NCBI RefSeq assembly: GCF_000014005.1
Contig: NC_008009.1
Coordinates: 4,898,001-4,962,000 of the forward strand
Direction: 5' to 3'
Source of the DNA: Candidatus Koribacter versatilis Ellin345
Lineage (GTDB): Bacteria > Acidobacteriota > Terriglobia > Terriglobales > Acidobacteriaceae
Length of the DNA stretch: 64,000 nt
Position 1 is the first letter of the stretch, and the number at the start of each line of letters is the position of its first letter. Under the pieces are notes generated by a model. That model made no database searches. It worked only from the letters and a program-made list of their open reading frames with translations, and was not told the origin of the DNA. The position numbers were made by a program, and so were the translations under genes. Below are positions 1-64,000 of this stretch, piece by piece.

Positions 1-447
1 GAAGACGTCCATTGCGCCGAAGTTCGGGTTTCCATTGACAATCCGGAACTGGATATTTCCGCTCGTCGCAGCCGTTGTTGTGTCCGTGAGTAAAAGTCCC
101 GCGGGATTGATTCCCGAGCCCGCGATCACGTACGTATACGAACTGCCGCCCGTCACGCTGATTGTCTGGTTTATCAGATCTGCGGTAGTGCCTGTATTAC
201 GCACTTCAACCTGGTGACTTCCTGAAGCCACTGACGTGTAATTCGACGCGCCCTTGTACGCCAGCGCAGTCGAAAACGCGCTCGTGTCAACCAACACGTC
301 GTATCCGCCGCCGGCGAAAAACGAGTCATAAACCGCATTCACCACCCGCAGCTCGGAAGTCGTGGTCTTGCTGCTGCCTCCGCCACACGCGGCCGCGAAC
401 AACATCCCCAGTATGAGTACCAGCGCCAATGGCGCAAATTTCTTCAT
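1..447 (-). CDS. DUF4397-domain lipoprotein (3' end cut by window edge)
   Basis: The minus strand is open from an ATG at 447 to the left edge, so the C-terminus lies outside the window. The first 20 residues are a basic and hydrophobic leader ending in a lipobox (F-A-A-A-C, Cys21), followed by a Gly/Ser linker, so it should be an exported lipoprotein. From about residue 33 the sequence (LRVVNAVYDS, then a YDVLVD strand, a NYTSVASGSH turn and an EVRNTGTT strand) fits the DUF4397 beta-sandwich repeat, and a second repeat seems to start at the edge (IQFRIVNGNP). A GAGAGGAG ribosome-binding site sits just before the start. The substrate or partner is unknown; such proteins are common surface lipoproteins. 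Confidence 0.8.
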   Translation of the reverse strand, partial: MKKFAPLALVLILGMLFAAACGGGSSKTTTSELRVVNAVYDSFFAGGGYDVLVDTSAFSTALAYKGASNYTSVASGSHQVEVRNTGTTADLINQTISVTGGSSYTYVIAGSGINPAGLLLTDTTTAATSGNIQFRIVNGNPNFGAMDVF

Positions 448-713
448 CCCTGCTCCTCTCAAATTCTGCCCAAACGTCCGCCGTATCCGCAGCTACCCGG
501 ATGATTCTACTGCACCGAGTTTTCGGCTTTTCCTTCTACTTTCATACAGGAGCGCCCTGTTCATCGGCAACTCACGTCGGTGCCACCTTACCTTTCTTTA
601 CCGCTATTCTCCCCTCCGGGAACTCTGTTGGACGTCGAACGACATAGAACGTTTTCCCGCTCGCAAGGATTGCAATCGTGACGACTTCTGCTATTCTGCG
701 CAATTCAACCGTC

Positions 714-1073
714 ATGGCGAAGACCATTCTCTCGATATCACGGGACCAGCTCCTGCTGGAAACGCGCGGGGCAATTCTCCGCAAGAGCGGCCATCGCGTC
801 GTCTCCGTGAAATCCGTTGACGACTTTGCCGACGCAATCCGTGAAGAAGAAATCTCGCTCGTGGTGCTCGGCCACACCCTGCCCGGCCACGACCGCGAAG
901 ATGCGTATCACGTTCTGGCAGCCGAGAAATGCACCGCGCCCGTGATCGAGTTGTATGCCACTGCGGCGCCGCCGAAATCCACAGCGCAATTTCAGCTCGC
1001 AGTACACGACCGCAGCTTCCAGTCGGACCTGCTCGCGCTGGTGAAGCAGGTACTCGCCGACGACGTGAACTGA
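714..1073 (+). CDS. Degenerate receiver-like (CheY-like) protein
   Basis: A protein of about 119 residues beginning MAKTILSISR. The pattern resembles a response-regulator receiver fold: an N-terminal strand, a helix with a GAILRKSGH turn, VVSVKSVDDF, a central strand VVLGHTLPGHD where the phosphoacceptor strand would be, then a late strand VIELYATA. The usual acidic pair after strand 1 is absent, and the phosphoacceptor Asp position holds Gly/His, so phosphorylation looks unlikely. An upstream in-frame ATG at 678 would add 12 residues; 714 is preferred because receiver domains usually start right before strand 1. No effector domain follows. The function is unknown; it may be a stand-alone pseudo-receiver. 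Confidence 0.6.
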   Translation: MAKTILSISRDQLLLETRGAILRKSGHRVVSVKSVDDFADAIREEEISLVVLGHTLPGHDREDAYHVLAAEKCTAPVIELYATAAPPKSTAQFQLAVHDRSFQSDLLALVKQVLADDVN

Positions 1074-1171
1074 CGTGAACTAAGGTCTCGCCGCATTGCC
1101 TGCCACGCCTTGCGGCTGATAAAATCAGGAGTTCCCACCGTCTGATTCTTGATTGTTTCTAAGGACCTCCA

Positions 1172-1876
1172 GTGCGTAGTGACGTTCGACATCAACTGAA
1201 AACCGATCGCTTTGCTGAAGCGACAACCGAAACCGTTCATTGGGCCGCAGAGCACCGGTCGCGCCTCATCCTGTATGGATCGCTGGCGCTGGCTGTCATC
1301 GTTCTCGCCATCACGTTTATTGCCGTCCGCCGTTCGCAGGAACAGCAGGCCAGCGTCGCGCTCGCCAACGCCTTCGAGACCTACCAGGCGCCGGTCGTTC
1401 CCGCGGGAACCCCCGCACAGCCGGGCTTGCAGATGTTCTTCAGTTCGAAGGACCGCGCCAAGGCCGCCAACGAAGCCTTCGGCAAGGTCGCCGACAAGTA
1501 CTCGACGCAATCCGGAAAGACCGCGCGCTACATGCAGGGCATTACGGCCGGTGAAATGGGCGACGTCGCCAACGCGGAAAAAGAGTTGAAGGACGTCATC
1601 GGCAGCGGTGGCGATCTCGGCAACCTCGCGCGCTACGCGCTGGCATCCGTCTACCGCCAGAACAACCGCGAGCAGGACGCCATCGCTCTCTACAACGAGA
1701 TCGGCGCCAAGCCTTCCCGCTCCGTCGGTAAACCCATGGCCGACCTCGAACTCGCCTCGCTCTACTCCGCGAAGCAGCCCGACAAAGCCAAGGTTATCCT
1801 CCAGCAGCTCGCGAAAGACAACAAGGACGACGCCATCGGACAATTGGCCGCCGAGAAGCTCGCAGCCATCAAATAA
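1172..1876 (+). CDS. TPR-like membrane protein (YfgM/TPR_21 type)
   Basis: A protein of 234 residues from a GTG start preceded by AAGGA. There is a short cytoplasmic N-terminus, one transmembrane helix at about residues 32-51, then an extracytoplasmic alpha-helical region. Helical pairs such as AANEAFGKVADKY, AEKELKDVIG, ARYALASVYRQNNREQDAIALYNEI and ADLELASLYSAKQPDKAKVILQQL are typical tetratricopeptide-like repeats. This layout matches YfgM-type ancillary proteins that associate with the Sec translocon or with outer-membrane assembly; that role is inference from fold and topology. It is followed by a clear intrinsic terminator, so it is probably monocistronic. Confidence 0.75.
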   Translation: MRSDVRHQLKTDRFAEATTETVHWAAEHRSRLILYGSLALAVIVLAITFIAVRRSQEQQASVALANAFETYQAPVVPAGTPAQPGLQMFFSSKDRAKAANEAFGKVADKYSTQSGKTARYMQGITAGEMGDVANAEKELKDVIGSGGDLGNLARYALASVYRQNNREQDAIALYNEIGAKPSRSVGKPMADLELASLYSAKQPDKAKVILQQLAKDNKDDAIGQLAAEKLAAIK

Positions 1877-1892
1877 ATCGTCTCAGCTCAGC

Positions 1893-1921
1893 AAAGGCGC
1901 GGCCACGGTCGCGCCTTTTGC
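1893..1921 (+). terminator. Intrinsic terminator after the TPR gene
   Basis: A perfect 9-bp stem (AAAGGCGCG at 1893-1901 pairing with CGCGCCTTT at 1910-1918) with an 8-nt loop, running into TTTTGCTTT. It lies 17 nt after the stop codon of the upstream gene. Confidence 0.8.
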
Positions 1922-2033
1922 TTTCTGCCGCGGCTGCTCTCGTTTCGCCCTGCCCTCAGCCAACCTCCTCCGCCGGACCGCATCTCTAAACACTGTCTAG
2001 TCCAGCATTCGTAATCACTTCTGAGGAGGCACT

Positions 2034-2312
2034 ATGAAGGGTTTTTTGATCGGTCTCGGCATCGGCGTCGGCTTGGGCGTTCTGTTCGCTCCCATGAGCG
2101 GCGAGGAGACCCGCAACAATATCTCGCAGCGCGCCAATGACTTGGCCGATTCCGCCCGCGAGGCCTACGAGTCCAACCGCGATCGCGTCCAGCGCGGCGT
2201 GGAGCAGATCCGCAGCAGCGCGGGCAATGCCATGAACCAGGCCCGGAACGCCGGCGCCGACATCGCAAAAGATGTCGCGAAGGACGTCCAGCAGCGCGCC
2301 AGCAACCTCTAA
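2034..2312 (+). CDS. YtxH-like protein
   Basis: A 92-residue protein behind a good GAGGAGG ribosome-binding site. The first 21 residues form a glycine-rich hydrophobic segment (GFLIGLGIGVGLGVLFAP) followed by an SGEE/TRNNISQRA motif, the signature of the YtxH (formerly gas-vesicle-like) family. The rest is a polar amphipathic helix rich in Ala, Gln, Asn, Arg and Asp (repeated RNAGADIAKDVAKDVQQRA), resembling late-embryogenesis/stress helices. The family is linked with general stress in Bacillus; the role here is unknown. It stands alone between two intrinsic terminators. Confidence 0.85.
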   Translation: MKGFLIGLGIGVGLGVLFAPMSGEETRNNISQRANDLADSAREAYESNRDRVQRGVEQIRSSAGNAMNQARNAGADIAKDVAKDVQQRASNL

Positions 2313-2330
2313 ACTTCGATTTTCCGGAAC

Positions 2331-2360
2331 GGGCAGCCGCCAAAGCTGCCCGTTTCTTCT
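2331..2360 (+). terminator. Intrinsic terminator after the YtxH gene
   Basis: A perfect 7-bp stem GGGCAGC/GCTGCCC (2331-2337 with 2345-2351) followed by a T-rich tail GTTTCTTCT, 18 nt after the stop codon. Confidence 0.75.
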
Positions 2361-2510
2361 ACAAATTCTCCGGGATGCCTGCCTGTACCAGCCGCCGTTT
2401 TCGTGCTAATGTTTGCACACTGCAAGTCCCGCTCTCCCCGTTGTAAGCACCGTCCCGGTGCTTGTCCCAACAGAATATCTCCCCGCGACCTTCTTTCTGG
2501 GACGGACTTT

Positions 2511-2993
2511 GTGCGCGCGCAACGCGGCTTTTCCATCGTCGAACTCTTCATCGCTGTCGCGATCATCCTCGTGATCTGCGCCATCGCGGTCCCCGGACTC
2601 CTGCACTCGCGCGTCGTTGCCAACGAAAGCCTTGCGGTCGCTTCCATGCGCGAGATCGACACCGCCGAAAGCGCCTACGCGAATACCTACGGCAACGGCT
2701 TCGCCAATTCCCTCACCCAACTCGGCCCGCCGACTTCGTCCAATGCCAAAGTCAGCCTCAACGCCGCGGGCTTGCTCGACAGCCAACTCGGCTGCAGCCA
2801 TCAGCCCTGCCTGCGGGCCGGCTACGGATTCGCCATCATCGGCACGACGGTGAAGCCGATCCAAACCTATCGTTCGCTCGGGATGCCGATCCATCCCGGC
2901 ATCACCGGCGGCCGAGGTTATTGCAACGACCAGACCCATCGCCTCTTCGCCGATCCCGACGGCAACGCCAACTGCAACCAACCGGTTCGCTAA
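2511..2993 (+). CDS. Type IV prepilin-like protein
   Basis: About 160 residues from a GTG start. The N-terminus is a short prepilin leader MRAQRG then FSIVELFIAVAIILVIC, which is the PilD cleavage site and the hydrophobic stalk, with Glu at +5. The next residues (IAVPGLLHSRVVANESLAVASMREIDTAESAYANTY) are typical of acidobacterial PilA-like pilins. Four cysteines follow in the globular part, potentially making disulfides. An upstream ATG at 2403 is in frame, but it would put 36 unlikely residues before the leader, so the GTG is preferred. It has no pil neighbours here, so it may be an orphan major or minor pilin. Confidence 0.8.
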   Translation: MRAQRGFSIVELFIAVAIILVICAIAVPGLLHSRVVANESLAVASMREIDTAESAYANTYGNGFANSLTQLGPPTSSNAKVSLNAAGLLDSQLGCSHQPCLRAGYGFAIIGTTVKPIQTYRSLGMPIHPGITGGRGYCNDQTHRLFADPDGNANCNQPVR

Positions 2994-3047
2994 ACGACTC
3001 GCCCCCCGATTTCCTCAAATCCCGCCGTAAATGCCAAAATAGCTCTC

Positions 3048-5171
<2,124 letters not shown>

Positions 5172-5221
5172 CAATGCGTCGCGGAAGCCCACGCCACGCC
5201 CGCACCACCACTACCCTCTCT

Positions 5222-5256
5222 TGTCATCCAGAGGAGCGCAGCGACGTGGGATCTGC
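5222..5256. repeat. Intergenic repeat family A, copy 1 (reverse orientation)
   Basis: A short TGTCATCC...GAGCGCAGCGA...GGATCTGC element. It is the inverse of the CCTTCG...CGCTCAGGATGACA elements found at six other places in this window. It is imperfect and non-coding. Confidence 0.6.
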
Positions 5257-5271
5257 TTTTCGGCGGGGCTG

Positions 5272-5290
5272 GCTAGTGGGTCAGTTTGAA
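5272..5290. repeat. Left inverted repeat of the collagen-like cassette
   Basis: A 19-nt arm containing GTGGGTCAGTTTGAA. It is the reverse complement of 5695-5713 at 16 of 19 positions (core AAACTGACCC). The two arms bracket exactly one promoter and one gene. Confidence 0.6.
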
Positions 5291-5318
5291 CTCTGGAAGA
5301 GTCGCCCTTTTTATTCGC

Positions 5319-5345
5319 TTGCTTGAGCGTCTGGCATGCTACGAT
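5319..5345 (+). promoter_or_regulatory. Possible extended -10 promoter for the collagen-like gene
   Basis: TTGCTT at 5319-5324 and TGCTACGAT at 5337-5345 resemble a -35 and an extended -10 box (TGnTAnnAT), with a short 15-nt spacer. They lie inside the left inverted repeat and before the AAGGAG ribosome-binding site at 5356-5362. This is pattern only. Confidence 0.35.
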
Positions 5346-5372
5346 TACGCGCCCAAAAGGAGAAATCTGAAT

Positions 5373-5693
5373 TTGAAAACCACCAAAGGCAAAAGGGGAA
5401 TTCAGGGGCCTCCAGGACCTGCGGGACCGGCGGGACCAAGAGGGCTACAGGGGTTAACGGGAAAGAGTGGTAAGACAGGAATTCCAGGTGCAATTGGGAA
5501 AGTGAGAAATCTTGCCGAGGTCGGGATTCAGCTCAAAGTTGTGGATAAGAGTATTGAGCACATCTACAAGGAAATGGACGACCACATCACTCAATTGAGT
5601 CAGCTCCATCACCAACTTGATTCTCTACGAGAAATCGTGCGGAATTTGGCTAAAAAGACCCAGGCATTCGGAATGTCAAATTCAAAATCTTAG
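5373..5693 (+). CDS. Collagen-like Gly-X-Y repeat protein with coiled-coil tail
   Basis: About 106 residues if translation starts at the TTG at 5373, some 10 nt after an AAAAGGAG ribosome-binding site; an in-frame TTG at 5286 would make 135 residues. After a basic start (MKTTKGKRG), residues about 9-43 are uninterrupted collagen triplets with proline-rich GPPGPAGPAGPRG, then GLQGLTGKSGKTGIPGAIG. The tail (about residues 50-95: VGIQLKVVDKSIEHIYKEM, HITQLSQLHHQLDSLREIVRNL) has hydrophobic heptad spacing and would form a trimerising coiled coil. There is no signal peptide. Base composition is visibly more AT-rich than neighbouring genes, and the unit sits between inverted repeats, suggesting transfer. 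Function unknown. Confidence 0.75.
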   Translation: MKTTKGKRGIQGPPGPAGPAGPRGLQGLTGKSGKTGIPGAIGKVRNLAEVGIQLKVVDKSIEHIYKEMDDHITQLSQLHHQLDSLREIVRNLAKKTQAFGMSNSKS

Positions 5694-5694
5694 C

Positions 5695-5713
5695 TTTAAA
5701 CTGACCCGCTACC
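5695..5713. repeat. Right inverted repeat of the collagen-like cassette
   Basis: TTTAAACTGACCCGCTACC, immediately after the stop codon at 5693. It mirrors 5272-5290 with three mismatches. Confidence 0.6.
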
Positions 5714-5861
5714 CGTGGCAACGCCCATAGACACTCCCGCCAAAATCCTTTATTCTTATACTTTGCCTTTAGGAGAGCGTTCCCGCCTGGGTGTCTCTGC
5801 CGCAAAATCCTCCTGAACACCTCTAAAAACGGCGTTAAGGAAGACGAAGGCCTCGATTGCC

Positions 5862-6413
5862 ATGTTGATTAGAATCAGAGATTTACAACTCCAGCGATTG
5901 GAGTTCAACGAGGCATTTCAGCCTGGTGCGATTGACCTCGGGGCCGACACCAAGCAGGTTGCGCCGCTGCACACGAGCGGCAAGGCCGAGTTGATCGAGG
6001 AGAACCGTGGTCACAAGGAAATCCTCGACGACATCCGGTTGGTGGGGAAGCTTGAAACCGAGGTGGAAGTCGCCTGTGCCCGCTGCCTGGAGCCGGTGCG
6101 ACAGCCACTGAGCCGCGAATTCGAACTCTTGTATCGTCCGCAAGGCGCCGACAAGACGAAGCAAGACGCGGCGGTCTCGAAGGGCGAAACTGAGATCAGC
6201 TATTACGAAGGCGACGGCCTTCTGCTGGAAGATGTGCTGCGCGAGCAGGTGCTGCTGGCGGTCCCCTACCGGGTACTTTGCCAGGAGAATTGCAAAGGGC
6301 TTTGCCCAACCTGCGCACGCAATTTGAATACTGGGGCGTGCGACTGTAAAGAAGCACCACCCGACCCGCGCTGGAATGCCCTTGGCACTCTGGGCGAGAA
6401 GCTTAAAAAATAG
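5862..6413 (+). CDS. yceD: YceD/DUF177 family protein
   Basis: A 183-residue protein. The central CARCLEPV motif and a C-terminal cysteine cluster (CQENCKGLCPTCARNLNTGACDC) are the DUF177/YceD signature, probably a metal site. Family members are almost always encoded directly before rpmF and are implicated in 23S rRNA accumulation; here rpmF follows after 42 nt and plsX after that. This is the classic yceD-rpmF-plsX block linking ribosome and phospholipid synthesis. A TATACT box at 5757-5762 may be its -10 element. The biochemical activity is not established. Confidence 0.9.
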   Translation: MLIRIRDLQLQRLEFNEAFQPGAIDLGADTKQVAPLHTSGKAELIEENRGHKEILDDIRLVGKLETEVEVACARCLEPVRQPLSREFELLYRPQGADKTKQDAAVSKGETEISYYEGDGLLLEDVLREQVLLAVPYRVLCQENCKGLCPTCARNLNTGACDCKEAPPDPRWNALGTLGEKLKK

Positions 6414-6455
6414 ATTCGGGGCTTTGTTCATCGAGCCCGATGTAGAGGAACTGCA

Positions 6456-6644
6456 ATGCCTAATCCAAAACGGCGACACTCAAAAGCTCGCACCGGCAAC
6501 CGCCGTGCCCACGATCACCTGTCGGCCCACTCGCTCTCCGAGTGCCCGAACTGCCACTGGAAGAAGATGCCACATCGCGCCTGCGCGAAGTGCGGGTATT
6601 ACAAAGGCCGCGAAGTTCTCGAAGTCGAAGACAACAAGAAGTAG
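6456..6644 (+). CDS. rpmF: 50S ribosomal protein L32
   Basis: A 62-residue basic protein. MPNPKRRHSKARTGNRRAHD is the canonical bacterial L32 N-terminus, followed by a four-cysteine zinc ribbon (CPNC at about 31-34 and CAKC at about 44-47), so this is the zinc-binding C+ form. It is a component of the large ribosomal subunit near the peptidyl-transferase exit region. Its position between yceD and plsX is conserved in many bacteria. The family length is about 57-65, so it is complete. Confidence 0.97.
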   Translation: MPNPKRRHSKARTGNRRAHDHLSAHSLSECPNCHWKKMPHRACAKCGYYKGREVLEVEDNKK

Positions 6645-6659
6645 GCGCCTCTGTACGTG

Positions 6660-6686
6660 AAAGGTCCGCTGCGGCGGGCCTTTTCC
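6660..6686 (+). terminator. Terminator-like hairpin between rpmF and plsX
   Basis: A 10-bp stem AAAGGTCCGC/GCGGGCCTTT with one G-U pair and a TGCG loop, then TTTTCC. It lies 15 nt after rpmF and about 80 nt before plsX, so plsX may be partly uncoupled from rpmF or have its own promoter. Confidence 0.7.
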
Positions 6687-6765
6687 TGCTTATTTGCGTT
6701 GACCACATCACCGAGGTGCTCGGCGCTTTTTCATCGGTCACTTTCTGCTACCATCTCTCCCGGAC

Positions 6766-7845
6766 ATGCCAATCACCATCGCTGTTGACGCCATGGGCTC
6801 CGACAAGGCCCCCACGCCTGAGATCGAGGGCGCGCTCCAGGCTATTCGCCATTTTGATGTCCGCGTAATCCTCGTCGGCAAGCAGGACGTGCTGCGCGAG
6901 CACCTCGGCGCGCATGCCCATCCCGGTCGCCTGCCCATCGAGATCGTGCACGCCAGCGAAGTCATCAGCATGCACGACAAGGCCGCGCTGGCCGTGCGCA
7001 GCAAGCGCGATTCGTCCATGCGCGTGGGTTTGCGGCTCGTCCGCGAAGGTAAGGCCGATGCGTTCGTAACCGCCGGCAACACCGGCGCCGCGATGGCGAC
7101 AGCGAAGATGGTTCTCGGTGCGCTGCCCGGTGTAGACCGTCCTGCCCTCGCAGCAGTCTTCCCGACCGAAAAGCGCACCGCGGCAATCCTGCTCGACGTA
7201 GGCGCCAACGTAGATTGCAAGCCGCAAAACCTGCAGCAGTTCGCCATCATGGGCGAGGTTTATTTCCGCACCGTGTTCGCCGGCAAGTCTCCGCATGCGC
7301 GCAGTCCGCGCGTCGGAATTCTTTCCATCGGCGAAGAAGAGACCAAGGGCAATGAACTGACCCGCGAAGCTTACAAGCTGGTAAAGACGCTGCCGCTCAA
7401 CTTCGTCGGCAACGTCGAGGGCCGCGATCTCTTCAACGGCAATGTCGATGTCCTCGTCTGCGACGGCTTCGTCGGCAATGTCGCCCTGAAGATTTCCGAG
7501 GGCCTGGTCAAGACCGTCCGCGAGATGCTGAAGGAATCGCTGCAGCAGACGATTGCCCGCCAAGTCGGCTTCCTGCTCTCGCGCCAGGCGTTCGTCGACT
7601 TCAAAAAACGCCTCGACTACAGCGAGTACGGCGGCGCCCCGCTCCTCGGCCTGAAAGGCGCAGCCTTCGTGGGCCACGGCTCGTCCAACGCCAACGCAAT
7701 CAAGAACGCGATCCGCGTCGCCGCAGAATACGTCGAGCACCGCGTGAACGAAGCCATCGCGCGCGAGATCGCAGCAGCCAGCGAGAAATTGGGAAACCAT
7801 CACTCCTCAGCGAAAAAAGAAGAGGGCGAGGAAGCGCGGGCGTAG
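6766..7845 (+). CDS. plsX: Phosphate acyltransferase PlsX
   Basis: A 359-residue protein with the diagnostic start [20 protein letters not shown], the internal [16 protein letters not shown] and [25 protein letters not shown] motifs, and a [20 protein letters not shown] segment near the C-terminus. PlsX converts acyl-ACP to acyl-phosphate, the donor for PlsY in phosphatidic acid synthesis; it is a peripheral membrane enzyme. The C-terminus carries a charged extension ([10 protein letters not shown]). Its upstream neighbours yceD-rpmF are conserved, but fabH does not follow, unlike in enterobacteria. Confidence 0.97.
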
Positions 7846-7869
7846 CGAATCCGTGAAGCAGCTTTGTGA

Positions 7870-7930
7870 AAGGGCACGACTTCAGTCGTGCCGAAAAGCC
7901 CGAATAAGAGCCAGGCTTTAGCCCCTGAGT
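7870..7930. repeat. Intergenic hairpin repeat family B, inverted divergent copy
   Basis: Contains a perfect hairpin (GGCACGACT TC AGTCGTGCC) and then GGCTTTAGCCCCTGA, the reverse complement of the TCAGGGGCTAAAGCC segment seen with family B copies near 24.1 and 28.7 kb. Non-coding, between plsX and the ExbD-like gene. Confidence 0.5.
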
Positions 7931-8032
7931 AACTCACGCACACCTATATTGTTCCTTCCCACTAACGGCATTAGTGAATCGTGCTATCGCGATTCTGGGA
8001 ACAAACTGCACCTCATCATGGTCTGATTAGAT

Positions 8033-9184
8033 GTGCGACTCCTCACGCCGCGCCGCGTCGGTCTGCTCATCCTGCTTGCGGGAGCGATACTGTTCGCCGG
8101 CAGCACTTACTGGATGAATACCCGCGACTATCGTCCGCTCGATAGTGAATTCTCTTTTGCTCCCGGAAAAGCTCAATACTCATTCGATGTAAACATGAAC
8201 GGCGTTTATGACTTCGGATTCGCGATTAAAGACACGGTAATTGGTGAAGAACGGATTCGCTGCCTCCTAAGCGACTGCGGCGACCACAAGAACATCTTTC
8301 ATGCGCACTGGAAGGTAACGCAACGAGGCCGTGTCATTGCCGAAGGAAACACAGACGGCGGTAAGGAAGAGGATTGGTATAGCTTTGAGCATCACTCCCG
8401 CACGATAGCTTCTCTGCCGCTCGCCCGTGGTTCGTATGTCTTCGAGGTTGAGCTGCTTTCCGACGCGTCACTGCTCAACCAGGGCGAGCCTCGCGTCTTC
8501 GCTATGGCCGACTGGAGTACGGGCAAAGATGTCCGCGAGAGAGACACACTCTTGCGGACCGTCGCTTCTTTTTTGGCTGCGATCGGCCTCGCGATCGTCT
8601 TACTGAGAGGCGGCAAGTACAAAACAAATTACTGGCCCGCTTCCTCACCGCAGCCGAAAACGAGCGGACTCGCGGCGCCTGACCGAATTCGTCGCTTCCC
8701 TGGATACGGCCGGCGACTGGAGTTCACGTTCGGTTACCTGGCGACCATCATCTTCGCTGTGCTCGTGTTTATCTTCATGATCATGAGTCCACACAGCCCC
8801 ACTGGTGTTTGGATTGGAATCCTCAAGCGCTCCGAACTCGGGACAAGTAGTACGTACGCTCCGCCTGTGATCGTCCACGTCTCCGTGACGGTGAGAAGGC
8901 GCGCTCCGACGGAAATGGCGGCATTGCACCTTTCTTCGTGGGATAACTCCGAAATCATCGAGCACTTCCGCATCAACGAAAGCACCGATCTCGACGAGGC
9001 TACACTCAAGACCAAGCTGCGGGAAATCCTTGTGACCCGCGCAGACCGCACTGTGTATGTTGTCGGCGATCCGGACGTCCCGTTTCAGGCGGCGGCGGAC
9101 GCGATCTCAAATGCGAAGGTGTCCTATGCCTCACGCGTGGTTTTGCTGACCACGAGAGGAAACTCTCCAGCGAAGAAGCATTAG
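8033..9184 (+). CDS. Three-TM protein with C-terminal ExbD/TolR-like domain
   Basis: 383 residues from a GTG start with no strong ribosome-binding site. TM1 lies at about 9-25; residues 26-172 look like a beta-rich extracytoplasmic domain; TM2 at about 175-191 and TM3 at about 231-251 follow, then a C-terminal domain (255-375). That last part, with LKTKLREILVTRADRTVYVVGDPDV, the helix FQAAADAISNAK and RVVLLTT, resembles the periplasmic fold of ExbD/TolR. TM3 lacks an obvious membrane aspartate (the segment is FGYLATIIFAVLVFIFMIM), so proton-driven energy transfer is doubtful. No exbB/tolQ partner is nearby. The name is by resemblance only. Confidence 0.55.
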   Translation: MRLLTPRRVGLLILLAGAILFAGSTYWMNTRDYRPLDSEFSFAPGKAQYSFDVNMNGVYDFGFAIKDTVIGEERIRCLLSDCGDHKNIFHAHWKVTQRGRVIAEGNTDGGKEEDWYSFEHHSRTIASLPLARGSYVFEVELLSDASLLNQGEPRVFAMADWSTGKDVRERDTLLRTVASFLAAIGLAIVLLRGGKYKTNYWPASSPQPKTSGLAAPDRIRRFPGYGRRLEFTFGYLATIIFAVLVFIFMIMSPHSPTGVWIGILKRSELGTSSTYAPPVIVHVSVTVRRRAPTEMAALHLSSWDNSEIIEHFRINESTDLDEATLKTKLREILVTRADRTVYVVGDPDVPFQAAADAISNAKVSYASRVVLLTTRGNSPAKKH

Positions 9185-9221
9185 CGGTTCACCATTTTCC
9201 CTCTAAAATATATTGAGGTTT

Positions 9222-9238
9222 TTACCCTTAAAGGGTAA
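9222..9238. promoter_or_regulatory. Palindromic operator candidate of the mqsRA locus
   Basis: TTACCCTTAAAGGGTAA is a perfect 8-bp inverted repeat around one base, 10 nt before the mqsR start and just downstream of a TATATT box (9209-9214). The E. coli MqsA operator is a similar short palindrome (AACCT, AT-rich centre, AGGTT), so this is a likely site of antitoxin autorepression. Confidence 0.6.
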
Positions 9239-9247
9239 TCTTGTATC

Positions 9248-9549
9248 GTGGACAAGCCCACTCCCCATTACCACCTATCAGCGATCCAGAAAACGGTCGC
9301 GAAGCTAGGGGTAACGCCTTCACGAAAACCGCATTGGACGGCGGACGCGCCTTGGGCCTCACCAGTTCGGAAATGCTGGCAGTCATAGCGGCCTTGACCC
9401 GGCGCGAGTTCTACAAGTCAATGACCACGTACTTCGATCACAAGGTTTGGCAGGATGTTTATCACGCGATGACACCCGCTGGAAAAGTTGCCTACATCAA
9501 GATCACCTTGCGAGACAACGCTCCCGTGATCCAGTTCAAGGAGAAGTGA
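9248..9549 (+). CDS. mqsR: MqsR-family toxin (apparent frameshift in 5' part)
   Basis: The MqsR family is an mRNA interferase that cuts at GC-containing codons. The core is clear: FYKSMTTYFDHKVWQDVYH and the end IQFKEK match MqsR almost word for word. The N-terminus is split. From the GTG at 9248 the frame gives MDKPTPHYHLSAIQKTVAKLG, which matches the MqsR start (family M-x-K-x-TPH-x-x-L), but the rest (NAFTKTALDGGRALGL...) is in the frame one base over. Adding one G to the GGGG run at 9308-9311 would restore one ORF of about 99 residues, the family length. A start at TTG 9241 keeps the second frame open but gives a non-homologous N-terminus. So it may be inactive, a sequencing error, or recoded. 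It overlaps mqsA by one base (TGATG). Confidence 0.85.
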
Positions 9550-10016
9550 TGGCGAGAAAATGCGTCAGCTGCGCTTCAGCCAAAGTGATGGTTCCGTTCT
9601 CAAGTGAGACCTTCACGATTAAGTACGGCGCCGCCACCACGAAGATCAGCGGACTCTCCGGTTGGAAGTGTGTAGCATGCGGTGAAGTCGAGTTCGACGC
9701 ACGCAGCGCAAAGCGCTACGCCGCTGCCGGGGATGCGCTCGTCATTGCCCAACGAAAGGAATTGGGGACGGAGTTGCGCCGCATTCGCCGCAAGCTGGGG
9801 CTAACGCAAGCCTCCGCCGCAAGACTCACCGGCGGCGGGCACAATGCATTCTCGCGATACGAGCGGGGCGAGGTCATCCCGATGTCCTCGGTGGTGAACC
9901 TGTTTCGTCTGCTCGATAAGCATCCCGAATTGCTGAAGGACTTGAAAGCTGTGAAAACGCGGCGTCCAGCCGGATCCGCTCGATCGACGGAAAGAGCGAA
10001 ACTGAAGACGGCGTGA
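9549..10016 (+). CDS. mqsA: MqsA-family antitoxin (zinc domain plus HTH)
   Basis: 155 residues. An N-terminal zinc domain has Cys5, Cys8, Cys41 and Cys44, and a C-terminal Xre-type helix-turn-helix runs from about 75 to 130 with the family hallmark GGGHNAFSRYERGE and the following LLDKHPELL, both near-identical in E. coli MqsA. The N-domain should neutralise MqsR and the HTH should bind the palindrome at 9222-9238 for autoregulation. The order is toxin first, then antitoxin, as in canonical mqsRA, with a one-base overlap implying translational coupling. A basic tail of about 20 residues extends past the usual end. Intact even though the toxin frame is broken. Confidence 0.93.
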   Translation: MARKCVSCASAKVMVPFSSETFTIKYGAATTKISGLSGWKCVACGEVEFDARSAKRYAAAGDALVIAQRKELGTELRRIRRKLGLTQASAARLTGGGHNAFSRYERGEVIPMSSVVNLFRLLDKHPELLKDLKAVKTRRPAGSARSTERAKLKTA

Positions 10017-10077
10017 TGCGCCTCGATGACCCACATCACACCTCAATTCCCCCGCATCATTTAGAATCCCATGCGGC

Positions 10078-11367
10078 ATGACCTCTACATCTGTTTTGAT
10101 CCGGCGCGGGCATGTAATTGACCCGGCGAACAACATTGACCGTCCCATGGACGTACTCCTGCGCGAAGGACGCGTGGCGGCGATTACCGAACCCGGGGGC
10201 ATCAAGTCCGAATACGAAGAAGAGTTTGACGCGAACCACCTGGTGGTGGCGCCGGGCTTTATTGACCTGCATGTGCACCTGCGCGAGCCGGGGCAGGCGC
10301 ACAAGGAAACCATTGCGAGCGGCACGCGCTCGGCGGCGGCGGGCGGCTTTACGTCCGTCTGCGCGATGCCCAACACTTCGCCGGTGAATGACACTCCGGA
10401 GACCACCACGTGGATGCTGCAGCCGGACCGTGGCGCGGTAGTGAACGTCTTCCCGATTGCCGCGGCCACCATCGGAAGCAACGGTGAAAAGCTCACCAAC
10501 TTCCGCGATTTACAGCGCGCGGGTGCGGTGGCGATCAGCGATGACGGCAAGCCGATCCTGGACGACAACCTGATGCGGGAGGCGCTGCGCACCGCGGCGC
10601 GGCTGGAGATGCCAGTGGTGCAGCACGCGGAAGATCCTCGGATGCATCCGGGCGGCTGCATGAATTACGGTGTGACTTCGTTGCGGCTGGGACTGCGCGG
10701 CATCCCGAATGCGAGCGAAGCCAGCGTGGTGCTGCGCGATATCCGGCTCACGCGCGAGTCGCGCGCGCACTTGCACGTGGCGCATATCTCCACGGCCGAG
10801 GCGCTTGACGCCGTGCGCCGGGCGAAGAAAGAAAACTTGCGTGTGACCGCCGAGGTTACGCCGCACCACTTCACGCTGCTCGACGAAAACATTGGCCACT
10901 ACGACACGGCATACAAGATGAATCCGCCGCTACGCGCGAACCCGGACCGCGACGCGATGATTGCCGGCCTGAAAGACGGCACGCTCGATTGCATTGCCAC
11001 CGACCATGCACCGCACGCGTATCACGAGAAAGAACAGGAATTCGACCGCGCGCCCTTCGGCATTATCGGCCTCGAGACGGCGCTGCCGCTGGCGATTACC
11101 GTGTTGCACAAGCACTTCGAAATTCCGCTCACGCGGATCGTGCAACTGATGAGCACCAGTCCGGCGCGGCTTTTCCAACTCATGCATCGCGGCTCGCTGG
11201 CGGTTGGTTCGCATGCCGACGTCGTGGTCTTCGATCCGAAGATGAAGTGGAAGTTCGAGGCGGCGAAGGGCCACTCGAAATCGAAGAACACACCGTTCGA
11301 CGGCTGGGACTTCATGGGCAAGGTGATGGCGACGATTGTGGGCGGAAGACCGGTTTATCTGGCGTAA
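10078..11367 (+). CDS. pyrC: Dihydroorotase (PyrC, class I)
   Basis: 429 residues. The metal-binding DLHVHLREPGQAHKE motif, the GGFTSVCAMPNTSP segment, QHAEDP, HVAHIST and the DHAPH motif with the following FGIIGLET are diagnostic for class I dihydroorotase. It cyclises carbamoyl-aspartate to dihydroorotate in pyrimidine synthesis, using two zinc ions and usually a carboxylated lysine. Class I pyrC is often fused or linked to pyrB; no pyrB lies in this window, so the gene appears solitary. The start ATG at 10078 gives the expected N-terminus (the LIRRGHVIDP strand). Confidence 0.95.
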   Translation: MTSTSVLIRRGHVIDPANNIDRPMDVLLREGRVAAITEPGGIKSEYEEEFDANHLVVAPGFIDLHVHLREPGQAHKETIASGTRSAAAGGFTSVCAMPNTSPVNDTPETTTWMLQPDRGAVVNVFPIAAATIGSNGEKLTNFRDLQRAGAVAISDDGKPILDDNLMREALRTAARLEMPVVQHAEDPRMHPGGCMNYGVTSLRLGLRGIPNASEASVVLRDIRLTRESRAHLHVAHISTAEALDAVRRAKKENLRVTAEVTPHHFTLLDENIGHYDTAYKMNPPLRANPDRDAMIAGLKDGTLDCIATDHAPHAYHEKEQEFDRAPFGIIGLETALPLAITVLHKHFEIPLTRIVQLMSTSPARLFQLMHRGSLAVGSHADVVVFDPKMKWKFEAAKGHSKSKNTPFDGWDFMGKVMATIVGGRPVYLA

Positions 11368-11719
11368 ATAGCGCTCACGCAGAGGGTTAGACGTCGAAAT
11401 CGAGATCGCGCCCGTTGTCACAATCGCGAAGGTATCTTTCGTGGAGTCAAGAGCCACGAAGGTGGGATTTTGCTCGTAACGCGATGATTCGAGAGAACAT
11501 CGAGCTTGTCACAAATTGCAACTTTTACCCCTGCGATTTGATATTCTAAGAATAGGAGGATAAATAAATCCTCCTGACTTATTGGAGCCCCACTCGGCAA
11601 GAGCGCCGGTGGGGCTTTCGTTTTGGGGTGGGAAATGCGATGGATAGCACACGTGTTGGCTACTGCGAGCGGTTGGCGCAGTCTGCTAAAGTTACTGCGA
11701 ATTTCTAAAAGGCGGCTTG
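11368..11719. other. Intergenic region with a structured RNA candidate
   Basis: 352 bp with no credible gene. It holds two strong hairpins (11554-11575 and 11586-11616), annotated separately, downstream of possible -35/-10 boxes (TTGCAA and TGATAT, 17-nt spacer). The first 150 bp show nothing recognisable. Confidence 0.6.
11554..11620 (+). ncRNA. Two-hairpin leader or small RNA ending in a terminator
   Basis: The first hairpin is a perfect 8-bp stem AGGAGGAT/ATCCTCCT with an AAATAA loop. The second is a 12-bp stem (AGCCCCAC plus CGGC pairing with GCCG plus GTGGGGCT) followed by TTCGTTTT, so it reads as an intrinsic terminator. The first loop holds a perfect anti-anti-Shine-Dalgarno pair without a start codon. 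It may be a short regulatory RNA, an attenuator for the zinc-ribbon gene 100 bp downstream, or the pyrC terminator. Confidence 0.45.
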
Positions 11720-12865
11720 ATGGCGACAACTCCCAGCACTCCTGGCGACCCGAAGAATGCGCATTTTCCCTGCCCCGGCTGTTCGGCGGACATGAAGTTC
11801 GACCCCGCGTCGGGGATGATGAAGTGTCCGTTCTGCGGAACCACCTCGGCGGTGCCGGCATTGAAGCAAACGACATCGGCGGTAGCGTCGCCATCACCGG
11901 GGCACCTGGATTGCCATCCGCTGGAAGAGTTCCTGGCGAAGGCGCACGACGGGCAGCTGACGCAGCTCGCGCCACAGGCGCTGGAAGTGCATTGCGCGGC
12001 CTGCGGCAGTTCGGTGACGTTCCAGCCGCCGGAGGTGGCAGGGGTTTGTCCGTTCTGCGGATCGGCAATTGTGGCACAGGCGAAGGCCGCGGACCCGCTG
12101 CTGGCACCGGATGGCGTGCTTCCGGCAAAGATCGTGAAGCAGCAGGCGCAGGGCGAGGTGAAGCAGTGGCTGAGCTCGCGCTGGTTCGCGCCCAACGCGC
12201 TGAAGACGATGGCGCGGCAGGAAGGCATCAACGGCGTGTACCTGCCGTTCTGGAGCTACGACGCGGACACCGCCAGCAATTACACCGGAGAGCGAGGCAT
12301 CAACCGCACCGAGACGGAGAGCTATACCGACAGTTCAGGCAACCGGCAGACCCGGTCGCGCACTGTGACGGACTGGTGGCCGTGCTCCGGTCATGTGAAC
12401 GTGAATTTCCATGACGTGCTGATCGCCGCGTCGCGCTCGGTGCAGGAAAAGAAGCTGGATGCGCTCGAACCGTGGGGGCTGGAAGCGTTACAGGCCTTCG
12501 AACCCGCGTATTTAGCGGGCTTCAAGGCGCAACGCTACCAGGTGCAATTGGCAGACGGCTACACCGAGGCGAAACAGGTGATGGCCAACGGGATCGAGCA
12601 GGCGATCCGGCGGGACATTGGCGGCGATGAGCAGCGGATTTCGTCGGTGGACTCGACGTACTCGAATGTCGGGTTCCGACATTTGTTGCTGCCGGTGTGG
12701 ATTGGGGCTTATCGCTTCCAGAACAAGGTGTACCAGGTGGTGGTGAATGCGGCGACGGGCGAGGTGCAGGGAGATCGGCCGTACAGCGCGGTGAAGATTG
12801 CGATGTTGGTGATCTTTATCATTTTCGTGATTTTGATTTTAGCGATGATTGGGGGAAAGCACTGA
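11720..12865 (+). CDS. Zinc-ribbon membrane-anchored protein (TFIIB-type zinc ribbon family)
   Basis: 381 residues. Two zinc ribbons are visible: CPGC...CPFC at about residues 18-40 and CAAC...CPFC at about 92-115. The middle (about 140-345) contains LPFWSYDADTASNYTGERG, a polar TETESYTDSSGN loop and the WWPCSGHVNVNFHDVL segment; a C-terminal TM helix lies at about 356-376. The pattern matches large uncharacterised bacterial proteins annotated as TFIIB-type zinc-ribbon or primosomal N'-like membrane proteins; no helicase motifs are seen. The ATG at 11720 is preferred over the adjacent TTG because of the AAAGGCGG ribosome-binding site. Function unknown. Confidence 0.75.
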   Translation: MATTPSTPGDPKNAHFPCPGCSADMKFDPASGMMKCPFCGTTSAVPALKQTTSAVASPSPGHLDCHPLEEFLAKAHDGQLTQLAPQALEVHCAACGSSVTFQPPEVAGVCPFCGSAIVAQAKAADPLLAPDGVLPAKIVKQQAQGEVKQWLSSRWFAPNALKTMARQEGINGVYLPFWSYDADTASNYTGERGINRTETESYTDSSGNRQTRSRTVTDWWPCSGHVNVNFHDVLIAASRSVQEKKLDALEPWGLEALQAFEPAYLAGFKAQRYQVQLADGYTEAKQVMANGIEQAIRRDIGGDEQRISSVDSTYSNVGFRHLLLPVWIGAYRFQNKVYQVVVNAATGEVQGDRPYSAVKIAMLVIFIIFVILILAMIGGKH

Positions 12866-12874
12866 AGAGCGGGC

Positions 12875-12968
12875 TTTAGGAGTTAGGTTTTTGGGAGTTA
12901 GGTTAAAAATGAAAGCCTCTTGCTGAGCCTGCTGCACCTAAATCCTAATCACCTAAGACCTAACACCT
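12875..12968. repeat. TTAGG/CCTAA inverted element (family C, copy 1)
   Basis: A GTTAGG-type motif occurs two to three times on the left half and its complement CCTAA four times on the right half, so the 94 bp can fold into a long imperfect hairpin. It fills the gap between two convergent genes and might terminate both. A second such element is at 41981-42122. Confidence 0.6.
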
Positions 12969-12973
12969 CGAAG

Positions 12974-13876
12974 TCATTCCATTTTGCGGCCGTAGTCGCT
13001 GCTGATGGAGACGGCGTGGAAGTAGTTGTAGGCGATTAGCGAGATTTGCGCGATGGCAGCGGAGGCTTCGCGTTCGTTGGCGGCGTAGGTGGTCATGACG
13101 CTGATTACGTACGGACGGTTTTTCAGGAACACCAGGCCGGAGTCGGTGCGGACGCCGTCGAGTTCGCCGGGCTTATTGGCAATGCGGAGATCTTCAGGGA
13201 GCAGCCGCGGGAGCGGGCTCTCTTTTTTTGTGCACATCAGGTTCCAGAAATCTTCGGACATCTGGGGGTTGAGTATCTTGCCGCGATAGACGGCTTCGAG
13301 GAGCTGCGTCATCTCGTGCGGGGTGGAGACATTTTCGTTGCCGGCCTTGGCGGCGGCGAGGTCCATCATATGGCGGCGGAGGCGCGTTTTATGCAGGCCT
13401 TGGGCGTCGAGCATCTTGTTCACGTTGTCGAAGCCGACGCGGTCGATGAGGACGTTGGTGGCAGAGTTGTCGGAGACGGCGACGACCATGCCGGCGAGAT
13501 CGCGGTTGGTGACCTTCGAGACGCCGGGGGTGAGGTTCTCCATGATGGCGCTGTCGGGAACGACGTCTTCTTTGCGAAAAGTGTAGAGGTCGGTGAGCTT
13601 TTGGCCGGTGCCGGTTTGCGATTGACGCCAGAGTTCGACGAGCAGCGGGAGCTTGATGGACGAGGCGGTGGGAAAGATGTCGTCGGGGTTGAGGGTGAAT
13701 TCGCGGTTGTCGGTGAGGTCGCGGATGGTGATGCCCATGACGCCGTCGAAGTGCTGTTGGACGGCGGTGACGTCGGCAGTCATTTTCTGCCAGAGGAGGT
13801 CGCGGGTGTGAAGTTGTGGGGATTGCGCGAGAGCAAGAGTGGAGAGAATGAGCGTTGCGAGAAGAGAGCGGAACAT
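12974..13876 (-). CDS. Class A beta-lactamase-like serine hydrolase, deacylation Glu not conserved
   Basis: 300 residues from the ATG at 13876, with a signal peptide cut near Ala17. It has the serine beta-lactamase/PBP fold motifs: S72-S-I-K75 (nucleophile and general base), S135-D-N137, and K235-P-G237 in the place of K-T-G. In the omega-loop region (TRLRRHMMDLAAAKAGNEN) the Glu166 position is Met and Asn170 is Ala, so normal deacylation by Glu166 is not expected. It may be a beta-lactamase-related hydrolase or a penicillin-binding enzyme rather than a resistance enzyme. It sits downstream of and co-directional with the GH3 gene, separated by a hairpin. Confidence 0.85.
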   Translation of the reverse strand: MFRSLLATLILSTLALAQSPQLHTRDLLWQKMTADVTAVQQHFDGVMGITIRDLTDNREFTLNPDDIFPTASSIKLPLLVELWRQSQTGTGQKLTDLYTFRKEDVVPDSAIMENLTPGVSKVTNRDLAGMVVAVSDNSATNVLIDRVGFDNVNKMLDAQGLHKTRLRRHMMDLAAAKAGNENVSTPHEMTQLLEAVYRGKILNPQMSEDFWNLMCTKKESPLPRLLPEDLRIANKPGELDGVRTDSGLVFLKNRPYVISVMTTYAANEREASAAIAQISLIAYNYFHAVSISSDYGRKME

Positions 13877-13907
13877 GGGAGAGAGGATACAACACGCGAT
13901 TTCGTAA

Positions 13908-13946
13908 AATCCCCACCCTCCCTTCGGGAAGGGTGGGGCACCCACG
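13908..13946. repeat. Hairpin repeat family D, copy 1
   Basis: CCCCACCCT at 13911-13919 pairs with AGGGTGGGG at 13930-13938, followed by CACCCAC. It lies directly after the GH3 stop codon and before the beta-lactamase-like gene. A near-identical element is at 36736-36768. Confidence 0.65.
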
Positions 13947-13947
13947 T

Positions 13948-16443
13948 TTATCGCAGGGCGACGTTGCCGGTTAGTTCGATCTTGGCGCTGCTGCTGCCTA
14001 TGAGGATGTCGTAGTTGCCGGTATCGGCGGTCCACTGGTGCGAGTTGGCGTCGTACCAGGAGAAGGCGCGGCGGTCGAGGTTGACGGTGATGCTGCGGGA
14101 TTCGCCGGGTTTGAGTTCGACGCGGGCGAAGCCTTTGAGTTCTTTCACGGGGCGCGGAACTTTGGGATTTTTCTCGCCGACGTAGACTTCGGCGATCTCG
14201 GCGCCGGCGCGCTTGCCGGTGTTCTTCACGGTAAAGGTGACGGGGACGGTGCTGTCGGCGGAAGGTGCGCCGATCTTGAGGCCGCCGTATTGGAAGGTGG
14301 TGTAGCTGAGGCCGTAGCCGAAGGGGAACATCGGCTTGACGTTGTCTTTGTCGAAGTGGCGGTAGCCGACGAAGATGCCTTCGGTGTACTTCACGTGGAG
14401 CGTCTTATCGGGGTCGTAGTAGCTGTTGTAGGTGGCGTTGTCTTCCCAACGGCGCTCGAACGAGGCGGGGAGTTTGCCGCTCGGGTTGATGTCGCCGAAG
14501 AGGACCTGGGCCATGGCGGTGGCGCCTTCCTGTCCGGGATACCAGACGTGCAGGAGCGCAGGCGTGTTGTCGATGAACGGCACCATGTCCACGTTGCCGC
14601 CGGCGGTGAGGACCATGACGGTGTTCTTGTTGGCGGCCTCAACTTGCTTGATGAGTTCGTATTGGGGCTGCGGGAGCGCGAAAGTACGGTCGGCGCCTTC
14701 GCCTTCGGACTTGTCGTCGAAGCCGACGCAGAGGATGACGAGGTCGGCGTTTGTCGCGGCGTTGACGGCATCGGTGAGAGCGGAAGACTTGCCGTCAGTG
14801 ACGCCGAAGCCGAGAGCGGCACCGCCGCCGCCCTGGAAGTACTCGAGGCGGAGCTTGTAGTGCTGGCCAGCTTTGAGATCGAGCGCCTTGGTGACGATGG
14901 TCTCGCCTTGATAGACCCATTGTTCGATGACGGGTTTGTCGTCGACGAAGAGGCGGAAGCCGTCATCGCCGGAGACGGCGAAGGTGTAGGTGCCGTCGGC
15001 GGCGGGAGTGTAGTAGCCGGTGAATCGCGCGGAGAAGTTTTCCTGCTGGCCGTTGGGCGCGTAGGGGCCGCCGCTCCAGTTGAAGGCAATGTGCTCGTCG
15101 GTACGGGTGAGCGCGGGCGGACCGGTGAGGTCTTTGTTGTTAAAGAACTCTGTAACTAAGCCGTGGGTATCGCCGTCGGCGGTGGTGGTGAAGCTGGTGG
15201 TCTTGAAAACGTCGGAGATGAGTTGGAGGCCGGGATAGTAAGCGATCTTAGCGGAATCGCCGACGAGGTTCTTCACGGCGTCAACCGGAGAGACAGCGGA
15301 GAAAGGATCGATCTTGGAGCTGCCACCACCGCCGGTGGCGGGAATGCCGGCGTTGGGGCCGATGAGAGCGATGTTCTTGAATTTCGTGCGATCGAGCGGA
15401 AGCACACCGCCTTGATTTTTGAGGAGGACGAAGCCTTCCTGCGCGACTTTGAGGGCGACGGCACGCGAGGCTGGATCGTTCCATGGGGTGGCGGTTTTCT
15501 GCGGACGATCGAAGAAGCCGAACTCGATCGAAGTGCGCAGGATGCGGCGAACTTTTTCGTCGATGACGGATTCTTTGACGGAGCCATCTTTGACGGCGGC
15601 CAGGAGCGTGGTGGGGCTCATGAATTTGCCGCTGGGCATTTCGAGATCGAGGCCACCGTTGGCGGCGGCGACGCCGTCGTAGGTAGCTTCCCAGTCGGAC
15701 ATGATGATGCCGGTGAAGTTCCAGTCTTTGCGGGCAACGTCAATGTTGAGGAAGGTGTTCTGCGTGGAGTGGACGCCGTTGACGAGGTTGTAGGAGTCCA
15801 TGATGGCGCCGGCGTGGCCTTCCTTCACGGCGTACTCGAAGGAGGGGAGGTAGATTTCGCGCAATGTGCGCTCGTCGACATCGGAGGAGACGCGGTTGCG
15901 GTCCCACTCCTGGTTGTTGGCGGCGTAGTGCTTGGCGGTGGCGATGACGCCCATGCTCTGGATGCCCTGGACGTCGGCGACGGCCATGCGCGAGGCGAGG
16001 TAGGGATCTTCGCCAAAGTACTCGAAGTTGCGGCCGCACATCGGCGCACGATAGATGTTGAGTCCGGGGCCGAGGAGGATGTTCACGCCACGGGCGCGGG
16101 AGTCCGAACCGAGAGCGGCTCCCATCTCGTGAGCGAGCTTGATGTCCCACGAGGCAGCGAGGGCGATACCGGCAGGATAGGCGGTGGAGTTGCCATCGTT
16201 ACGGGTGCCGAGCGGGCCGTCGGACATTTTGATTTCGGGAACGTTGAGGCGCGGGATGGCGCGGATGTAGAAGTCGCGGTCACCGCCGATGTAGGCGACT
16301 TTTTCTTCGAGCGTCATTTGCGTGAGGATTTTTTCGGCGCGGGCGGCGGCTTCCTGCTTCGTCGGAAGCTTCTGCGCTGAAGCGACAACGGCAACGCTGA
16401 GGAGAAGCGTTGCCGAGAACTTGCGGAGGAATGTGAGATTCAT
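13948..16443 (-). CDS. GH3 beta-glucosidase with inserted PA14 domain
   Basis: 831 residues with a signal peptide (about 1-23). The N-terminal GH3 barrel holds KMSDGPLG, GPGLNIYRAPMCGRNFEYFGEDP, AKHYAANNQE and the nucleophile Asp250 in IMSDWEATYDG. The second domain contains GFVLLKNQGGVLPL, then a PA14 beta-barrel insert (about residues 430-560: FTGYYTPAADGTYTFAVSGDDGFRLFVD), which usually binds carbohydrate. A fibronectin III-like domain closes the protein (AEIAEVYVGE, RPVKELKGFARVELKPGE). It should release glucose or short glucosides from beta-glucan-like oligosaccharides in the periplasm or outside. It is the middle gene of a three-gene minus-strand run with GH30 and the Oar-like receptor. 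Confidence 0.95.
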   Translation of the reverse strand: MNLTFLRKFSATLLLSVAVVASAQKLPTKQEAAARAEKILTQMTLEEKVAYIGGDRDFYIRAIPRLNVPEIKMSDGPLGTRNDGNSTAYPAGIALAASWDIKLAHEMGAALGSDSRARGVNILLGPGLNIYRAPMCGRNFEYFGEDPYLASRMAVADVQGIQSMGVIATAKHYAANNQEWDRNRVSSDVDERTLREIYLPSFEYAVKEGHAGAIMDSYNLVNGVHSTQNTFLNIDVARKDWNFTGIIMSDWEATYDGVAAANGGLDLEMPSGKFMSPTTLLAAVKDGSVKESVIDEKVRRILRTSIEFGFFDRPQKTATPWNDPASRAVALKVAQEGFVLLKNQGGVLPLDRTKFKNIALIGPNAGIPATGGGGSSKIDPFSAVSPVDAVKNLVGDSAKIAYYPGLQLISDVFKTTSFTTTADGDTHGLVTEFFNNKDLTGPPALTRTDEHIAFNWSGGPYAPNGQQENFSARFTGYYTPAADGTYTFAVSGDDGFRLFVDDKPVIEQWVYQGETIVTKALDLKAGQHYKLRLEYFQGGGGAALGFGVTDGKSSALTDAVNAATNADLVILCVGFDDKSEGEGADRTFALPQPQYELIKQVEAANKNTVMVLTAGGNVDMVPFIDNTPALLHVWYPGQEGATAMAQVLFGDINPSGKLPASFERRWEDNATYNSYYDPDKTLHVKYTEGIFVGYRHFDKDNVKPMFPFGYGLSYTTFQYGGLKIGAPSADSTVPVTFTVKNTGKRAGAEIAEVYVGEKNPKVPRPVKELKGFARVELKPGESRSITVNLDRRAFSWYDANSHQWTADTGNYDILIGSSSAKIELTGNVALR

Positions 16444-16456
16444 GCAGTAGGCCTTA

Positions 16457-17875
16457 TTAGTTCGGAGTGGCGGTGCTGGGCTGCCAGGTAAAGGTTGCGA
16501 GCGAACCGGCGGGCAGAGTGTACATGAACGAGCTGCCGGAACCTACGACGGAAAATGTTTGTGCGGCGTCGGCGAAGTTGAGAACGAGAAGTGCGATGCC
16601 GCCGTCGGGATTCTGAAATGCGACGTTGAGCAGCTTCTGGTTTTCGAGATCGTTGGTGTCGATGTGGTGCGCGCCGGGGCGAACGAATTTGCTGGCGTGG
16701 CCGAGGGCGTAGTAGTCGCCGTTCTTGGTGACGACCGCGGGAGATTTGCTGGTGTCAACGGTGACGACGCCGCGGCAGGTATCGCATCCGCCGACAAACG
16801 GACCGTTCTTCTGGTCAAGCGCCATGTTCCAAAGTTCGACGGCCTTGGCCCAGTGGCGGGTGGACTGGATGATGAGCCAGGCTTCGGCGTGGAGCGGCTT
16901 TTCTTTCTGCCAGGTGCCGCCGGAACACTCGGTTTCCCACGCGTCCTTGTCGGGGAATTCGTCGTGGACTCGGGACTGCGTGGAGACGTCACCACCGTAG
17001 CAGTGCCAGGCGATGCCGGCAGCGTATTTCGCAGCGACCGGATCGCGAAGGATCGTCTCGGGATATTCCGGGTGGTCCCAGTTGTGGTCGTAGACCATGA
17101 TCTTGGGATGGAGAGTCGCAGCGGCTAGCGCAGGGCCGAGGTTATCGCGCAGGAAGTTGCGCTGATCTTCGGCGGGAAAGAGCATGCCCGAATAGTTCCT
17201 GGGCTGGAAGAGGGCCTCGTTCTGCATGGTGAGCGCGTAGATCGGGACGCCGGCCTTTTCGTAGGCCTGGATGAACTTGACGAAGTATTGCGCGAGCGGG
17301 GCGTAGGAATCTTTGCGGAGTTCGCCACCGATGAGGGAGTCGGTGGTCTTCATCCATCCGGGCGGAGACCAGGGCGTGGCCATGATTTTTAGTTCGGGAT
17401 TGATGGCGATGGCTTCGCGCAACGTCGGGAGGATGTAGGGCTCGTCGTGCGCGATGGAGAAGTGCGCGAGCGACGGGTCGGTCTGGCCCCGGGGAAGATC
17501 GTCGTACGAGTATTTCGTGAGCGCGAGATCGGAGGCGCCCATGGGCTGGCGCACGAAGTTGAGGCCGATTCCCTGCTTCGGATCGAAGAGGTCGGTCATG
17601 GTCTGCTTGCGCTGTTCAGGCGTGAGCTTGGTGTAGAGGAGCCAGGCGGAAGAATCGGTGAGCGACGCGCCGAAGCCATCGATGGTCTGATACTTCTTCG
17701 CGGCACTCACCGTGAGGGTTGTGCTGGAGGAACTTGGGCCCGGTGAAAATTTGAGTGCGGGTTTCGCCTGCATGGGCGTATGGAGGTCGGCGTCAGTTTC
17801 AATGACGGACACCTGCTGCGCGTGCACGGCAGAGAGAGACACAAGTAGGGCGAGTATGAAAGTGAGGCGTGTCAT
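16457..17875 (-). CDS. GH30 family glycoside hydrolase
   Basis: 472 residues from the ATG at 17875 (an earlier in-frame ATG at 17914 would add 13 residues before the signal peptide). The leader MTRLTFILALLVSLSAVHAQ is a clear signal peptide. The GH30 fold motifs are IDGFGASLTDSSA, the acid/base Glu220 in TMQNEALFQ, and the nucleophile Glu316 in WETECSGG. A C-terminal beta domain (about residues 380-470) finishes the protein. GH30 enzymes act on glucosylceramide, beta-1,6-glucan or xylan; the neighbour GH3 suggests beta-glucan, but the subfamily cannot be fixed by eye. It starts just after a strong hairpin at 17891-17924. Confidence 0.93.
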   Translation of the reverse strand: MTRLTFILALLVSLSAVHAQQVSVIETDADLHTPMQAKPALKFSPGPSSSSTTLTVSAAKKYQTIDGFGASLTDSSAWLLYTKLTPEQRKQTMTDLFDPKQGIGLNFVRQPMGASDLALTKYSYDDLPRGQTDPSLAHFSIAHDEPYILPTLREAIAINPELKIMATPWSPPGWMKTTDSLIGGELRKDSYAPLAQYFVKFIQAYEKAGVPIYALTMQNEALFQPRNYSGMLFPAEDQRNFLRDNLGPALAAATLHPKIMVYDHNWDHPEYPETILRDPVAAKYAAGIAWHCYGGDVSTQSRVHDEFPDKDAWETECSGGTWQKEKPLHAEAWLIIQSTRHWAKAVELWNMALDQKNGPFVGGCDTCRGVVTVDTSKSPAVVTKNGDYYALGHASKFVRPGAHHIDTNDLENQKLLNVAFQNPDGGIALLVLNFADAAQTFSVVGSGSSFMYTLPAGSLATFTWQPSTATPN

Positions 17876-17890
17876 GTCGGGAAAAATTTC

Positions 17891-17924
17891 GCACAGACCC
17901 GTGAAAGAAACCACGGGTCTGTGC
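17891..17924 (-). terminator. Strong terminator or attenuator between receptor and GH30
   Basis: A perfect 13-bp stem GCACAGACCCGTG/CACGGGTCTGTGC with an 8-nt loop, followed on the minus strand by GAAATTTTTCC. It sits between the end of the receptor gene (17939) and the GH30 start (17875), so it could attenuate the operon or end the receptor transcript. Confidence 0.75.
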
Positions 17925-17938
17925 GGTGCTAGTGGAGG

Positions 17939-20900
17939 TTAGAAGCTAAAGCGGGCGCCGAGTTGGACTACACGGAAGCCGCTGGGGCCAGTGCCATATG
18001 TGCTCTGGGGTGTTCCCCAATCAGAACCCTGGGTTATGGACAACGCGTCGTTGGGTGAATACTCCCACGGACCATTGGTGTTGATCGTCCAGTGCGCGGC
18101 GCTGAAGTTCGTGTGGTTGAACACGTTGAAGGCTTCGAGACGAAGTTGAATGTTGTAGCGCTCATGGAACGGGATGTTCTTGAAGAGCGACATATCCCAG
18201 TTCTGCAAGCCGCCGTAGCGGATCTGGTCGCGTGAGCCACGCGGTGGCGGACCGATGCCGGGCAGCACCGGATTCCCGGAGCTGTCGAGGGTGTAGTAGT
18301 ACTGGGTTGCACCCCACATGTTGCCGCCAGTCAGAGCACCGTGCTCCCAAGACCAGTTGTTTCCCATATCAACAGGGGTACCGGTCTGGAAGTTGGTAAC
18401 TCCGCTCAACTGGTAGTTGTCGGTGATATAGCCGACCCATTTGGGTGCGTTGAAATGCTTGGCAAGGCCCGGGATGTCGTACACATAGTTCGCGGCGAAC
18501 ACATGGGTACGGTCCCAGCTCAAAGCACGGTAATCGACCAAGGCATTAAAGGCGTCTTGCGTATCCTGGTCGGAGTTAGCAGTGCCAAGGCTCTTTGAGT
18601 AGGTATAGACGGCGCCGAAGGTGAGTCCTTTGCCGTAGCGTTTCTGGAATGAGACTTGGAGCGAGTTGTAGTTAGACGTTCCACCCCAATCGAGGTAGGC
18701 GATCTGGCCATAGCCTCGGTAGGGAACCAGGAACGCGTCGGTATAGCCGGGATGACCATAGGCGCAGAGACCGCTAAAACTCAGACCGGCTGCGGTATAA
18801 ATCGGATTGAGGTTGGGTTCCACATTCGGCACGGTACCGCCAAAGTTCGGCCCGCCTTCATAACTCAGATCGCAGTTGGGGTCCTGGTTCTGGCGTTCGA
18901 ACGCTGCGCCGTAGGGCACTGCATTGATGTCGTGCGAGGTAACGAGGTGACGAGACAGAGAACCGACATAGGCGACGTCAATGGTGGAGCCCCACCCAAT
19001 CTCGCGCTGGACGCCGAGGCTAAAGCTGTAGACGGTGGGTACCTTGCCGGAGAGATCGGCGCCGATCACGCCACCGAGAACTCCATTGCCAAAGCCGGGC
19101 GCTCCGCCGAACTGCTCAATGCTTCCGGAACCCAAGGATGCGGTTCTGACAGTGACCGGATTATTAAAGACTGGGTTGAAGATGAGGTTGCCTTGAACGC
19201 GGTCGTGCATCATGCCGAAGCCGCCGCGAAGGACCGTCTTGTGGTTAGAGAACGGATCCCACGCGAAACCGATGCGCGGTTCAGGCATGAAGCCGCGCGA
19301 TCCCCAACCGCCAGCCGGGAGGTCGCCCATTTTGGTGAACCGCATGCCGTTGTACACATCGCCCGTACCGGGCATGATGTTGCCGCCGCCGTCCAACTCG
19401 ACAGCGTTGGCGGGATTGTAGGCGTTGGGATCAAACAGGGCGATCTGCATATTGGCGTCGTACTGCGGCGGGATGTAAGCGAAACGCATGCCGTAGTCGA
19501 GGGTGAAGGTTGGTGTGAGTTTCCAGGTGTCCTGAACGTAAAGTTCCCATTGGTCGTAGCGGAACTTGCCGACGGGACGGGCGGTGGATTGGCTAAAGCT
19601 CTGGAATTGACCGAGCAATGCGCTGGCGATCGGGTCGCCGCATTGAAGTGAATTACTGTCGCAACCCGAAGGTGCGGTCTGGCCGGAATCGAAGCCGAAT
19701 TGTCCGTTGATGTTTCCCCAGGCAATCTGGTCTTTGCGGTTCCGCTGGTAGAAGACGCCGGTCTTAAACGTATGGTTCTTGTAGGACCAAGTCAGGTTGT
19801 CGTTGACGTTGATCGTCGTATTCGCCTGTTTCCACGGGGTGGCGCCGAGATAAGGATTGGAGAACGCCACGTTGTTCATACCGTTGAAGGCGACGTCAGG
19901 AATGGTGTCGGTGAGTCCCGGATAGAGAACCGGAAGGTTGACGCCAAGCGCCGAGGAAGAAATACCGCCGTTGGATTCCGCCAGCGAGAGAGTGTGGCTG
20001 GGACCGATGGAGAACTCGTTCAACACGGTCGGGGTGATGGTGCTAACGAGGTTGACGGAGAAGTTCCAGCCGGGGTGCTTCTGGGTGCATCCGCCGTTAA
20101 ACTCTGGAGCCGAGCAGGCGAAGATACCGAACGGGCCGGGGAACGGCGTATAAGGCGCGGTCATGGTGTCGGCATTGTGTGCCCAGCGACCATAAATGCG
20201 GTTCGCATTGTTGATCTGCCAATCGATACGAAGGATGTCTTCGCGGCGCGGATCGGGCGCGGAGGGCAGGGTCGAATAGTTGTACTGCTGCCCATTTACG
20301 GCAAAGCCAGGGACGTTGGGCATCGGGTACAGGTTCAGGATCTTCTGCATGTTGTCGAAGGTGGACTGCTGGGCGGGCGTAAGGGCATCGCGATTGATCT
20401 TGTTGCCGACGATGCCGGGCCCCGAGATCTCCACGGGAACGGAGATGGCGTTGCCGCTGGCATCCGTTCCGGGTCGAACCGATTGTGAGAAGTCGCCCTG
20501 CCGTTCGAGGGCAGTTGGGACGTAAGCCTGGATGGTGTTGCCAAGGGGAACGTACTGGCGGTAGTACTCCTGGTTCCAGAAGAAGAACAGTTTGTTCTTG
20601 AGGACCGGGCCGCCGATGGAGTAGCCCACGTAGTTGTAGCGATACTTGGCTGGTTCGTTATCGCTTCCTGCGGCGAGTTCGGCTTGCTTGTTGAAATATT
20701 CGTTGGCGTTCAGGCCTTCGTGACGATGGTAGAAGCGGCCATTGCCATGCCAATCGTTGGTCCCGGACTTGGTGGTAAGGGCAATTTGTCCGCCGGCGGC
20801 TTTGCCGTATTCGGCCTGGTAGTTCGAGGTAAGGACTTTCACTTCCTCGATGGCGTCGGGATTGATAGTGATGTGGGTGCCACCGTTGTTGCCGGTATCC

Positions 20901-21559
20901 ACGTTAGAAGCGCCGTCAATCGTGTACTCGTGCTGATTGGCGCGGGTGCCGTTGATGTTGAAGGCGTCGTTACCGCCGGTGCCGGAGGCGTGACCGTCAT
21001 ACATGCCGGAAACGCCGGGGACGAGCTTCATGTAGTCGAGGACGTTGCGCCCGTTGAGTGCGACTTCATTGAGCTGCTTGCTGGTGATGATATCGGAGCG
21101 CTCGCCGGAGTTGCTCTGCAGCTGGAGCTGTGCGGCGTCGGCGGTAACAGTAACTTGACTATCGGTGGTGCCGACAGGAAGGGCGAACTGGCCGGCGTTT
21201 AACTTGTCAGCCGCATTGAGGATGACGCCTTCCTTCTTAAGGGCCTTGAAACCCTTGGACTCCACAGTGACGGTGTATGTGGCAGGCGGAAGGTTCGGAA
21301 TGACGAACTCGCCGGTGCCGGAAGCCGTAACCGTACGGGTGACGCCGATCGAGTCGGCGTGCGCGGTCACCTTTGCGCCGGGAATCACCGCGCCGCTGGG
21401 GTCTGTGACATCTCCGAACATGGTGCCGGAAGTGACTTGGGCGAAGGAGAGGGTGGAAAGGAAAGTTAGAACGGTGATGAGAAGAATTAGGCTAGATGCC
21501 TTGGCCCAGGGGCCACGGCGTCGGCCAAGAGGCGACCTCGACGCTCTTAGACGCAACAT
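17939..21559 (-). CDS. Oar-like TonB-dependent receptor with N-terminal carboxypeptidase-regulatory domain (first of three)
   Basis: 1206 residues with a basic N-terminus and a hydrophobic leader ending at about residue 41 (LITVLTFLSTLSFAQ). A carboxypeptidase-regulatory domain (about 42-140: GTMFGDVTDPSGAVIPGAKV, the TGEFVIPNLPPATYTVTV turn) precedes a plug-like region with LNGRNVLDYMKLVPGVSG and then a very large beta-barrel ending RVVQLGARFSF, with Phe as the last residue. This is the acidobacterial Oar-like family, presumed to import or bind large substrates with TonB energy. It lies upstream of GH30 and GH3 on the same strand and divergent from a membrane regulator, so a glycan substrate is inferred. 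An earlier ATG is not evident. Confidence 0.93.
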   Translation of the reverse strand: MLRLRASRSPLGRRRGPWAKASSLILLITVLTFLSTLSFAQVTSGTMFGDVTDPSGAVIPGAKVTAHADSIGVTRTVTASGTGEFVIPNLPPATYTVTVESKGFKALKKEGVILNAADKLNAGQFALPVGTTDSQVTVTADAAQLQLQSNSGERSDIITSKQLNEVALNGRNVLDYMKLVPGVSGMYDGHASGTGGNDAFNINGTRANQHEYTIDGASNVDTGNNGGTHITINPDAIEEVKVLTSNYQAEYGKAAGGQIALTTKSGTNDWHGNGRFYHRHEGLNANEYFNKQAELAAGSDNEPAKYRYNYVGYSIGGPVLKNKLFFFWNQEYYRQYVPLGNTIQAYVPTALERQGDFSQSVRPGTDASGNAISVPVEISGPGIVGNKINRDALTPAQQSTFDNMQKILNLYPMPNVPGFAVNGQQYNYSTLPSAPDPRREDILRIDWQINNANRIYGRWAHNADTMTAPYTPFPGPFGIFACSAPEFNGGCTQKHPGWNFSVNLVSTITPTVLNEFSIGPSHTLSLAESNGGISSSALGVNLPVLYPGLTDTIPDVAFNGMNNVAFSNPYLGATPWKQANTTINVNDNLTWSYKNHTFKTGVFYQRNRKDQIAWGNINGQFGFDSGQTAPSGCDSNSLQCGDPIASALLGQFQSFSQSTARPVGKFRYDQWELYVQDTWKLTPTFTLDYGMRFAYIPPQYDANMQIALFDPNAYNPANAVELDGGGNIMPGTGDVYNGMRFTKMGDLPAGGWGSRGFMPEPRIGFAWDPFSNHKTVLRGGFGMMHDRVQGNLIFNPVFNNPVTVRTASLGSGSIEQFGGAPGFGNGVLGGVIGADLSGKVPTVYSFSLGVQREIGWGSTIDVAYVGSLSRHLVTSHDINAVPYGAAFERQNQDPNCDLSYEGGPNFGGTVPNVEPNLNPIYTAAGLSFSGLCAYGHPGYTDAFLVPYRGYGQIAYLDWGGTSNYNSLQVSFQKRYGKGLTFGAVYTYSKSLGTANSDQDTQDAFNALVDYRALSWDRTHVFAANYVYDIPGLAKHFNAPKWVGYITDNYQLSGVTNFQTGTPVDMGNNWSWEHGALTGGNMWGATQYYYTLDSSGNPVLPGIGPPPRGSRDQIRYGGLQNWDMSLFKNIPFHERYNIQLRLEAFNVFNHTNFSAAHWTINTNGPWEYSPNDALSITQGSDWGTPQSTYGTGPSGFRVVQLGARFSF

Positions 21560-21885
21560 GCAGTTATCTCCCGAAGTAGTTGGAGCTTATACGCGAAGGG
21601 CTTTATTGCCGATCGCGGGTGACGTGGTTCGCAAGTGGACACTGAAGCTCGGTTTACAGTCGTTTACGTTAATGTGCGCACTTGCGGGGCGACCGATTAC
21701 AAACATCGGCCTGATCCCGAAGAACCATTAGGTTTGGCCTGCGGGCGGATTCCCGGGCGAAAACACTCGCGAAGAACCGATGGCAGGAGAAAACCTGAAT
21801 CGGAGCGTAGGGTTAATAGGTAGTGAACGTCTTCTTGAACTCCCAATATTTTGCTGAGGAAGTTCTGAGGGTGGAGTTTCGGGAC

Positions 21886-21903
21886 GTTACAACGGGCTGT
21901 AAC
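21886..21903. promoter_or_regulatory. Candidate operator for the receptor/regulator pair
   Basis: GTTACA (21886-21891), a 6-nt spacer, then TGTAAC (21898-21903) is a perfect inverted repeat about 47 bp upstream of the TATAAT centre. It lies in the divergent promoter region and could bind the winged-helix protein or another regulator. Confidence 0.5.
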
Positions 21904-21932
21904 ATGGGGCGCAAACCCGCGAAAAATCTAGG

Positions 21933-21938
21933 TATAAT
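21933..21938 (+). promoter_or_regulatory. Likely -10 box of the wHTH/propeller gene
   Basis: A perfect TATAAT, 32 bp before the GTG start. No clear -35 box is visible at the expected distance, which is consistent with activator-dependent transcription. Confidence 0.55.
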
Positions 21939-21969
21939 CGGCTTTGAGGAACTCTGTGAGGCGGCGTAG

Positions 21970-24123
21970 GTGAAGGGCTCGTTCCATATCGCAGATTGGG
22001 AGGTCGAGCCTCAGATCAACCAAGTAAGGCGTCAGAACCACTCCTTCCATCTTGAACCGAAGGTGATGCAAGTCCTGGTGGAGTTGGCCGCACACTCGGA
22101 TGAAGTTCTCTCCAAGGAACATCTGATCCACGCAGTTTGGTCGGACACGTTCGTCAGCGACGACGTGTTGACGCGTTGCATCTCGGAGATCCGGCGAGTG
22201 CTGGACGACGATGCGCGCGCGCCGAAGATCATCCAGACGATCCCGAAATCGGGCTACCGGCTGATTGCGCCGGTGGTGTTCGACAAGGCCGCGCCTCCAA
22301 AGAATGGGTCGTCGAATGGGTCGACGGCAACGGTTGAGGCGGCGACGGTGGAGACGCCTCCTCTGAAGACCGCTGAGACGCCGCGGAAGAACCTGGCGCC
22401 GTGGATTGTTGCGGTCGGCGTATTGGCGATTGCCGTGGTTTACTTCGCGATACGAGCTACTCGTCCGCCGGTAGCCCAACCGGGGCCGGAGGAGAGCTAC
22501 AGGACGATTCCCTTCACGTCGTATCCGGGATCGCAGACGCAACCGGCGTTTTCGCCGGATGGGAACCAAGTGGCGTTCGTGTGGAATGGCGAGGGCGGAG
22601 AGAACCGGAACATCTACGTAAAGATCATCGGGTCGGAGACACCGCTGCAGCTTACGCACGACGCCGGGCAGGATTACAGCCCGACGTGGTCGCCGGATGG
22701 ACGGTCCATTGCGTTCCTAAGATATACGGACACGGACCGCGGCATCTTTATGGTGCCGGCGCTGGGTGGGGCGGAGCACAAGGTTTTTACGCCGACGGGG
22801 ATCGTGGAGTGGGAGCGCAATGCGCTCTCGTGGTCGCCGGATGGAAAACGGCTGATCTTCTCCGATGGGAAGAGTGCGAACTCGCCAAGCTCGATTTTCG
22901 AACTGGATCTGGAAACGGGGACGGCAAAGGCGATTACGTCACCACCGAAGTTGTGGGACGGCGACAGCGGGCCGGCGTTCTCACCAGATGGAAAGAAGAT
23001 TGCGTTCGTCCGCGGGTCTGAGGGATGGGTACAGGACCTGTACGTGATGGATGCGGCGGGCGGCGAACCAACGCGACTGACGAACGATGGCCGCATGATG
23101 GCGAGCATCAGTTGGGCGGCGGATGGGAAGTCGATTGTGTACTCGTCGAACCGTGCGGGAAAGTTTTCGCTATGGCGGATTCCGGCGACAGGCGGCACGG
23201 CCGAGCGCATTGGCGTGGGCACAGAAGATGCATTCGGGCCTAGCGTTTCACGGAATGGCGATCACTTGGCTTACACGCAGGGGAGTTCGATTTACGGGAT
23301 CCACCGCCTGGATTTGAAAGCACCAAAGAGCGCGGCGACGACGATCTTGAGTTCGACGCAGCAGGATTCTGCGCCGAAGCTTTCGCCGGATGGAAGTCGC
23401 GTGGCGTTCCAGTCGTGGCGATCGGGGACGCAGGAAGTTTGGGTTGCGGGCAGCGATGGGAAAAATCCGGAGCGGGTGACTTCGTTTGAGAAGTCGCTGA
23501 CGGGGAGCCCTTCGTGGTCGCCGGATGGAAAGCAGTTGGCCTTCGACGCGCGGCCGGAGGGACGTTCGCACATCTATGCGCTGCGATTGGATGGCGGGCA
23601 GCCGAAAGCCGTGACGGACGGGGATTTCAACGACATTCTGCCGAATTGGTCGAGCGATGGAAAGTGGGTTTATTTTGCGTCGAACCGCGGCGGGGCTTGG
23701 CAAATTTGGAAGGCGCCGAGCGAAGGCGGAACTCCGCAACAGGTTACGAAGCATGGCGGATTCGTTGGGCAGGAATCCTTCGACGGCAAGTGGCTGTACT
23801 TCGCGAAGCCGGACGCGGTGGGACTGTTCCGGATGCCGGTAAGCGGTGGCGACGAACAGAAGATCATGAATCAGCCGCCGGAAGCGTACTGGGGATATTG
23901 GTCGCTGACCCCGAATGGAATTTATTACCTGAACGAGACCGGCGGGAAGATGTCGATTGAGTTCGCCGAATTGGATGGGACGCATCCGACTCGCGTGCAT
24001 GTACTTGAACGAGGGCTGCCGCCGTTTTCGGGGCTATCGGTTACGCCGGATGGGAAGACGCTCTTGTACAACGATCGGGTTGAGGCGGGGAGCCATATTA
24101 CGCTGGTGGATGGGTTCCGATAG
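21970..24123 (+). CDS. CadC-like winged-helix regulator fused to TM and periplasmic PD40 propeller
   Basis: 717 residues from a GTG start. Residues 1-100 are an OmpR/PhoB-type winged helix (EVLSKEHLIHAVWSDTFVSDDVLTRCISEIRRVL, then a wing ending KSGYRLIAPV), residues about 142-161 are one TM helix, and the rest is a TolB-like WD40/PD40 propeller with repeated FSPDG, WSPDG and LSPDG motifs. The N-terminus is cytoplasmic and the propeller periplasmic, so it could sense a ligand and act directly on DNA, as CadC and ToxR do. It is transcribed away from the Oar-like receptor and the GH30/GH3 genes, so it probably regulates them. No receiver or kinase domain. Confidence 0.9.
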   Translation: MKGSFHIADWEVEPQINQVRRQNHSFHLEPKVMQVLVELAAHSDEVLSKEHLIHAVWSDTFVSDDVLTRCISEIRRVLDDDARAPKIIQTIPKSGYRLIAPVVFDKAAPPKNGSSNGSTATVEAATVETPPLKTAETPRKNLAPWIVAVGVLAIAVVYFAIRATRPPVAQPGPEESYRTIPFTSYPGSQTQPAFSPDGNQVAFVWNGEGGENRNIYVKIIGSETPLQLTHDAGQDYSPTWSPDGRSIAFLRYTDTDRGIFMVPALGGAEHKVFTPTGIVEWERNALSWSPDGKRLIFSDGKSANSPSSIFELDLETGTAKAITSPPKLWDGDSGPAFSPDGKKIAFVRGSEGWVQDLYVMDAAGGEPTRLTNDGRMMASISWAADGKSIVYSSNRAGKFSLWRIPATGGTAERIGVGTEDAFGPSVSRNGDHLAYTQGSSIYGIHRLDLKAPKSAATTILSSTQQDSAPKLSPDGSRVAFQSWRSGTQEVWVAGSDGKNPERVTSFEKSLTGSPSWSPDGKQLAFDARPEGRSHIYALRLDGGQPKAVTDGDFNDILPNWSSDGKWVYFASNRGGAWQIWKAPSEGGTPQQVTKHGGFVGQESFDGKWLYFAKPDAVGLFRMPVSGGDEQKIMNQPPEAYWGYWSLTPNGIYYLNETGGKMSIEFAELDGTHPTRVHVLERGLPPFSGLSVTPDGKTLLYNDRVEAGSHITLVDGFR

Positions 24124-24124
24124 C

Positions 24125-24394
24125 AGGGGCTGAAGCCCATTCCTTTGAGGGCTCTTTTCGGCATCGCTGAAGCGATGCCCTGATACACAGCAGGAAGCGT
24201 GTTTAGAAACAGCAACGTGGATAGAACGCACGGCATGTGGGAAAGAGTCGTGAGGCGACAGGGGCGAAAGCCCATTTCCTTTGAGGGCTTTTTTCGGCAT
24301 CGCTGAAGCGATGCCCTGATACACAGCAGAATGCGTGCTTAGAAACAGCAACGTGGGTAGAACACACGTCATGTGGGAAAGAGTCGTGGGGCGA
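24125..24394. repeat. Two tandem 135-bp units carrying family B hairpins
   Basis: Unit 1 (24125-24259) and unit 2 (24260-24394) share the same order: AGGGGC-AAGCCC, TTTGAGGGCT, the hairpin GCATCGCTGAAGCGATGC, CCTGATACACAGCA, TTAGAAACAGCAACGTGG, AGAAC and ATGTGGGAAAGAGTCGTG. They differ at scattered sites. The core hairpin recurs at 28.7 and 45.4 kb. Confidence 0.75.
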
Positions 24395-24396
24395 TA

Positions 24397-24445
24397 GGGG
24401 TCGTTCGACTGCGCGCACTGCGTGCGCTCCGCTCAGGATGACAGA
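24397..24445. repeat. Intergenic repeat family A, copy 2
   Basis: Starts GTCGTTCGACTGCGCG and ends GCTCCGCTCAGGATGACAG. It is palindromic around a GCGCACTGCGTGCGC-like centre. Similar to the copies at 31.2, 38.5 and 39.0 kb. Confidence 0.65.
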
Positions 24446-24449
24446 AATC

Positions 24450-24505
24450 CAAAAACAAAATCAAAAGCAAAGACCCCGCCCTATCGCTTCGCGATAAGAA
24501 CGGGG
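24450..24505 (-). terminator. Likely terminator of the arginine operon
   Basis: On the minus strand CCCCG, then TATCGC, GAA, GCGATA, and CGGGG form a composite stem (24474-24505), followed by TCTTTGCTTTTGATTTTG. It lies 15 nt beyond the argA stop. Confidence 0.65.
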
Positions 24506-24519
24506 CACCCTTGTGAGAG

Positions 24520-25044
24520 CTAGTGAGCGATGGTGACCAGGCGGACTATGTCACTGGGGCGGTAGCCTTTGGGCATATTGGTTAGCTTGGGGAGCTTGCC
24601 GCGGTACATGGCGATTTCATCGCAGGCCTGGTTTCTTGGGCAGCGCATGCAGTCTTTGTAGACCTTGTCGGGAAGGCGGTCGCGATCGGCTTCCTTGAAA
24701 CCGAGGCTTCCGAAAAATTCGGGCACGCGGGTGAAGAGGCAGACGCAGGTGACGTCGTGGTGCTTGGCTTCTTCGAGGAGCGCGTTGACGATTTCGACGC
24801 CCAGTTTGCGACCACGATACTCATTGAGGATGTTGATTGAGCGGATCTCGGCGAGGTGCATGCCGTAGAGGTGTAGCGCGCCGCAGCCGACAATTTTGCC
24901 ATCGATCTCGGCGACGACGAAGTCACGGATGTCGGCGCAGATCTCGGTCATCGTGCGCGGCAGCAGGGTGCCATCGGACGTGTGAGCGCGAATGAGTTCG
25001 TCGATGCGGGCGGCATCGCGAAGAACGGCGTTACGCACTGACAT
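24520..25044 (-). CDS. argA: Short GNAT-type N-acetylglutamate synthase (ArgA-like)
   Basis: 174 residues, a single GNAT domain. The acetyl-CoA loop EYRGRKLG is at about residues 75-82, with VGCGALHLYGMHLAEIRSI before it, matching the short stand-alone NAGS type known from Mycobacterium (Rv2747-like, about 174 residues). It lacks the amino-acid-kinase domain of classical ArgA. A cysteine group at 132, 135 and 141 (DCMRCPRNQACDE) is unusual for this type. It is the last gene of the arginine operon; its start overlaps the argH stop by 14 nt. The first step of arginine synthesis is the expected role, but a generic GNAT cannot be excluded. Confidence 0.8.
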   Translation of the reverse strand: MSVRNAVLRDAARIDELIRAHTSDGTLLPRTMTEICADIRDFVVAEIDGKIVGCGALHLYGMHLAEIRSINILNEYRGRKLGVEIVNALLEEAKHHDVTCVCLFTRVPEFFGSLGFKEADRDRLPDKVYKDCMRCPRNQACDEIAMYRGKLPKLTNMPKGYRPSDIVRLVTIAH

Positions 25045-26425
25045 GTTGCACCTCCCCAATAGCAATGAGCTTTTTCTTTGCAGCCTTGAGGGCCGTCGAT
25101 ACCTGATTGGGAGCGGTGCCGCCAGCGACATTCTTCTGGGCGAGCACGGCGGGTAGTTGCAGAGCGGCGTAGAAGCTGTCGTCCGCGGCGATGCCGAGGT
25201 TGCGTAGATCGTCGGCGCTGAGGTCGTGGAGTTCGCAGTGTTTTTCGACGGCGAGCTTCACCGCGGCGCCAATGAGTTCGTGGGCGCGGCGGAATGGAAT
25301 TCCCTGCTGCACGAGGTATCCCGCGGCAGCCATGGCGTTCATGTAGCCGGTACTGGCAGCGGTGTGCATGACAGCCGTGTTGAACTTTACGGCGCGGAGG
25401 AAGCCGGCGGTGATGCGCAACATGGCAATGCACTCTTCGGCGCTGGCGAAGACGGGCTGCTGAGTCTCCTGCATGTCCTTGTTATAGGCAAGCGGAAGAG
25501 CTTTGAGCGTGACCGCCAACTGCATGGCGTGCGCTAAGAGTGCTGCAGACTTGCCGCGGACGAGTTCGAGAGAATCCGGGTTCTTCTTCTGCGGCATGGC
25601 GCTGCTGCCGGTGGCGAACTGTTCCGGCAACTGGAGGAAACCGAATTCGGTGGTGGCGAAGAGGATCATCTCTTCGGCCATGCGGCTGAGGTGCAGGCCG
25701 ATGACGCTGAGCGATTGCACGAATTCGATGGCGAAGTCGCGATCGCTGGTGGCGTCTATGGAGTTGGCGGTGGGAGCGTCGAAACCGAGGAGCGTGGCGA
25801 TGTAACCACGATCGAGGGCGACGAAGGTTCCAGCGACAGCAGCGGAGCCGAGCGGGCAGAGGTTGGCGCGCTTGCGGCAATCGGCGAGACGGGTGATGTC
25901 GCGGAAGAACATTTCCGCGTAAGCGAGCAGCCAGTGCGCGATCAGCACGGGCTCGGCGCGCTGGAGATGCGTGTACGACGGCATGGCGGCTTCACCAACA
26001 GATTCAGCGCGCTCGATGAGAGCGGCGATGACGTCGGCGATAAGAAGAGTGGTTTCATCGATCTGTTCGCGCACGTAGAGGCGCAGGTCAGTGGCGATCT
26101 GCTCGTTGCGGCTGCGTCCGGTGTGGAGCTTGCGGCCGACTTCGCCGGCGATCTCAATGAGACGCGATTCGACAAAGTGATGCACATCTTCAATGCTGGG
26201 ATCGTCGGCATCGGGCGCGCCGTCGCGGGCGATCTGCGCGAGGCCGGACTTGATGAGCGCGAGTTCTTCGCTGCTCAACACGCCGGCCTTGGCCAAGGCT
26301 GTGGCATGGGCGCCACTGGCGGCGACCTCATGCCTCAGCAGTTTTTTGTCGAAGGGCAGCGATCTCTGCCAGCTCTCGAACTCGGGGTCGAGAGACTGAG
26401 AGAAGCGCCCGGACCACATCTTCAT
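25031..26425 (-). CDS. argH: Argininosuccinate lyase
   Basis: 464 residues from the ATG at 26425; an upstream in-frame start would only add non-homologous residues. MKMWSGRFSQSLDPEFESWQRSLPFDKKL is the canonical N-terminus and GSSAMPQKKNPDSLELVRGKSA the signature of the fumarase/ASL superfamily, holding the catalytic serine loop. It splits argininosuccinate into arginine and fumarate. It overlaps the end of argG by four bases (ATGA), so it is translationally coupled. The family length is about 460, so it is complete. Confidence 0.96.
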   Translation of the reverse strand: MKMWSGRFSQSLDPEFESWQRSLPFDKKLLRHEVAASGAHATALAKAGVLSSEELALIKSGLAQIARDGAPDADDPSIEDVHHFVESRLIEIAGEVGRKLHTGRSRNEQIATDLRLYVREQIDETTLLIADVIAALIERAESVGEAAMPSYTHLQRAEPVLIAHWLLAYAEMFFRDITRLADCRKRANLCPLGSAAVAGTFVALDRGYIATLLGFDAPTANSIDATSDRDFAIEFVQSLSVIGLHLSRMAEEMILFATTEFGFLQLPEQFATGSSAMPQKKNPDSLELVRGKSAALLAHAMQLAVTLKALPLAYNKDMQETQQPVFASAEECIAMLRITAGFLRAVKFNTAVMHTAASTGYMNAMAAAGYLVQQGIPFRRAHELIGAAVKLAVEKHCELHDLSADDLRNLGIAADDSFYAALQLPAVLAQKNVAGGTAPNQVSTALKAAKKKLIAIGEVQHVSA

Positions 26426-27639
26426 TTCGACACCTTTTCTTTGCCGGCGTTCTCGATGAGCGCACGCGAACGCGCGGGCAGTCCGAGAATGCGGATGAAG
26501 CCTTCGGCGTCCTTCTGGTCGTAGCCCGCACCCATGGTGAAGCTGGCGATGTCGGGACGATAGAGCGATTTGGGCGAGGTGCGCCCGGCTACGGCGATGT
26601 TGCCCTTGTAGAGGGCGAGCTTCACGGCGCCGGCAATGTTCTTCTGCGTGCTCGCGACGAAAGCGTCGAGCGATTCGCGCAGCGGCGTGAACCAGAGGCC
26701 GAAGTACACGAGTTCCGCCCACTTGAGCGCGACTTCCTGCTTGTAGTGCAGGGTGTCGCGATCGAGACAGAGGGCCTCGAGTTCGCGATGCGCGGCGAGC
26801 AGCAGAGATCCGCCGGGGGTCTCATAGCAGCCACGCGACTTGATGCCGACGAAGCGGTTCTCGACGAGATCGATGCGGCCGATGGCGTTGCGCGCGCCAA
26901 TTTCATTGAGCAACTCGATGAGCGCGAGCGGTTCGAGCTTCATGCCGTTGATGGAAACCGGCACGCCGCCTTCGAATCCGATGGTGACTTCTTCGACGCG
27001 ATCGGGCGCTTCCTGCGGGGACTTGGTCCACGTCCAAGTGGTATCGAGTGGAGCGTTGTTGGGATCTTCGAGTTCCCCGCCCTCGTGGCTAACGTGCAGC
27101 AAGTTGCGATCGCGGGAGTGGATCTTCTCGCGGCTCTGCGCAACGGAGATGCCATGGGCTTCGGCGTAGTCGAGACAATCTTCGCGGGACTTCAGCGTCC
27201 ATTCGCGCCAGGGAGCGATGATCTTGAGTTCCGGCGCGAGCGCCTGGAAGGCATGTTCGAAGCGGACCTGGTCGTTGCCCTTGCCAGTGCAGCCGTGCGA
27301 GACCGCAGTGGCGCCTTCGGCGAGTGCGACTTCGACTTGCGCCTTCGCGATCGGCGGACGTGCGAGCGAAGTTCCGAGCAGATACTTGTGCTCGTAGACC
27401 GCGCCGGTGGAGATCGCGGGATAGACGTACTGGGTGAGGAACTCCTCGCGGAGGTCCTTTACGATGACTTTGGAAGCGCCCGTTTTATGAGCCTTCGCTA
27501 CGACGGCATCGATGTCGTCGCCCTGTCCGACGTCACCAACCATGGCAATGACGTCGCAGCTATAGTTTTCCTTCAGCCAAGGAATGATGATGGAGGTATC
27601 AAGGCCTCCGGAATAAGCAAGAACGATTTTTTCACGCAT
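26422..27639 (-). CDS. argG: Argininosuccinate synthase
   Basis: 405 residues from the ATG at 27639 behind AAGGAG. The N-terminal ATP-binding motif LAYSGGLDTS is present, and GCTGKGNDQVRFE and the EGGELEDP segment are typical of type 1 argininosuccinate synthase. It joins citrulline and aspartate with ATP. Its start overlaps the end of argF by eight bases and its stop overlaps argH by four. The length matches the family. Confidence 0.97.
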   Translation of the reverse strand: MREKIVLAYSGGLDTSIIIPWLKENYSCDVIAMVGDVGQGDDIDAVVAKAHKTGASKVIVKDLREEFLTQYVYPAISTGAVYEHKYLLGTSLARPPIAKAQVEVALAEGATAVSHGCTGKGNDQVRFEHAFQALAPELKIIAPWREWTLKSREDCLDYAEAHGISVAQSREKIHSRDRNLLHVSHEGGELEDPNNAPLDTTWTWTKSPQEAPDRVEEVTIGFEGGVPVSINGMKLEPLALIELLNEIGARNAIGRIDLVENRFVGIKSRGCYETPGGSLLLAAHRELEALCLDRDTLHYKQEVALKWAELVYFGLWFTPLRESLDAFVASTQKNIAGAVKLALYKGNIAVAGRTSPKSLYRPDIASFTMGAGYDQKDAEGFIRILGLPARSRALIENAGKEKVSK

Positions 27640-28648
27640 GGGCACTCCTTGAGGGGAAGCGGTGAGCGGTTCCGCCACCGAGCAACATTAATAAGATGGC
27701 CTTCTGAGCATGGAGCCGGTTTTCGGCCTGGTCGAAGACTACGGAGCTTGGAGAATCTATCACGTCGGCGGTGACTTCGTCGCCACGGTGCGCGGGCAGG
27801 CAGTGCATGAATTTCGCCTTCTTCGCGGCCTGCGACATGAGCTTGGCATTGACCTGGAAGGGCAGGAATATCTGCTGCCGCTCGGCAGCTTCGGATTCCT
27901 GACCCATGCTGGCCCAGACATCGGTGTAGATAGCTTGCGCGCCGGTGACGGCAGCGACGGCGTCGGTGGTGACGTCGATCGTGGCGCCGGTGGACTTGGC
28001 AATTTTCTGCGCCTGCTTGAGGACTTGCACGCTGGGCTCATAGCCCTTCGGCGTGCCGACGGTGAGGTTGGCACCGACGCTGGCGCAGGCGAGCATGAGC
28101 GAGTGCGCCACGTTGTTGCCGTCGCCGACGAAGGCGACCTTCAGTTTGCGCAGCGAGCCGAAGTGTTCCTTCAAGGTGAGGACGTCGGCGAGCGCCTGGC
28201 AGGGATGCTCGTGGTCGCTGAGCGCGTTGATCACGGGGATCGATGAGTGCTCGGCCATGACGGAGCAGGTATCGTGCGCGAAGGTGCGCAGAACGATGCC
28301 ATCGACCCAGCGCTCGAGGTTGTGCGCGATGTCGCTGAGCGGTTCGCGCGCACCGAGGCGCGAGGCGCCCTGGTCCACGAAGAAGGAGACGCCGCCGAGA
28401 GAGCTGATGCCGGACTCGAAGGTGATGCGGGTACGGAGCGACGGTTTCTCGAAGAACATGACGACTTGCTTGCCGGCGAGCGCGCCGCGGAAGTCCGCAG
28501 GGTGGACCTTCATCGCGGAGGCGAGATCGAGTGCAGAGGTGATCTCCTCGGGCGTGAAGTCGGTGATGGAGACGAGGTCGCGGTCGTTGGTGTTCTTGAC
28601 CGAAGTGACCTTGCGGGGCGTGATGTGCGCCATCGGTAGGGTTGTCAT
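27632..28648 (-). CDS. argF: Ornithine carbamoyltransferase
   Basis: 338 residues from the ATG at 28648 behind AAAGGAG. The carbamoyl-phosphate loop appears as KPSLRTRITFE (S-x-R-T-R), with HPCQALADVLT and the ornithine-binding HCLPAHRG near the C-terminus. It makes citrulline from ornithine. It is separated from argB by a family B repeat but follows in the same direction, and it overlaps argG at its end. The C-terminal tail (GGGTAHRFPSRSAHA) is slightly longer than usual. Confidence 0.96.
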   Translation of the reverse strand: MTTLPMAHITPRKVTSVKNTNDRDLVSITDFTPEEITSALDLASAMKVHPADFRGALAGKQVVMFFEKPSLRTRITFESGISSLGGVSFFVDQGASRLGAREPLSDIAHNLERWVDGIVLRTFAHDTCSVMAEHSSIPVINALSDHEHPCQALADVLTLKEHFGSLRKLKVAFVGDGNNVAHSLMLACASVGANLTVGTPKGYEPSVQVLKQAQKIAKSTGATIDVTTDAVAAVTGAQAIYTDVWASMGQESEAAERQQIFLPFQVNAKLMSQAAKKAKFMHCLPAHRGDEVTADVIDSPSSVVFDQAENRLHAQKAILLMLLGGGTAHRFPSRSAHA

Positions 28649-28679
28649 GGTTGCTCCTTTACAGCTGATTCAGTGGTGC

Positions 28680-28786
28680 AGGGGCTAAAGCCCAAAAACG
28701 AATGAAGCTTGTTTCGGCAGCGCTAAAGCGCTGCCCTGATACAAAGCGTGCTCGTTCGGCAGCGCTAAAGCGCTGCCCTGATACAG
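28680..28786. repeat. Family B repeat pair inside the arginine operon
   Basis: GGGGCTAAAGCCC followed by two copies (28713-28743 and 28755-28785) of a hairpin GGCAGCGCTAAAGCGCTGCC with CCTGATACA. It fills the argB-argF gap. Two stable hairpins in this position may influence transcript processing or termination within the operon. Confidence 0.7.
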
Positions 28787-28789
28787 AAC

Positions 28790-29575
28790 TCATACAGTGG
28801 CCACCAGTTCGGTGCCGAAGGCTATGGGTGATTCGAAGAGCGACGGCAGGGCTTCTGCTTTCGTCGCGGGCAAAATTCGTACGCTACCGACTCCGGCTTG
28901 GAGGGCGCGTTTACAGGCTTCGAGCTTCGGCAACATGCCGCCGCTCACGATTCCGTTGGCGATAAGAGATTCGATGCGATCGAGGCCGAGACGGTTGAGC
29001 ACATCTCCGTTCGCATCTTTCACTCCAGGCACGTCGGTGAGAAAAATTAATGTGTCCGCAATGCAGGCAGCGGCAAGGGCCGAAGCCATCTCGTCGGCGT
29101 TGATGTTGTAGAACTCGCCGTCGGCGCCCTGCGCGAGGCTGGCTACGACAGGCACGGCGTTGTTTGCCCAGAGGTGCGCGATGGCTTCTTCGTTCACGCT
29201 GGCGATTTCGCCGACGAAACCAAGATCTTCCGCGAGTGGCTTCTTGCGGGCGACGCAGAGATGAAGATCGCTGCCGCAGAGCCCGATGGCGGGCTGGCCG
29301 ACAGCGCCGATCGCTGCTGCAAGCTGCTTGTTGAGCAGGCCGCCGAGAACCATGAGAGCGACGTCGCGGGTACGGGCGTCGGTGACGCGGAGGCCGTTGA
29401 GGAACTTGGGCTCGATGCCGAGTTCCTTGAGAGTTCGGCTGAGGGCTGCGCCGCCGCCATGCACGACGAGGACGTGATGGCCATCTTTCGCGAGCGAGGC
29501 GACCGTGGTGCAGAACTGCCCAACGAGATCTTTGTTTTCGAGGGCGGCGCCGCCGATTTTTAGGACGATCTTCAT
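28790..29575 (-). CDS. argB: Acetylglutamate kinase
   Basis: 261 residues. MKIVLKIGGAAL is the amino-acid-kinase nucleotide strand, VVHGGGAALSRTL the glycine-rich loop, NGLRVTD the N-acetylglutamate site, and FLTDVPGVKD and the SGGMLPKLEAC loop the late motifs. It phosphorylates N-acetylglutamate. The ATG overlaps the argC stop by four bases. No N-terminal arginine-sensing extension is seen, so it is probably the arginine-insensitive form. Confidence 0.95.
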   Translation of the reverse strand: MKIVLKIGGAALENKDLVGQFCTTVASLAKDGHHVLVVHGGGAALSRTLKELGIEPKFLNGLRVTDARTRDVALMVLGGLLNKQLAAAIGAVGQPAIGLCGSDLHLCVARKKPLAEDLGFVGEIASVNEEAIAHLWANNAVPVVASLAQGADGEFYNINADEMASALAAACIADTLIFLTDVPGVKDANGDVLNRLGLDRIESLIANGIVSGGMLPKLEACKRALQAGVGSVRILPATKAEALPSLFESPIAFGTELVATV

Positions 29576-30624
29576 TGCAGGCCCTCTCGTTCGTCGAAGC
29601 CGAACATCAGGTTCATGTTCTGGATCGCCTGTCCGGCTGCGCCTTTGACTAGGTTGTCAAGACAAGAGACGAGGACTGCGCGCGAGCCGTCGGGCGAGAG
29701 CTGGAAGCCGATATCGCAGTAGTTGGTGTGCAGCGAGTACTTGATCTGCGGCAGCTTGCCGGGCGCGAAGACGCGCACGAAGGGCTTACCGACGGCGAAT
29801 TCTTTCAGGCTGTACTCGAGGACCTCGGCGGTAACGCCAGTCTTCGGGCGAACGTAGATCGTCGAGAGAATGCCGCGCGGAATCGGCAGCAAGTGCGGCG
29901 TGAACTGAAGCTGCGAAGCTTCGAGACCGAGCTGCTCGAGCATTTCTCCGGTGTGGCGATGGCCGAAAACGCTGTAGGCGGAGAGGCTGTCGGCGACTTC
30001 TACGAAGTGAGTCGTCGGACTCGGTGCCTTGCCGGCGCCACTGACGCCGGACTTGGAGTCGCAGATTACTCCGAATTCGAGGTCGATCAAGCCGTCGTTG
30101 GTCCAGGCCGCAAGAGCGAGGATGATCGAGGTCGCATAGCAGCCAGGGTTGGCGACGAGCTCTGCTTTTTCGATTGCATATTTATGCAATTCGGGGCTGC
30201 CGTAGACGGCCTGCTGGTCGAGCAGGGCTGCTTGAGCCGGGTCATGATCTTCGAACTTGTACACGGCACGGTTAGTTGCTTCCTTCAAACGCCACGCGCC
30301 GCTGAGGTCCACGACGCGAAAGCCGCGGTCGCCCGCTTCGATCGCGAGTTCGCGGGAGACTTCGTGCGGGGTGCAGAAGAAGATGACGTCCGTGCCTTTG
30401 GCCTTGAGTGCGTCCCACGAGAATGCGTCCATCACGAGCTGGCCGTAGCCGTTGCCGGAGAGCTGCGGGTACCAGTCGGCAAGGTTCGGCGACTGCGTGG
30501 GATCGGGATTCACGCGGAAGAGCGCAGGCTGCTTGACGGACGGATGCGCGAGCAACCGCTTGGTCAACTCATAGCCGGAATAGCCGGTAGCGCCGAGAAC
30601 GGCGGACTGGACAGCAGCGGACAT
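29572..30624 (-). CDS. argC: N-acetyl-gamma-glutamyl-phosphate reductase
   Basis: 350 residues. The NADP-binding start LGATGYSGYEL and the active-site cysteine in ANPGCYATS are clear. It reduces acetylglutamyl phosphate to the semialdehyde. It is directly preceded by argR (no gap) and overlaps argB. An ARG-box-like palindrome lies inside the coding region at 30173-30190. Family length (about 345) is matched. Confidence 0.96.
   Translation of the reverse strand: MSAAVQSAVLGATGYSGYELTKRLLAHPSVKQPALFRVNPDPTQSPNLADWYPQLSGNGYGQLVMDAFSWDALKAKGTDVIFFCTPHEVSRELAIEAGDRGFRVVDLSGAWRLKEATNRAVYKFEDHDPAQAALLDQQAVYGSPELHKYAIEKAELVANPGCYATSIILALAAWTNDGLIDLEFGVICDSKSGVSGAGKAPSPTTHFVEVADSLSAYSVFGHRHTGEMLEQLGLEASQLQFTPHLLPIPRGILSTIYVRPKTGVTAEVLEYSLKEFAVGKPFVRVFAPGKLPQIKYSLHTNYCDIGFQLSPDGSRAVLVSCLDNLVKGAAGQAIQNMNLMFGFDEREGLQ
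30173..30190. promoter_or_regulatory. ARG-box-like palindrome inside argC
   Basis: ATTGCATA TT TATGCAAT is a perfect 8-bp inverted repeat with a two-base centre, 18 bp long like an ARG box (TTGCATA...TATGCAA type). It is AT-rich within an otherwise GC-rich gene. Confidence 0.45.
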
Positions 30625-31071
30625 TTAGGCGATGAGCTCCTTGATGCGGGACTGGAGCTTTTCGGCGTCCTTGTTGCTTGGGGTGACGACGAAGATGGTG
30701 TCGTCGCCACCGACGGTGCCCACGACTTCGGGCCAGCCTTCGGCGTCGAGCGCTGCGGCCACGGGCTGGGCGCTGCCGGCACTGGTCTTCACTACGACGG
30801 TGTTCTGCGCGATCTTCACGTCGTATACGAACTCGCGGATGAGACGCTCGACGGAGGGAAGCCAGGCAGCATTGGAGTCATCTTCGGAAGATGGGAACTG
30901 GTAGCCCTCACCGGTTTTGACGAGGCCGAGTTCGTGAATGTCGCGAGAGAGGGTGGCCTGGGTTACACGATGTCCGCGCTTGAACAGCAGCCGGCGCAGC
31001 TCATCCTGGTTCTGCACAGGATGGCTGGTGATGGCGTCGCGAATTGCGGCGTGCCGGGAGAGCTTAGACAT
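30625..31071 (-). CDS. argR: Arginine repressor
   Basis: 148 residues. An N-terminal winged helix (about 1-70, with RGHRVTQATLSRDIHELGLVK, the signature ArgR recognition region) and a C-terminal arginine-binding, hexamerising domain with a GTVGGDDTIFV turn near residue 120. It represses or activates arginine genes with arginine as corepressor. As the first gene of the operon it is likely autoregulated through the palindromes at 31080-31136. It abuts argC. Confidence 0.95.
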   Translation of the reverse strand: MSKLSRHAAIRDAITSHPVQNQDELRRLLFKRGHRVTQATLSRDIHELGLVKTGEGYQFPSSEDDSNAAWLPSVERLIREFVYDVKIAQNTVVVKTSAGSAQPVAAALDAEGWPEVVGTVGGDDTIFVVTPSNKDAEKLQSRIKELIA

Positions 31072-31079
31072 CGATCCTC

Positions 31080-31118
31080 TTCAATATGCATAAATTCAAT
31101 ATGCATAAATATGCATTC
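31080..31118 (-). promoter_or_regulatory. Tandem ARG-box-like sites upstream of argR
   Basis: A 15-nt motif TTCAATATGCATAAA occurs twice head-to-tail (31080-31094, 31095-31109), followed by TATGCATTC. The ATGCAT-AAAT-ATGCAT arrangement resembles an 18-bp ARG box. It lies 9-47 bp upstream of the argR start. Confidence 0.55.
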
Positions 31119-31120
31119 AC

Positions 31121-31136
31121 TGGAATAATTATTCCA
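31121..31136 (-). promoter_or_regulatory. TGGAATAATTATTCCA palindrome (ARG-box-like)
   Basis: A perfect 16-bp palindrome that equals the E. coli ARG-box core TGAATAATTATTCA with one extra G/C on each side. It is just upstream of the tandem sites and could complete a two-box operator. Confidence 0.6.
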
Positions 31137-31236
31137 AGAATGAGTGGGCGAGTCAAGTTATGGAAAGGGTTCTTTGTAAAAATTTGAGGGGGGCAAAATT
31201 GAGGGCGCGCAGAGGGAGAGATTTGTGAGAGGGCAG

Positions 31237-31285
31237 GGGTCCTTCGACTCCGTTTCGCTTCGCCAAACTCCGCTCAGGATGACAG
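31237..31285. repeat. Intergenic repeat family A, copy 3
   Basis: TCCTTCGACTCCGTTTCGC...CTCCGCTCAGGATGACAG, the full-length form of the element. Confidence 0.65.
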
Positions 31286-31286
31286 A

Positions 31287-31311
31287 CGAGCCCCGGTTTT
31301 GCCGGGGCTCG
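31287..31311. terminator. Strong GC hairpin downstream of the receiver gene
   Basis: CGAGCCCCGG/CCGGGGCTCG, a perfect 10-bp stem with a five-base TTTTG loop. There is no clean T-tract on either side, so it may be a weak terminator or only structure. Confidence 0.4.
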
Positions 31312-31441
31312 TCGAGGGGACTCAGGGGGGAGGGCTGAACTTCGGGCTAACGGCGCTGCACAGCGCAGTTTTTACAAAAAAGCAAGCTTACTAACGTCAC
31401 TTGCGAGAAAGCCATGCTGGGGGAGAGCATGACTCGTGCGG

Positions 31442-31924
31442 CTATGACTGCGGAGGCCCTGGGGCGGCCAGCAGCCACGGCGCGTACGTTCGTAGCAATT
31501 CCCGTATTTCCGTCTGGTCGGGCGTAGCCTCATCGTGGGCAGCCTTGCGCAACATTGATTCCACGAGAGCGTGAAGCGCAGCCAGCGATACGGGCTTGCG
31601 AACCAGTCCAGCGATCTTCGCGAGGCGAGGATCGTTGGAGATATCGTCAGTGGGGAGGCCGGTAATCAACAAAACCGGCACTCCGATCTTCCAGGCAGCG
31701 AATGCGATTTCCAGGCCGTCGGCGCGATCGCGACCGGTGAGATGGATATCGCTAAGAACGCCGTCAATCTCCTGCCAACCTAGCCAATCGATTGCGGTAT
31801 CGCGATTTTCTGTCGCGGAGACCTCGAAGCCGCTGGCCTCAAAGTACTCTTTGTAGTTCGCGAGGAGGGCGGGCTCGTCTTCAACGATCAGAAGGCGTCG
31901 CGGAGATGTGACGGCGTCAGACAT
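31442..31924 (-). CDS. Stand-alone response-regulator receiver protein
   Basis: 160 residues. A complete receiver domain: the acidic pair after strand 1 (VEDE), the phosphoacceptor Asp59 in VLSDIHLTG, Thr in LLITGLP and Lys110 in LVRKPVS. A C-terminal tail of about 35 residues has no recognised effector domain. It probably acts by protein contacts, like Spo0F- or CheY-type proteins. No kinase gene is next to it. Confidence 0.88.
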   Translation of the reverse strand: MSDAVTSPRRLLIVEDEPALLANYKEYFEASGFEVSATENRDTAIDWLGWQEIDGVLSDIHLTGRDRADGLEIAFAAWKIGVPVLLITGLPTDDISNDPRLAKIAGLVRKPVSLAALHALVESMLRKAAHDEATPDQTEIRELLRTYAPWLLAAPGPPQS

Positions 31925-32230
31925 AGTGACTCATTATTGCCCAGTGGCAATTGTCACGCCAAAGTGAAGGAATTGATAAATAGGGAGTTATTGATTTTCA
32001 AGGATGGGCTTATGTCTGGATTCTGGAAAGCGGAAACCAGAATCGGGACTCCGGGCTACTTTGGCGTTCTGGGCAGAAAAGAATATGGATGTGACCGGCA
32101 TCACTGCCGAACCGTGGGGTGGGGCGGAGACTGATATCCGGCAGCGAACCGAACCAGACGACTGCCCGCGGACGCTTCTCCCGACGAGCGGGTCCGTGTG
32201 TCGCCTCCACAAAGGACGACAGGAGGACAC
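31925..32230. other. 306-bp intergenic region between receiver and cytochrome genes
   Basis: Divergent promoter space. One 8-bp hairpin (GATTCTGG/CCAGAATC at 32019-32044) is visible. No credible ORF, and no promoter can be assigned with confidence. Confidence 0.5.
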
Positions 32231-32674
32231 ATGAAACGCATTCTTTGTATTTCTGCGGCGATCGCCATTCTTTCTTTCTTCGTTGCCGCGCAAACCCCCA
32301 CCGCGAAAGATTCCAGCAAACCCGAGATCAATAAAGTTGCCGCGCCGCACACGAACCCGGCGGACGGCAAGGCAATGTTCAGCGCGTATTGTGCTTCGTG
32401 CCATGGCGCGACAGCCAAGGGCGATGGCCCGGCAGCGGCAGCACTGAAGGTCCCGCCGACCGACTTGACGAAGCTGGCGAAGAACAGCGGCGGCACGTAT
32501 CCGATGCTGCATGTGAAGGAATCCATTCGCAACGCAGACGCACCGGCTCACGGCAGCAAAGATATGCCGGTCTGGGGACCGGTATTCCGGAACCTGAGCC
32601 AGGGGAGCCAGTCGCAGGTGGAACTGCGGATTGCGAACCTTGCGAAGTACATCGAGACGTTGCAGGCTAAGTAG
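32231..32674 (+). CDS. Periplasmic c-type cytochrome
   Basis: 147 residues from the ATG at 32231 behind AGGAGG. A signal peptide (about 1-20) leads to a single CXXCH haem motif Cys54-Ala-Ser-Cys-His58 in MFSAYCASCHGATAKGDGPAAAALKVPPTDLT, a typical class I/cytochrome c6-like start. A Met in KDMPVWGPVF probably gives the sixth ligand. It would carry electrons in the periplasm; the partner oxidase or dehydrogenase is not in this window. Confidence 0.9.
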   Translation: MKRILCISAAIAILSFFVAAQTPTAKDSSKPEINKVAAPHTNPADGKAMFSAYCASCHGATAKGDGPAAAALKVPPTDLTKLAKNSGGTYPMLHVKESIRNADAPAHGSKDMPVWGPVFRNLSQGSQSQVELRIANLAKYIETLQAK

Positions 32675-32707
32675 GCATTTACGGAGTGCTGGACGACGGC
32701 AGAACAG

Positions 32708-32735
32708 CAGATCCTTCGCTTTGCTCTGGATGACA
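32708..32735. repeat. Intergenic repeat family A, short copy 4
   Basis: AGATCCTTCGCTTTGCTCTGGATGACAG, a shortened member of the family. Confidence 0.5.
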
Positions 32736-32891
32736 GGAGAGAGCGATGGAGATGCGGGCGGTATGGGCTGGCCGCGAGGCATTGGTACGGCTGAAGTCGT
32801 GGTGCGATACAAACCGAATTGGTACAGAGAGGCGCCTCGCGAGGGAGCGCCTTCTTTTTTTGTCGCAATTGACCTGTTAGCCTAGGCGCGG

Positions 32892-33914
32892 ATGGCCACA
32901 GTCACAAGAGCGGTGTACAACCTTGCGTTGGTCGGGTTCGGCAACGTGGGGAAGACGTTTGTCTCGTTGCTGGACCGGAAGCGAGCAGAACTCGGGACAC
33001 GATATAACCTGGATTTCCTGATTTCGGGCATTGCGAGCCGCAAGCTGGGATGGCTGGTGAATCCTACGGGTTTCGAGCCAGATCAGGTTCTGGAGGGAGA
33101 TTTCTCCGGAGCATTGAAGGTGGATTCGCTGCGGAGCTGGATTCTGGCATCGCGGCCGGATGCGGTGTTTGAGACGACCTCGCTGAATCCGCAAACGGGA
33201 CAGCCTGCGATTGAGCATCTGCGATGCGCGCTGGAGTTTGGGGCGCATGCGATCTCCGCGAATAAAGGGCCGGTGGTGCATGGATATGAAGAACTGACTA
33301 CGCTGGCGAAGCAGATGCACCGGAAGTTTTACTTCGAGTCGTCGGTAATGGACGGCGCGCCAGTGTTCAACTTGTTTCGTGAGTGCTTGCCGACGATCGA
33401 GCTGCGCGGGTTCCGCGGGATTTTGAATTCGACGACGAACGTAATCCTGGAGCGAATGGAGCAAGGACAATCGTTTGAGGACGCGGTGCGGCATTGCCAG
33501 GAGATTGGTGTAGCGGAGAGCGATCCGTCGAATGACATTGACGGGTGGGACGCAGCAGTGAAGGTCGCGGCGTTGGCGACGGTGCTGATGGGGCATCCGA
33601 TGAAACCGGACCAGGTGGAACGCGGCGGGATTGGTGAGATCACGGCGGAGCAGATTGCGGCAGCTCACACCGATGGGAAGCGCTATAAAGTGGTGTGCAG
33701 CGCGAAGCGCGATGGAGAGCGTCTGCGGGCGAGGGTTGCGCCGGAGTTGCTGCCGCTGACGGATCCACTGGCACAGGTGAGTGGGACGTCGTCACTGATT
33801 TCGTTTGAGACCGATGTGCTGCCGGAATTAGCGATCCATGAGATCAACCCGGGGCTGGATGCAGTCGCGTTTGGGCTGCTGACAGATTTTCTGAGAGCGG
33901 TAAAGGAGTCGTAA
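32892..33914 (+). CDS. Homoserine dehydrogenase-like oxidoreductase
   Basis: 340 residues without a C-terminal ACT domain. The N-terminal NAD(P) loop VGFGNVGKTF, ANKGPVV, the family signature GILNSTTNVILERM and EIGVAESDPSNDIDGWDAAVKVAAL are all present, with the catalytic Lys and Asp in those segments. The reaction expected is reduction of aspartate semialdehyde to homoserine. It is coupled (TAATG overlap) to a cysteine-desulfurase-like gene, an uncommon pairing. It may therefore act on a related substrate. Confidence 0.85.
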   Translation: MATVTRAVYNLALVGFGNVGKTFVSLLDRKRAELGTRYNLDFLISGIASRKLGWLVNPTGFEPDQVLEGDFSGALKVDSLRSWILASRPDAVFETTSLNPQTGQPAIEHLRCALEFGAHAISANKGPVVHGYEELTTLAKQMHRKFYFESSVMDGAPVFNLFRECLPTIELRGFRGILNSTTNVILERMEQGQSFEDAVRHCQEIGVAESDPSNDIDGWDAAVKVAALATVLMGHPMKPDQVERGGIGEITAEQIAAAHTDGKRYKVVCSAKRDGERLRARVAPELLPLTDPLAQVSGTSSLISFETDVLPELAIHEINPGLDAVAFGLLTDFLRAVKES

Positions 33915-35170
33915 TGGCAACGAGTGCACATGCCAGTGTGAACCTGGAAGCGATTCGAGCGCAATTTCCTGCCCTCAGCCAAACGTACAACGGGCATCCG
34001 CGAGTGTATTTCGATGCGCCCGGTGGAACTCAGGTACCGCAGCAGGTGATTGACGCGATCTCGGGCTACCTGGTGCATTCGAACTCGAACACGCATGGGC
34101 AATTCCATACCAGTCACCTGACCGACGAAGTGCTGGAGCACGCCCACGCAGCAATGGCCGACATGCTTGGGTGCGATGCGGATGAGATTGTGTTCGGACA
34201 GAACATGACCACGCTGACCTTTGCGTTGAGCCGCGCGCTGGGCCGCGATTTACGCGCAGGGGATGAGATCGTGACGACATTGCTCGATCACGATGCGAAT
34301 GTAGCGCCGTGGCGCGCGCTGGAAGAGACCGGGGCGAGGGTGCACGCGGTGAAGTTCCATCCCGAGGACTGCACGCTGGATCTGGAGGATTTGCAGTCGA
34401 AGCTGAACGGGCGGACGAAGATTGTGGCGGTGGGATTTGCGTCGAACGCGGTGGGCACGATCAATCCCATTAAAAAGATTGTGGAGATGGCGCACGCGGT
34501 GGGAGCGTTGGTTTTCGTGGACGCCGTGCACTTTGCGCCGCATGGGTTCATCGATGTGCGCGATCTGGATTGCGATTTTCTCGCGTGCTCGACGTATAAG
34601 TTTTTTGGTCCGCACATGGGGGTCCTATTTGGGAAGCATGAGCATCTGTTGCGGTTGAAGCCGTATAAGGTGCGTCCGGCGGCAGATACTTTGCCGGACC
34701 GGTGGGAGACGGGCACCCTGAACCATGAGTGCATTGCGGGAATCACGGCATGCGTGGAGTACCTGGCCGATGTCGGGCTGAAGACGGTGAAGCATCCGGA
34801 GTCGCGGCGGGATGCGATTGCGGCGGCGTATGCGTGGATGAAAGAGCATGAGCATGAATTGGCGAGGCAGCTTATCGGCGGACTGCTGGAGATTCCGGGG
34901 CTGACGTTTTATGGGATCCGGGATTTGAGCCGGCTGGATGAGCGAACGCCAACGGTGTCAATACGAATGGCGAAACTTTCGCCAGCAGAGTTGTCGAAGA
35001 AGCTTGGCGATCTCGGGATTTATACGTGGGATGGGAACTTCTACGCGATCAATGTGACGGAACAGTTGGGCGTGGAAGAAGATGGCGGGATCCTACGGAT
35101 CGGGTTGGCGCATTATGCAACTTCAGCGGAAGTGGAAAGGTTGTTGAAGGCGCTGCGAGAGTGGGCATAG
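33914..35170 (+). CDS. Cysteine desulfurase-like class V aminotransferase
   Basis: 418 residues. A PLP-dependent fold type I enzyme: the N-terminal FDAPGGTQVPQQV, HTSHLTDEV, the VFVDAVHFAPH loop with Asp near the PLP, and Lys229 in ACSTYKFFGPHMG as the likely Schiff-base lysine. This is the SufS/TIGR01976 'cysteine desulfurase-like' subfamily. The usual active-site Cys loop of SufS is not clear, so desulfurase activity is uncertain. It follows the homoserine dehydrogenase-like gene with a one-base overlap. Confidence 0.85.
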   Translation: MATSAHASVNLEAIRAQFPALSQTYNGHPRVYFDAPGGTQVPQQVIDAISGYLVHSNSNTHGQFHTSHLTDEVLEHAHAAMADMLGCDADEIVFGQNMTTLTFALSRALGRDLRAGDEIVTTLLDHDANVAPWRALEETGARVHAVKFHPEDCTLDLEDLQSKLNGRTKIVAVGFASNAVGTINPIKKIVEMAHAVGALVFVDAVHFAPHGFIDVRDLDCDFLACSTYKFFGPHMGVLFGKHEHLLRLKPYKVRPAADTLPDRWETGTLNHECIAGITACVEYLADVGLKTVKHPESRRDAIAAAYAWMKEHEHELARQLIGGLLEIPGLTFYGIRDLSRLDERTPTVSIRMAKLSPAELSKKLGDLGIYTWDGNFYAINVTEQLGVEEDGGILRIGLAHYATSAEVERLLKALREWA

Positions 35171-35202
35171 GCGCCGCAGGCAATTCAGATCCTGTGCTGC
35201 AT

Positions 35203-35232
35203 ATTCACCACAGAGGCACAGAGACACAGAGG
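35203..35232. repeat. ACCACAGAGGCACAGAGACACAGAGG-type repeat (family E)
   Basis: A short purine/CACAGAG-rich stretch between two genes. It is a commonly met intergenic motif in bacterial genomes; only one copy was seen here. Confidence 0.4.
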
Positions 35233-35428
35233 CTTTGGGGGATCGGCCAATCCCGCCTTGCAATGGCAGGATGCGACTTAGCGACTCGCGTCATTTTTCC
35301 CACAACAGACCCGAGATTCTTAACGGCTCGCCCCTGAGCAAAAACTATTTTCCGATTTCTGACGTACTCAACATCAGGAGCTCGCATTCGTATGTCTCTT
35401 TCCAAGCGAGCTTGTGCACGGAGAACTC

Positions 35429-36727
35429 ATGTTGAAATCCGCAGTAGCAGTGTTACTTTTCTCGACGATCGCGGTGGCCCAGGATGCGGCGATGTTCCGT
35501 GGAAATCCGGAGCACACAGGGGTGTATAACGCGGCGGGGGCGCCGCAGTTTCATTCGCTGAAGTGGAAGTTCGAGACGAAGGCGCAGCTTCACAGCAGCC
35601 CGGCGGTCGCGAATGGCGTGGTGTATGTGGGTAGCACGAGCCGGAACCTGCTGGCCGTCGATCTCGAGACTGGCAAGCTGAAGTGGAAGTTCGAGACCGG
35701 GGCGAGGATTGTTTCGTCGCCGGCTGTGGTGGATGGCGTGGTGTATGTCGCGTCGTACGACGGCAACTTCTACGCGGTGGATGCGGTGACCGGCAAGGAG
35801 AAGTGGAAGTTCAAGACCGGCGGGGAAAAGCGATTTGCGGCGCCACATCTGCATGGATCTACGCCGGTAACGGAGACGATGCCGGACCCGTTTGATTCTT
35901 ATCTCTCTTCGCCGGTGGTGGTTGCGGGAGTGGTGTATTTCGGGAGCGGCGATACGAACGTGTATGCGCTGAACGCAGCGGACGGGTCGCTGAAGTGGAA
36001 GTTCAAGACTGGCGATGTGGTGCATGCGTCACCGGCGCTGGCGGATGGGACATTGTACGTCGGGAGTTGGGACAGCTACTTCTACGCGATTGATGCCGCG
36101 ACAGGCAAGGAGAAGTGGAAGTTAAAAACCGGCGAGGACCACGACATCTACAACCAGGTGGGCATTCAGTCTTCGGCTGCGGTGGCCGATGGAGTCGTTT
36201 ACTTCGGGTGCCGCGATTCCAACTTCTACGCGGTGGATGCGAAGACAGGTGAGAAGAAGTGGGCGTTCAACAACAAGGGGTCGTGGGTGATCTCGTCGCC
36301 GGCGGTGAAGGATGGGCGCGTGTACTTTGCGACGTCGGACACGGGGCTGGTTTATGCGCTCGATCTGAACGGAAAGGAAGTTTGGCATTTCGATGGGAAG
36401 CATTGGGTGGTGTTCTCGTCGCCGGCAATTGCGGGGAATACGCTGTATCTGGGATCGCATGCGGGGAAGCTGCGGGCGATTGATCTGACGTCGGGGAAGT
36501 TGGCGTGGGAATTTGAGACGGATGGATCGAAGGCCAACGGCGCCGGACTCACGAAGCCCGATGGAACACCGAATTACGAAGCGGCTTTCCATACGAATTT
36601 CTACGACGACATGGTGGCGGGGGTGCAGATCATGTTGAAGACGGGAGCGATTTTGGGATCGCCGGTGGTGAGTGGGGATACGGTGATCTTTGCCAGCAGC
36701 GACGGGAATGTGTATGCGGTGCGGTAA
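35429..36727 (+). CDS. PQQ-binding-like beta-propeller repeat protein
   Basis: 432 residues from the ATG at 35429, seven bases after a GGAGA site (an upstream ATG at 35414 would give five extra residues). The leader LKSAVAVLLFSTIAVAQ is a signal peptide. Repeats of the type SSPAVANGVVYVGS...LLAVDLETGKLKWKFETG, with invariant KWKF, occur about eight times, giving a PQQ/BamB-like eight-bladed propeller. No PQQ-dehydrogenase catalytic residues can be identified with confidence, so a binding or scaffold role (or BamB-like outer-membrane assembly) is more likely. Monocistronic. Confidence 0.88.
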   Translation: MLKSAVAVLLFSTIAVAQDAAMFRGNPEHTGVYNAAGAPQFHSLKWKFETKAQLHSSPAVANGVVYVGSTSRNLLAVDLETGKLKWKFETGARIVSSPAVVDGVVYVASYDGNFYAVDAVTGKEKWKFKTGGEKRFAAPHLHGSTPVTETMPDPFDSYLSSPVVVAGVVYFGSGDTNVYALNAADGSLKWKFKTGDVVHASPALADGTLYVGSWDSYFYAIDAATGKEKWKLKTGEDHDIYNQVGIQSSAAVADGVVYFGCRDSNFYAVDAKTGEKKWAFNNKGSWVISSPAVKDGRVYFATSDTGLVYALDLNGKEVWHFDGKHWVVFSSPAIAGNTLYLGSHAGKLRAIDLTSGKLAWEFETDGSKANGAGLTKPDGTPNYEAAFHTNFYDDMVAGVQIMLKTGAILGSPVVSGDTVIFASSDGNVYAVR

Positions 36728-36735
36728 TCTCTCCT

Positions 36736-36768
36736 CCCACCCTCCCTCCGGGAAGGGTGGGGCACCCA
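36736..36768. repeat. Hairpin repeat family D, copy 2
   Basis: CCCACCCT/AGGGTGGG around a CCCTCCGGG loop, then GCACCCAC, near-identical to 13908-13946. It lies 9 nt past the propeller gene's stop, so it may serve as its terminator. Confidence 0.6.
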
Positions 36769-36795
36769 CAGCTGGGAAACGATAGGTGGCCTTCG

Positions 36796-36841
36796 GCGAC
36801 GAACCCGCATTGTTAGGCGGGTTCTTCGCTCAGGATGACAG
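36796..36841. repeat. Intergenic repeat family A, divergent copy 5
   Basis: GGCGACGAACCCGCATTGTTAGGCGGGTTCTTCGCTCAGGATGACAGGG, with the TTCGCTCAGGATGACA end conserved and an inner hairpin (AACCCGC/GCGGGTT). Confidence 0.5.
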
Positions 36842-36843
36842 GG

Positions 36844-37557
36844 TTAGTTTTCGGGATGGGTGTTGAAGCGGTAGCCGATGCCGCGGACTGTCTGCAGGTG
36901 TTTGGGATGGGAGGGATCGGCTTCGATGTAGCGACGCAGGCGCACGATGAAGTTGTCGATGGCGCGGGTGTCGGTGTCTTCGTGGAGGCCCCAGACTTCT
37001 TCGAGAATGGACTTGCGTGAGACGGGGCGGCCGGCACTCCGGATCAGATATTGAAGAAGCTGGGCTTCCATCAGGGTGAGGTTGTGGACCTGATCGCCAA
37101 CGTGGAGTTCGAGAGCATCGAAGTCGAGAAACTTGCCGTTGAATCGGAGGACCTCGGGTTCCACGGGCGCTTCGACTTTCTGCGACCAGCGACGGCGGCG
37201 GAGCAGGCTGTCGAGACGCGCAGTCAGGATCGCGAGTTCGAAGGGCTTGGGAAGATAGTCGTCGGTACCGGCCTCGAAGCCTTGCAGGATGTCTTCGGAG
37301 CGGCCGCGGGCGGTGAGCATCAGGATCGGGATGAAGTTCTGGGCGTCGCGAAGTTCGCGGGCGACGGTGAAACCATCTTTGCCGGGAAGCATGATGTCGA
37401 GGACCATGACGTCGAAGTGCTGCTTCTCGTTAAGCAGTAGGTCGAGCGCGAGTTCACCGGTACCGGCGACTTCGACTTCGTGATCTTCCGCCTGAAGGTT
37501 GAATTGCAGGCCGCGCGCGAGATGCTCTTCGTCTTCGACGATCAGAATGCGGCTCAT
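36844..37557 (-). CDS. OmpR-family response regulator
   Basis: 237 residues. A receiver domain (phosphoacceptor Asp54 in VMVLDIMLPGKDG, Lys104 in YLPKPFE) and a winged-helix output domain (about 135-232, with TLMEAQLLQYLIRSAGRPVSRKSILEEVWG and RGIGYRF at the wing). It should bind DNA as a phosphorylated dimer. It overlaps the histidine kinase gene by four bases, so the two form a regulator-kinase pair on one transcript. Confidence 0.93.
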   Translation of the reverse strand: MSRILIVEDEEHLARGLQFNLQAEDHEVEVAGTGELALDLLLNEKQHFDVMVLDIMLPGKDGFTVARELRDAQNFIPILMLTARGRSEDILQGFEAGTDDYLPKPFELAILTARLDSLLRRRRWSQKVEAPVEPEVLRFNGKFLDFDALELHVGDQVHNLTLMEAQLLQYLIRSAGRPVSRKSILEEVWGLHEDTDTRAIDNFIVRLRRYIEADPSHPKHLQTVRGIGYRFNTHPEN

Positions 37558-38462
37558 GTGGTGAATATCCGTGGCAGTTCCAGTGTAACCGTGGTTCCCT
37601 TGCCTGCGCCTTCACTGGCGGCGCTGACTTTTCCGCCGTGCCGTTTTACGATCGCGCGCACGATGAACAATCCGATGCCAGTTCCTTTCACACCGGGATT
37701 CGCGGCGCGGTAGAAGCGCTTAAAAATGCGCTTGAGTTCGCCGCGCGGGATGCCGACGCCTTTGTCGGTGACGCGGACTTCCACTTGATCAATCGTCGGC
37801 GCAACGAGCGAAACACCGATGTCGACCTTCTCGCGCGAGTACTTCACTGCGTTATCGAGGATATTGAGGAAAGCAGTGCGGAGTTCTTCGGCGTCGCCGA
37901 GAACCGTATAGTGCTCGTTTGGTATGGGCTCGATCTGCCAGTGGAGCAACTCGGGCGCGAGGTGATTCCGCGTGGCGACGAGTTCCATGGAGTCGCGGAG
38001 GATGGGCTCAATCTCGATGGGCTTGAAGTTCTGGACTTCGCGCTTCTGCGCGAGCGATCCGGCTTTGAGGACTTGCTCGACGGTGCGGAGGAGGCGATCG
38101 GTGTCGTCGAGCATGATGTCGTAGAACTGTTTGCGCTTCTCTTCATCCACGCTGCGTTTCTTTAGTGTCTCGAGATAGAGGCGGATGGAAGTGATGGGCG
38201 TTTTCAGTTCATGGGTAACGGCATTGATGAAGCTGTCGTGCTGCTCGTTGCGGCGGATTTCGCGGACGAGAAAGATCGTGTTGAGGATCATGCCCGCGAT
38301 AATGACAAGGAAGAAGATGCCTCCTATGAGCAGCATCCAGAACTCGCGCCAGTTGAGGATGATCCAACTGATGTTGAGCGTGACCGCGGCGGCGATGAGC
38401 AGGATGCCCAGCGTGAGGGCCGTGCCAACGGCTTTGCGGCGCGTGGTGATCTTGATGGGCAC
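37554..38462 (-). CDS. Two-TM sensor histidine kinase
   Basis: 302 residues. Two TM helices (about 12-35 and 43-66) with almost no extracellular loop, then the dimerisation domain with the phosphorylation site His84 in VTHELKTPI, and the ATPase domain with an N-box (LRTAFLNILDNAVKY), G1 (DKGVGIP) and G2 (KGTGIGLFIV). With no sensor domain, it may sense membrane state or a partner protein. It is the cognate kinase of the neighbouring regulator by position. Confidence 0.92.
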   Translation of the reverse strand: MPIKITTRRKAVGTALTLGILLIAAAVTLNISWIILNWREFWMLLIGGIFFLVIIAGMILNTIFLVREIRRNEQHDSFINAVTHELKTPITSIRLYLETLKKRSVDEEKRKQFYDIMLDDTDRLLRTVEQVLKAGSLAQKREVQNFKPIEIEPILRDSMELVATRNHLAPELLHWQIEPIPNEHYTVLGDAEELRTAFLNILDNAVKYSREKVDIGVSLVAPTIDQVEVRVTDKGVGIPRGELKRIFKRFYRAANPGVKGTGIGLFIVRAIVKRHGGKVSAASEGAGKGTTVTLELPRIFTT

Positions 38463-38501
38463 GCTGTGATTTTAGCGCGGGAAGCGGAAATTCAAGCGAA
38501 A

Positions 38502-38549
38502 GGGGTCCTTCGACTGCGCGACATCGGTCGCTCCGCTCAGGATGACAGG
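38502..38549. repeat. Intergenic repeat family A, copy 6
   Basis: GGGTCCTTCGACTGCGCGACATCGGTCGCTCCGCTCAGGATGACAG, a full-length member, between the kinase gene and the VOC gene. Confidence 0.65.
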
Positions 38550-38558
38550 TGCAAAAAT

Positions 38559-38951
38559 CTATGGCAGGTTGAGTTGCCAGGAGACGCCGTATCTGTCTTG
38601 TACCCATGCGAAGAGGCGGCTGAAGCCGTAGTTGTCGGGCGTCATCAAGGCCATGCCGTTGTTGACGAGCTCGTCATGGAGGCGGCGGAGATCGTCTTCG
38701 GATTCGCAGTCGACGAAGAACGAGAACGCGGGCGTGAAGGTGAAGGCGTGCTTGATGACACTGTCGGTGCAACGGACGGATTGGCCGGCAACCGTGAAGA
38801 TGGCCTGGAAGACGGTTCCCTCTTTGCCGGGACCTTCGGGGCCGTAACGTTGCATGTGGTCAACCGTGCTGTTCGGGAAGAGAGAGGCGTAGAATCTGAT
38901 GGCTTCGCCGGCTTTGCCGTCGAACATGAGGAAGGGTTGAATTTTGGTCAT
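38559..38951 (-). CDS. PhnB-like VOC-superfamily protein
   Basis: 130 residues. KIQPFLMFDGKAGEAIRFYASLFPNS and the later DRYGVSWQL are the pattern of the PhnB-like (3-demethylubiquinone-methyltransferase-like) glyoxalase/bleomycin-resistance superfamily fold. Metal-ligand residues are not complete, so an enzyme reaction cannot be named. It is a single gene between two family A repeats. Confidence 0.88.
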   Translation of the reverse strand: MTKIQPFLMFDGKAGEAIRFYASLFPNSTVDHMQRYGPEGPGKEGTVFQAIFTVAGQSVRCTDSVIKHAFTFTPAFSFFVDCESEDDLRRLHDELVNNGMALMTPDNYGFSRLFAWVQDRYGVSWQLNLP

Positions 38952-39030
38952 GGCGCGATTGCGGGATTATAGCGAAAGGTTTGTGGATTGCACGCGATCG
39001 CTTCGCAGATTGATGCATTGTCGTAGGGAT

Positions 39031-39080
39031 AGGGGCCCTTCGACTACGTCGCGCTTTGCGCGACTTCACTCAGGATCACA
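39031..39080. repeat. Intergenic repeat family A, copy 7
   Basis: AGGGGCCCTTCGACTACGTCGC...CGCGACTTCACTCAGGATCACA, a slightly diverged full-length member, between the VOC gene and the desaturase terminator. Confidence 0.6.
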
Positions 39081-39099
39081 GAACATCTACATTCTCGCG

Positions 39100-39131
39100 T
39101 TGAAAAATAAAAAGGGCGCCGAAGCGCCCTT
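39100..39131 (-). terminator. Intrinsic terminator after the desaturase gene
   Basis: A perfect 8-bp stem AAGGGCGC/GCGCCCTT with a tetraloop, followed on the minus strand by TTTTTATTTTTC, 20 nt after the desaturase stop. Confidence 0.85.
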
Positions 39132-39151
39132 GAAGGATCGAGAGAACTAAC

Positions 39152-40036
39152 TTAGTCGCCGGCAGCGACGGCTTCGGCAGCAGCTGCGGGGACCGCGACG
39201 ATGGCGGGGCGCTTGTCGAGGCGCGGCATTTTGACATCGCGGAGGATGCCGAGTTTGCTGAGCGCCCAGATCTGCATCCAGTTGAAGTCGAGTTCGTACC
39301 AGGCTAGGCCGTGGCGCGCCGACTGCGGATGGGCGTGGTGGTTATTGTGCCAGCCTTCACCGAAGGTCAGGATGGCGATGACGAAGTTGTTCGTGGAATC
39401 GTCGTCGGTAACGAAGCGCTGCGAGCCCCAGATGTGGGTGGCCGAATTCACCAGCCAGGTGCAGTGGAGGCCAATCGTGGTGCGAAGGAAAATTCCCCAG
39501 AGAACCATCTTCCAGCCGCCGACGGCGAGGATGATCAAGCCGAGAACGGTGATTGGAACCCAGTGCCACTTGCTGATCCAGTTGTGGAAGCCGTCTTTGC
39601 GAAGATCGGGAACGTAGGGCGAGAGCTCCTTGGTGTTCTGGTGGAGCGTTTTACCGAGGATGATCCAGCCCATGTGCGACCACCACTTGCCGTCACGTGG
39701 GGAGTGCGGATCGCCTTCTTTGTCGGTGAGCTGATGATGGACGCGGTGCGTGGCCACCCAGAAGATCGGACCACCTTCAAGAGCGAGCGTGGCGCAGGTG
39801 GTCAGGAAATATTCGAGCCACTTGGGAGCCTTGTAGCCGCGATGCGTGAGCAAGCGATGGTAGCCCATGCCAATGCCCCAACTTCCGGCAACCCACCATA
39901 ACGCGAGCGCAAGGAAGAGACCCTTCCAGCTGAAGAAGAATAGTGCAGCCACCGCGCCGAGGTGAAAAATGCCCATGGCGATGACGGTGATCCAGTTAAA
40001 GGAGAGGTCTTTCTTGGTGCGATAAGAGCGGTCCAT
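39152..40036 (-). CDS. Acyl-CoA desaturase (delta-9 type membrane desaturase)
   Basis: 294 residues with about four TM segments. The three diiron histidine boxes are present and well spaced: HRLLTH (60-65), HRVHH (97-101) and HNNHH (230-234), in the delta-9 acyl-CoA/acyl-lipid arrangement. It introduces a double bond in fatty acids and needs an electron donor that is not in this window. The C-terminal PAAAAEAVAAGD tail is low complexity. It is transcribed from a short gap before recJ. Confidence 0.93.
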   Translation of the reverse strand: MDRSYRTKKDLSFNWITVIAMGIFHLGAVAALFFFSWKGLFLALALWWVAGSWGIGMGYHRLLTHRGYKAPKWLEYFLTTCATLALEGGPIFWVATHRVHHQLTDKEGDPHSPRDGKWWSHMGWIILGKTLHQNTKELSPYVPDLRKDGFHNWISKWHWVPITVLGLIILAVGGWKMVLWGIFLRTTIGLHCTWLVNSATHIWGSQRFVTDDDSTNNFVIAILTFGEGWHNNHHAHPQSARHGLAWYELDFNWMQIWALSKLGILRDVKMPRLDKRPAIVAVPAAAAEAVAAGD

Positions 40037-40194
40037 TCGCTTCCAATCAGGTTTAAATTTTGGGTGGATGTCCCCACATCCTTCGATTTCGAGACTACCA
40101 GTGAGGACGCAGAGGGCACTGTAATACTTTTGTCAGAAGCGGTTACGGGAGTACCGCGAAAGGGGCATGATGCCTGTCGATGTTGACAGTCGAG

Positions 40195-41934
40195 CTATCG
40201 CGCGGAAGAGGCGCTGGCAGCGGGTTTCGCCCAATCGCACAAAATCAATTGCAGGCCACCGAAGTCGGGATGATCGTTGTGGTCGATGGTGAACGCGACG
40301 TCTAAAAGATCGCCCATGTTTAGCGGTGGCTCGGCTTGCAGCTTCTCGTTTTTGCGCCAGGCGAGGGCTTCGAAGGAACGCTGGAAGCCGCCGTTGGATT
40401 GTGGGGCGAGGCGCATTTTCACGTGCTTCTCTTTAAGCGTCCTTGCAGGGCCAGCGAGGCGCGCGCCGCGGCTGACGAAAACCGGTTGCGGGTTGCTCAT
40501 CCCAAACGGCTCCAGCTTCTGCAGCATGAGGTAGAGCTTCTCGCTGACGTCACTGAGTGGCAGTTCGGTGTCGTAAACCATCTCGGGGACGAAGTCCGCG
40601 GGCTTGAGATGTTGGCGCGCGTAGGCTTCAAGTTTCTCGCGGAGTTGTGGAAGCCTGTCTTCCGGCAGCGCAAAGCCGACGGCGTGAGCGTGACCGCCGT
40701 AACGCGAGAAAAGGTCGGCACACGATTCCAGCGCGTTGAGCAAATGGAATGACGGGATAGAGCGGCCGGAGCCGTGGGCTTCGCCTTCGTGACGCGCGAT
40801 GACCAGCGCGGGACGATGCACGCGATCGACTACACGGCTGGCGCAGATACCGATGACGCCGCGATGCCACTCCGCGCCATCGAGCACAAATGAGTATCGG
40901 TCCTTGAATGAAGCGTCGTCAGCTAGCTGCTTCTCGATGGCGGCCATGATGCGGGCTTCTTCTTCCTGGCGATCGCCATTGAGCTTGTTGAGGTGCTGTG
41001 CGACGTCCTTCGCGTGTTTCGCGTCCCTGGTAGTAAAGAGTTCGACAACGTCGCGGGCAACATCCATGCGGCCGGCGGCGTTGAGTCGCGGGGCGATACG
41101 GAAGGCGACGTCCTGAGTGGAAAGGGTGCGGCCGTCAATGCGACAGAGTGCAAGCAGCTCTTTCAAACCGGCGTTGACGGGCTTACGCAAGCCTTCAAGT
41201 CCGAGACTGACGAAGACGCGGTTCTCGCCAGTGAGGGGTACGGCGTCAGCGATCGTGGCGATGGCGGCCATCTTCAAGAATGACGGAATCAAGCGAGCGC
41301 GATCGGATTTTTCGAGGAGAGCTTGCGCGACTTTGAACGCGACGCCGGCGCCACAGAGATGTTTGCACGGATAGTCGCAGCCGGTTTGATTCGGGTTGAG
41401 TACGGCGAGAGCTTTGGGCACGCCGTCCGCACCGGGAAGGTGGTGATCGGTAACGATCAAATCGAGGCCGAGGCGGCTCGCGGTTTCCGCAGCGGCGAAG
41501 GCGCGAATGCCGGTGTCCACGCTGATGATGAGGCGGATGCCATCGGCTGCGGCTTTCTCGATGACCTCGTCGCGCATGCCGTAGCCTTCGAGGAGACGGT
41601 GCGGGACGTGAAATTCCGCGCGTCCGCCGCAGATCTCGATGGCGGTTTTCAGGATGACGGTGGCGGTAGTGCCGTCGACGTCGTAGTCGCCGTAAATGAG
41701 GACTTGTTCCTTCTTCGCGATCGCGGCCATGAGGCGCTCGACGGCGGCGTCCATACCGAGCATTTCGTAGGGCGAGTGCAAGGCATCGAGCGAAGGATTG
41801 AGAAACATCCAGGCTTCGTCGGAATATTTGATGCCGCGTGCGGCCAGCAGCACGGCAACCAGGGGTGAGATATTGGCCTCAGCCGAGAGACGGCTGGCGA
41901 CGGAGAAGTCGAAGGGGCGTTGGGTCCAGCGCAC
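40195..41934 (-). CDS. recJ: Single-stranded-DNA exonuclease RecJ
   Basis: 579 residues. The DHH phosphoesterase motifs are visible: YGDYDVDGTT (about 81-90), the DHH motif in VTDHHLPGAD (163-165) and CGAGVAFK, and the DHHA1 domain with RSIPSFHLLNAL and YGGHAHAVGFAL. An OB-like C-terminal part closes the protein. RecJ degrades single-stranded DNA 5' to 3' in recombination and mismatch repair with manganese. The family length is 560-580, so it is complete. Confidence 0.95.
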   Translation of the reverse strand: MRWTQRPFDFSVASRLSAEANISPLVAVLLAARGIKYSDEAWMFLNPSLDALHSPYEMLGMDAAVERLMAAIAKKEQVLIYGDYDVDGTTATVILKTAIEICGGRAEFHVPHRLLEGYGMRDEVIEKAAADGIRLIISVDTGIRAFAAAETASRLGLDLIVTDHHLPGADGVPKALAVLNPNQTGCDYPCKHLCGAGVAFKVAQALLEKSDRARLIPSFLKMAAIATIADAVPLTGENRVFVSLGLEGLRKPVNAGLKELLALCRIDGRTLSTQDVAFRIAPRLNAAGRMDVARDVVELFTTRDAKHAKDVAQHLNKLNGDRQEEEARIMAAIEKQLADDASFKDRYSFVLDGAEWHRGVIGICASRVVDRVHRPALVIARHEGEAHGSGRSIPSFHLLNALESCADLFSRYGGHAHAVGFALPEDRLPQLREKLEAYARQHLKPADFVPEMVYDTELPLSDVSEKLYLMLQKLEPFGMSNPQPVFVSRGARLAGPARTLKEKHVKMRLAPQSNGGFQRSFEALAWRKNEKLQAEPPLNMGDLLDVAFTIDHNDHPDFGGLQLILCDWAKPAASASSAR

Positions 41935-41980
41935 GAGTCATGATACGCAATTGAGCAACGTATAGAGATAGGGAAATGTG

Positions 41981-42122
41981 CTTAGGCGCGGGAGTTAGGT
42001 TGTTAGGCGATAGGGATTAGGTGGTTAGGAATCAGGTGCTCGAAATTGGGCATGAGAAATTTCTTGCGGCCTCGCCACGAACCGCCTCTAACAGATGCCT
42101 GACAACCTAATTCCTAATCCCT
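41981..42122. repeat. TTAGG/CCTAA inverted element (family C, copy 2)
   Basis: Left half: GTTAGG, GTTAGG, ATTAGG, GTTAGG, TCAGG-like; right half: CTAACAGATGCCTGACAACCTAATTCCTAATCC. The two halves are complementary. It lies between the recJ start and the end of the next gene, on opposite strands. Same type as 12875-12968. Confidence 0.6.
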
Positions 42123-42126
42123 GCAT

Positions 42127-42591
42127 TTATCGTTCGTCGTCCTGGCCACCGTCGTCGATGGTGATGTTGCCTAGGTCTTCGGCCATATCGAGGAGACGCT
42201 GATAGCGGTCGTACCACTCGGTGGAGGCTTCGAAGAGGAACATGATGCCCTGGAAGGGCCAGCCGAGTTGGACGAACCCGCTCTTGCCGATGTAGGTGCG
42301 GAGCCAGCGGGCGTCTTCCATCTCTTCGTCGCTGGCGTAGCTGGAACGCTTGAGGCGGTCGAGCAGGTAGTCAACGTCCTGACGCGAGAGGATGGACTCA
42401 TTCATGGTGATGAACGGGGCGCCAGCGGAGACGGCGAGTTCGACGAAGTTCTTCCAGCTATCGGGATTGCCCTCGGCATCCCACATCACGCTTTGGACGT
42501 CATCGGTGACATAGCCCTGGAAGCGCTTGAGGCCCGTGCCGGCGATAAACGCCGTCATGTCGTCTTTCAGAATTGTTAAATCTTCGGTCAT
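42127..42591 (-). CDS. Conserved hypothetical acidic protein
   Basis: 154 residues from the ATG at 42591; a longer reading from 42735 is less likely because the added residues look non-coding. Acidic throughout, no signal peptide or TM helix. Motifs such as FQGYVTDDVQSVMWD, GWPFQGIMFLFEASTEWYDRYQRLLDMAEDL cannot be linked to a named family. It is divergent from the DUF507 pair. I do not recognise it. Confidence 0.7.
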   Translation of the reverse strand: MTEDLTILKDDMTAFIAGTGLKRFQGYVTDDVQSVMWDAEGNPDSWKNFVELAVSAGAPFITMNESILSRQDVDYLLDRLKRSSYASDEEMEDARWLRTYIGKSGFVQLGWPFQGIMFLFEASTEWYDRYQRLLDMAEDLGNITIDDGGQDDER

Positions 42592-42721
42592 TCGATACTT
42601 AGCTTGGACGCAACTCCGTTGAAAACGAAGCCCTCCTTGCTCATGATACGCCCATGGAGGCCGACTTTCGCAATATGTTAAACTCAATGTTTGGCATAAC
42701 TTCCATAGAGCCTTGTGAGAG

Positions 42722-43000
42722 ATGATTCTTTCCAAAGAGTACGTGGGCTATCTCGCCCGCCATGTTGTTGAACGCCTCATCAAAGCCGACGTGATCGCCA
42801 CGAAGGCCCAGCCTGCTGTCGCGCAAAAAGTTGAAACCGCCATGCTCGATGAACTGGGTATGGAGGACCGCATTAACGAAGAAGTGCGCATGATTCTGGA
42901 GACGTACTCGGACGAGATGCGGAAGTCGGGCGCGAATTACCAGGAAATGTTCAAGAAGGTAAAGAACGAGCTCGCGCGCAAGTACAAGGCGGTGCTATGA
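42722..43000 (+). CDS. DUF507 family protein (first of pair)
   Basis: 92 residues. MILSKEYVGYLARHVVERLI and the ending EMFKKVKNELARKYKAVL match the uncharacterised DUF507 family found mainly in Acidobacteriota and Deltaproteobacteria. All-helical, basic C-terminus. It is coupled to the next DUF507 gene by an ATGA overlap. Confidence 0.88.
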   Translation: MILSKEYVGYLARHVVERLIKADVIATKAQPAVAQKVETAMLDELGMEDRINEEVRMILETYSDEMRKSGANYQEMFKKVKNELARKYKAVL

Positions 43001-43314
43001 GACCTGGACCGAATCCTCAACAGGAGATCGGCAGCAAGACCCGCCTCTCGCGCGAGAAGGTCAATAAGCTCGCCCACACCGTTGCCGATATGCTGGCCTC
43101 GCTCGACGAGGTGGATTTCCTCGAAGACCGAAATACCGTCCGCCTCGAATCGCGTAAAGCGATCGAGGACTTGCTCGCCGAAGAGATGAAGATTGACCAG
43201 GCCGCGCGGCAGAAGATCGAAAGCCAGCGGCGCATCATCATGGAAGGTTCGCAGGAGTGGGACATCCTGTATCGGAAGTATTACAACGAGGAAGTGAAGA
43301 AGCTGGGAATTTAA
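42997..43314 (+). CDS. DUF507 family protein (second of pair)
   Basis: 105 residues. RLSREKVNKLAHTVADMLAS and the ending EWDILYRKYYNEEVKKLGI are DUF507-like, and it aligns in outline with the gene before it. The overlap and shared family suggest they form a heteromer. Followed by a strong terminator at 43338-43369. Confidence 0.87.
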   Translation: MRPGPNPQQEIGSKTRLSREKVNKLAHTVADMLASLDEVDFLEDRNTVRLESRKAIEDLLAEEMKIDQAARQKIESQRRIIMEGSQEWDILYRKYYNEEVKKLGI

Positions 43315-43337
43315 GAGCACTCATCAGGGTTGAGAGA

Positions 43338-43369
43338 ATCGCCGGAGAAGATCCGGCGATTTTTATTTT
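43338..43369. terminator. Terminator between convergent genes
   Basis: A perfect 9-bp stem ATCGCCGGA/TCCGGCGAT with a five-base loop, then TTTTTATTTTG on the plus strand. It ends the DUF507 operon. Confidence 0.85.
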
Positions 43370-43641
43370 GATTCCGAGAATGTGGAAAGTATCTCTGCAG
43401 CGACCGCGCGAACCTGGGTCTTGAGTTCTGCGGTCATCGATAATTGCCCGTCCGGTTCGATTCCCGGTATTCGAAATAGGGGGCGTAGCTCCTGGACTGC
43501 GGAATTGTTCCCGCACCACACCGTATAAAGCTGCCGATAACAGATGAAGGGATCGGACTGGTCCTCAATCAGTTCCTTCAGCAACCGTTTGGCTAACGTT
43601 CGACTTGCTAGCCGCCTCTGTTGCGTACGATTCACCGGCAT
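43363..43641 (-). CDS. Small hypothetical protein
   Basis: 92 residues. A basic N-terminus (NRTQQRRLASRTLAKRLLKEL) is followed by QSDPFICYRQLYTVWCGNNSAVQEL and a helical C-terminus. No recognised domain; two cysteines (ICYRQ, VWCGN) could be structural. It faces the DUF507 operon and shares its terminator region. I do not recognise it; the protein-like composition supports a real gene. Confidence 0.55.
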   Translation of the reverse strand: MPVNRTQQRRLASRTLAKRLLKELIEDQSDPFICYRQLYTVWCGNNSAVQELRPLFRIPGIEPDGQLSMTAELKTQVRAVAAEILSTFSESK

Positions 43642-43799
43642 CCCGAAACAATATCAAAAGCAATTTGCAGTAAGAACGGCTTCTTACCTACCGGTTGTAT
43701 TTGACAATCGACGCTCTCGGGCAAAAAGTTTTGTAAAGACCGCAAAATCCTCTCCCAACATCCGCCTTTACTAGTAGGGCGCGATTTGAGTGCCCAAGG

Positions 43800-44150
43800 A
43801 TGGACATGGTTCGCAAGCGCAAAACCTTGAGATTTCGCTGTCATGGAGCGGCTGAACTGAGCGATGGCGGCAACCGCAAATTGTGGGGGCGTCTCGGCGA
43901 TATTTGCGCGGCAGGATTTTATGTTTCGACGGTGGGGCCGTGGCCGATCAACACAGAGGTCGAATTTCGACTTCAGGTGGATAACACCGTGGTACGTGGA
44001 AAAGGTGTGGTGGCGAGCACAAATCCTGGGGTGGGAATGACTGTGATCATTCGTGAGATCACGCAGGAGCATGCGATCGCTTTCGAGAAGTTGATGGAAG
44101 GCATGACGGAGAGTGCGAATTCGCCGATTACCGCCAACTGGCGAGTTTAG
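43800..44150 (+). CDS. PilZ-domain protein
   Basis: 116 residues. The start MDMVRKRKTLRFRCHGAAELSDGG holds the R-x-x-x-R c-di-GMP motif, and a later LGDICAAGFYVST has a Cys in place of the Ser of the D-x-S-x-x-G motif. A beta-barrel follows (TEVEFRLQVDNTVVRGKGVVAS). It probably binds c-di-GMP, with lowered certainty because of the altered second motif. Single gene. Confidence 0.75.
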   Translation: MDMVRKRKTLRFRCHGAAELSDGGNRKLWGRLGDICAAGFYVSTVGPWPINTEVEFRLQVDNTVVRGKGVVASTNPGVGMTVIIREITQEHAIAFEKLMEGMTESANSPITANWRV

Positions 44151-44301
44151 GACGCCCATTCCTGCCGACCTTAGCGCGGATTATCCATCGTCCTATCAAA
44201 CACAAAATAAAAGCCTTAGCAGATGATTACGGATTGAGCCGCCGGGCATTGTTCTGCGGCACCCGCAGCGGTACTTCTGGGCGCGGAACAAGGAGGACAC
44301 T

Positions 44302-45018
44302 ATGGAGATTGCATCCACTCCGGCGGAGATTTTTCGGATGAAAGAAGCGGGACGGGGTTTCCGGAACGCGGTACGCATTAACAACGGGCTGCTCGGCGCA
44401 GTCGAGAAACGGCTGCTCATCTGGACGGCGAATCGCATGCCGGCCGGGGTCAACTCCGATCACTTAACGGTGCTCGGACTTCTCGGGATGATCGCTGCCG
44501 GAGTTTGCTACGCCGGATCGGCTGGGCGTCCGTGGATGCTCTTGGCGGTGAACGTTTGCCTGGCGGTGAATTGGTTTGGCGACAGCCTCGATGGAACTCT
44601 GGCTCGGGTGCGAAACCGACAGCGGCCGCGGTATGGCTTCTACGTGGACCATATCGTGGATGTCTTTGGCGCGCTGGCGCTGCTCACGGGCATGGCGCTT
44701 TCGGGCAGGATGAGCCCGATGATTGCCGGCGGGGTGCTCGTCGCGTTCCTGTTCCTTTCGATTGAGACCTATCTCGCGACATACACGCTCGGCGAATTCC
44801 ATCTGAACTTTGGGCTGTTCGGGCCGACGGAGCTGCGCATTCTGCTGGTGATCGGGAACCTGTTCCTGATCCACTACCGCATGGGGCGTGCGTTTGGGCG
44901 TCCGATGCTGGTGCTGGATATCGGCGGGATCTGCGCGATGGCTGGCATGACCGCAATGATGCTGTGGGCGGTGGCAGTCCACACGGCGAAGCTCTACAAC
45001 GAGGAGCGGCTGGGATGA
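44302..45018 (+). CDS. CDP-alcohol phosphatidyltransferase family protein
   Basis: 238 residues behind an AAGGAGGAC site with about six TM segments. The full family signature D94-S-L-D97-G-T-L-A101-R102...G112-F-Y-V-D116-H-I-V-D120 is intact. It should join a CDP-activated lipid to an alcohol acceptor; the acceptor cannot be deduced. It overlaps the next gene by four bases, forming a pair with a GtrA-like membrane protein. Confidence 0.9.
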   Translation: MEIASTPAEIFRMKEAGRGFRNAVRINNGLLGAVEKRLLIWTANRMPAGVNSDHLTVLGLLGMIAAGVCYAGSAGRPWMLLAVNVCLAVNWFGDSLDGTLARVRNRQRPRYGFYVDHIVDVFGALALLTGMALSGRMSPMIAGGVLVAFLFLSIETYLATYTLGEFHLNFGLFGPTELRILLVIGNLFLIHYRMGRAFGRPMLVLDIGGICAMAGMTAMMLWAVAVHTAKLYNEERLG

Positions 45019-45425
45019 GCGGCTTCGGGCGCTGGTGGAGGTTCAATCTTGTTGGAGCGGGCGGCGTGCTGGTGCAGCTTGGGCTGCTGCAGGCGTGGAT
45101 GCACTTCGCGCTCGGCAATTACCTGCTGGGGACGGTGCTGGCTGTGGAAGGCGCGGTGCTGCACAACTTCGGGTGGCACTGCGCGTACACGTGGAAGGAC
45201 CGGCCTGCGAGGCAAAGGGCTGAGATTTGGGGGCGGTTGGCGCGATTTCACCTGTCGAATGGTGCTGTGTCGGTGGCGGGGAACCTTCTGATCATGCGCG
45301 CTCTTGTCGACGGGATGGGAGTGCCGGTTCTGGTGGCGAATGTAGTCGCGATTGTCTCGTGTTCGGTGGTGAATTTCTTTCTTGGCGATCGGTGGGTGTT
45401 TCAGGCGACGACCCGCAGCGGCTAA
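45015..45425 (+). CDS. GtrA-like membrane protein
   Basis: 136 residues from the ATG at 45015, with four predicted TM helices. WWRFNLVGAGGVLVQLGLL at the N-terminus and FFLGDRWVF near the C-terminus are the GtrA-family signature. GtrA members flip undecaprenyl-linked sugars or act as polyprenyl-lipid carriers. It is coupled to a CDP-alcohol phosphatidyltransferase, suggesting a shared lipid-linked glycan function. Confidence 0.85.
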   Translation: MSGFGRWWRFNLVGAGGVLVQLGLLQAWMHFALGNYLLGTVLAVEGAVLHNFGWHCAYTWKDRPARQRAEIWGRLARFHLSNGAVSVAGNLLIMRALVDGMGVPVLVANVVAIVSCSVVNFFLGDRWVFQATTRSG

Positions 45426-45448
45426 AGCCTAGACTTGTAATGAGCACC

Positions 45449-45576
45449 TTTCGGCATCGCTGAAGCGATGCCCTGATACAAAGCCTTTTTCGGCCTGGCT
45501 GAACCGATGACCTGATACCCGATGACCTGATACAAATCTGCTTCAACGCTTCCCAAGCGATGCCCTGATACAAAGC
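45449..45576. repeat. Family B hairpin array, decayed
   Basis: One good hairpin GCATCGCTGAAGCGATGC with CCTGATACA, then degenerate copies (GGCCTGGCTGAACCGATGACCTGATAC, a short CGATGACCTGATACAAA, and AAGCGATGCCCTGATACAAAGC). It lies between the GtrA and M48 genes. Confidence 0.65.
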
Positions 45577-45673
45577 TGCTCTTATCCCGATTTGGTGCGT
45601 GGCGAACCCTACGCGTGGGTTGTGCGTACCTCCATTTGTTAGTATTCCCTCGACTTTCCGCAACGAGGTGGAG

Positions 45674-46957
45674 ATGCGTTTACGCTGGGTCCTGCTATTG
45701 GCATTCCTGATGTGTGTTCTGATGGCCACGCGCAGCAAAGCGCAGGGCAGCGATTCGCCGAAGCAGGACCTGGTCACCACCACCGTCACCCATTACACGC
45801 TGCCTCCGGACAAACTGGAGAAGGCGCACGCACTTTATACCGTTCGCACCACGATGCATTTCGGCGAAACGATCTATGGGATCGTGCTGTTGGTGCTCAT
45901 CCTGCGCTTCGGAATTAACGGGAAGTTTCGCGATCTTGCCGAGCGCATGAGCGGCAATCGCTTCCTGCAAGCCTGCATATTCGTTCCTCTGCTGACGATC
46001 GTGCTCGATGGATTGGGTCTCCCGTTCGGAATTTATAGCCACAGTCTTTCGCTGAAGTATGGGCTCTCTGTACAGAAATGGGGTTCGTGGTTCTGGGATT
46101 GGACCAAAGGTGAGTTGATCGGCATCGTGGTCGGAGCTCTGCTAGTAGCGGTGCTCTATTGGCTTATCCGTGTGAGCCCCGCGCGCTGGTGGTTCTACGC
46201 TTGGCTGCTCTGCCTGCCGTTTCTTGTACTGGTGATCTGGGCTGTCCCCGTGGTGCTCGATCCGCTCTTCAACAAGTTCGAGCCGCTTGCGAAAGACCAC
46301 CAGGATTTGGTGGAGGCGACGCAGAAAGTAGCAAAAGCTGCCGGTGTGGAGATTACGCCGGACCGCATGTTCCTGATGAAGGCCAGCGAGAAAGTGACGA
46401 CCGCCAATGCGTATGTCACCGGCTTGGGCAGCACGAAGCGGGTGGTGATCTGGGATACGACGCCAAGACAGATGACGACGCCGCAGACGACGTTCGTGAT
46501 TGCGCACGAGATGGGACATTACGTCCTGAACCACATTTACAAGGGACTGGCATTCGCGGCGGTGCTGATGTTTTTTGGCTTTTACATTGTGTACCGGACG
46601 ATGAATTGGTTCGTGGCACGATGGGGCGCATCAACAGACATTCGCGCCGTATGGGATTGGGCTTCCCTTCCCGCACTGATGCTGGTGGCATCGCTGATCG
46701 GGTTTGCGACGGAGCCGATCGCGAGCACGTTTAGCCGCACGCAGATCGAGCACAAGGCGGACGAGTACGGATTGAAAATCACCAGCCAGATTACGCCTGA
46801 TTACCGACAGGTTGCGGCGCAGGGGTTCCAGTCTCTCGGAGAACATTCACTCTCGTATCCTTACCCGAGCCGGTTGATGGTGGTATGGCTGTATGACCAT
46901 CCGGACGTCAGCTCGCGCGTTGATTATGCGCTGCAGTACGAACCTGGCAAGGAATAG
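45674..46957 (+). CDS. M48 (Ste24/HtpX-like) zinc metallopeptidase
   Basis: 427 residues from the ATG at 45674 behind GAGGTGGAG. A signal-like or first TM segment (RLRWVLLLAFLMCVLMA) precedes several TM helices. The zinc motif HEMGH (His278, Glu279, His282) and the downstream glutamate in IEHKADEYGLKI define the M48A/Ste24 family. Possible role: quality control or processing of membrane proteins. The N-terminal 45 residues before the first membrane segment look periplasmic. Confidence 0.9.
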   Translation: MRLRWVLLLAFLMCVLMATRSKAQGSDSPKQDLVTTTVTHYTLPPDKLEKAHALYTVRTTMHFGETIYGIVLLVLILRFGINGKFRDLAERMSGNRFLQACIFVPLLTIVLDGLGLPFGIYSHSLSLKYGLSVQKWGSWFWDWTKGELIGIVVGALLVAVLYWLIRVSPARWWFYAWLLCLPFLVLVIWAVPVVLDPLFNKFEPLAKDHQDLVEATQKVAKAAGVEITPDRMFLMKASEKVTTANAYVTGLGSTKRVVIWDTTPRQMTTPQTTFVIAHEMGHYVLNHIYKGLAFAAVLMFFGFYIVYRTMNWFVARWGASTDIRAVWDWASLPALMLVASLIGFATEPIASTFSRTQIEHKADEYGLKITSQITPDYRQVAAQGFQSLGEHSLSYPYPSRLMVVWLYDHPDVSSRVDYALQYEPGKE

Positions 46958-46959
46958 TC

Positions 46960-46993
46960 GCGCAAAAAAAAGAGCCCGGACTGGAGTCCGGGC
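46960..46993 (-). terminator. Terminator-like hairpin with an A-tract on the plus strand
   Basis: GCCCGGACT/AGTCCGGGC (46974-46982 with 46985-46993), preceded on the plus strand by AAAAAAAA. On the minus strand this is a typical intrinsic terminator, suggesting minus-strand transcription from the region to its right. Confidence 0.6.
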
Positions 46994-47190
46994 GTTCCGA
47001 AGGAATCAGCCTCGATGAGCGGGTGCTTTCTCCGGCGACGATTCGCGTGTCGCGCGCAAGCGGCACGCGGCAACGCCGGGAACTTTTCAGATCTGCACCT
47101 CGGAGAGTTTGATCTCAGGCCGGAACTCCGCGTTGCACTCGATGCTGAGGCAGCAGCTCTGCTCGTCTCTGCATCCAATAGCGAGTGATA

Positions 47191-48975
47191 GTGTGTCTCC
47201 GAGCGACGCTGGCGTTCTCCGTTACCCTTTGCTCGCTCTCAGCGTTCTCTGCTGCTTCCGATCGTTGTCCTCGGCCTGCAATCGGCGGCGTGGTGCGTGA
47301 ACCTGCGGACTTACGCAGCGTAAATGGTGTACTCGACGCCAACCTCACAATTCGTAACTCAAAAGAGCCCGACGGTTCGCTGCGTTATTGCTACTTTGAT
47401 GGCAAGGGGAACGAAGCGCCCACCCTGCGCGTAAGTCCCGGCGATCGCGTCGTGCTCCATCTGAAGAACGAACTGGTGGATCTTGAGGGGACGCCTTCTG
47501 CGCACGCTGCGCATGCACGCGAAGCGGTGACTAAGTCGAAAGACCCATGCAGTAGCGCCATCATGAGCCCGATCGCGACGAACCTGCATTTTCACGGGCT
47601 GACGATTCCGCCGAAGTGCCATCAGGATGAGGTGTTGCACACTTCCATTCAGCCGGGCGACCCGCCATTCACCTACGAGTTTCAAATTCCGGCAGACGAA
47701 TCCCCGGGGATGTATTGGTATCACCCGCACATTCACGGATTCGCGAAGACGGAACTTCTCGGTGGGGCTTCGGGAGCGATCATCGTCGAAGGCACGGAGC
47801 GCGCAGACAAAGCTGTCGCGGGATTAGCTGAGCGTGTGTTCGTGGTGCGCGACCAGGATTTGCTATATCCCGACGCACCTCCGTCGAAGAAAGAGTCGGC
47901 TGTTCCCGCGCTATTGCTTGATAGCGATGGCGACACCGTGAATACGGGCACAGGGGGCGGCAGACCGGCAAAGGACTTGTCGATTAATTTTGTGCCGGTG
48001 CCGTATCCGGAGTACGAACCGGCGGTGATCGAGATGAAACCGGGCGAGAAGCAGCTTTGGCGGGTGCTCAATGCTTCGGGCCTGACGTATCTCAACCTCA
48101 CCTTGTTGCGCGATGGCTCCGCGCAGGAGGTGGGACTCATCTCTCTGGATGGCGTTCCGATGAACACGAACGGCGGTCCCGCAGACTTTGTGTATTGGAC
48201 GACACGGCTCGGTGTGCCTCCGGGATCGCGAGTGGAATTTATCGTGAGCGGGCCTGCGGCGGGGACAACCGAGATGCTCGTCACCCGCACGGTGGATACT
48301 GGGCCGGGTGGCGAGAACGACCCCAATCGCGCGCTTGCGGTTCTAAAGCCGGTTGCAAATGCCTCCGAATCTCGGGTAAAGCTTGACGCAAAACCACAAC
48401 CGCTGCCGAGATCGAATAAACAGTGGCTCGGCGACGTTGCGCCGGTTCGGGTTCGCAAACTTTACTTCTCGGAGAAACTACAGGATCCGAACAATCCCGC
48501 GAGTGCCGATGAGTTTTACCTGACGCCAGAGGGTGAGACGGCACAGATGTTCGACATGAACGCGAAGACGCCGAATATCGTAGTGAAACAGGGCACAGTG
48601 GAAGACTGGATCATCGAGAACCGATCCAACGAAGTGCACGCGTTCCACATTCACCAATTGCACTTCCTCTTAATGGAATCAGGCGGCGGTCCAGTGGACG
48701 AGCCGTACCTGCGAGACACCATTAATGTTCCGTACCACCAAGGCAATCTGCCCGACTTTCCCGCTATCCGCGTGCGCATGGATTTTCGCGATCCAAACAT
48801 CGTTGGGACATTTCTGTACCACTGCCATCTGCTCGATCACGAAGACAAAGGCATGATGGGCAGCATCGAGGTTCTTCCGGCCGATTCGCCGCGGCAGGCT
48901 AGCAAGAACGGATTGTGCACCGGCACCGAGAGTGATCCGTGCAGCAACTTCAATACTCCTCCGCCGACGAAATAG
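47191..48975 (+). CDS. Multicopper oxidase
   Basis: 594 residues from the GTG at 47191 with a leader (MCLRATLAFSVTLCSLSAFSAAS). Copper-binding motifs: HFHG and HPHIHG in the first cupredoxin domain, HAFHIHQLHF and HCHLLDHEDKGMM in the last, so type 1, 2 and 3 copper sites are complete. It oxidises phenols, metals or similar donors with O2, in the periplasm. A two-codon-upstream GTG is possible. Ends with a Pro/Thr-rich tail. Confidence 0.93.
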   Translation: MCLRATLAFSVTLCSLSAFSAASDRCPRPAIGGVVREPADLRSVNGVLDANLTIRNSKEPDGSLRYCYFDGKGNEAPTLRVSPGDRVVLHLKNELVDLEGTPSAHAAHAREAVTKSKDPCSSAIMSPIATNLHFHGLTIPPKCHQDEVLHTSIQPGDPPFTYEFQIPADESPGMYWYHPHIHGFAKTELLGGASGAIIVEGTERADKAVAGLAERVFVVRDQDLLYPDAPPSKKESAVPALLLDSDGDTVNTGTGGGRPAKDLSINFVPVPYPEYEPAVIEMKPGEKQLWRVLNASGLTYLNLTLLRDGSAQEVGLISLDGVPMNTNGGPADFVYWTTRLGVPPGSRVEFIVSGPAAGTTEMLVTRTVDTGPGGENDPNRALAVLKPVANASESRVKLDAKPQPLPRSNKQWLGDVAPVRVRKLYFSEKLQDPNNPASADEFYLTPEGETAQMFDMNAKTPNIVVKQGTVEDWIIENRSNEVHAFHIHQLHFLLMESGGGPVDEPYLRDTINVPYHQGNLPDFPAIRVRMDFRDPNIVGTFLYHCHLLDHEDKGMMGSIEVLPADSPRQASKNGLCTGTESDPCSNFNTPPPTK

Positions 48976-48987
48976 AACCGTACCCTG

Positions 48988-49020
48988 AAAGCAAAAAAAG
49001 CCCGGACCGAAGTCCGGGCT
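48988..49020 (-). terminator. Terminator of the phosphoesterase gene
   Basis: AGCCCGGAC/GTCCGGGCT (48999-49007 with 49012-49020) with a tetraloop, followed on the minus strand by TTTTTTTGC. Also usable for the multicopper oxidase on the other strand. Confidence 0.85.
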
Positions 49021-49038
49021 GATAGCTGTTGAGAACGA

Positions 49039-50607
49039 CTAGTATCCTGGCGCCTTCTCCAGGTTCTTATTGCAGACACCGCTGGTTGGCTGCGTCGGCA
49101 TAGCGGGAGGCGTTGGGATCTGTGGCGTTGCAAAGTTGAACATCTCGGTCATATCGTCCTGCGCGGCGTCGCGCTTCGTAAGCGCCGGCAGTCCGAAACG
49201 TTTCTCGATGAACTTGAGCATCGCAGTGTAGTCGCGGTTCACATGCGACACGTAATGAGGCTTTGTCCATGGGGAAACCACGATCAACGGTACGCGGAAA
49301 CCGGACTCCAAGAAGTCGCCCTTGATGTCCGTAGACCGCACCATCGGCGGGATACTGTCGGGTGCGGGTTCGGAGAATGGCGGCACGTGATCGTAGAGAC
49401 CGCCGGGATCGTCGTAGGTCAGGATGAACACCGAACTCGAGTAGCTCGGGCTCGTCAGGAACGAGTTGATGATCTTGGCGACATCGGCTGCACCCTTCTG
49501 GATGTTGTTGAGCGGATGCTCGTCAACGCCCGTCTGGCTGCCGCGTTCGATGAAGATCACCTCTGGTAGCGTGCTCGGGTTCTGGATGTCGGTGTAATAG
49601 TGGCTGATGTTGTAGACGTTGTTCTGATATGCGTTCCAGTCGGAGAAGCTCGCGAGATACACGGAATTGTCCTGGTAGTAATAACGCCAGGTAATTCCGT
49701 GCTGCGAGAGGTCCCGGAAGATCGTCGGCTGCGTCCATCCGCCGCTGGGCGGCACATCTTGCGGGCGAATGTGTCCGAAGGAAGTCGCCGTGAAGAGGTA
49801 CATGCGGTTCGGGATGGTGTCAGACAAAATCGGCGTATGCCAGGTATCGCTGGTGGCATACTGCGTTGCGAGTTCGTAGTAATACGGCAAGTCGGTCTGG
49901 TCGTAGTAGCCCATGATGCGCGTGCCCTGGGGATCAATGGACGAAGGCAGTGAGCCTTCCACTTTCATGAAGTAGTCCATCTTGCCGGCATGCCACGAGT
50001 AGTGGCTCTCGTTCCAGGCTGGAGTCATGTTGTCCGTGCATACCGTCTGGTAATGGAACGGACTCACGTTGCCTGTGCCTTTGTAATCGGATAGAGACGC
50101 GTTCAACGGCACGCCATTAAAGGTGCCGCCGTAACCTAGCTTCGTGCGGTAAGCGCCCATCATGCCGAAGTAGCTATCGAAGGAGCGGTTCTCTTCGACC
50201 ATGAAGATGATGTGCTTCACGTCGTTGATGGTGCCGGCTCCCGCGGTCGAGACATTGATGTTCTCGGTGGATTTAAAGACTGCGCCGGTGGAATCCTGCG
50301 CCTGGACGGTGAGCCGGTGCGCGCCATTCGCCATCGTGACGTTGGTGTTCAGCGTCTTGGCGACAATTTCATAGACCTTCACGCCATCCACGTAGATCTG
50401 GAGCGCCTTGACGGCGTTGCTATCGGTAACTCCCGCCTGGACGTTCACAGGAGAAGAGACGGTGGCGTTCGGAGCTGGTGTGCAGATGGTGACGGTCTGG
50501 TTCTGCGTGTTGAGCGTGCACAACGCGAAGAGATTGGCAGAGCCCAGGAGAATCGAGAGGAAACAAGCGGCCTGGAAACAGCTACGGAGCCGACCGGGAA
50601 AATGCAT
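49039..50607 (-). CDS. Phospholipase C-like phosphoesterase with Ig-like domain
   Basis: 522 residues with a signal peptide (about 1-28). The N-terminal part (about 40-120: TVTICTPAPNATVSSPVNVQAGV, KALQIYVDGVKVYEI) is an immunoglobulin-like domain; then the phosphoesterase (PF04185) starts at VKHIIFMVEENRSFDSYFGMMG, with the ENRSFD signature, TYDDPGGLYDHVPP and VPLIVVSPWTK. Closest to bacterial phospholipase C/acid phosphatase proteins. Likely secreted; substrate uncertain. Convergent with the multicopper oxidase. Confidence 0.9.
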   Translation of the reverse strand: MHFPGRLRSCFQAACFLSILLGSANLFALCTLNTQNQTVTICTPAPNATVSSPVNVQAGVTDSNAVKALQIYVDGVKVYEIVAKTLNTNVTMANGAHRLTVQAQDSTGAVFKSTENINVSTAGAGTINDVKHIIFMVEENRSFDSYFGMMGAYRTKLGYGGTFNGVPLNASLSDYKGTGNVSPFHYQTVCTDNMTPAWNESHYSWHAGKMDYFMKVEGSLPSSIDPQGTRIMGYYDQTDLPYYYELATQYATSDTWHTPILSDTIPNRMYLFTATSFGHIRPQDVPPSGGWTQPTIFRDLSQHGITWRYYYQDNSVYLASFSDWNAYQNNVYNISHYYTDIQNPSTLPEVIFIERGSQTGVDEHPLNNIQKGAADVAKIINSFLTSPSYSSSVFILTYDDPGGLYDHVPPFSEPAPDSIPPMVRSTDIKGDFLESGFRVPLIVVSPWTKPHYVSHVNRDYTAMLKFIEKRFGLPALTKRDAAQDDMTEMFNFATPQIPTPPAMPTQPTSGVCNKNLEKAPGY

Positions 50608-50841
50608 ATGGGTGCCCTTTAAGCGACTTTCAACTGCTCTGGTTTAGATGCAAGCAGGATGCCAGCGCGCTTCCCCGCGTACCTTAGACGAAAGCGCCTA
50701 AGCTGCTGAATTGCTTGCGTCGCAAATGTCAATTTTTGGGCGGAGCGTCCCTAGGTATTGGCGAGAGTCCGCCAACGCCAGAAAACGGTACTGAAGTGCC
50801 AACATCCGCTACTCTCGATGGCATCGGCGGGCGGGGTGATA

Positions 50842-51924
50842 ATGGAAGCGCCGATGCCCAGTATTTCCGCCATTTCCGAGCAGGTTCGTCGTCTCGCGCG
50901 CGAACATGGGTTCGATCTCGCGGGCATTGCCGGAGTCGGACCGTATCCAGAGTCTGAGGTGTTCGAACCTTGGATAGCAGAAGAGCGGCACGGCGAGATG
51001 TCGTATCTCGCATCGCGAAACGATGCCGGAGCACTGAAGCGCGCAGAGTTGAAGAATGCCGCGCCTTGGGCCCGCTCAGTAGTGGTCTGTGCCATGAACT
51101 ACAACTCGAGCGCTCCCTACTCAACCCATGCCGGCAGCAATCGTGAGGGGTGGATTGCGCGCTATGCACAGGGCGAAGTGGATTATCACGATGTGTTATT
51201 GCCGAGATTGAGAACACTGGAAGCGGCCATCGCGGCGCTCGCCCCGAATGAGGAACCATTCCGGTCGTGGTGCTACGTGGATACCGGACCCGTGATAGAA
51301 CGCGTCTTCGCAAAATATGCGGGAATCGGTTGGATCGGCAAGAACACCTGCATCCTGAATGAACAGCTCGGGTCGTGGCTGTTCCTCGGCGTGATTCTTA
51401 CCAACCTCGCGCTCGAGCCAGATCTTCCAGCCACAGATCGCTGTGGATCCTGTACCCGATGCCTGGATGCTTGTCCGACGAATGCGTTCGTTGGGCCTCA
51501 TCAGCTCGATGCCACGAAGTGCATCTCGTATCTGACGATTGAGAAGCGCGGTCCGATCCCGGAAGAGCTTCGAACAGGAATCGGAAGGCACCTGTTTGGG
51601 TGCGACATTTGCCAGGATGTCTGCCCCTGGAACCGAAAAGCACCGGTGGGGACAGTCCCGGAATTTCAGCCGAAAGAGGAACGCGTGAATCCGCCGTTAA
51701 GGGAACTCGCCGAGATGGACGTTGATCAGTACCGCGAATTCGTACAGAAGTCGCCGATCAAGCGGACCAAATGGGTGGGCTTCCGCCGCAATCTTGCTGT
51801 CGCTATCGGCAACAACGGAGATCTGGAGTTACTGGCAACCGCGGAGAAACTGGCTGCGGATGAGGACCCGTTGGTGGCCGAGCATGGTCGGTGGGCGGTC
51901 GAGCAACTCAGGAAGATTTTCTAG
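50842..51924 (+). CDS. queG: Epoxyqueuosine reductase QueG
   Basis: About 360 residues from the ATG at 50842 (upstream in-frame starts would add non-homologous residues). Hallmarks: GFDLAGIAGVGPYPES, IGWIGKNTCILN, and two 4Fe-4S ferredoxin-type clusters CGSCTRCLDACP and CDICQDVCPWN, with an unusual Cys separated as C-I-S. It is cobalamin dependent and makes queuosine in tRNA. A C-terminal HEAT-like helical region follows. The family length is matched. Confidence 0.95.
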   Translation: MEAPMPSISAISEQVRRLAREHGFDLAGIAGVGPYPESEVFEPWIAEERHGEMSYLASRNDAGALKRAELKNAAPWARSVVVCAMNYNSSAPYSTHAGSNREGWIARYAQGEVDYHDVLLPRLRTLEAAIAALAPNEEPFRSWCYVDTGPVIERVFAKYAGIGWIGKNTCILNEQLGSWLFLGVILTNLALEPDLPATDRCGSCTRCLDACPTNAFVGPHQLDATKCISYLTIEKRGPIPEELRTGIGRHLFGCDICQDVCPWNRKAPVGTVPEFQPKEERVNPPLRELAEMDVDQYREFVQKSPIKRTKWVGFRRNLAVAIGNNGDLELLATAEKLAADEDPLVAEHGRWAVEQLRKIF

Positions 51925-51995
51925 TCTGTGGGTAGAAAGTACGATGTCGCTCCGAAACCGGCACCGCTAACTGCTTTCGTTTCAGCAACTCTGTT

Positions 51996-52011
51996 TGGCA
52001 CTTGCAGTGCT
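51996..52011 (+). promoter_or_regulatory. Sigma-54-like -24/-12 promoter
   Basis: TGGCAC-TTGCA-GTGCT: GG at 51997-51998 and GC at 52009-52010 are exactly 10 bases apart, as in the TGGCAC-N5-TTGCW consensus; the -12 half has one mismatch. It lies upstream of a structured RNA ending in a T-tailed hairpin. It is found by eye only. Confidence 0.4.
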
Positions 52012-52019
52012 AGGAGATG

Positions 52020-52138
52020 AGTAACGCTTTCTGTAGCCGCACCCATTGAGATGGGCTCGAGGATTGCCAGGCGAGAAACCGTAATCCTGGAGCTCAACGG
52101 CCTTCCGGTTCCCCCACCGGAGGGCCTCATATTTTCTT
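52020..52138 (+). ncRNA. Candidate structured small RNA
   Basis: Between queG and the cold-shock gene. A tight hairpin (CCCAT/ATGGG, loop TGAG, 52042-52055), a longer stem (AGGATT at 52060-52065 with AATCCT at 52083-52088), then an 11-bp terminator stem (52099-52109 with 52116-52126, one G-U pair) and TCATATTTTCTT. Start set by the upstream promoter-like site; unproven. Confidence 0.4.
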
Positions 52139-52140
52139 GG

Positions 52141-52171
52141 GCAAAATTCAGCCCTCCGCGCACGGAGGGCT
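52141..52171 (-). terminator. Terminator of the cold-shock gene
   Basis: A perfect 9-bp stem AGCCCTCCG/CGGAGGGCT with a CGCA loop; on the minus strand GAATTTTGCCC follows. It lies 24 nt after the stop codon. Confidence 0.7.
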
Positions 52172-52194
52172 GACCATCCGAAAGCAATTAGCAA

Positions 52195-52398
52195 TTACGC
52201 ACGGACGACGTTTGCTGCCTGGAAGCCCTTGGGGCCTTTCAGCAGGTCGAACTCTACGGTTTCGCCCTCATTGAGGGTGCGATAGCCGTTTTCCTGGATC
52301 GCGGAAAAGTGCACAAAGACGTCTTCGCCGGTGGAGCGCTGAATGAATCCATAGCCCTTGGCGCCGTTGAACCACTTAACAGTTCCCTTCTCTCTCAC
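52195..52398 (-). CDS. Cold-shock protein (CspA family)
   Basis: 67 residues. The nucleic-acid-binding RNP1 (KGYGFIQ) and RNP2 (DVFVHFSAI) motifs and the overall length match single-domain CspA/CspC-type proteins. It binds single-stranded RNA/DNA as an RNA chaperone. Its 5' leader contains a large inverted repeat (52471-52527), consistent with post-transcriptional control as in other csp genes, but cold induction cannot be deduced from the sequence. Confidence 0.95.
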
Positions 52399-52772
52399 AA
52401 CAGACTCCTTTCGCCTCTCAGTGAATCAGAACGGATTGGCTATCGCCGCTCGCCCAAGGCACAAACGAACGGGCTCCCGAGTTCTACGCAAGCGCATCCG
52501 CGCATCATGCGTAGAACTCCGGAGCCCCTTCCTCCCTGCACTGCAGACCGCTCGACACGAATACGTCCAACCCAAATCCAAAACGCGTAGGCTGGAAAAA
52601 ACAGCTCTTCCGCCTATCAGGAGGGCATGATGTCAGGGTTTTACATAGGTTTGCAAGGACTTATGTTGCTCATAAGACACTCGATAGCACCATTTTGGGA
52701 CAGGAATTTTCTCCACGCTCACTAAGGGTTTGTCCCGAAATTCAATTCCAGCCGCTCTGCTACGATTTACCT
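52399..52772. other. 374-bp divergent region with the csp leader
   Basis: Between the cold-shock gene (minus) and the YihY gene (plus). It contains the large inverted repeat at 52471-52527. No credible ORF; promoters cannot be placed. Confidence 0.6.
52471..52527 (-). promoter_or_regulatory. Large inverted repeat in the csp leader
   Basis: Arms GGGCTCCCGAGTTCTACGC (52471-52489) and GCGTAGAACTCCGGAGCCC (52509-52527) pair at 18 of 19 positions around a 19-nt loop that itself holds GCGC/GCGC. It is 73-129 nt upstream of the csp start on the same strand and would form a very stable RNA hairpin. Confidence 0.55.
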
Positions 52773-53651
52773 GTGGCGTACGAGGCAGTCAAACCCGCCG
52801 TCAGTTCGGCGATTGTTGATGAACAGGGACGAATCGTTCCGGTGAGCGCTCACAGGCGCGGCTGGGACACCATCCGCTACATGACGGAAACTGAGGTGCA
52901 TACCTACGCGTTTTCCGTCGCCGCCAACGCCATCCTGTCGTTCTTCCCGTTCGTTGTCCTGATGCTGACGATCTGCCGGCGGGCGTTTCACTCGCAGCAG
53001 ATGTATGAAGTTGTGATCAGCCTGCTTCGCGATTACCTGCCGAGCAACCAGGACTTCGTGATCAAGAACATGCGCTTCCTAGCGAGTGCACACGGCAAAG
53101 CCCAGGTTTTCTCGCTCGCCATGTTGCTCGTGACTTCCACGGGGATCTTCCTGCCGCTAGAAGTGGCTCTGAACAAAGTTTGGGGAATCCACAAGAACCG
53201 GTCTTATCTCGCTAACCAGCTATTGTCATTAGGATTGGCACTGGCATGCGGCACGCTTGCAATGGGGTCCGTGGCGCTTACAGCGGGCAACTTGAAGATG
53301 CTCGGCGTAGTCGTCGGGTATCAGAACTTCGTCGCACGCGGTACGTCGTTCATCGTGATGAAAAGCATCGCGATCCTCGCGACGATGCTGATCTTCTTTT
53401 TGATCTACTGGATTCTGCCGAATGGGAAAGTGCCATGGCGCGCGGTGATGCCGGCCGCAATCATTGCTGGCGCATTCACCGAGGCCGCGAAGTATATCTA
53501 CATCCTGCTGCTGCCTTGGCTGGACTTCCAGGCTGTGTACGGACCGTTCGCAATTTCGGTCACGCTGATGATCTGGGCCTACGTGAGCGGAATGCTGTTG
53601 CTCGGCGGAGCGCATTTGTCGGCAAGCGATCCACGCCTCGTCAGGCAATAG
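52773..53651 (+). CDS. YihY/BrkB family membrane protein
   Basis: About 292 residues from the GTG at 52773; an upstream in-frame start would add non-homologous residues. Six TM helices are visible, with the family features SVAANAILSFFPFVVLML near the first TM and FQAVYGPFAISVTLMIWAYVSGMLLLGGAHLSA at the end. The family is conserved but its function is unsettled (it was once called ribonuclease BN). Single gene; the start has no strong ribosome-binding site. Confidence 0.88.
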   Translation: MAYEAVKPAVSSAIVDEQGRIVPVSAHRRGWDTIRYMTETEVHTYAFSVAANAILSFFPFVVLMLTICRRAFHSQQMYEVVISLLRDYLPSNQDFVIKNMRFLASAHGKAQVFSLAMLLVTSTGIFLPLEVALNKVWGIHKNRSYLANQLLSLGLALACGTLAMGSVALTAGNLKMLGVVVGYQNFVARGTSFIVMKSIAILATMLIFFLIYWILPNGKVPWRAVMPAAIIAGAFTEAAKYIYILLLPWLDFQAVYGPFAISVTLMIWAYVSGMLLLGGAHLSASDPRLVRQ

Positions 53652-55046
53652 CTAGTGTCCGCCGCCCGCTAACTCCTTCACGATATTCGCCACGAACCCT
53701 TTCGCATCGCCAAACAGCATCAGCGTCTGTTCCATGTAGTAGAGCGGGTTGTCGATGCCGGCGAAGCCAGGGTTCATTGAACGCTTGATCACCATCACGG
53801 TGCGCGCCTTATCGCAATCGAGAATCGGCATGCCGTAGATCGGGCTGGTCTTGTCGCTGCGCGCGGCGGGATTGGTGACGTCATTGGCGCCAATGACCAG
53901 CGCTACGTCGGTTTGCGGGAAGTCTCCGTTGATGTCGTCCATCTCAATCAGGCGGTCGTAGGGGATGTCCGCCTCAGCGAGCAGGACATTCATGTGGCCC
54001 GGCATACGGCCGGCAACAGGGTGGATCGCGAAGCGAACGTTTACGCCCTTCTTCGTTAGCGCGTCGTAGAGTTCGCGAACTTTATGCTGCGCCTGCGCGA
54101 CGGCCATGCCGTAACCGGGAATAACGACAACTGAACTAGCGATAGAAAGAATCTGCGCGGCCTCTTCCGGGCTGGCGCTGCGATAGTTCTTGGCTTCACC
54201 TTCAACTGCCGCGGCCGTCTGTACCTGGCCGAAGGCGCCGAAGAGGACGTTGGTGAACGAGCGGTTCATCGCCTTCGACATGATGATCGAGAGGATCAAG
54301 CCTGACGACCCATCGAGCGCGCCGGCGATGATCAGCAGCTTGCTGCCGACCACGAATCCCATCATCGCTGCCGACAAGCCCGCGTAGCCGTTTAAGAGCG
54401 ATATGACGGTCGGCATATCGGCGCCGCCAATGGGAATGATCAGCAGCACCCCGAACAGCACCGCGATCCCGACTATGAACGGAAAGAACTGCGTTTTGCT
54501 CGGATCGATAATGAGCATGACCGCAAGTACGACCGCGCCGGCGAGGAGCAGGAAGTTGACGACGTTCTGCCCTTTGTAAGTGATGGGCCGCTGCGGCAAG
54601 ACCTCCTGCAACTTTCCCGCCGCCATCAAGCTTCCGGTGAACGTCAAGCCACCCAGGATGACTTCGATGGACAGCACCGACATCGTGAACTTCGAGATAT
54701 TCGGCGACTGAAGATAGAACTCGCTGGTACCAACGAGCGTGACGCAAAGCGCGCCGAAGGCATGGCTCAACGCAGTTCGTTGCGGAACGGCGGTCATCTG
54801 CACCATGCCAAGCGGAATACCGATGAGGGAGCCGACGGCTAGGCCGACGAAAATCCACGTGTAGCTGATGATCTCGTGCTGGAGCAGTGTGCCGCCAATG
54901 GCGAGCACCATGCCAAGTTCACCGGCGAGAATGCCGCGACGTGCGGTGGCGGGCGAACTCATCCACTTGAGCGAGAAGATGAACAGCGCACTCGCGATCA
55001 GGTAACAGGCTTCAATGACGTACTCGGTGCCGGGCATCGGGTTCAT
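53652..55046 (-). CDS. pntB: NAD(P) transhydrogenase subunit beta
   Basis: 464 residues. Eight or nine N-terminal TM helices (about 1-255), then the NADP-binding domain III with VIPGYGMAVAQAQHKVREL, GRMPGHMNVLLAEADIPYD and GANDVTNPAA. Transfers hydride between NADH and NADP+ coupled to proton flow across the inner membrane. Its ATG overlaps the pntAB stop by four bases; the last gene of the three-gene operon. Confidence 0.96.
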   Translation of the reverse strand: MNPMPGTEYVIEACYLIASALFIFSLKWMSSPATARRGILAGELGMVLAIGGTLLQHEIISYTWIFVGLAVGSLIGIPLGMVQMTAVPQRTALSHAFGALCVTLVGTSEFYLQSPNISKFTMSVLSIEVILGGLTFTGSLMAAGKLQEVLPQRPITYKGQNVVNFLLLAGAVVLAVMLIIDPSKTQFFPFIVGIAVLFGVLLIIPIGGADMPTVISLLNGYAGLSAAMMGFVVGSKLLIIAGALDGSSGLILSIIMSKAMNRSFTNVLFGAFGQVQTAAAVEGEAKNYRSASPEEAAQILSIASSVVVIPGYGMAVAQAQHKVRELYDALTKKGVNVRFAIHPVAGRMPGHMNVLLAEADIPYDRLIEMDDINGDFPQTDVALVIGANDVTNPAARSDKTSPIYGMPILDCDKARTVMVIKRSMNPGFAGIDNPLYYMEQTLMLFGDAKGFVANIVKELAGGGH

Positions 55047-55354
55047 TGGGCTTTGCTCGCTGGCCTGCTGGTTTTGAACATCCGCAGCATACGGTCGGTA
55101 ATGAAGAAGCCACCGACCACGTTACTGGTCGCGGCGGCGATCGCAATGGTTCCCGCAATCGTTGTAAGACGACTGTGCGGATGCGCGCCGACTAGCGTAA
55201 TGGCCCCGACGACAGCGATGGCGTCGAGCGCATTCGTCAGCGACATCAGCGGCGTGTGCAGCAGAGGCGACACGCGGCGTATGACCTCGAAGCCGATAAA
55301 GCAGGCCAGCATGAAAATGAACAGACCATCAATCAGGTTCAGCTTGAAGATCAC
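55043..55354 (-). CDS. pntAB: NAD(P) transhydrogenase subunit alpha part 2
   Basis: 103 residues, three to four TM helices (LFIFMLACFIGFEVIRRVSPLLHTPLMSLTNALDAIAVVGAI is typical). This is the separate membrane part of the alpha subunit, as in Rhodospirillum-type three-gene transhydrogenases, instead of the fused PntA of E. coli. Between pntAA and pntB. Confidence 0.94.
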   Translation of the reverse strand: MIFKLNLIDGLFIFMLACFIGFEVIRRVSPLLHTPLMSLTNALDAIAVVGAITLVGAHPHSRLTTIAGTIAIAAATSNVVGGFFITDRMLRMFKTSRPASKAQ

Positions 55355-55424
55355 GAGTATTCGTACCTCAGGGCAGAAGCCCCAGTGACGCGGGCGTAAA
55401 CGTCCGCTTTACCCAAATGCTTGT

Positions 55425-56588
55425 TCATGCGAGCGGCGGCAGACCGAAGTGTTCGCGCACGCGCTTGTTCACGATCTGTCCTCCGCGCGTGAGCAGCGTG
55501 TCAGTGGTGACCTGGTCGCTCATGTCGTAGAGGAACTTCCCTTCCTTGGTCTGCGATTGCAGGAAGGTCAGCAGGTTCTTGGCGTACATCTGGCTCGCGT
55601 GGAACGGCACGCCGCTGGCGACATTGACTTGCCCGACGATGGTCACGCCATTCTCGACCACATTTTGTGCAGGCTTCGTCAGTTCGCAGTTGCCACCGCG
55701 TTCTGCCGCGAGATCCACGACGACGGATCCCGGCTGCATGCCACGAACCATCCCGGCAGGAACGAGCAAAGGCGCTTTCTTGCCCGGCACCACGGCGGTG
55801 GTAATCACCACGTCGCTCTCGGCGACAACTTTACCTAGCAGTTCGCGCTGCTTTTGATAGAAGGCCTCGTCCTGCGCCTTCGCGTAGCCGCGCTCATCCT
55901 GCGCGTCGCTAGTTTCAAGAGGCAGTTCGACGAACTTTGCGCCGAGCGACTGCACCTGCTCCTTCACTGCGGGCCGGACATCGTAAGCGCTCACCACTGC
56001 ACCAAGACGACGGGCGGTTGCAATCGCCTGTAACCCCGCAACGCCTACGCCGATAATCAACACACGAGCTGGCGTAATCGTTCCTGCTGCAGTGGTCATC
56101 ATTGGGAAAACACGCGGAACGAGGTCGGCGGCCATGAGCACCGCCTTGTATCCGGCGATGTTTGCCATGGATGAGAGTGCGTCCATGCTCTGCGCGCGGG
56201 TAATGCGTGGCATCAACTCGACTGCGAATGAAGTCACGCCGGCGTCGGCAATCTGCTGGACGACCTCTTTCGTGCCAAGTGGACGCAGAAATCCGACCAG
56301 CACCTGGTCTCGGCGGTAGAACGGCACGTCCTGCGCGCCGGTAATGTCATTGGCGCCGTCGCCAAGAACTTGAAGAATTGTGTCGGCGGAAGAAAAGACG
56401 GAAGCGCGGTCAGGCAGGACCTTCGCACCCTTTTCGACATACAGGGCATCGGGATAACCGGCATCAGCGCCGGCACCCGCTTGGATAACGACTTCTAAGC
56501 CCGCTTTCGCCAGGTTCGGAACAACTGCCGGGGTCAGCGCAACTCGCCGCTCCCCCGGATAGGACTCTCGGGGAACACCAACAATCAC
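55425..56588 (-). CDS. pntAA: NAD(P) transhydrogenase subunit alpha part 1
   Basis: 387 residues from the GTG at 56588 behind AAAGGGAG; a longer reading from 56675 adds non-homologous residues. It starts IVGVPRESYPGERRVALTPAVV, the alanine-dehydrogenase/PntA fold, and holds VLIIGVGVAGLQAIATARRLGAVVSAYDVRP (NAD site) and VDLAAERGGNCELT. It is domain I, soluble, and ends before any TM helix. A 70-bp gap separates it from pntAB. Confidence 0.95.
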   Translation of the reverse strand: MIVGVPRESYPGERRVALTPAVVPNLAKAGLEVVIQAGAGADAGYPDALYVEKGAKVLPDRASVFSSADTILQVLGDGANDITGAQDVPFYRRDQVLVGFLRPLGTKEVVQQIADAGVTSFAVELMPRITRAQSMDALSSMANIAGYKAVLMAADLVPRVFPMMTTAAGTITPARVLIIGVGVAGLQAIATARRLGAVVSAYDVRPAVKEQVQSLGAKFVELPLETSDAQDERGYAKAQDEAFYQKQRELLGKVVAESDVVITTAVVPGKKAPLLVPAGMVRGMQPGSVVVDLAAERGGNCELTKPAQNVVENGVTIVGQVNVASGVPFHASQMYAKNLLTFLQSQTKEGKFLYDMSDQVTTDTLLTRGGQIVNKRVREHFGLPPLA

Positions 56589-56750
56589 GAAAACTCCCTT
56601 TCGTAATTCGTGAGTGAACCAAACTCGCCGCACGGCATAGTACACCCTCGCGCGCGAATGGGGAAACCCGGCCAATGTCCGAATTCGTAATTGACTCTGC
56701 GATTGCCACGCATACCCTTGTTGGCCTCATCCTTTCAGACGGAGAACTAC

Positions 56751-57764
56751 ATGTATTGGCTCATCACCAATCGCAATATCGAAGCCAATGGTTTCGGCAC
56801 GACATTCGCAGACGTCACGTACTGGACCGCTCCGGCAGACGCCGATCCCAAGCAAAAAGCGTCGTGGAGCCAGGAAACGAAGGACAGTTTCCGCGCCAAG
56901 CTCGTCGCGGTTGCGGATACTTTTCCTCCTCCGACCACCACTCAGCCCGCGGACCAGAAGCACATTACGTTTCTCGTGCACGGCTACAACAACTCGTGGT
57001 CGGATGCGATGGGCCTCTACCAGCGCGTTGCAACCAGCATGTATTCCGGCGCGAACGGCCTCGGCGAGTGCATTTCGTTCGACTGGCCTTCCAAGGGCGA
57101 CCTGATGGGCTATCTGCCCGACCGGAGCCAAGCGCGGCAATCTGCCGAGGATTTCGCCGACGTGCTCAGCGATCTCTACGATTGGTTGCTGATCAAGGAA
57201 AACGCCGCCGCCAAGGATGTAAACAACGCCTGCAAGGCGAAGACCTCGCTCATCGCCCACAGCATGGGCAATTACGTCTTCCAGTGCGCGATGAATTACA
57301 CCTGGACGAAGAAGAACCGTCCGCTGCTGGTAAGCCTGGTACATGAAGCGTTAATGGTCGCGGCCGATGTGGACAACGATCTCTTCCGAAGCGGCGAAGT
57401 CGTCGAATCGGGCGACGGTGAGGGCATCGCCAATCTCACGTACCGGATCACCGCCCTCTACAGCGGCCGAGACGCCGTGCTGGGCGTCTCATCGGGACTA
57501 AAGCATTTCGGCAAACGACGCCTCGGACGCAGTGGACTCGATCAGACTACCGCGCTTCCGGACAACGTTTGGGACATCGATTGCACCAACCTCATCCATC
57601 CGGATGTCAGCGGTATTTCCGTGCACGGATCTTACTTTTTCCCCGACGAATCGGATTGCTATCCCCTGATGAGAGAGTTGCTTCGCGGCATTGATCGCAG
57701 CGTGCTAATCGCCAAAGGTATGGTTCCCTCGGCGCTCTCGAAGACACAGACCGTCGGATCGTAA
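56751..57764 (+). CDS. Alpha/beta-hydrolase (DUF900-like)
   Basis: 337 residues from the ATG at 56751 behind GGAGA. Motifs: FLVHGYNNSW, SFDWPSKGD, the nucleophile elbow LIAHSMGNY (A-H-S-M-G), and HGSYF near the C-terminus as a possible catalytic His. No signal peptide. Resembles the DUF900 alpha/beta hydrolase group; substrate unknown. The 3' end is repeated as a fragment at 61430-61518. Its last 5-25 bases lead into the terminator of the neighbouring receptor on the other strand. Confidence 0.8.
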   Translation: MYWLITNRNIEANGFGTTFADVTYWTAPADADPKQKASWSQETKDSFRAKLVAVADTFPPPTTTQPADQKHITFLVHGYNNSWSDAMGLYQRVATSMYSGANGLGECISFDWPSKGDLMGYLPDRSQARQSAEDFADVLSDLYDWLLIKENAAAKDVNNACKAKTSLIAHSMGNYVFQCAMNYTWTKKNRPLLVSLVHEALMVAADVDNDLFRSGEVVESGDGEGIANLTYRITALYSGRDAVLGVSSGLKHFGKRRLGRSGLDQTTALPDNVWDIDCTNLIHPDVSGISVHGSYFFPDESDCYPLMRELLRGIDRSVLIAKGMVPSALSKTQTVGS

Positions 57765-57789
57765 AAATGCCCCTGCCTTTGGCAGGGGC
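57762..57789 (-). terminator. Terminator of Oar-like receptor 2
   Basis: GCCCCTGCC/GGCAGGGGC (57769-57777 with 57781-57789) with a short loop; on the minus strand ATTTTTACG follows. It lies 22 nt after the receptor stop and just past the hydrolase stop on the other strand. Confidence 0.8.
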
Positions 57790-57810
57790 GAAGTAAACAC
57801 AAACTGCAGC

Positions 57811-60800
57811 TTAGAACTGGTACTTGGCCGAGAGGCGAATACTGCGACCTCCCTGGCGTGCCCAGAACTTATCGAAGAGGTGGCTTGGATTGTCGGGCGC
57901 GATCGTGTTCACGTCCGTCGTCCAGAAACCGCCAGGGTTCGCCGACTCATTCGGGTGATTGAACGGGTTGTACATCTCGACGCGGAGCTGCAGGAACTGC
58001 GACTCATGCTTCGGGATCGGAATGTTGCGATTGATGCCGAAGTTGAAGTTGATCTGTCCCGGTAGTATGTAGCTGTTACGTCCTTCGTTTCCTGGACGAC
58101 CGAATGGAATAAACCAGTGGTATCCATTCAGGTCGCTCTGGCTGATCGGGGCGCAAGTAGCCCAGTCGTACGCGGGTGCCGTTTGGGCGTCGCCCGGCCA
58201 GCAATAAGAGTATTGGCCGGAGATCGCCACGTTCGTCATCGGCGCTCTGCTGCTAAGCACGTCCGGACGTCCGCTGTAGCCGTGACCCTCGCCAGTGCTG
58301 TCGAGTGAGCCGACATAGATCGTGTCGGGCAAACCAGACTGCAGACTGGTGGTCCCGGTCCACTGCCAGTGACGTGAAATGTATCCAAGCACGTCGAGGG
58401 CCTTGTTTTCGGACTTAAAGCCCGGAACGTCCCAAACGTAAGTAAACGCCCAGCGCTGGAATGCATTGAAAGCAGACAAGCCACGATCGGCTTGGCGGTC
58501 CCACACGTTTTGCGCGTACGACGATCCACCCGTGATCACGAAAATGTTCGAACTGTCGTCGATCGACTTCGAGAAGGTATACGCGCTGCGCAGCATGAGG
58601 CCCTTGTTGAACTTGCGCTCCACCGTGAAGGCGAGGCCGTGATAGTACGAGTCGCCGCCGTTGGTGCGGATTGCCATGGCTCCGCGATCCGAGTTATAGC
58701 GGGGAATGTAAGCGCCCGTCGTGGCGTCATATCCGCCGAAGGGGTTGTAGTCGTCGTTTACCAGCAGCTTCTGACCGCGACTGCCGATATATGCGACGGT
58801 CGCGAGCAGGTTCCACGGCAGTTCGCGCTGGACGTCCAGGTTCCACTGCGTGGTACGCGGATTGGTCATGCGTTGCGAAACGCTGGTGACAGTGTTGAAA
58901 GGGCTGACGACCGGATCAAGCGAGTTGAAGAGGTCGGTCGCGCTTGCATAACCGCGCGCGCCGCCATTACGGCCGTACAAGGGCACATCGATCGAGTTTG
59001 GTGAAGAGGACGCCGTATTGTCGAGAATGTTGGTGTACAGCGCGTCGTAGAAAATTCCATAACCGCCGCGAATGACTGTTTTGCCGTCACCGAAAAGGCT
59101 CGGCCAGAAATCAGGCGTGTAGGCAAACCCGATACGTGGCGCGAAGTGCATGTACTGCTGGTCTGCCTTCACCACGGTGGGGAACGCGACTTCGCCGCCC
59201 ATGATCGGCTTCACGGCTGGGTACGTCAGCGAATTCTCGGGATTTGTCTGATATTCGTAGCGAAGACCGAGGTTCAAGGTCAGGTTCGACTTGATCTTCC
59301 AATTGTCTTGCACATAGTATCCGCTCTGCAGGAGAGTCGGTTCCACGCGCGGATTGCCAATCTGGATGTCGAGGGCCTGTCCGCTGCGCCCTGTGTAGTT
59401 GTCGAGGAAATTGCCGAGAGCGCTGTAGCCGCCACCCGCCGAGAAGGTGATCCATCCGCGAGAGTTGATCGGAATGTCGTCGGTCACCGAGATATGGGCG
59501 ATGTCGACACCCATCTTGACGGTGTGCGCTCCCTTCGTGATCGAGAACGCCTCCTGAAGTTGCAAAGTACGATGGCTACGCCCTTGCGGGAAACCGGAAT
59601 CCGTGCCGAGAAGCGGGAACGTGCTTGGGCTGCTCAGAGAGAGATAAGGCAATGGATAAAGAGGATTTGCAGTCGTTCCCGCTGTTGGAGCGAAAGTAAA
59701 TCCGAGATGGCCGTAAGAGACACGGAACTCATTCACCTTGTTGGAACTGAATGTGTGCGTCCAGGAGCCACCCGAGATCCAGGACGGTCCTCCCTGGTAG
59801 GTTTCAAAGTTCGGCAGAACCGAACTCGAGTTTGCAAACCAATCGGGCGAGAAATAGCCACGATCATGCAGGTAGTGGAAGGTAATGCTGTCGCTCTGGT
59901 GGGGCAGGTAATCCACTTTCACATTCCACTGCGTGTCCGTGCTCTGCTCCGGAACAATGCGGGTCGCGTCGCCCATTTCGACGAACGGCATGCTCGCAAT
60001 GCCCGTGGCCACGTTCTGAATGTTTGAGCCCCCGCGAATGTTACCGAGATACTGCAGCATCAGGTTCGCATTGGTCGAACCATAACTTGATAGCTGCGCC
60101 GCTCCGTTCGCCGTGGGAATGGTGAAGGTGCTCGAGACTTCATTGCCGTAAGTGCGGTTCCACAATCCGCTGCCGAACGCAAACAGCTTGTCCTTAACGA
60201 TCGGGCCACCCACGGTAAATCCGAAGGTGTGCGTATCGTAGCGGCCTTTACAGGGAGCGTAATTCGGGGCCCGGTTGCAATCACCGCCATCTTTCATGCC
60301 GGCAAGGCCGTTGGCCGCATCGATCGCATCTAATCCGGAACCGGAATAGAGTTCGCTCAGCGTGCCATGGTACTGGTTCGTGCCGCTTTTGAAGATAACG
60401 TTGGTGACCGATGATCCACCGCGGCCGAATTCTGCCGAGTAAGAGTTCGTCATGATCGCGACTTCCTGGACCGCATTGGGATTCTGCGGCTGGAACGCCT
60501 GACCTTGGATGCTGTTGTCGTTGTTGTCTTGACCATCGATCAGGAAGTTGTTGCTCTGCGGACGCCCGCCGGCGACGGAGAAACCCTGGCCGTTCGTGCT
60601 GCCACGGCCGTTGTTGTCGATTACTCCAGGCTGCGTCAACGCCAGTTGGATTGGGTTGAGACTGCTGATCGGCAAATCCGAAAGTTCTTTTGAACCGATG
60701 CTGCCGGAAAGTTCGCCGTTTTCCGTCTGAACCTGGTTGGTATCCGCGGAAACTGTAATTTCCGTCGCGGTGCCGCTCGCAATCTGTAGTCTGATATCGA

Positions 60801-61128
60801 GCGGGGTCATGACCGAGCCAGCCACTTCCAGACCCGTCACGGTCTGCGTTTGGAAGCCCTGGTACCCGACGGTCACTTTGTATTTCCCGAGATTCAACGC
60901 CTCCATACGGAAGGCTCCGGTCGGTCCGGATTGCACCGTGCGAGAATCGCCGGTGTCGAGATTGGTTGCTGTAATTTGTGCTCCTACGACCACTGCTCCG
61001 CTGTTATCGGTAACTGTGCCACCTATGATGCCCTTGCTAGTTTGGCCCAATCCGGTAACGGCGAAGGTGAGTATGAGCAACATCAGGCTAACGATTGCCA
61101 CACTTCGCGTTCCGATTTTTTGATACAT
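57811..61128 (-). CDS. Oar-like TonB-dependent receptor (second)
   Basis: 1105 residues from the ATG at 61128 behind AGGAGA. Signal sequence (about 1-30), a carboxypeptidase-regulatory domain (GIIGGTVTDNSGAVVVGAQI, then TGAFRMEALNLGKYKVTV), a plug with LSDLPISSLNPIQLALTQPGV and GGRPQSNNFLIDGQDNND, and a large barrel ending RSIRLSAKYQF. Its barrel closely parallels the gene at 61572-64000 (for example SRGQKLLVNDDYNPFGG and NGGDSYY in both). Ligand unknown. The hydrolase gene on the other strand ends at its 3' side. Confidence 0.93.
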   Translation of the reverse strand: MYQKIGTRSVAIVSLMLLILTFAVTGLGQTSKGIIGGTVTDNSGAVVVGAQITATNLDTGDSRTVQSGPTGAFRMEALNLGKYKVTVGYQGFQTQTVTGLEVAGSVMTPLDIRLQIASGTATEITVSADTNQVQTENGELSGSIGSKELSDLPISSLNPIQLALTQPGVIDNNGRGSTNGQGFSVAGGRPQSNNFLIDGQDNNDNSIQGQAFQPQNPNAVQEVAIMTNSYSAEFGRGGSSVTNVIFKSGTNQYHGTLSELYSGSGLDAIDAANGLAGMKDGGDCNRAPNYAPCKGRYDTHTFGFTVGGPIVKDKLFAFGSGLWNRTYGNEVSSTFTIPTANGAAQLSSYGSTNANLMLQYLGNIRGGSNIQNVATGIASMPFVEMGDATRIVPEQSTDTQWNVKVDYLPHQSDSITFHYLHDRGYFSPDWFANSSSVLPNFETYQGGPSWISGGSWTHTFSSNKVNEFRVSYGHLGFTFAPTAGTTANPLYPLPYLSLSSPSTFPLLGTDSGFPQGRSHRTLQLQEAFSITKGAHTVKMGVDIAHISVTDDIPINSRGWITFSAGGGYSALGNFLDNYTGRSGQALDIQIGNPRVEPTLLQSGYYVQDNWKIKSNLTLNLGLRYEYQTNPENSLTYPAVKPIMGGEVAFPTVVKADQQYMHFAPRIGFAYTPDFWPSLFGDGKTVIRGGYGIFYDALYTNILDNTASSSPNSIDVPLYGRNGGARGYASATDLFNSLDPVVSPFNTVTSVSQRMTNPRTTQWNLDVQRELPWNLLATVAYIGSRGQKLLVNDDYNPFGGYDATTGAYIPRYNSDRGAMAIRTNGGDSYYHGLAFTVERKFNKGLMLRSAYTFSKSIDDSSNIFVITGGSSYAQNVWDRQADRGLSAFNAFQRWAFTYVWDVPGFKSENKALDVLGYISRHWQWTGTTSLQSGLPDTIYVGSLDSTGEGHGYSGRPDVLSSRAPMTNVAISGQYSYCWPGDAQTAPAYDWATCAPISQSDLNGYHWFIPFGRPGNEGRNSYILPGQINFNFGINRNIPIPKHESQFLQLRVEMYNPFNHPNESANPGGFWTTDVNTIAPDNPSHLFDKFWARQGGRSIRLSAKYQF

Positions 61129-61429
61129 CGCTTCTCCTCGTGCTTCTATGAAAACGGGATTCCGCTTGCTGGAATTCCCGCGCAATTCAGCACTCAGTGA
61201 AGAGCAATTCTCCTTCCACGAAAGTGTGGGGTGAATCGTTTTAAAGCTAAGGACTTACGAACCTCGTGGTACGAACTTCTATGCGTTCTCATTTCGGGAA
61301 TTCTGAATTTAGGAGCTGAAAACGATGTTCAGGATTGACGAAACTTTGCGCTGCCCAGCGTCACTTGCACTGCGCGCGGGAACGCAATACAAAACGCCAG
61401 ATGACGAGCCTAGAGTCCTACTTCGCGAC

Positions 61430-61518
61430 GAAGAAATGCTGCGCGGGATTGATCGCAGCGTGCTCATCTCCAAAGGCATGGTTCCTTCGGCTCTCTCGAG
61501 ACGCAGACCATTGGGTCG
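61430..61518 (+). pseudogene. Fragment of the alpha/beta-hydrolase 3' end
   Basis: The DNA encodes LRGIDRSVLISKGMVPSALS, near-identical to the last 25 residues of the hydrolase at 56751-57764 (LRGIDRSVLIAKGMVPSALS). After that a lost base shifts the frame relative to the intact gene, and no start exists. It is a duplicate of the flank only, lying in the same position and orientation relative to the receptor as the parent. Confidence 0.85.
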
Positions 61519-61547
61519 TAAAAAAAACCCCTGCCTTTCGGCAGGGG
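61518..61547 (-). terminator. Terminator of Oar-like receptor 3
   Basis: CCCCTGCC/GGCAGGGG (61528-61535 with 61540-61547), loop TTTC; on the minus strand TTTTTTTTACG follows. It is near-identical to the terminator at 57762-57789, as expected for duplicated flanks. Confidence 0.85.
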
Positions 61548-61571
61548 CGAACAAATGGTGCAGTGTGTTCC

Positions 61572-64000
61572 CTAGAACTGGTACTTGATCAACAGCTTGA
61601 TATTGCGCGCACCCTGGCGTGCCCAGTAGGTGTCGAACAGGTGGCTCGGGTTGTTGAGGTTCCCACTCGAGTCCTGTCCAACCAGGAACATGTCAGAGAC
61701 GTTCGTGCTCCACATGCCCTGGTTCGGAAGTGCCGACTGGTTCGGGTGATTGAACGGGTTATACATTTCCACGCGCAGCGTCACCACTTGCGATTCGTGA
61801 CGCGGAATCGGGATGTTGCGGTTGATTCCGAAGTTAAAGTTCACCTGGCCAGGCAGGATGTAGTTGTTGCGTCCCACCGTACCCGGCGCGCCAAACGGAA
61901 CCAGGAAATGATAGTTGCTCAGGTCGCTGGCAGAGAGCGAGTTCAGCGTCGCCAGGTCGCAGTAATCCGCGCCCGGTGCGCAAGCTCCCCACGCTGCCGG
62001 CAAAGCAATCGCATTCATGGGCGCCGAAGCGTTCAACAGGTCCGGACGTCCACTCGAACTGTGGCCGCGACCGCTGCTATCGAAGCTATCGTAGATCGTG
62101 TCAGGCAAGCCAGACTGCAGGGTCGTGGTCCCGGTCCATTCCCAATGACGGGAGAGGTACGCGAGGCCGTTCAGCACTTTGTTGTCCTGCGCCTTGAAGC
62201 CCGGTACGTCCCACACGTAGGTAAACGCCCAACGATGGAACGCGTTGAAGGCTGACAAACCACGATCCGCCTGGCGGTTGGTTGGGTCCTGCGCATACGA
62301 CGATCCGCCCGTGATGACGAAAATATTCGAGCTGTCATCAATGGACTTCGAGAACGTATATGCGCTGCGCAGCATCAAGCCATGAGAGAACCTGCGCTCG
62401 ACCGTAACTGCCAGGCCGTTGTAGTAGGAATCACCGCCATTGGTGCGAATTGCCATGGCACCGCGGTTCGAATTGAAGCGCGGAATATAGTTGCCGCTGG
62501 CATCGTAGCCGCCGAAGGGGTTGTAGTCGTCATTCACCAACAGTTTCTGTCCACGCGATCCCAGGTAGGCGACCGTCAGGAGCATGTCTGCCGGCAGTTC
62601 ACGCTCAATGTTGAAGTTCCACTGCGTGGTACGCGGATTGGTGAGGTCCTTCGCAATGCTTGTAACGGTATTGAACGGGCTCAAGGTACCTGAGAGTCCG
62701 CTGAACTGTCCGGTTGCGTTGGCGAAACCGCGCGCGTTCGAAGAGTCCGAGCCAAACAGCGGCTCGTCGATCGAGTTCGGTGCGGACGAGGCCGTATTAT
62801 CGAGAATGTTGGTGTAGATCGCATCATAGAAAATGCCGAAGCCGCCGCGGAGAACGGTCTTGCCGTTTCCGAAGATGCTTGGCAGGAAGTTTGGCGAGTA
62901 GGCAAACCCGATGCGAGGAGCGATGTGCGAGAACTGCTGGTCCGCCTTCACCACCGTCGGGAAATTGTTATCGCCGCCGTAGATGTTCGACACCGCCGGG
63001 TACGGGAGTGAGTTCTCGGGATTCGTTTGATACTCGTAACGGACGCCGAGGTTCAACGTCAGGTTCGGCCGCACCTTCCAGTTGTCCTGGAAGTAGTAGC
63101 CGCTCTGCAGCAACGTGGGCTTCACCGTAGGATTACCTGTCTGGAGATCCAACGCCTGGCCGCTGGTGCCGGTGAAATTATCGAGGAAGTTGCCGAGTGC
63201 GGTGTAGCCGCCACCATCGGTGAAGGTCAGAGTTCCGCGGGTGTTGATTGGAATCTGGTCCGTCACCCAGATGCGCGCGACGTCCGCGCCCATCTTGAAG
63301 GTGTGGCTGCCCTTCGTAATGGTGAAGCCATCCTGCAACTGCATGGTGCGGTGGCTACGACCCTGCGGGAAAGCTGAGTCAGTACCCAATAGCGGGAATG
63401 CATCCAATCCGGCGCTGCTCAGTGCCAGGCTCGGCATTAGATAAAGCGGATTCCCTGTAGTTGCGGCCGTAGGTCCGAACGTGAAGCCGAGGTGTCCGTA
63501 GGACGCGCGGAATTCGTTCACCTTGTTCGAGCTAAAGGTGTGCGTCCACGAAGCGCCCGCGATCCACGACGGTCCGCCCTGGAAGGTTTCGAAGCCTGGC
63601 AATACGGAACCCGGATTCGCGAACCAGTCAGGCGCGAAGTAGCCGCGGTCGTGGAGATAGTTGAAGGTAATGGTGTCGGTCTGCCGCGGCAGATAGTCCG
63701 CCTTGATGTTCCACTGCGTGTCAGTGTTTTGCTGCGGCGCGGTCGGCGTGTAATTGCCCATCTCTACGCAAGGCAACGACGAAATGCCAGTGTTGACGCA
63801 CGTCGCTCCAACCGTAGATCCGCGGAGAGATCCGAGGTATTGGGTCAGAAGAGTCGCGTTCGCCGATCCATACGCCTGCAACTGGCCGATGCCGGTTTCA
63901 GTGGGGATCAGAATGTTGCTGTTCTGCTCCTGACCGTAGGTGCGCTCCCAGTTTCCGCTGCCGAAGAAGAACAGCTTGTCCTTAATGAGCGGACCGCCGA
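61572..64000 (-). CDS. Oar-like TonB-dependent receptor (third, N-terminus outside window)
   Basis: Open from the right edge to the stop at 61572, so about 809 residues are visible. The edge part (FGGPLIKDKLFFFGSGNWERTYGQEQNSN) continues the plug/barrel junction, and the barrel repeats the features of the second receptor: SITFHYLHDRGYF versus TITFNYLHDRGYF, SRGQKLLVNDDYNPFGG, NGGDSYYNGLAVTVERRF, and the end NIKLLIKYQF. It is a clear paralogue of 57811-61128. The signal and regulatory domains lie outside the window. Confidence 0.93.
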   Translation of the reverse strand, partial: GGPLIKDKLFFFGSGNWERTYGQEQNSNILIPTETGIGQLQAYGSANATLLTQYLGSLRGSTVGATCVNTGISSLPCVEMGNYTPTAPQQNTDTQWNIKADYLPRQTDTITFNYLHDRGYFAPDWFANPGSVLPGFETFQGGPSWIAGASWTHTFSSNKVNEFRASYGHLGFTFGPTAATTGNPLYLMPSLALSSAGLDAFPLLGTDSAFPQGRSHRTMQLQDGFTITKGSHTFKMGADVARIWVTDQIPINTRGTLTFTDGGGYTALGNFLDNFTGTSGQALDLQTGNPTVKPTLLQSGYYFQDNWKVRPNLTLNLGVRYEYQTNPENSLPYPAVSNIYGGDNNFPTVVKADQQFSHIAPRIGFAYSPNFLPSIFGNGKTVLRGGFGIFYDAIYTNILDNTASSAPNSIDEPLFGSDSSNARGFANATGQFSGLSGTLSPFNTVTSIAKDLTNPRTTQWNFNIERELPADMLLTVAYLGSRGQKLLVNDDYNPFGGYDASGNYIPRFNSNRGAMAIRTNGGDSYYNGLAVTVERRFSHGLMLRSAYTFSKSIDDSSNIFVITGGSSYAQDPTNRQADRGLSAFNAFHRWAFTYVWDVPGFKAQDNKVLNGLAYLSRHWEWTGTTTLQSGLPDTIYDSFDSSGRGHSSSGRPDLLNASAPMNAIALPAAWGACAPGADYCDLATLNSLSASDLSNYHFLVPFGAPGTVGRNNYILPGQVNFNFGINRNIPIPRHESQVVTLRVEMYNPFNHPNQSALPNQGMWSTNVSDMFLVGQDSSGNLNNPSHLFDTYWARQGARNIKLLIKYQF

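Follow-up and report, generated by a model that had tools for sequence, protein, structure and literature searches.

An IS1-type end pair around a collagen-like gene in Candidatus Koribacter versatilis Ellin345: a probable mobile insertion cassette

Introduction

A passenger gene is part of the definition of a mobile insertion cassette (MIC), and MIC231 of Bacillus cereus is reportedly the mobile insertion cassette of IS231, a member of the IS4 family. Excerpts of PMC3129680 place MICs among the objects related to insertion sequences (ISs), state that some MICs can be activated by a cognate transposase, and describe the transporter IS as an IS that holds passenger genes together with its transposase; according to the same excerpts, most genome annotations omit MICs.

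Herein, we describe a 442-bp unit in a stretch of 64,000 nucleotides from Candidatus Koribacter versatilis Ellin345 (the whole stretch is called the window below). The unit has IS ends, a predicted passenger gene and no recognised transposase inside. Its proposed target duplication agrees at 5/8 positions, whereas 75 of 119 pairs of such ends reach 7/8 or more, and a cognate transposase was not seen in its own genome, a feature that the excerpts of PMC3129680 do not require of a MIC. We conclude, with a probability of about 0.87, that positions 5272-5713 are a MIC in which the ends of an IS1-type, single-ORF IS surround a passenger gene without a transposase.

Results

The unit as a whole (5272-5713, no strand assigned) matches the ends of a transposon family on both sides, its outer bases being the first and last base of the end consensus found elsewhere. 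An earlier note on this DNA, made from its letters, had described two 19-nt arms lying face to face around a unit of about 440 bp that is richer in AT than its surroundings and lacks a transposase, and these points held, as did its coordinates 5272 and 5713. The arms belong to a 20-nt inverted repeat, 85% complementary, at 5271-5290 and 5695-5714; the left terminal inverted repeat (5272-5290, plus strand) agrees with the end consensus GGTAGTGGGTCAGTTTGAA at 18/19 bases and the right one (5695-5713, minus strand) at 17/19. Exactly two copies of the arm core AAACTGACCC are present in the 64-kb window, where 0.03 are expected, and 0 of 100 shuffles contained two. When the 1.4-kb region was shuffled 100 times with its dinucleotides preserved, one shuffle showed a 17/20 inverted repeat within 1 kb. 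The GC content is 0.48 in the cassette and 0.585 in the window. An HMM search of all six frames recognised no transposase inside the unit, which has one main ORF.

Two further points of the earlier note needed revision. A promoter-like pair had been placed inside the unit; the consensus scan found a sole sigma-70-type pair, and it lies just beyond the right end, at 5728-5756 (plus strand, TAGACA-17-TATTCT), upstream of the DUF177-type gene. Because it stands outside the unit, in a stretch largely conserved in the same-genus genome G459, this putative promoter more likely serves the downstream genes. As to the statement that no target-site duplication could be seen, a decayed 8-bp candidate can be proposed at the offset found family-wide, namely CGGGGCTG at 5264-5271 and CGTGGCAA at 5714-5721 (both plus strand), identical at 5/8 positions. 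Since about 4.9% of random pairings reach 5/8, this candidate is weak taken alone. Immediately left of the cassette, at 5223-5260, there is a dispersed repeat, GTCATCCAGAGGAGCGCAGCGACGTGGGATCTGCTTTT, with 23 copies in the genome at up to 3 mismatches (reversed control, 0); sequence resembling it begins inside miniature elements that have the same ends as the cassette (L066, L103, L222, L229).

The arms are not confined to the window. With at most 1 mismatch, the 17-base arm gave 343 matches in 60 of 120 genomes (own genome included), against 14 for the reversed pattern, a total read by eye from the match table, and many of the arms form facing pairs with 8-bp duplications. By genome, matches numbered 49 + 52 in G549, 11 + 16 in G479, 16 + 9 in G558 and 10 + 13 in G545. 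A set with one genome per species (84,980 species) contained 97 stretches with exact TAGYGGGTCAGTTTRAAC, from many phyla, and 95 stretches of viral contigs contained GGTAGTGGGTCAGTTTRAA. Facing pairs were defined as arms less than 6 kb apart, each with up to 3 mismatches and the better one with no more than 1, and distinct sequences were counted. This gave 119 pairs, the window's included, of 28 bp to 3.9 kb, which come from at least acidobacteria, Chloroflexi, Planctomycetota, Actinomycetota and alphaproteobacteria according to the record titles. The set is biased towards these ends, most loci having been fetched by arm patterns. Copies from one genome are related to each other, L422 and L430 seem to represent a single element, and some pairs, L237 (2/8) for example, may consist of ends that lie near each other by chance.

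Outside the ends of these pairs, 8-bp direct repeats were identical in 56/119, agreed at 7/8 in 19/119 and at 0-6 positions in 44/119. In an 82-pair subset, positions 0-7 agreed in 77-83% of the elements and the positions just outside in 35-40%, and when the right flanks of the 82 pairs were dealt at random, 7-8/8 was reached in about 0.8%. Because the flanking direct repeats lie so far above random pairing, the arms can be identified as transposon ends with an 8-bp target duplication. The consensus was drawn from 110 ends of 55 elements, and conservation drops after base 19.

The proteins enclosed by these ends were then considered. The transposase HMM scan covered the 82 pairs of at least 150 bp (the 37 shorter ones were left out) and was positive in 35: 0/22 at 150-299 bp, 5/29 at 300-2099 bp and 30/31 from 2100 bp. 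The 30 transposase-positive pairs of at least 2100 bp comprise 24 with a nearly complete transposase (in L109, in two frames) and 6 with a partial one (L095, L218, L413, L423, L429, L431). Three proteins were scanned against family models. Pfam IS1 (PF03400) was above its cut-off in two; in the third it scored 21.8 against a cut-off of 24.1, and DDE_Tnp_IS240 was just above its own cut-off. The NCBIfam IS1 model NF033558 was the best hit in all three, yet with 46-61 bits against a cut-off of 100. Of the relatives, H1, H2 and H4 on named plasmids, as well as H5, are annotated as 'IS1 family transposase', and H3, also on a named plasmid, as a helix-turn-helix protein. The four plasmid loci differ in their boundaries: the ends of L502 are perfect and its duplication is 8/8, the ends of L503 and L504 are of the GGTAGTGTCTCAG type and their duplications likewise 8/8, and L505 has ends without a duplication. 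Many of the 30 transposase loci of relatives adjoin variants of the GGTAGTG... ends; at L298, L300 and L305-L307 none of this type was found at up to 5 mismatches. In L093, L156 and L187, the transposase frame stops inside the arm, its last codons (...GSN-stop) being encoded by the terminal repeat.

Judged by these similarities, the transposase of the end family is of IS1 type. IS1 has ends beginning with GGT and 8-bp duplications, as has the end family here; the name of an IS1 subgroup, the ISMhu11 group, was not found in the open-licence PMC literature. An IS21-type origin of the ends was abandoned, the enclosed transposase being IS1-type. Among 120 genomes, arms were present in 30 of the 47 with a transposase and in 30 of the 73 others (Fisher p = 0.024). 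The association is loose, perhaps because each subgroup may have its own end variant.

The earlier note had asked whether other copies carry different cargo, and other pairs do enclose different genes. Forty-seven pairs of at least 150 bp have no recognised transposase, and 31 of these 47 have duplications of at least 7/8. Transposase-less pairs with 7-8/8 duplications include L070, L205, L224, L408, L412, L414, L421, L467, L473 and L474; some have one putative ORF and others several. The ORF of L070 encodes 121 aa with a HARE-HTH match below the cut-off, and that of L205 encodes 131 aa. L118 holds a deaminase gene (above the cut-off; duplication 4/8) and L096 a HAD-like gene (below the cut-off; 6/8); the duplications of L141 and L140 are 6/8 and 2/8, respectively. 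L218 (2.5 kb, 8/8) combines a DUF3800-like gene (19.5 bits, cut-off 21), an H1-like gene and a further gene that has no Pfam match and looks proteasome-like by eye, and only the last, C-terminal quarter of its transposase is retained. Several elements, such as L070 (GC 0.48 vs 0.59) and L071 (0.46 vs 0.65), are richer in AT than their flanks, and others (L408, L467, L205) are not.

A GRLGGLKGG-like small protein was found in 12/119 pairs, in 8 beside a transposase and in 4 without one; the strict motif missed the small protein of L218. A small gene whose motif resembles GRLGGLKGGKARA recurs in L094, L121, L129, L142, L414, L467, L218 and others. In L502, such a gene is annotated as 'histone H1' and a helix-turn-helix gene is also present. 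The recurrent small gene is perhaps a helper of the element.

These contents bear on how the window unit arrived. A complete IS1-type transposon with both the collagen gene and a transposase could have landed here and then lost the transposase internally, so that the unit, though still a cassette flanked by IS ends, never transposed as it now stands. Complete members of the family do carry passengers beside their transposase, and such transposase decay occurs, because L218 retains just a remnant. The window unit, however, lacks a recognised remnant in the six-frame HMM search, and the short transposase-less elements L070, L205, L408 and L473 have perfect 8-bp duplications, an indication that short units are able to move in that form. 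We consider this deletion history unlikely, although it deserves attention; it departs from the cassette reading only in the inferred arrival, and the probability given above refers to the cassette reading.

Within the family, miniature pairs (28-203 bp) are common, and ends also occur singly. It might therefore be proposed that the two window ends belong to separate miniature palindromic elements, between which the collagen gene was trapped by chance. But each window end is single, faces inwards and lies at the edge of the AT-richer stretch, no second end (at up to 2 mismatches) stands next to either arm, and the partial duplication favours one insertion, which makes such trapping improbable. 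Apart from the window, the arms of G549 (L199, L203, L207, L211, L215) are, in the listed part, mostly 85-bp facing pairs with a conserved interior. Units of 28-32 bp made of two back-to-back ends were seen in L127, L136, L143, L144, L177 and L189, with direct repeats outside them in L127, L144, L177 and L189; they are perhaps the smallest form of the element.

The cargo gene (5373-5693, plus strand) most likely starts at the TTG at 5373, 10 nt behind a ribosome-binding site, AGGAG, read from the sequence at 5358-5362 (plus strand). One such site and one gene with about 12 Gly-X-Y triplets and a coiled coil had been reported for the unit, and both descriptions are borne out. The 106-aa collagen-like protein matches Pfam Collagen (PF01391) with 31.2 bits, above the Pfam cut-off of 27.2, as expected of bacterial collagen-like proteins; it has 13 Gly-X-Y triplets at residues 6-44, and behind them six heptads, in the best of 7 registers, with 11/12 a/d positions hydrophobic. 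A single-sequence AlphaFold2 model predicts one helix at residues 38-102, with a pLDDT of about 95 in 61-90 and of 54-60 in 1-40. The comparison of base and codon use with neighbours, proposed earlier, also sets the gene apart: its GC3 is 0.47 vs 0.82, 0.70 and 0.79 in three neighbours, and its GC content differs as well. No fibre-end domain was found in the 106-aa protein by the Pfam scan, no signal peptide is apparent by eye, and PADLOC matched none of 7 proteins, the cargo protein included, to a defence function.

Homologs of the cargo protein were searched in three genome sets. Among 297 acidobacterial genomes there were 14 matches at E<=1e-3, and beyond the own genome a convincing coiled-coil alignment was found only in G293 (43% identity, residues 4-95). 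Two candidates were rejected: G010 (residues 7-85) turned out to be a stop-broken frame and G066 (residues 5-72) a longer, unlike protein. The 193 genomes of the class of G293 gave 15 matches at E<=1e-4. The alignments of G293, G332, G331, G347 and G336 reach well into both the collagen and the coiled-coil parts; the G331 copy has an internal stop, the G347 copy is cut by the contig end, and the three complete homologs, 107-111 aa long, are free-standing frames in which the parts follow in the order seen in the window protein. In the window's own class (399 genomes, 17 matches at E<=1e-6), only G594 covers most of the model when the own genome is set aside, and it does so within a 490-aa frame. 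A 988-aa frame of G130 aligns to cargo residues 1-80 at 30%.

Arms of the window type were found at 0/5 collagen-homolog loci; two of the loci, L047 and L049, are short contigs, and the flanks were incomplete there in the inverted-repeat search. The homolog in L048 (1432-1812), which alignment A4 excludes for its internal stop (TAG), is flanked by inverted arrays of a different repeat (CACGGTTCAACACGG type). That the best small homologs sit in another acidobacterial class fits transfer of the cargo gene, but none of them has window-type arms; the link of the collagen gene to these ends rests on one case. No match to the cargo protein was found at E<=1e-5 in 72,556 plasmid records, and a pattern search of genome contigs returned 132 stretches with no relative among them. 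Viral contigs gave at least 161 stretches with a relative, of which 80 were kept; the eight of these that were translated all have frames of at least 212 aa and another architecture. That the gene is a prophage tail-fibre remnant with incidental arms is very improbable: its Gly-X-Y part matches PHROG tail-fibre families, the 'collagen like minor tail' family matches residues 9-85 of the G293 homolog, into the coiled coil, and excerpts of PMC3368898 describe collagen joined to coiled coil in prophage tail fibres, but for the window protein none of the best 25 of 35 PHROG matches extends past residue 61, the three complete homologs stand free, the ORFs adjoining the cassette are not phage-like by eye, and no match was found at E<=1e-5 among 50,697 phage records.

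The window sits in a single contig of 5,650,368 bp, in which a 491-bp stretch is single-copy. A table in the excerpts of PMC5900883 appears to list no transposon transposase for Ellin345 (ND), and 6 phage transposases and integrases. Exact matches to the 14-base arm pattern occur in this genome only at the two window sites, and there is no excess of arms, because 38 matches at up to 2 mismatches stand against 58 for the reversed pattern. No second facing pair was seen in the genome; no IS1-type transposase was found there with alignment A3 at E<=1e-20, and PF03400 gave no match at E<=0.01 (the E. coli control was positive).

The cassette lies between an ORF at 3048-5171 (plus strand), which has homologs in G459 and which we take to be prolyl-oligopeptidase-like, and an ORF at 5862-6413 (plus strand), presumably a DUF177-type gene, followed by ORFs that we take to be L32-like and plsX-like. 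The right neighbour was matched in 57 of 61 genomes searched, and 30 of its loci were fetched, one being the window's own. In the 29 other genomes, the collagen gene was not found beside this downstream gene, which bears on the earlier note's question of whether it is present at this site without arms in relatives; the left neighbour and a clean empty site were likewise not found in these 29 loci. Among 33 downstream loci (4 overlapping others), window-type arms gave one weak single match.

The sole same-genus genome seen, G459, encodes a downstream protein 82% identical to the window's, has no cassette adjoining the downstream gene, and has its two flanking genes separated by about 8.3 kb in which other genes lie. 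Clear homology of the window to G459 starts roughly 15 bp to the right of the cassette, near 5728; a weak gapped alignment extends leftwards across the right arm, and we regard that part as a chance match. The G459 stretches L239 and L268-L270 yielded no collagen gene, and the two arms of G459 are single ends on other contigs. In L268 (8876-13165), the prolyl-oligopeptidase-like gene is present as two tandem copies vs one in the window.

Discussion

The suggestion that the unit is a transposase-less mobile miniature element with a gene for a structural protein is supported by the family ends, the duplications elsewhere, the varied cargo and the deviant GC content. Against the reading as a MIC count that the unit is single-copy and found in no other genome, that its own duplication is 5/8, that no empty site was found, that none of the five collagen-homolog loci has the arms, that transposase and arms are weakly associated, that NF033558 stays below its cut-off, and that a weak gapped alignment to G459 continues leftwards across the right arm.

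If the unit is a MIC, a family transposase encoded elsewhere in the ancestor of the cell, or on incoming DNA, would have bound the two ends and placed the unit a short way upstream of what is probably the DUF177-rpmF-plsX promoter; the transposase would later have been lost, or was never resident. The unit would since have decayed, with 3 changes in 38 end bases and 3/8 in the duplication. It seems stranded, because neither a second pair nor an IS1-type transposase was seen in its own genome, and it is presumably immobile unless a transposase is supplied. 'Mobile' would thus describe the past of the unit, since the element is single-copy and has no matching transposase in its own genome. The cargo gene retains an open frame, a ribosome-binding site and a start, and would probably yield a small rod, in which the C-terminal coiled coil is predicted to join chains, three being the likeliest number, behind a short Gly-X-Y triple helix. 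The frame being open while ends and duplication changed, there is a weak hint that the cargo gene may be under selection.

We also propose, tentatively and at somewhat less than even odds, that the IS1-type ends form a widespread shuttle among soil and water bacteria, in which resident transposases move many different short cassettes of one to a few genes in trans across phyla; the collagen cassette would be a stranded member, some of the cargo (H1-like small proteins, DUF3800-like proteins and helix-turn-helix pairs) would be helpers of the element, and the rest would be interchangeable payload. One 19-base end joins 119 paired elements in several phyla, many of them without a recognised transposase and with varied genes. 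It offers a simple handle for detecting single-gene transfer between soil bacteria, and a collagen-like rod is an unusual payload. Cassettes of the MIC kind are already known, and the end family and the collagen cargo were not met in the open-licence PMC literature, where we found no paper on either, no joint occurrence of 'collagen-like' and 'mobile insertion cassette', and no two of 'IS1 family transposase', 'passenger genes' and 'DUF3800' together.

Several known systems can be compared with the unit. The E. coli prophage fibres EPclA-D, as described in the excerpts of PMC3368898, join a collagen triple helix to a coiled coil, as does the cargo, but they are multi-domain phage fibres, whereas the cargo is a free-standing protein without fibre-end domains. 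With the single-ORF type of the IS1 family, the end family shares transposase similarity and differs in its NCBIfam IS1 score, which is below the cut-off. Miniature inverted-repeat transposable elements (MITEs) are likewise short and non-autonomous, with inverted ends and a target duplication, of which the window unit has a 5/8 candidate, and units of 28-203 bp, many from G549, are bounded by ends of the family; unlike these, the window unit holds a gene preceded by a ribosome-binding site. The longer family members, with a transposase and one or more genes, would fit the transporter ISs, in contrast to the window unit, in which no transposase was recognised. Like the window unit, MICs such as MIC231 have IS ends, a passenger gene and no transposase, and need one from outside; the window unit differs from MIC231 in that no matching transposase was found in its genome, in its IS1-type ends with 8-bp duplications in the family, and in its collagen-like cargo.
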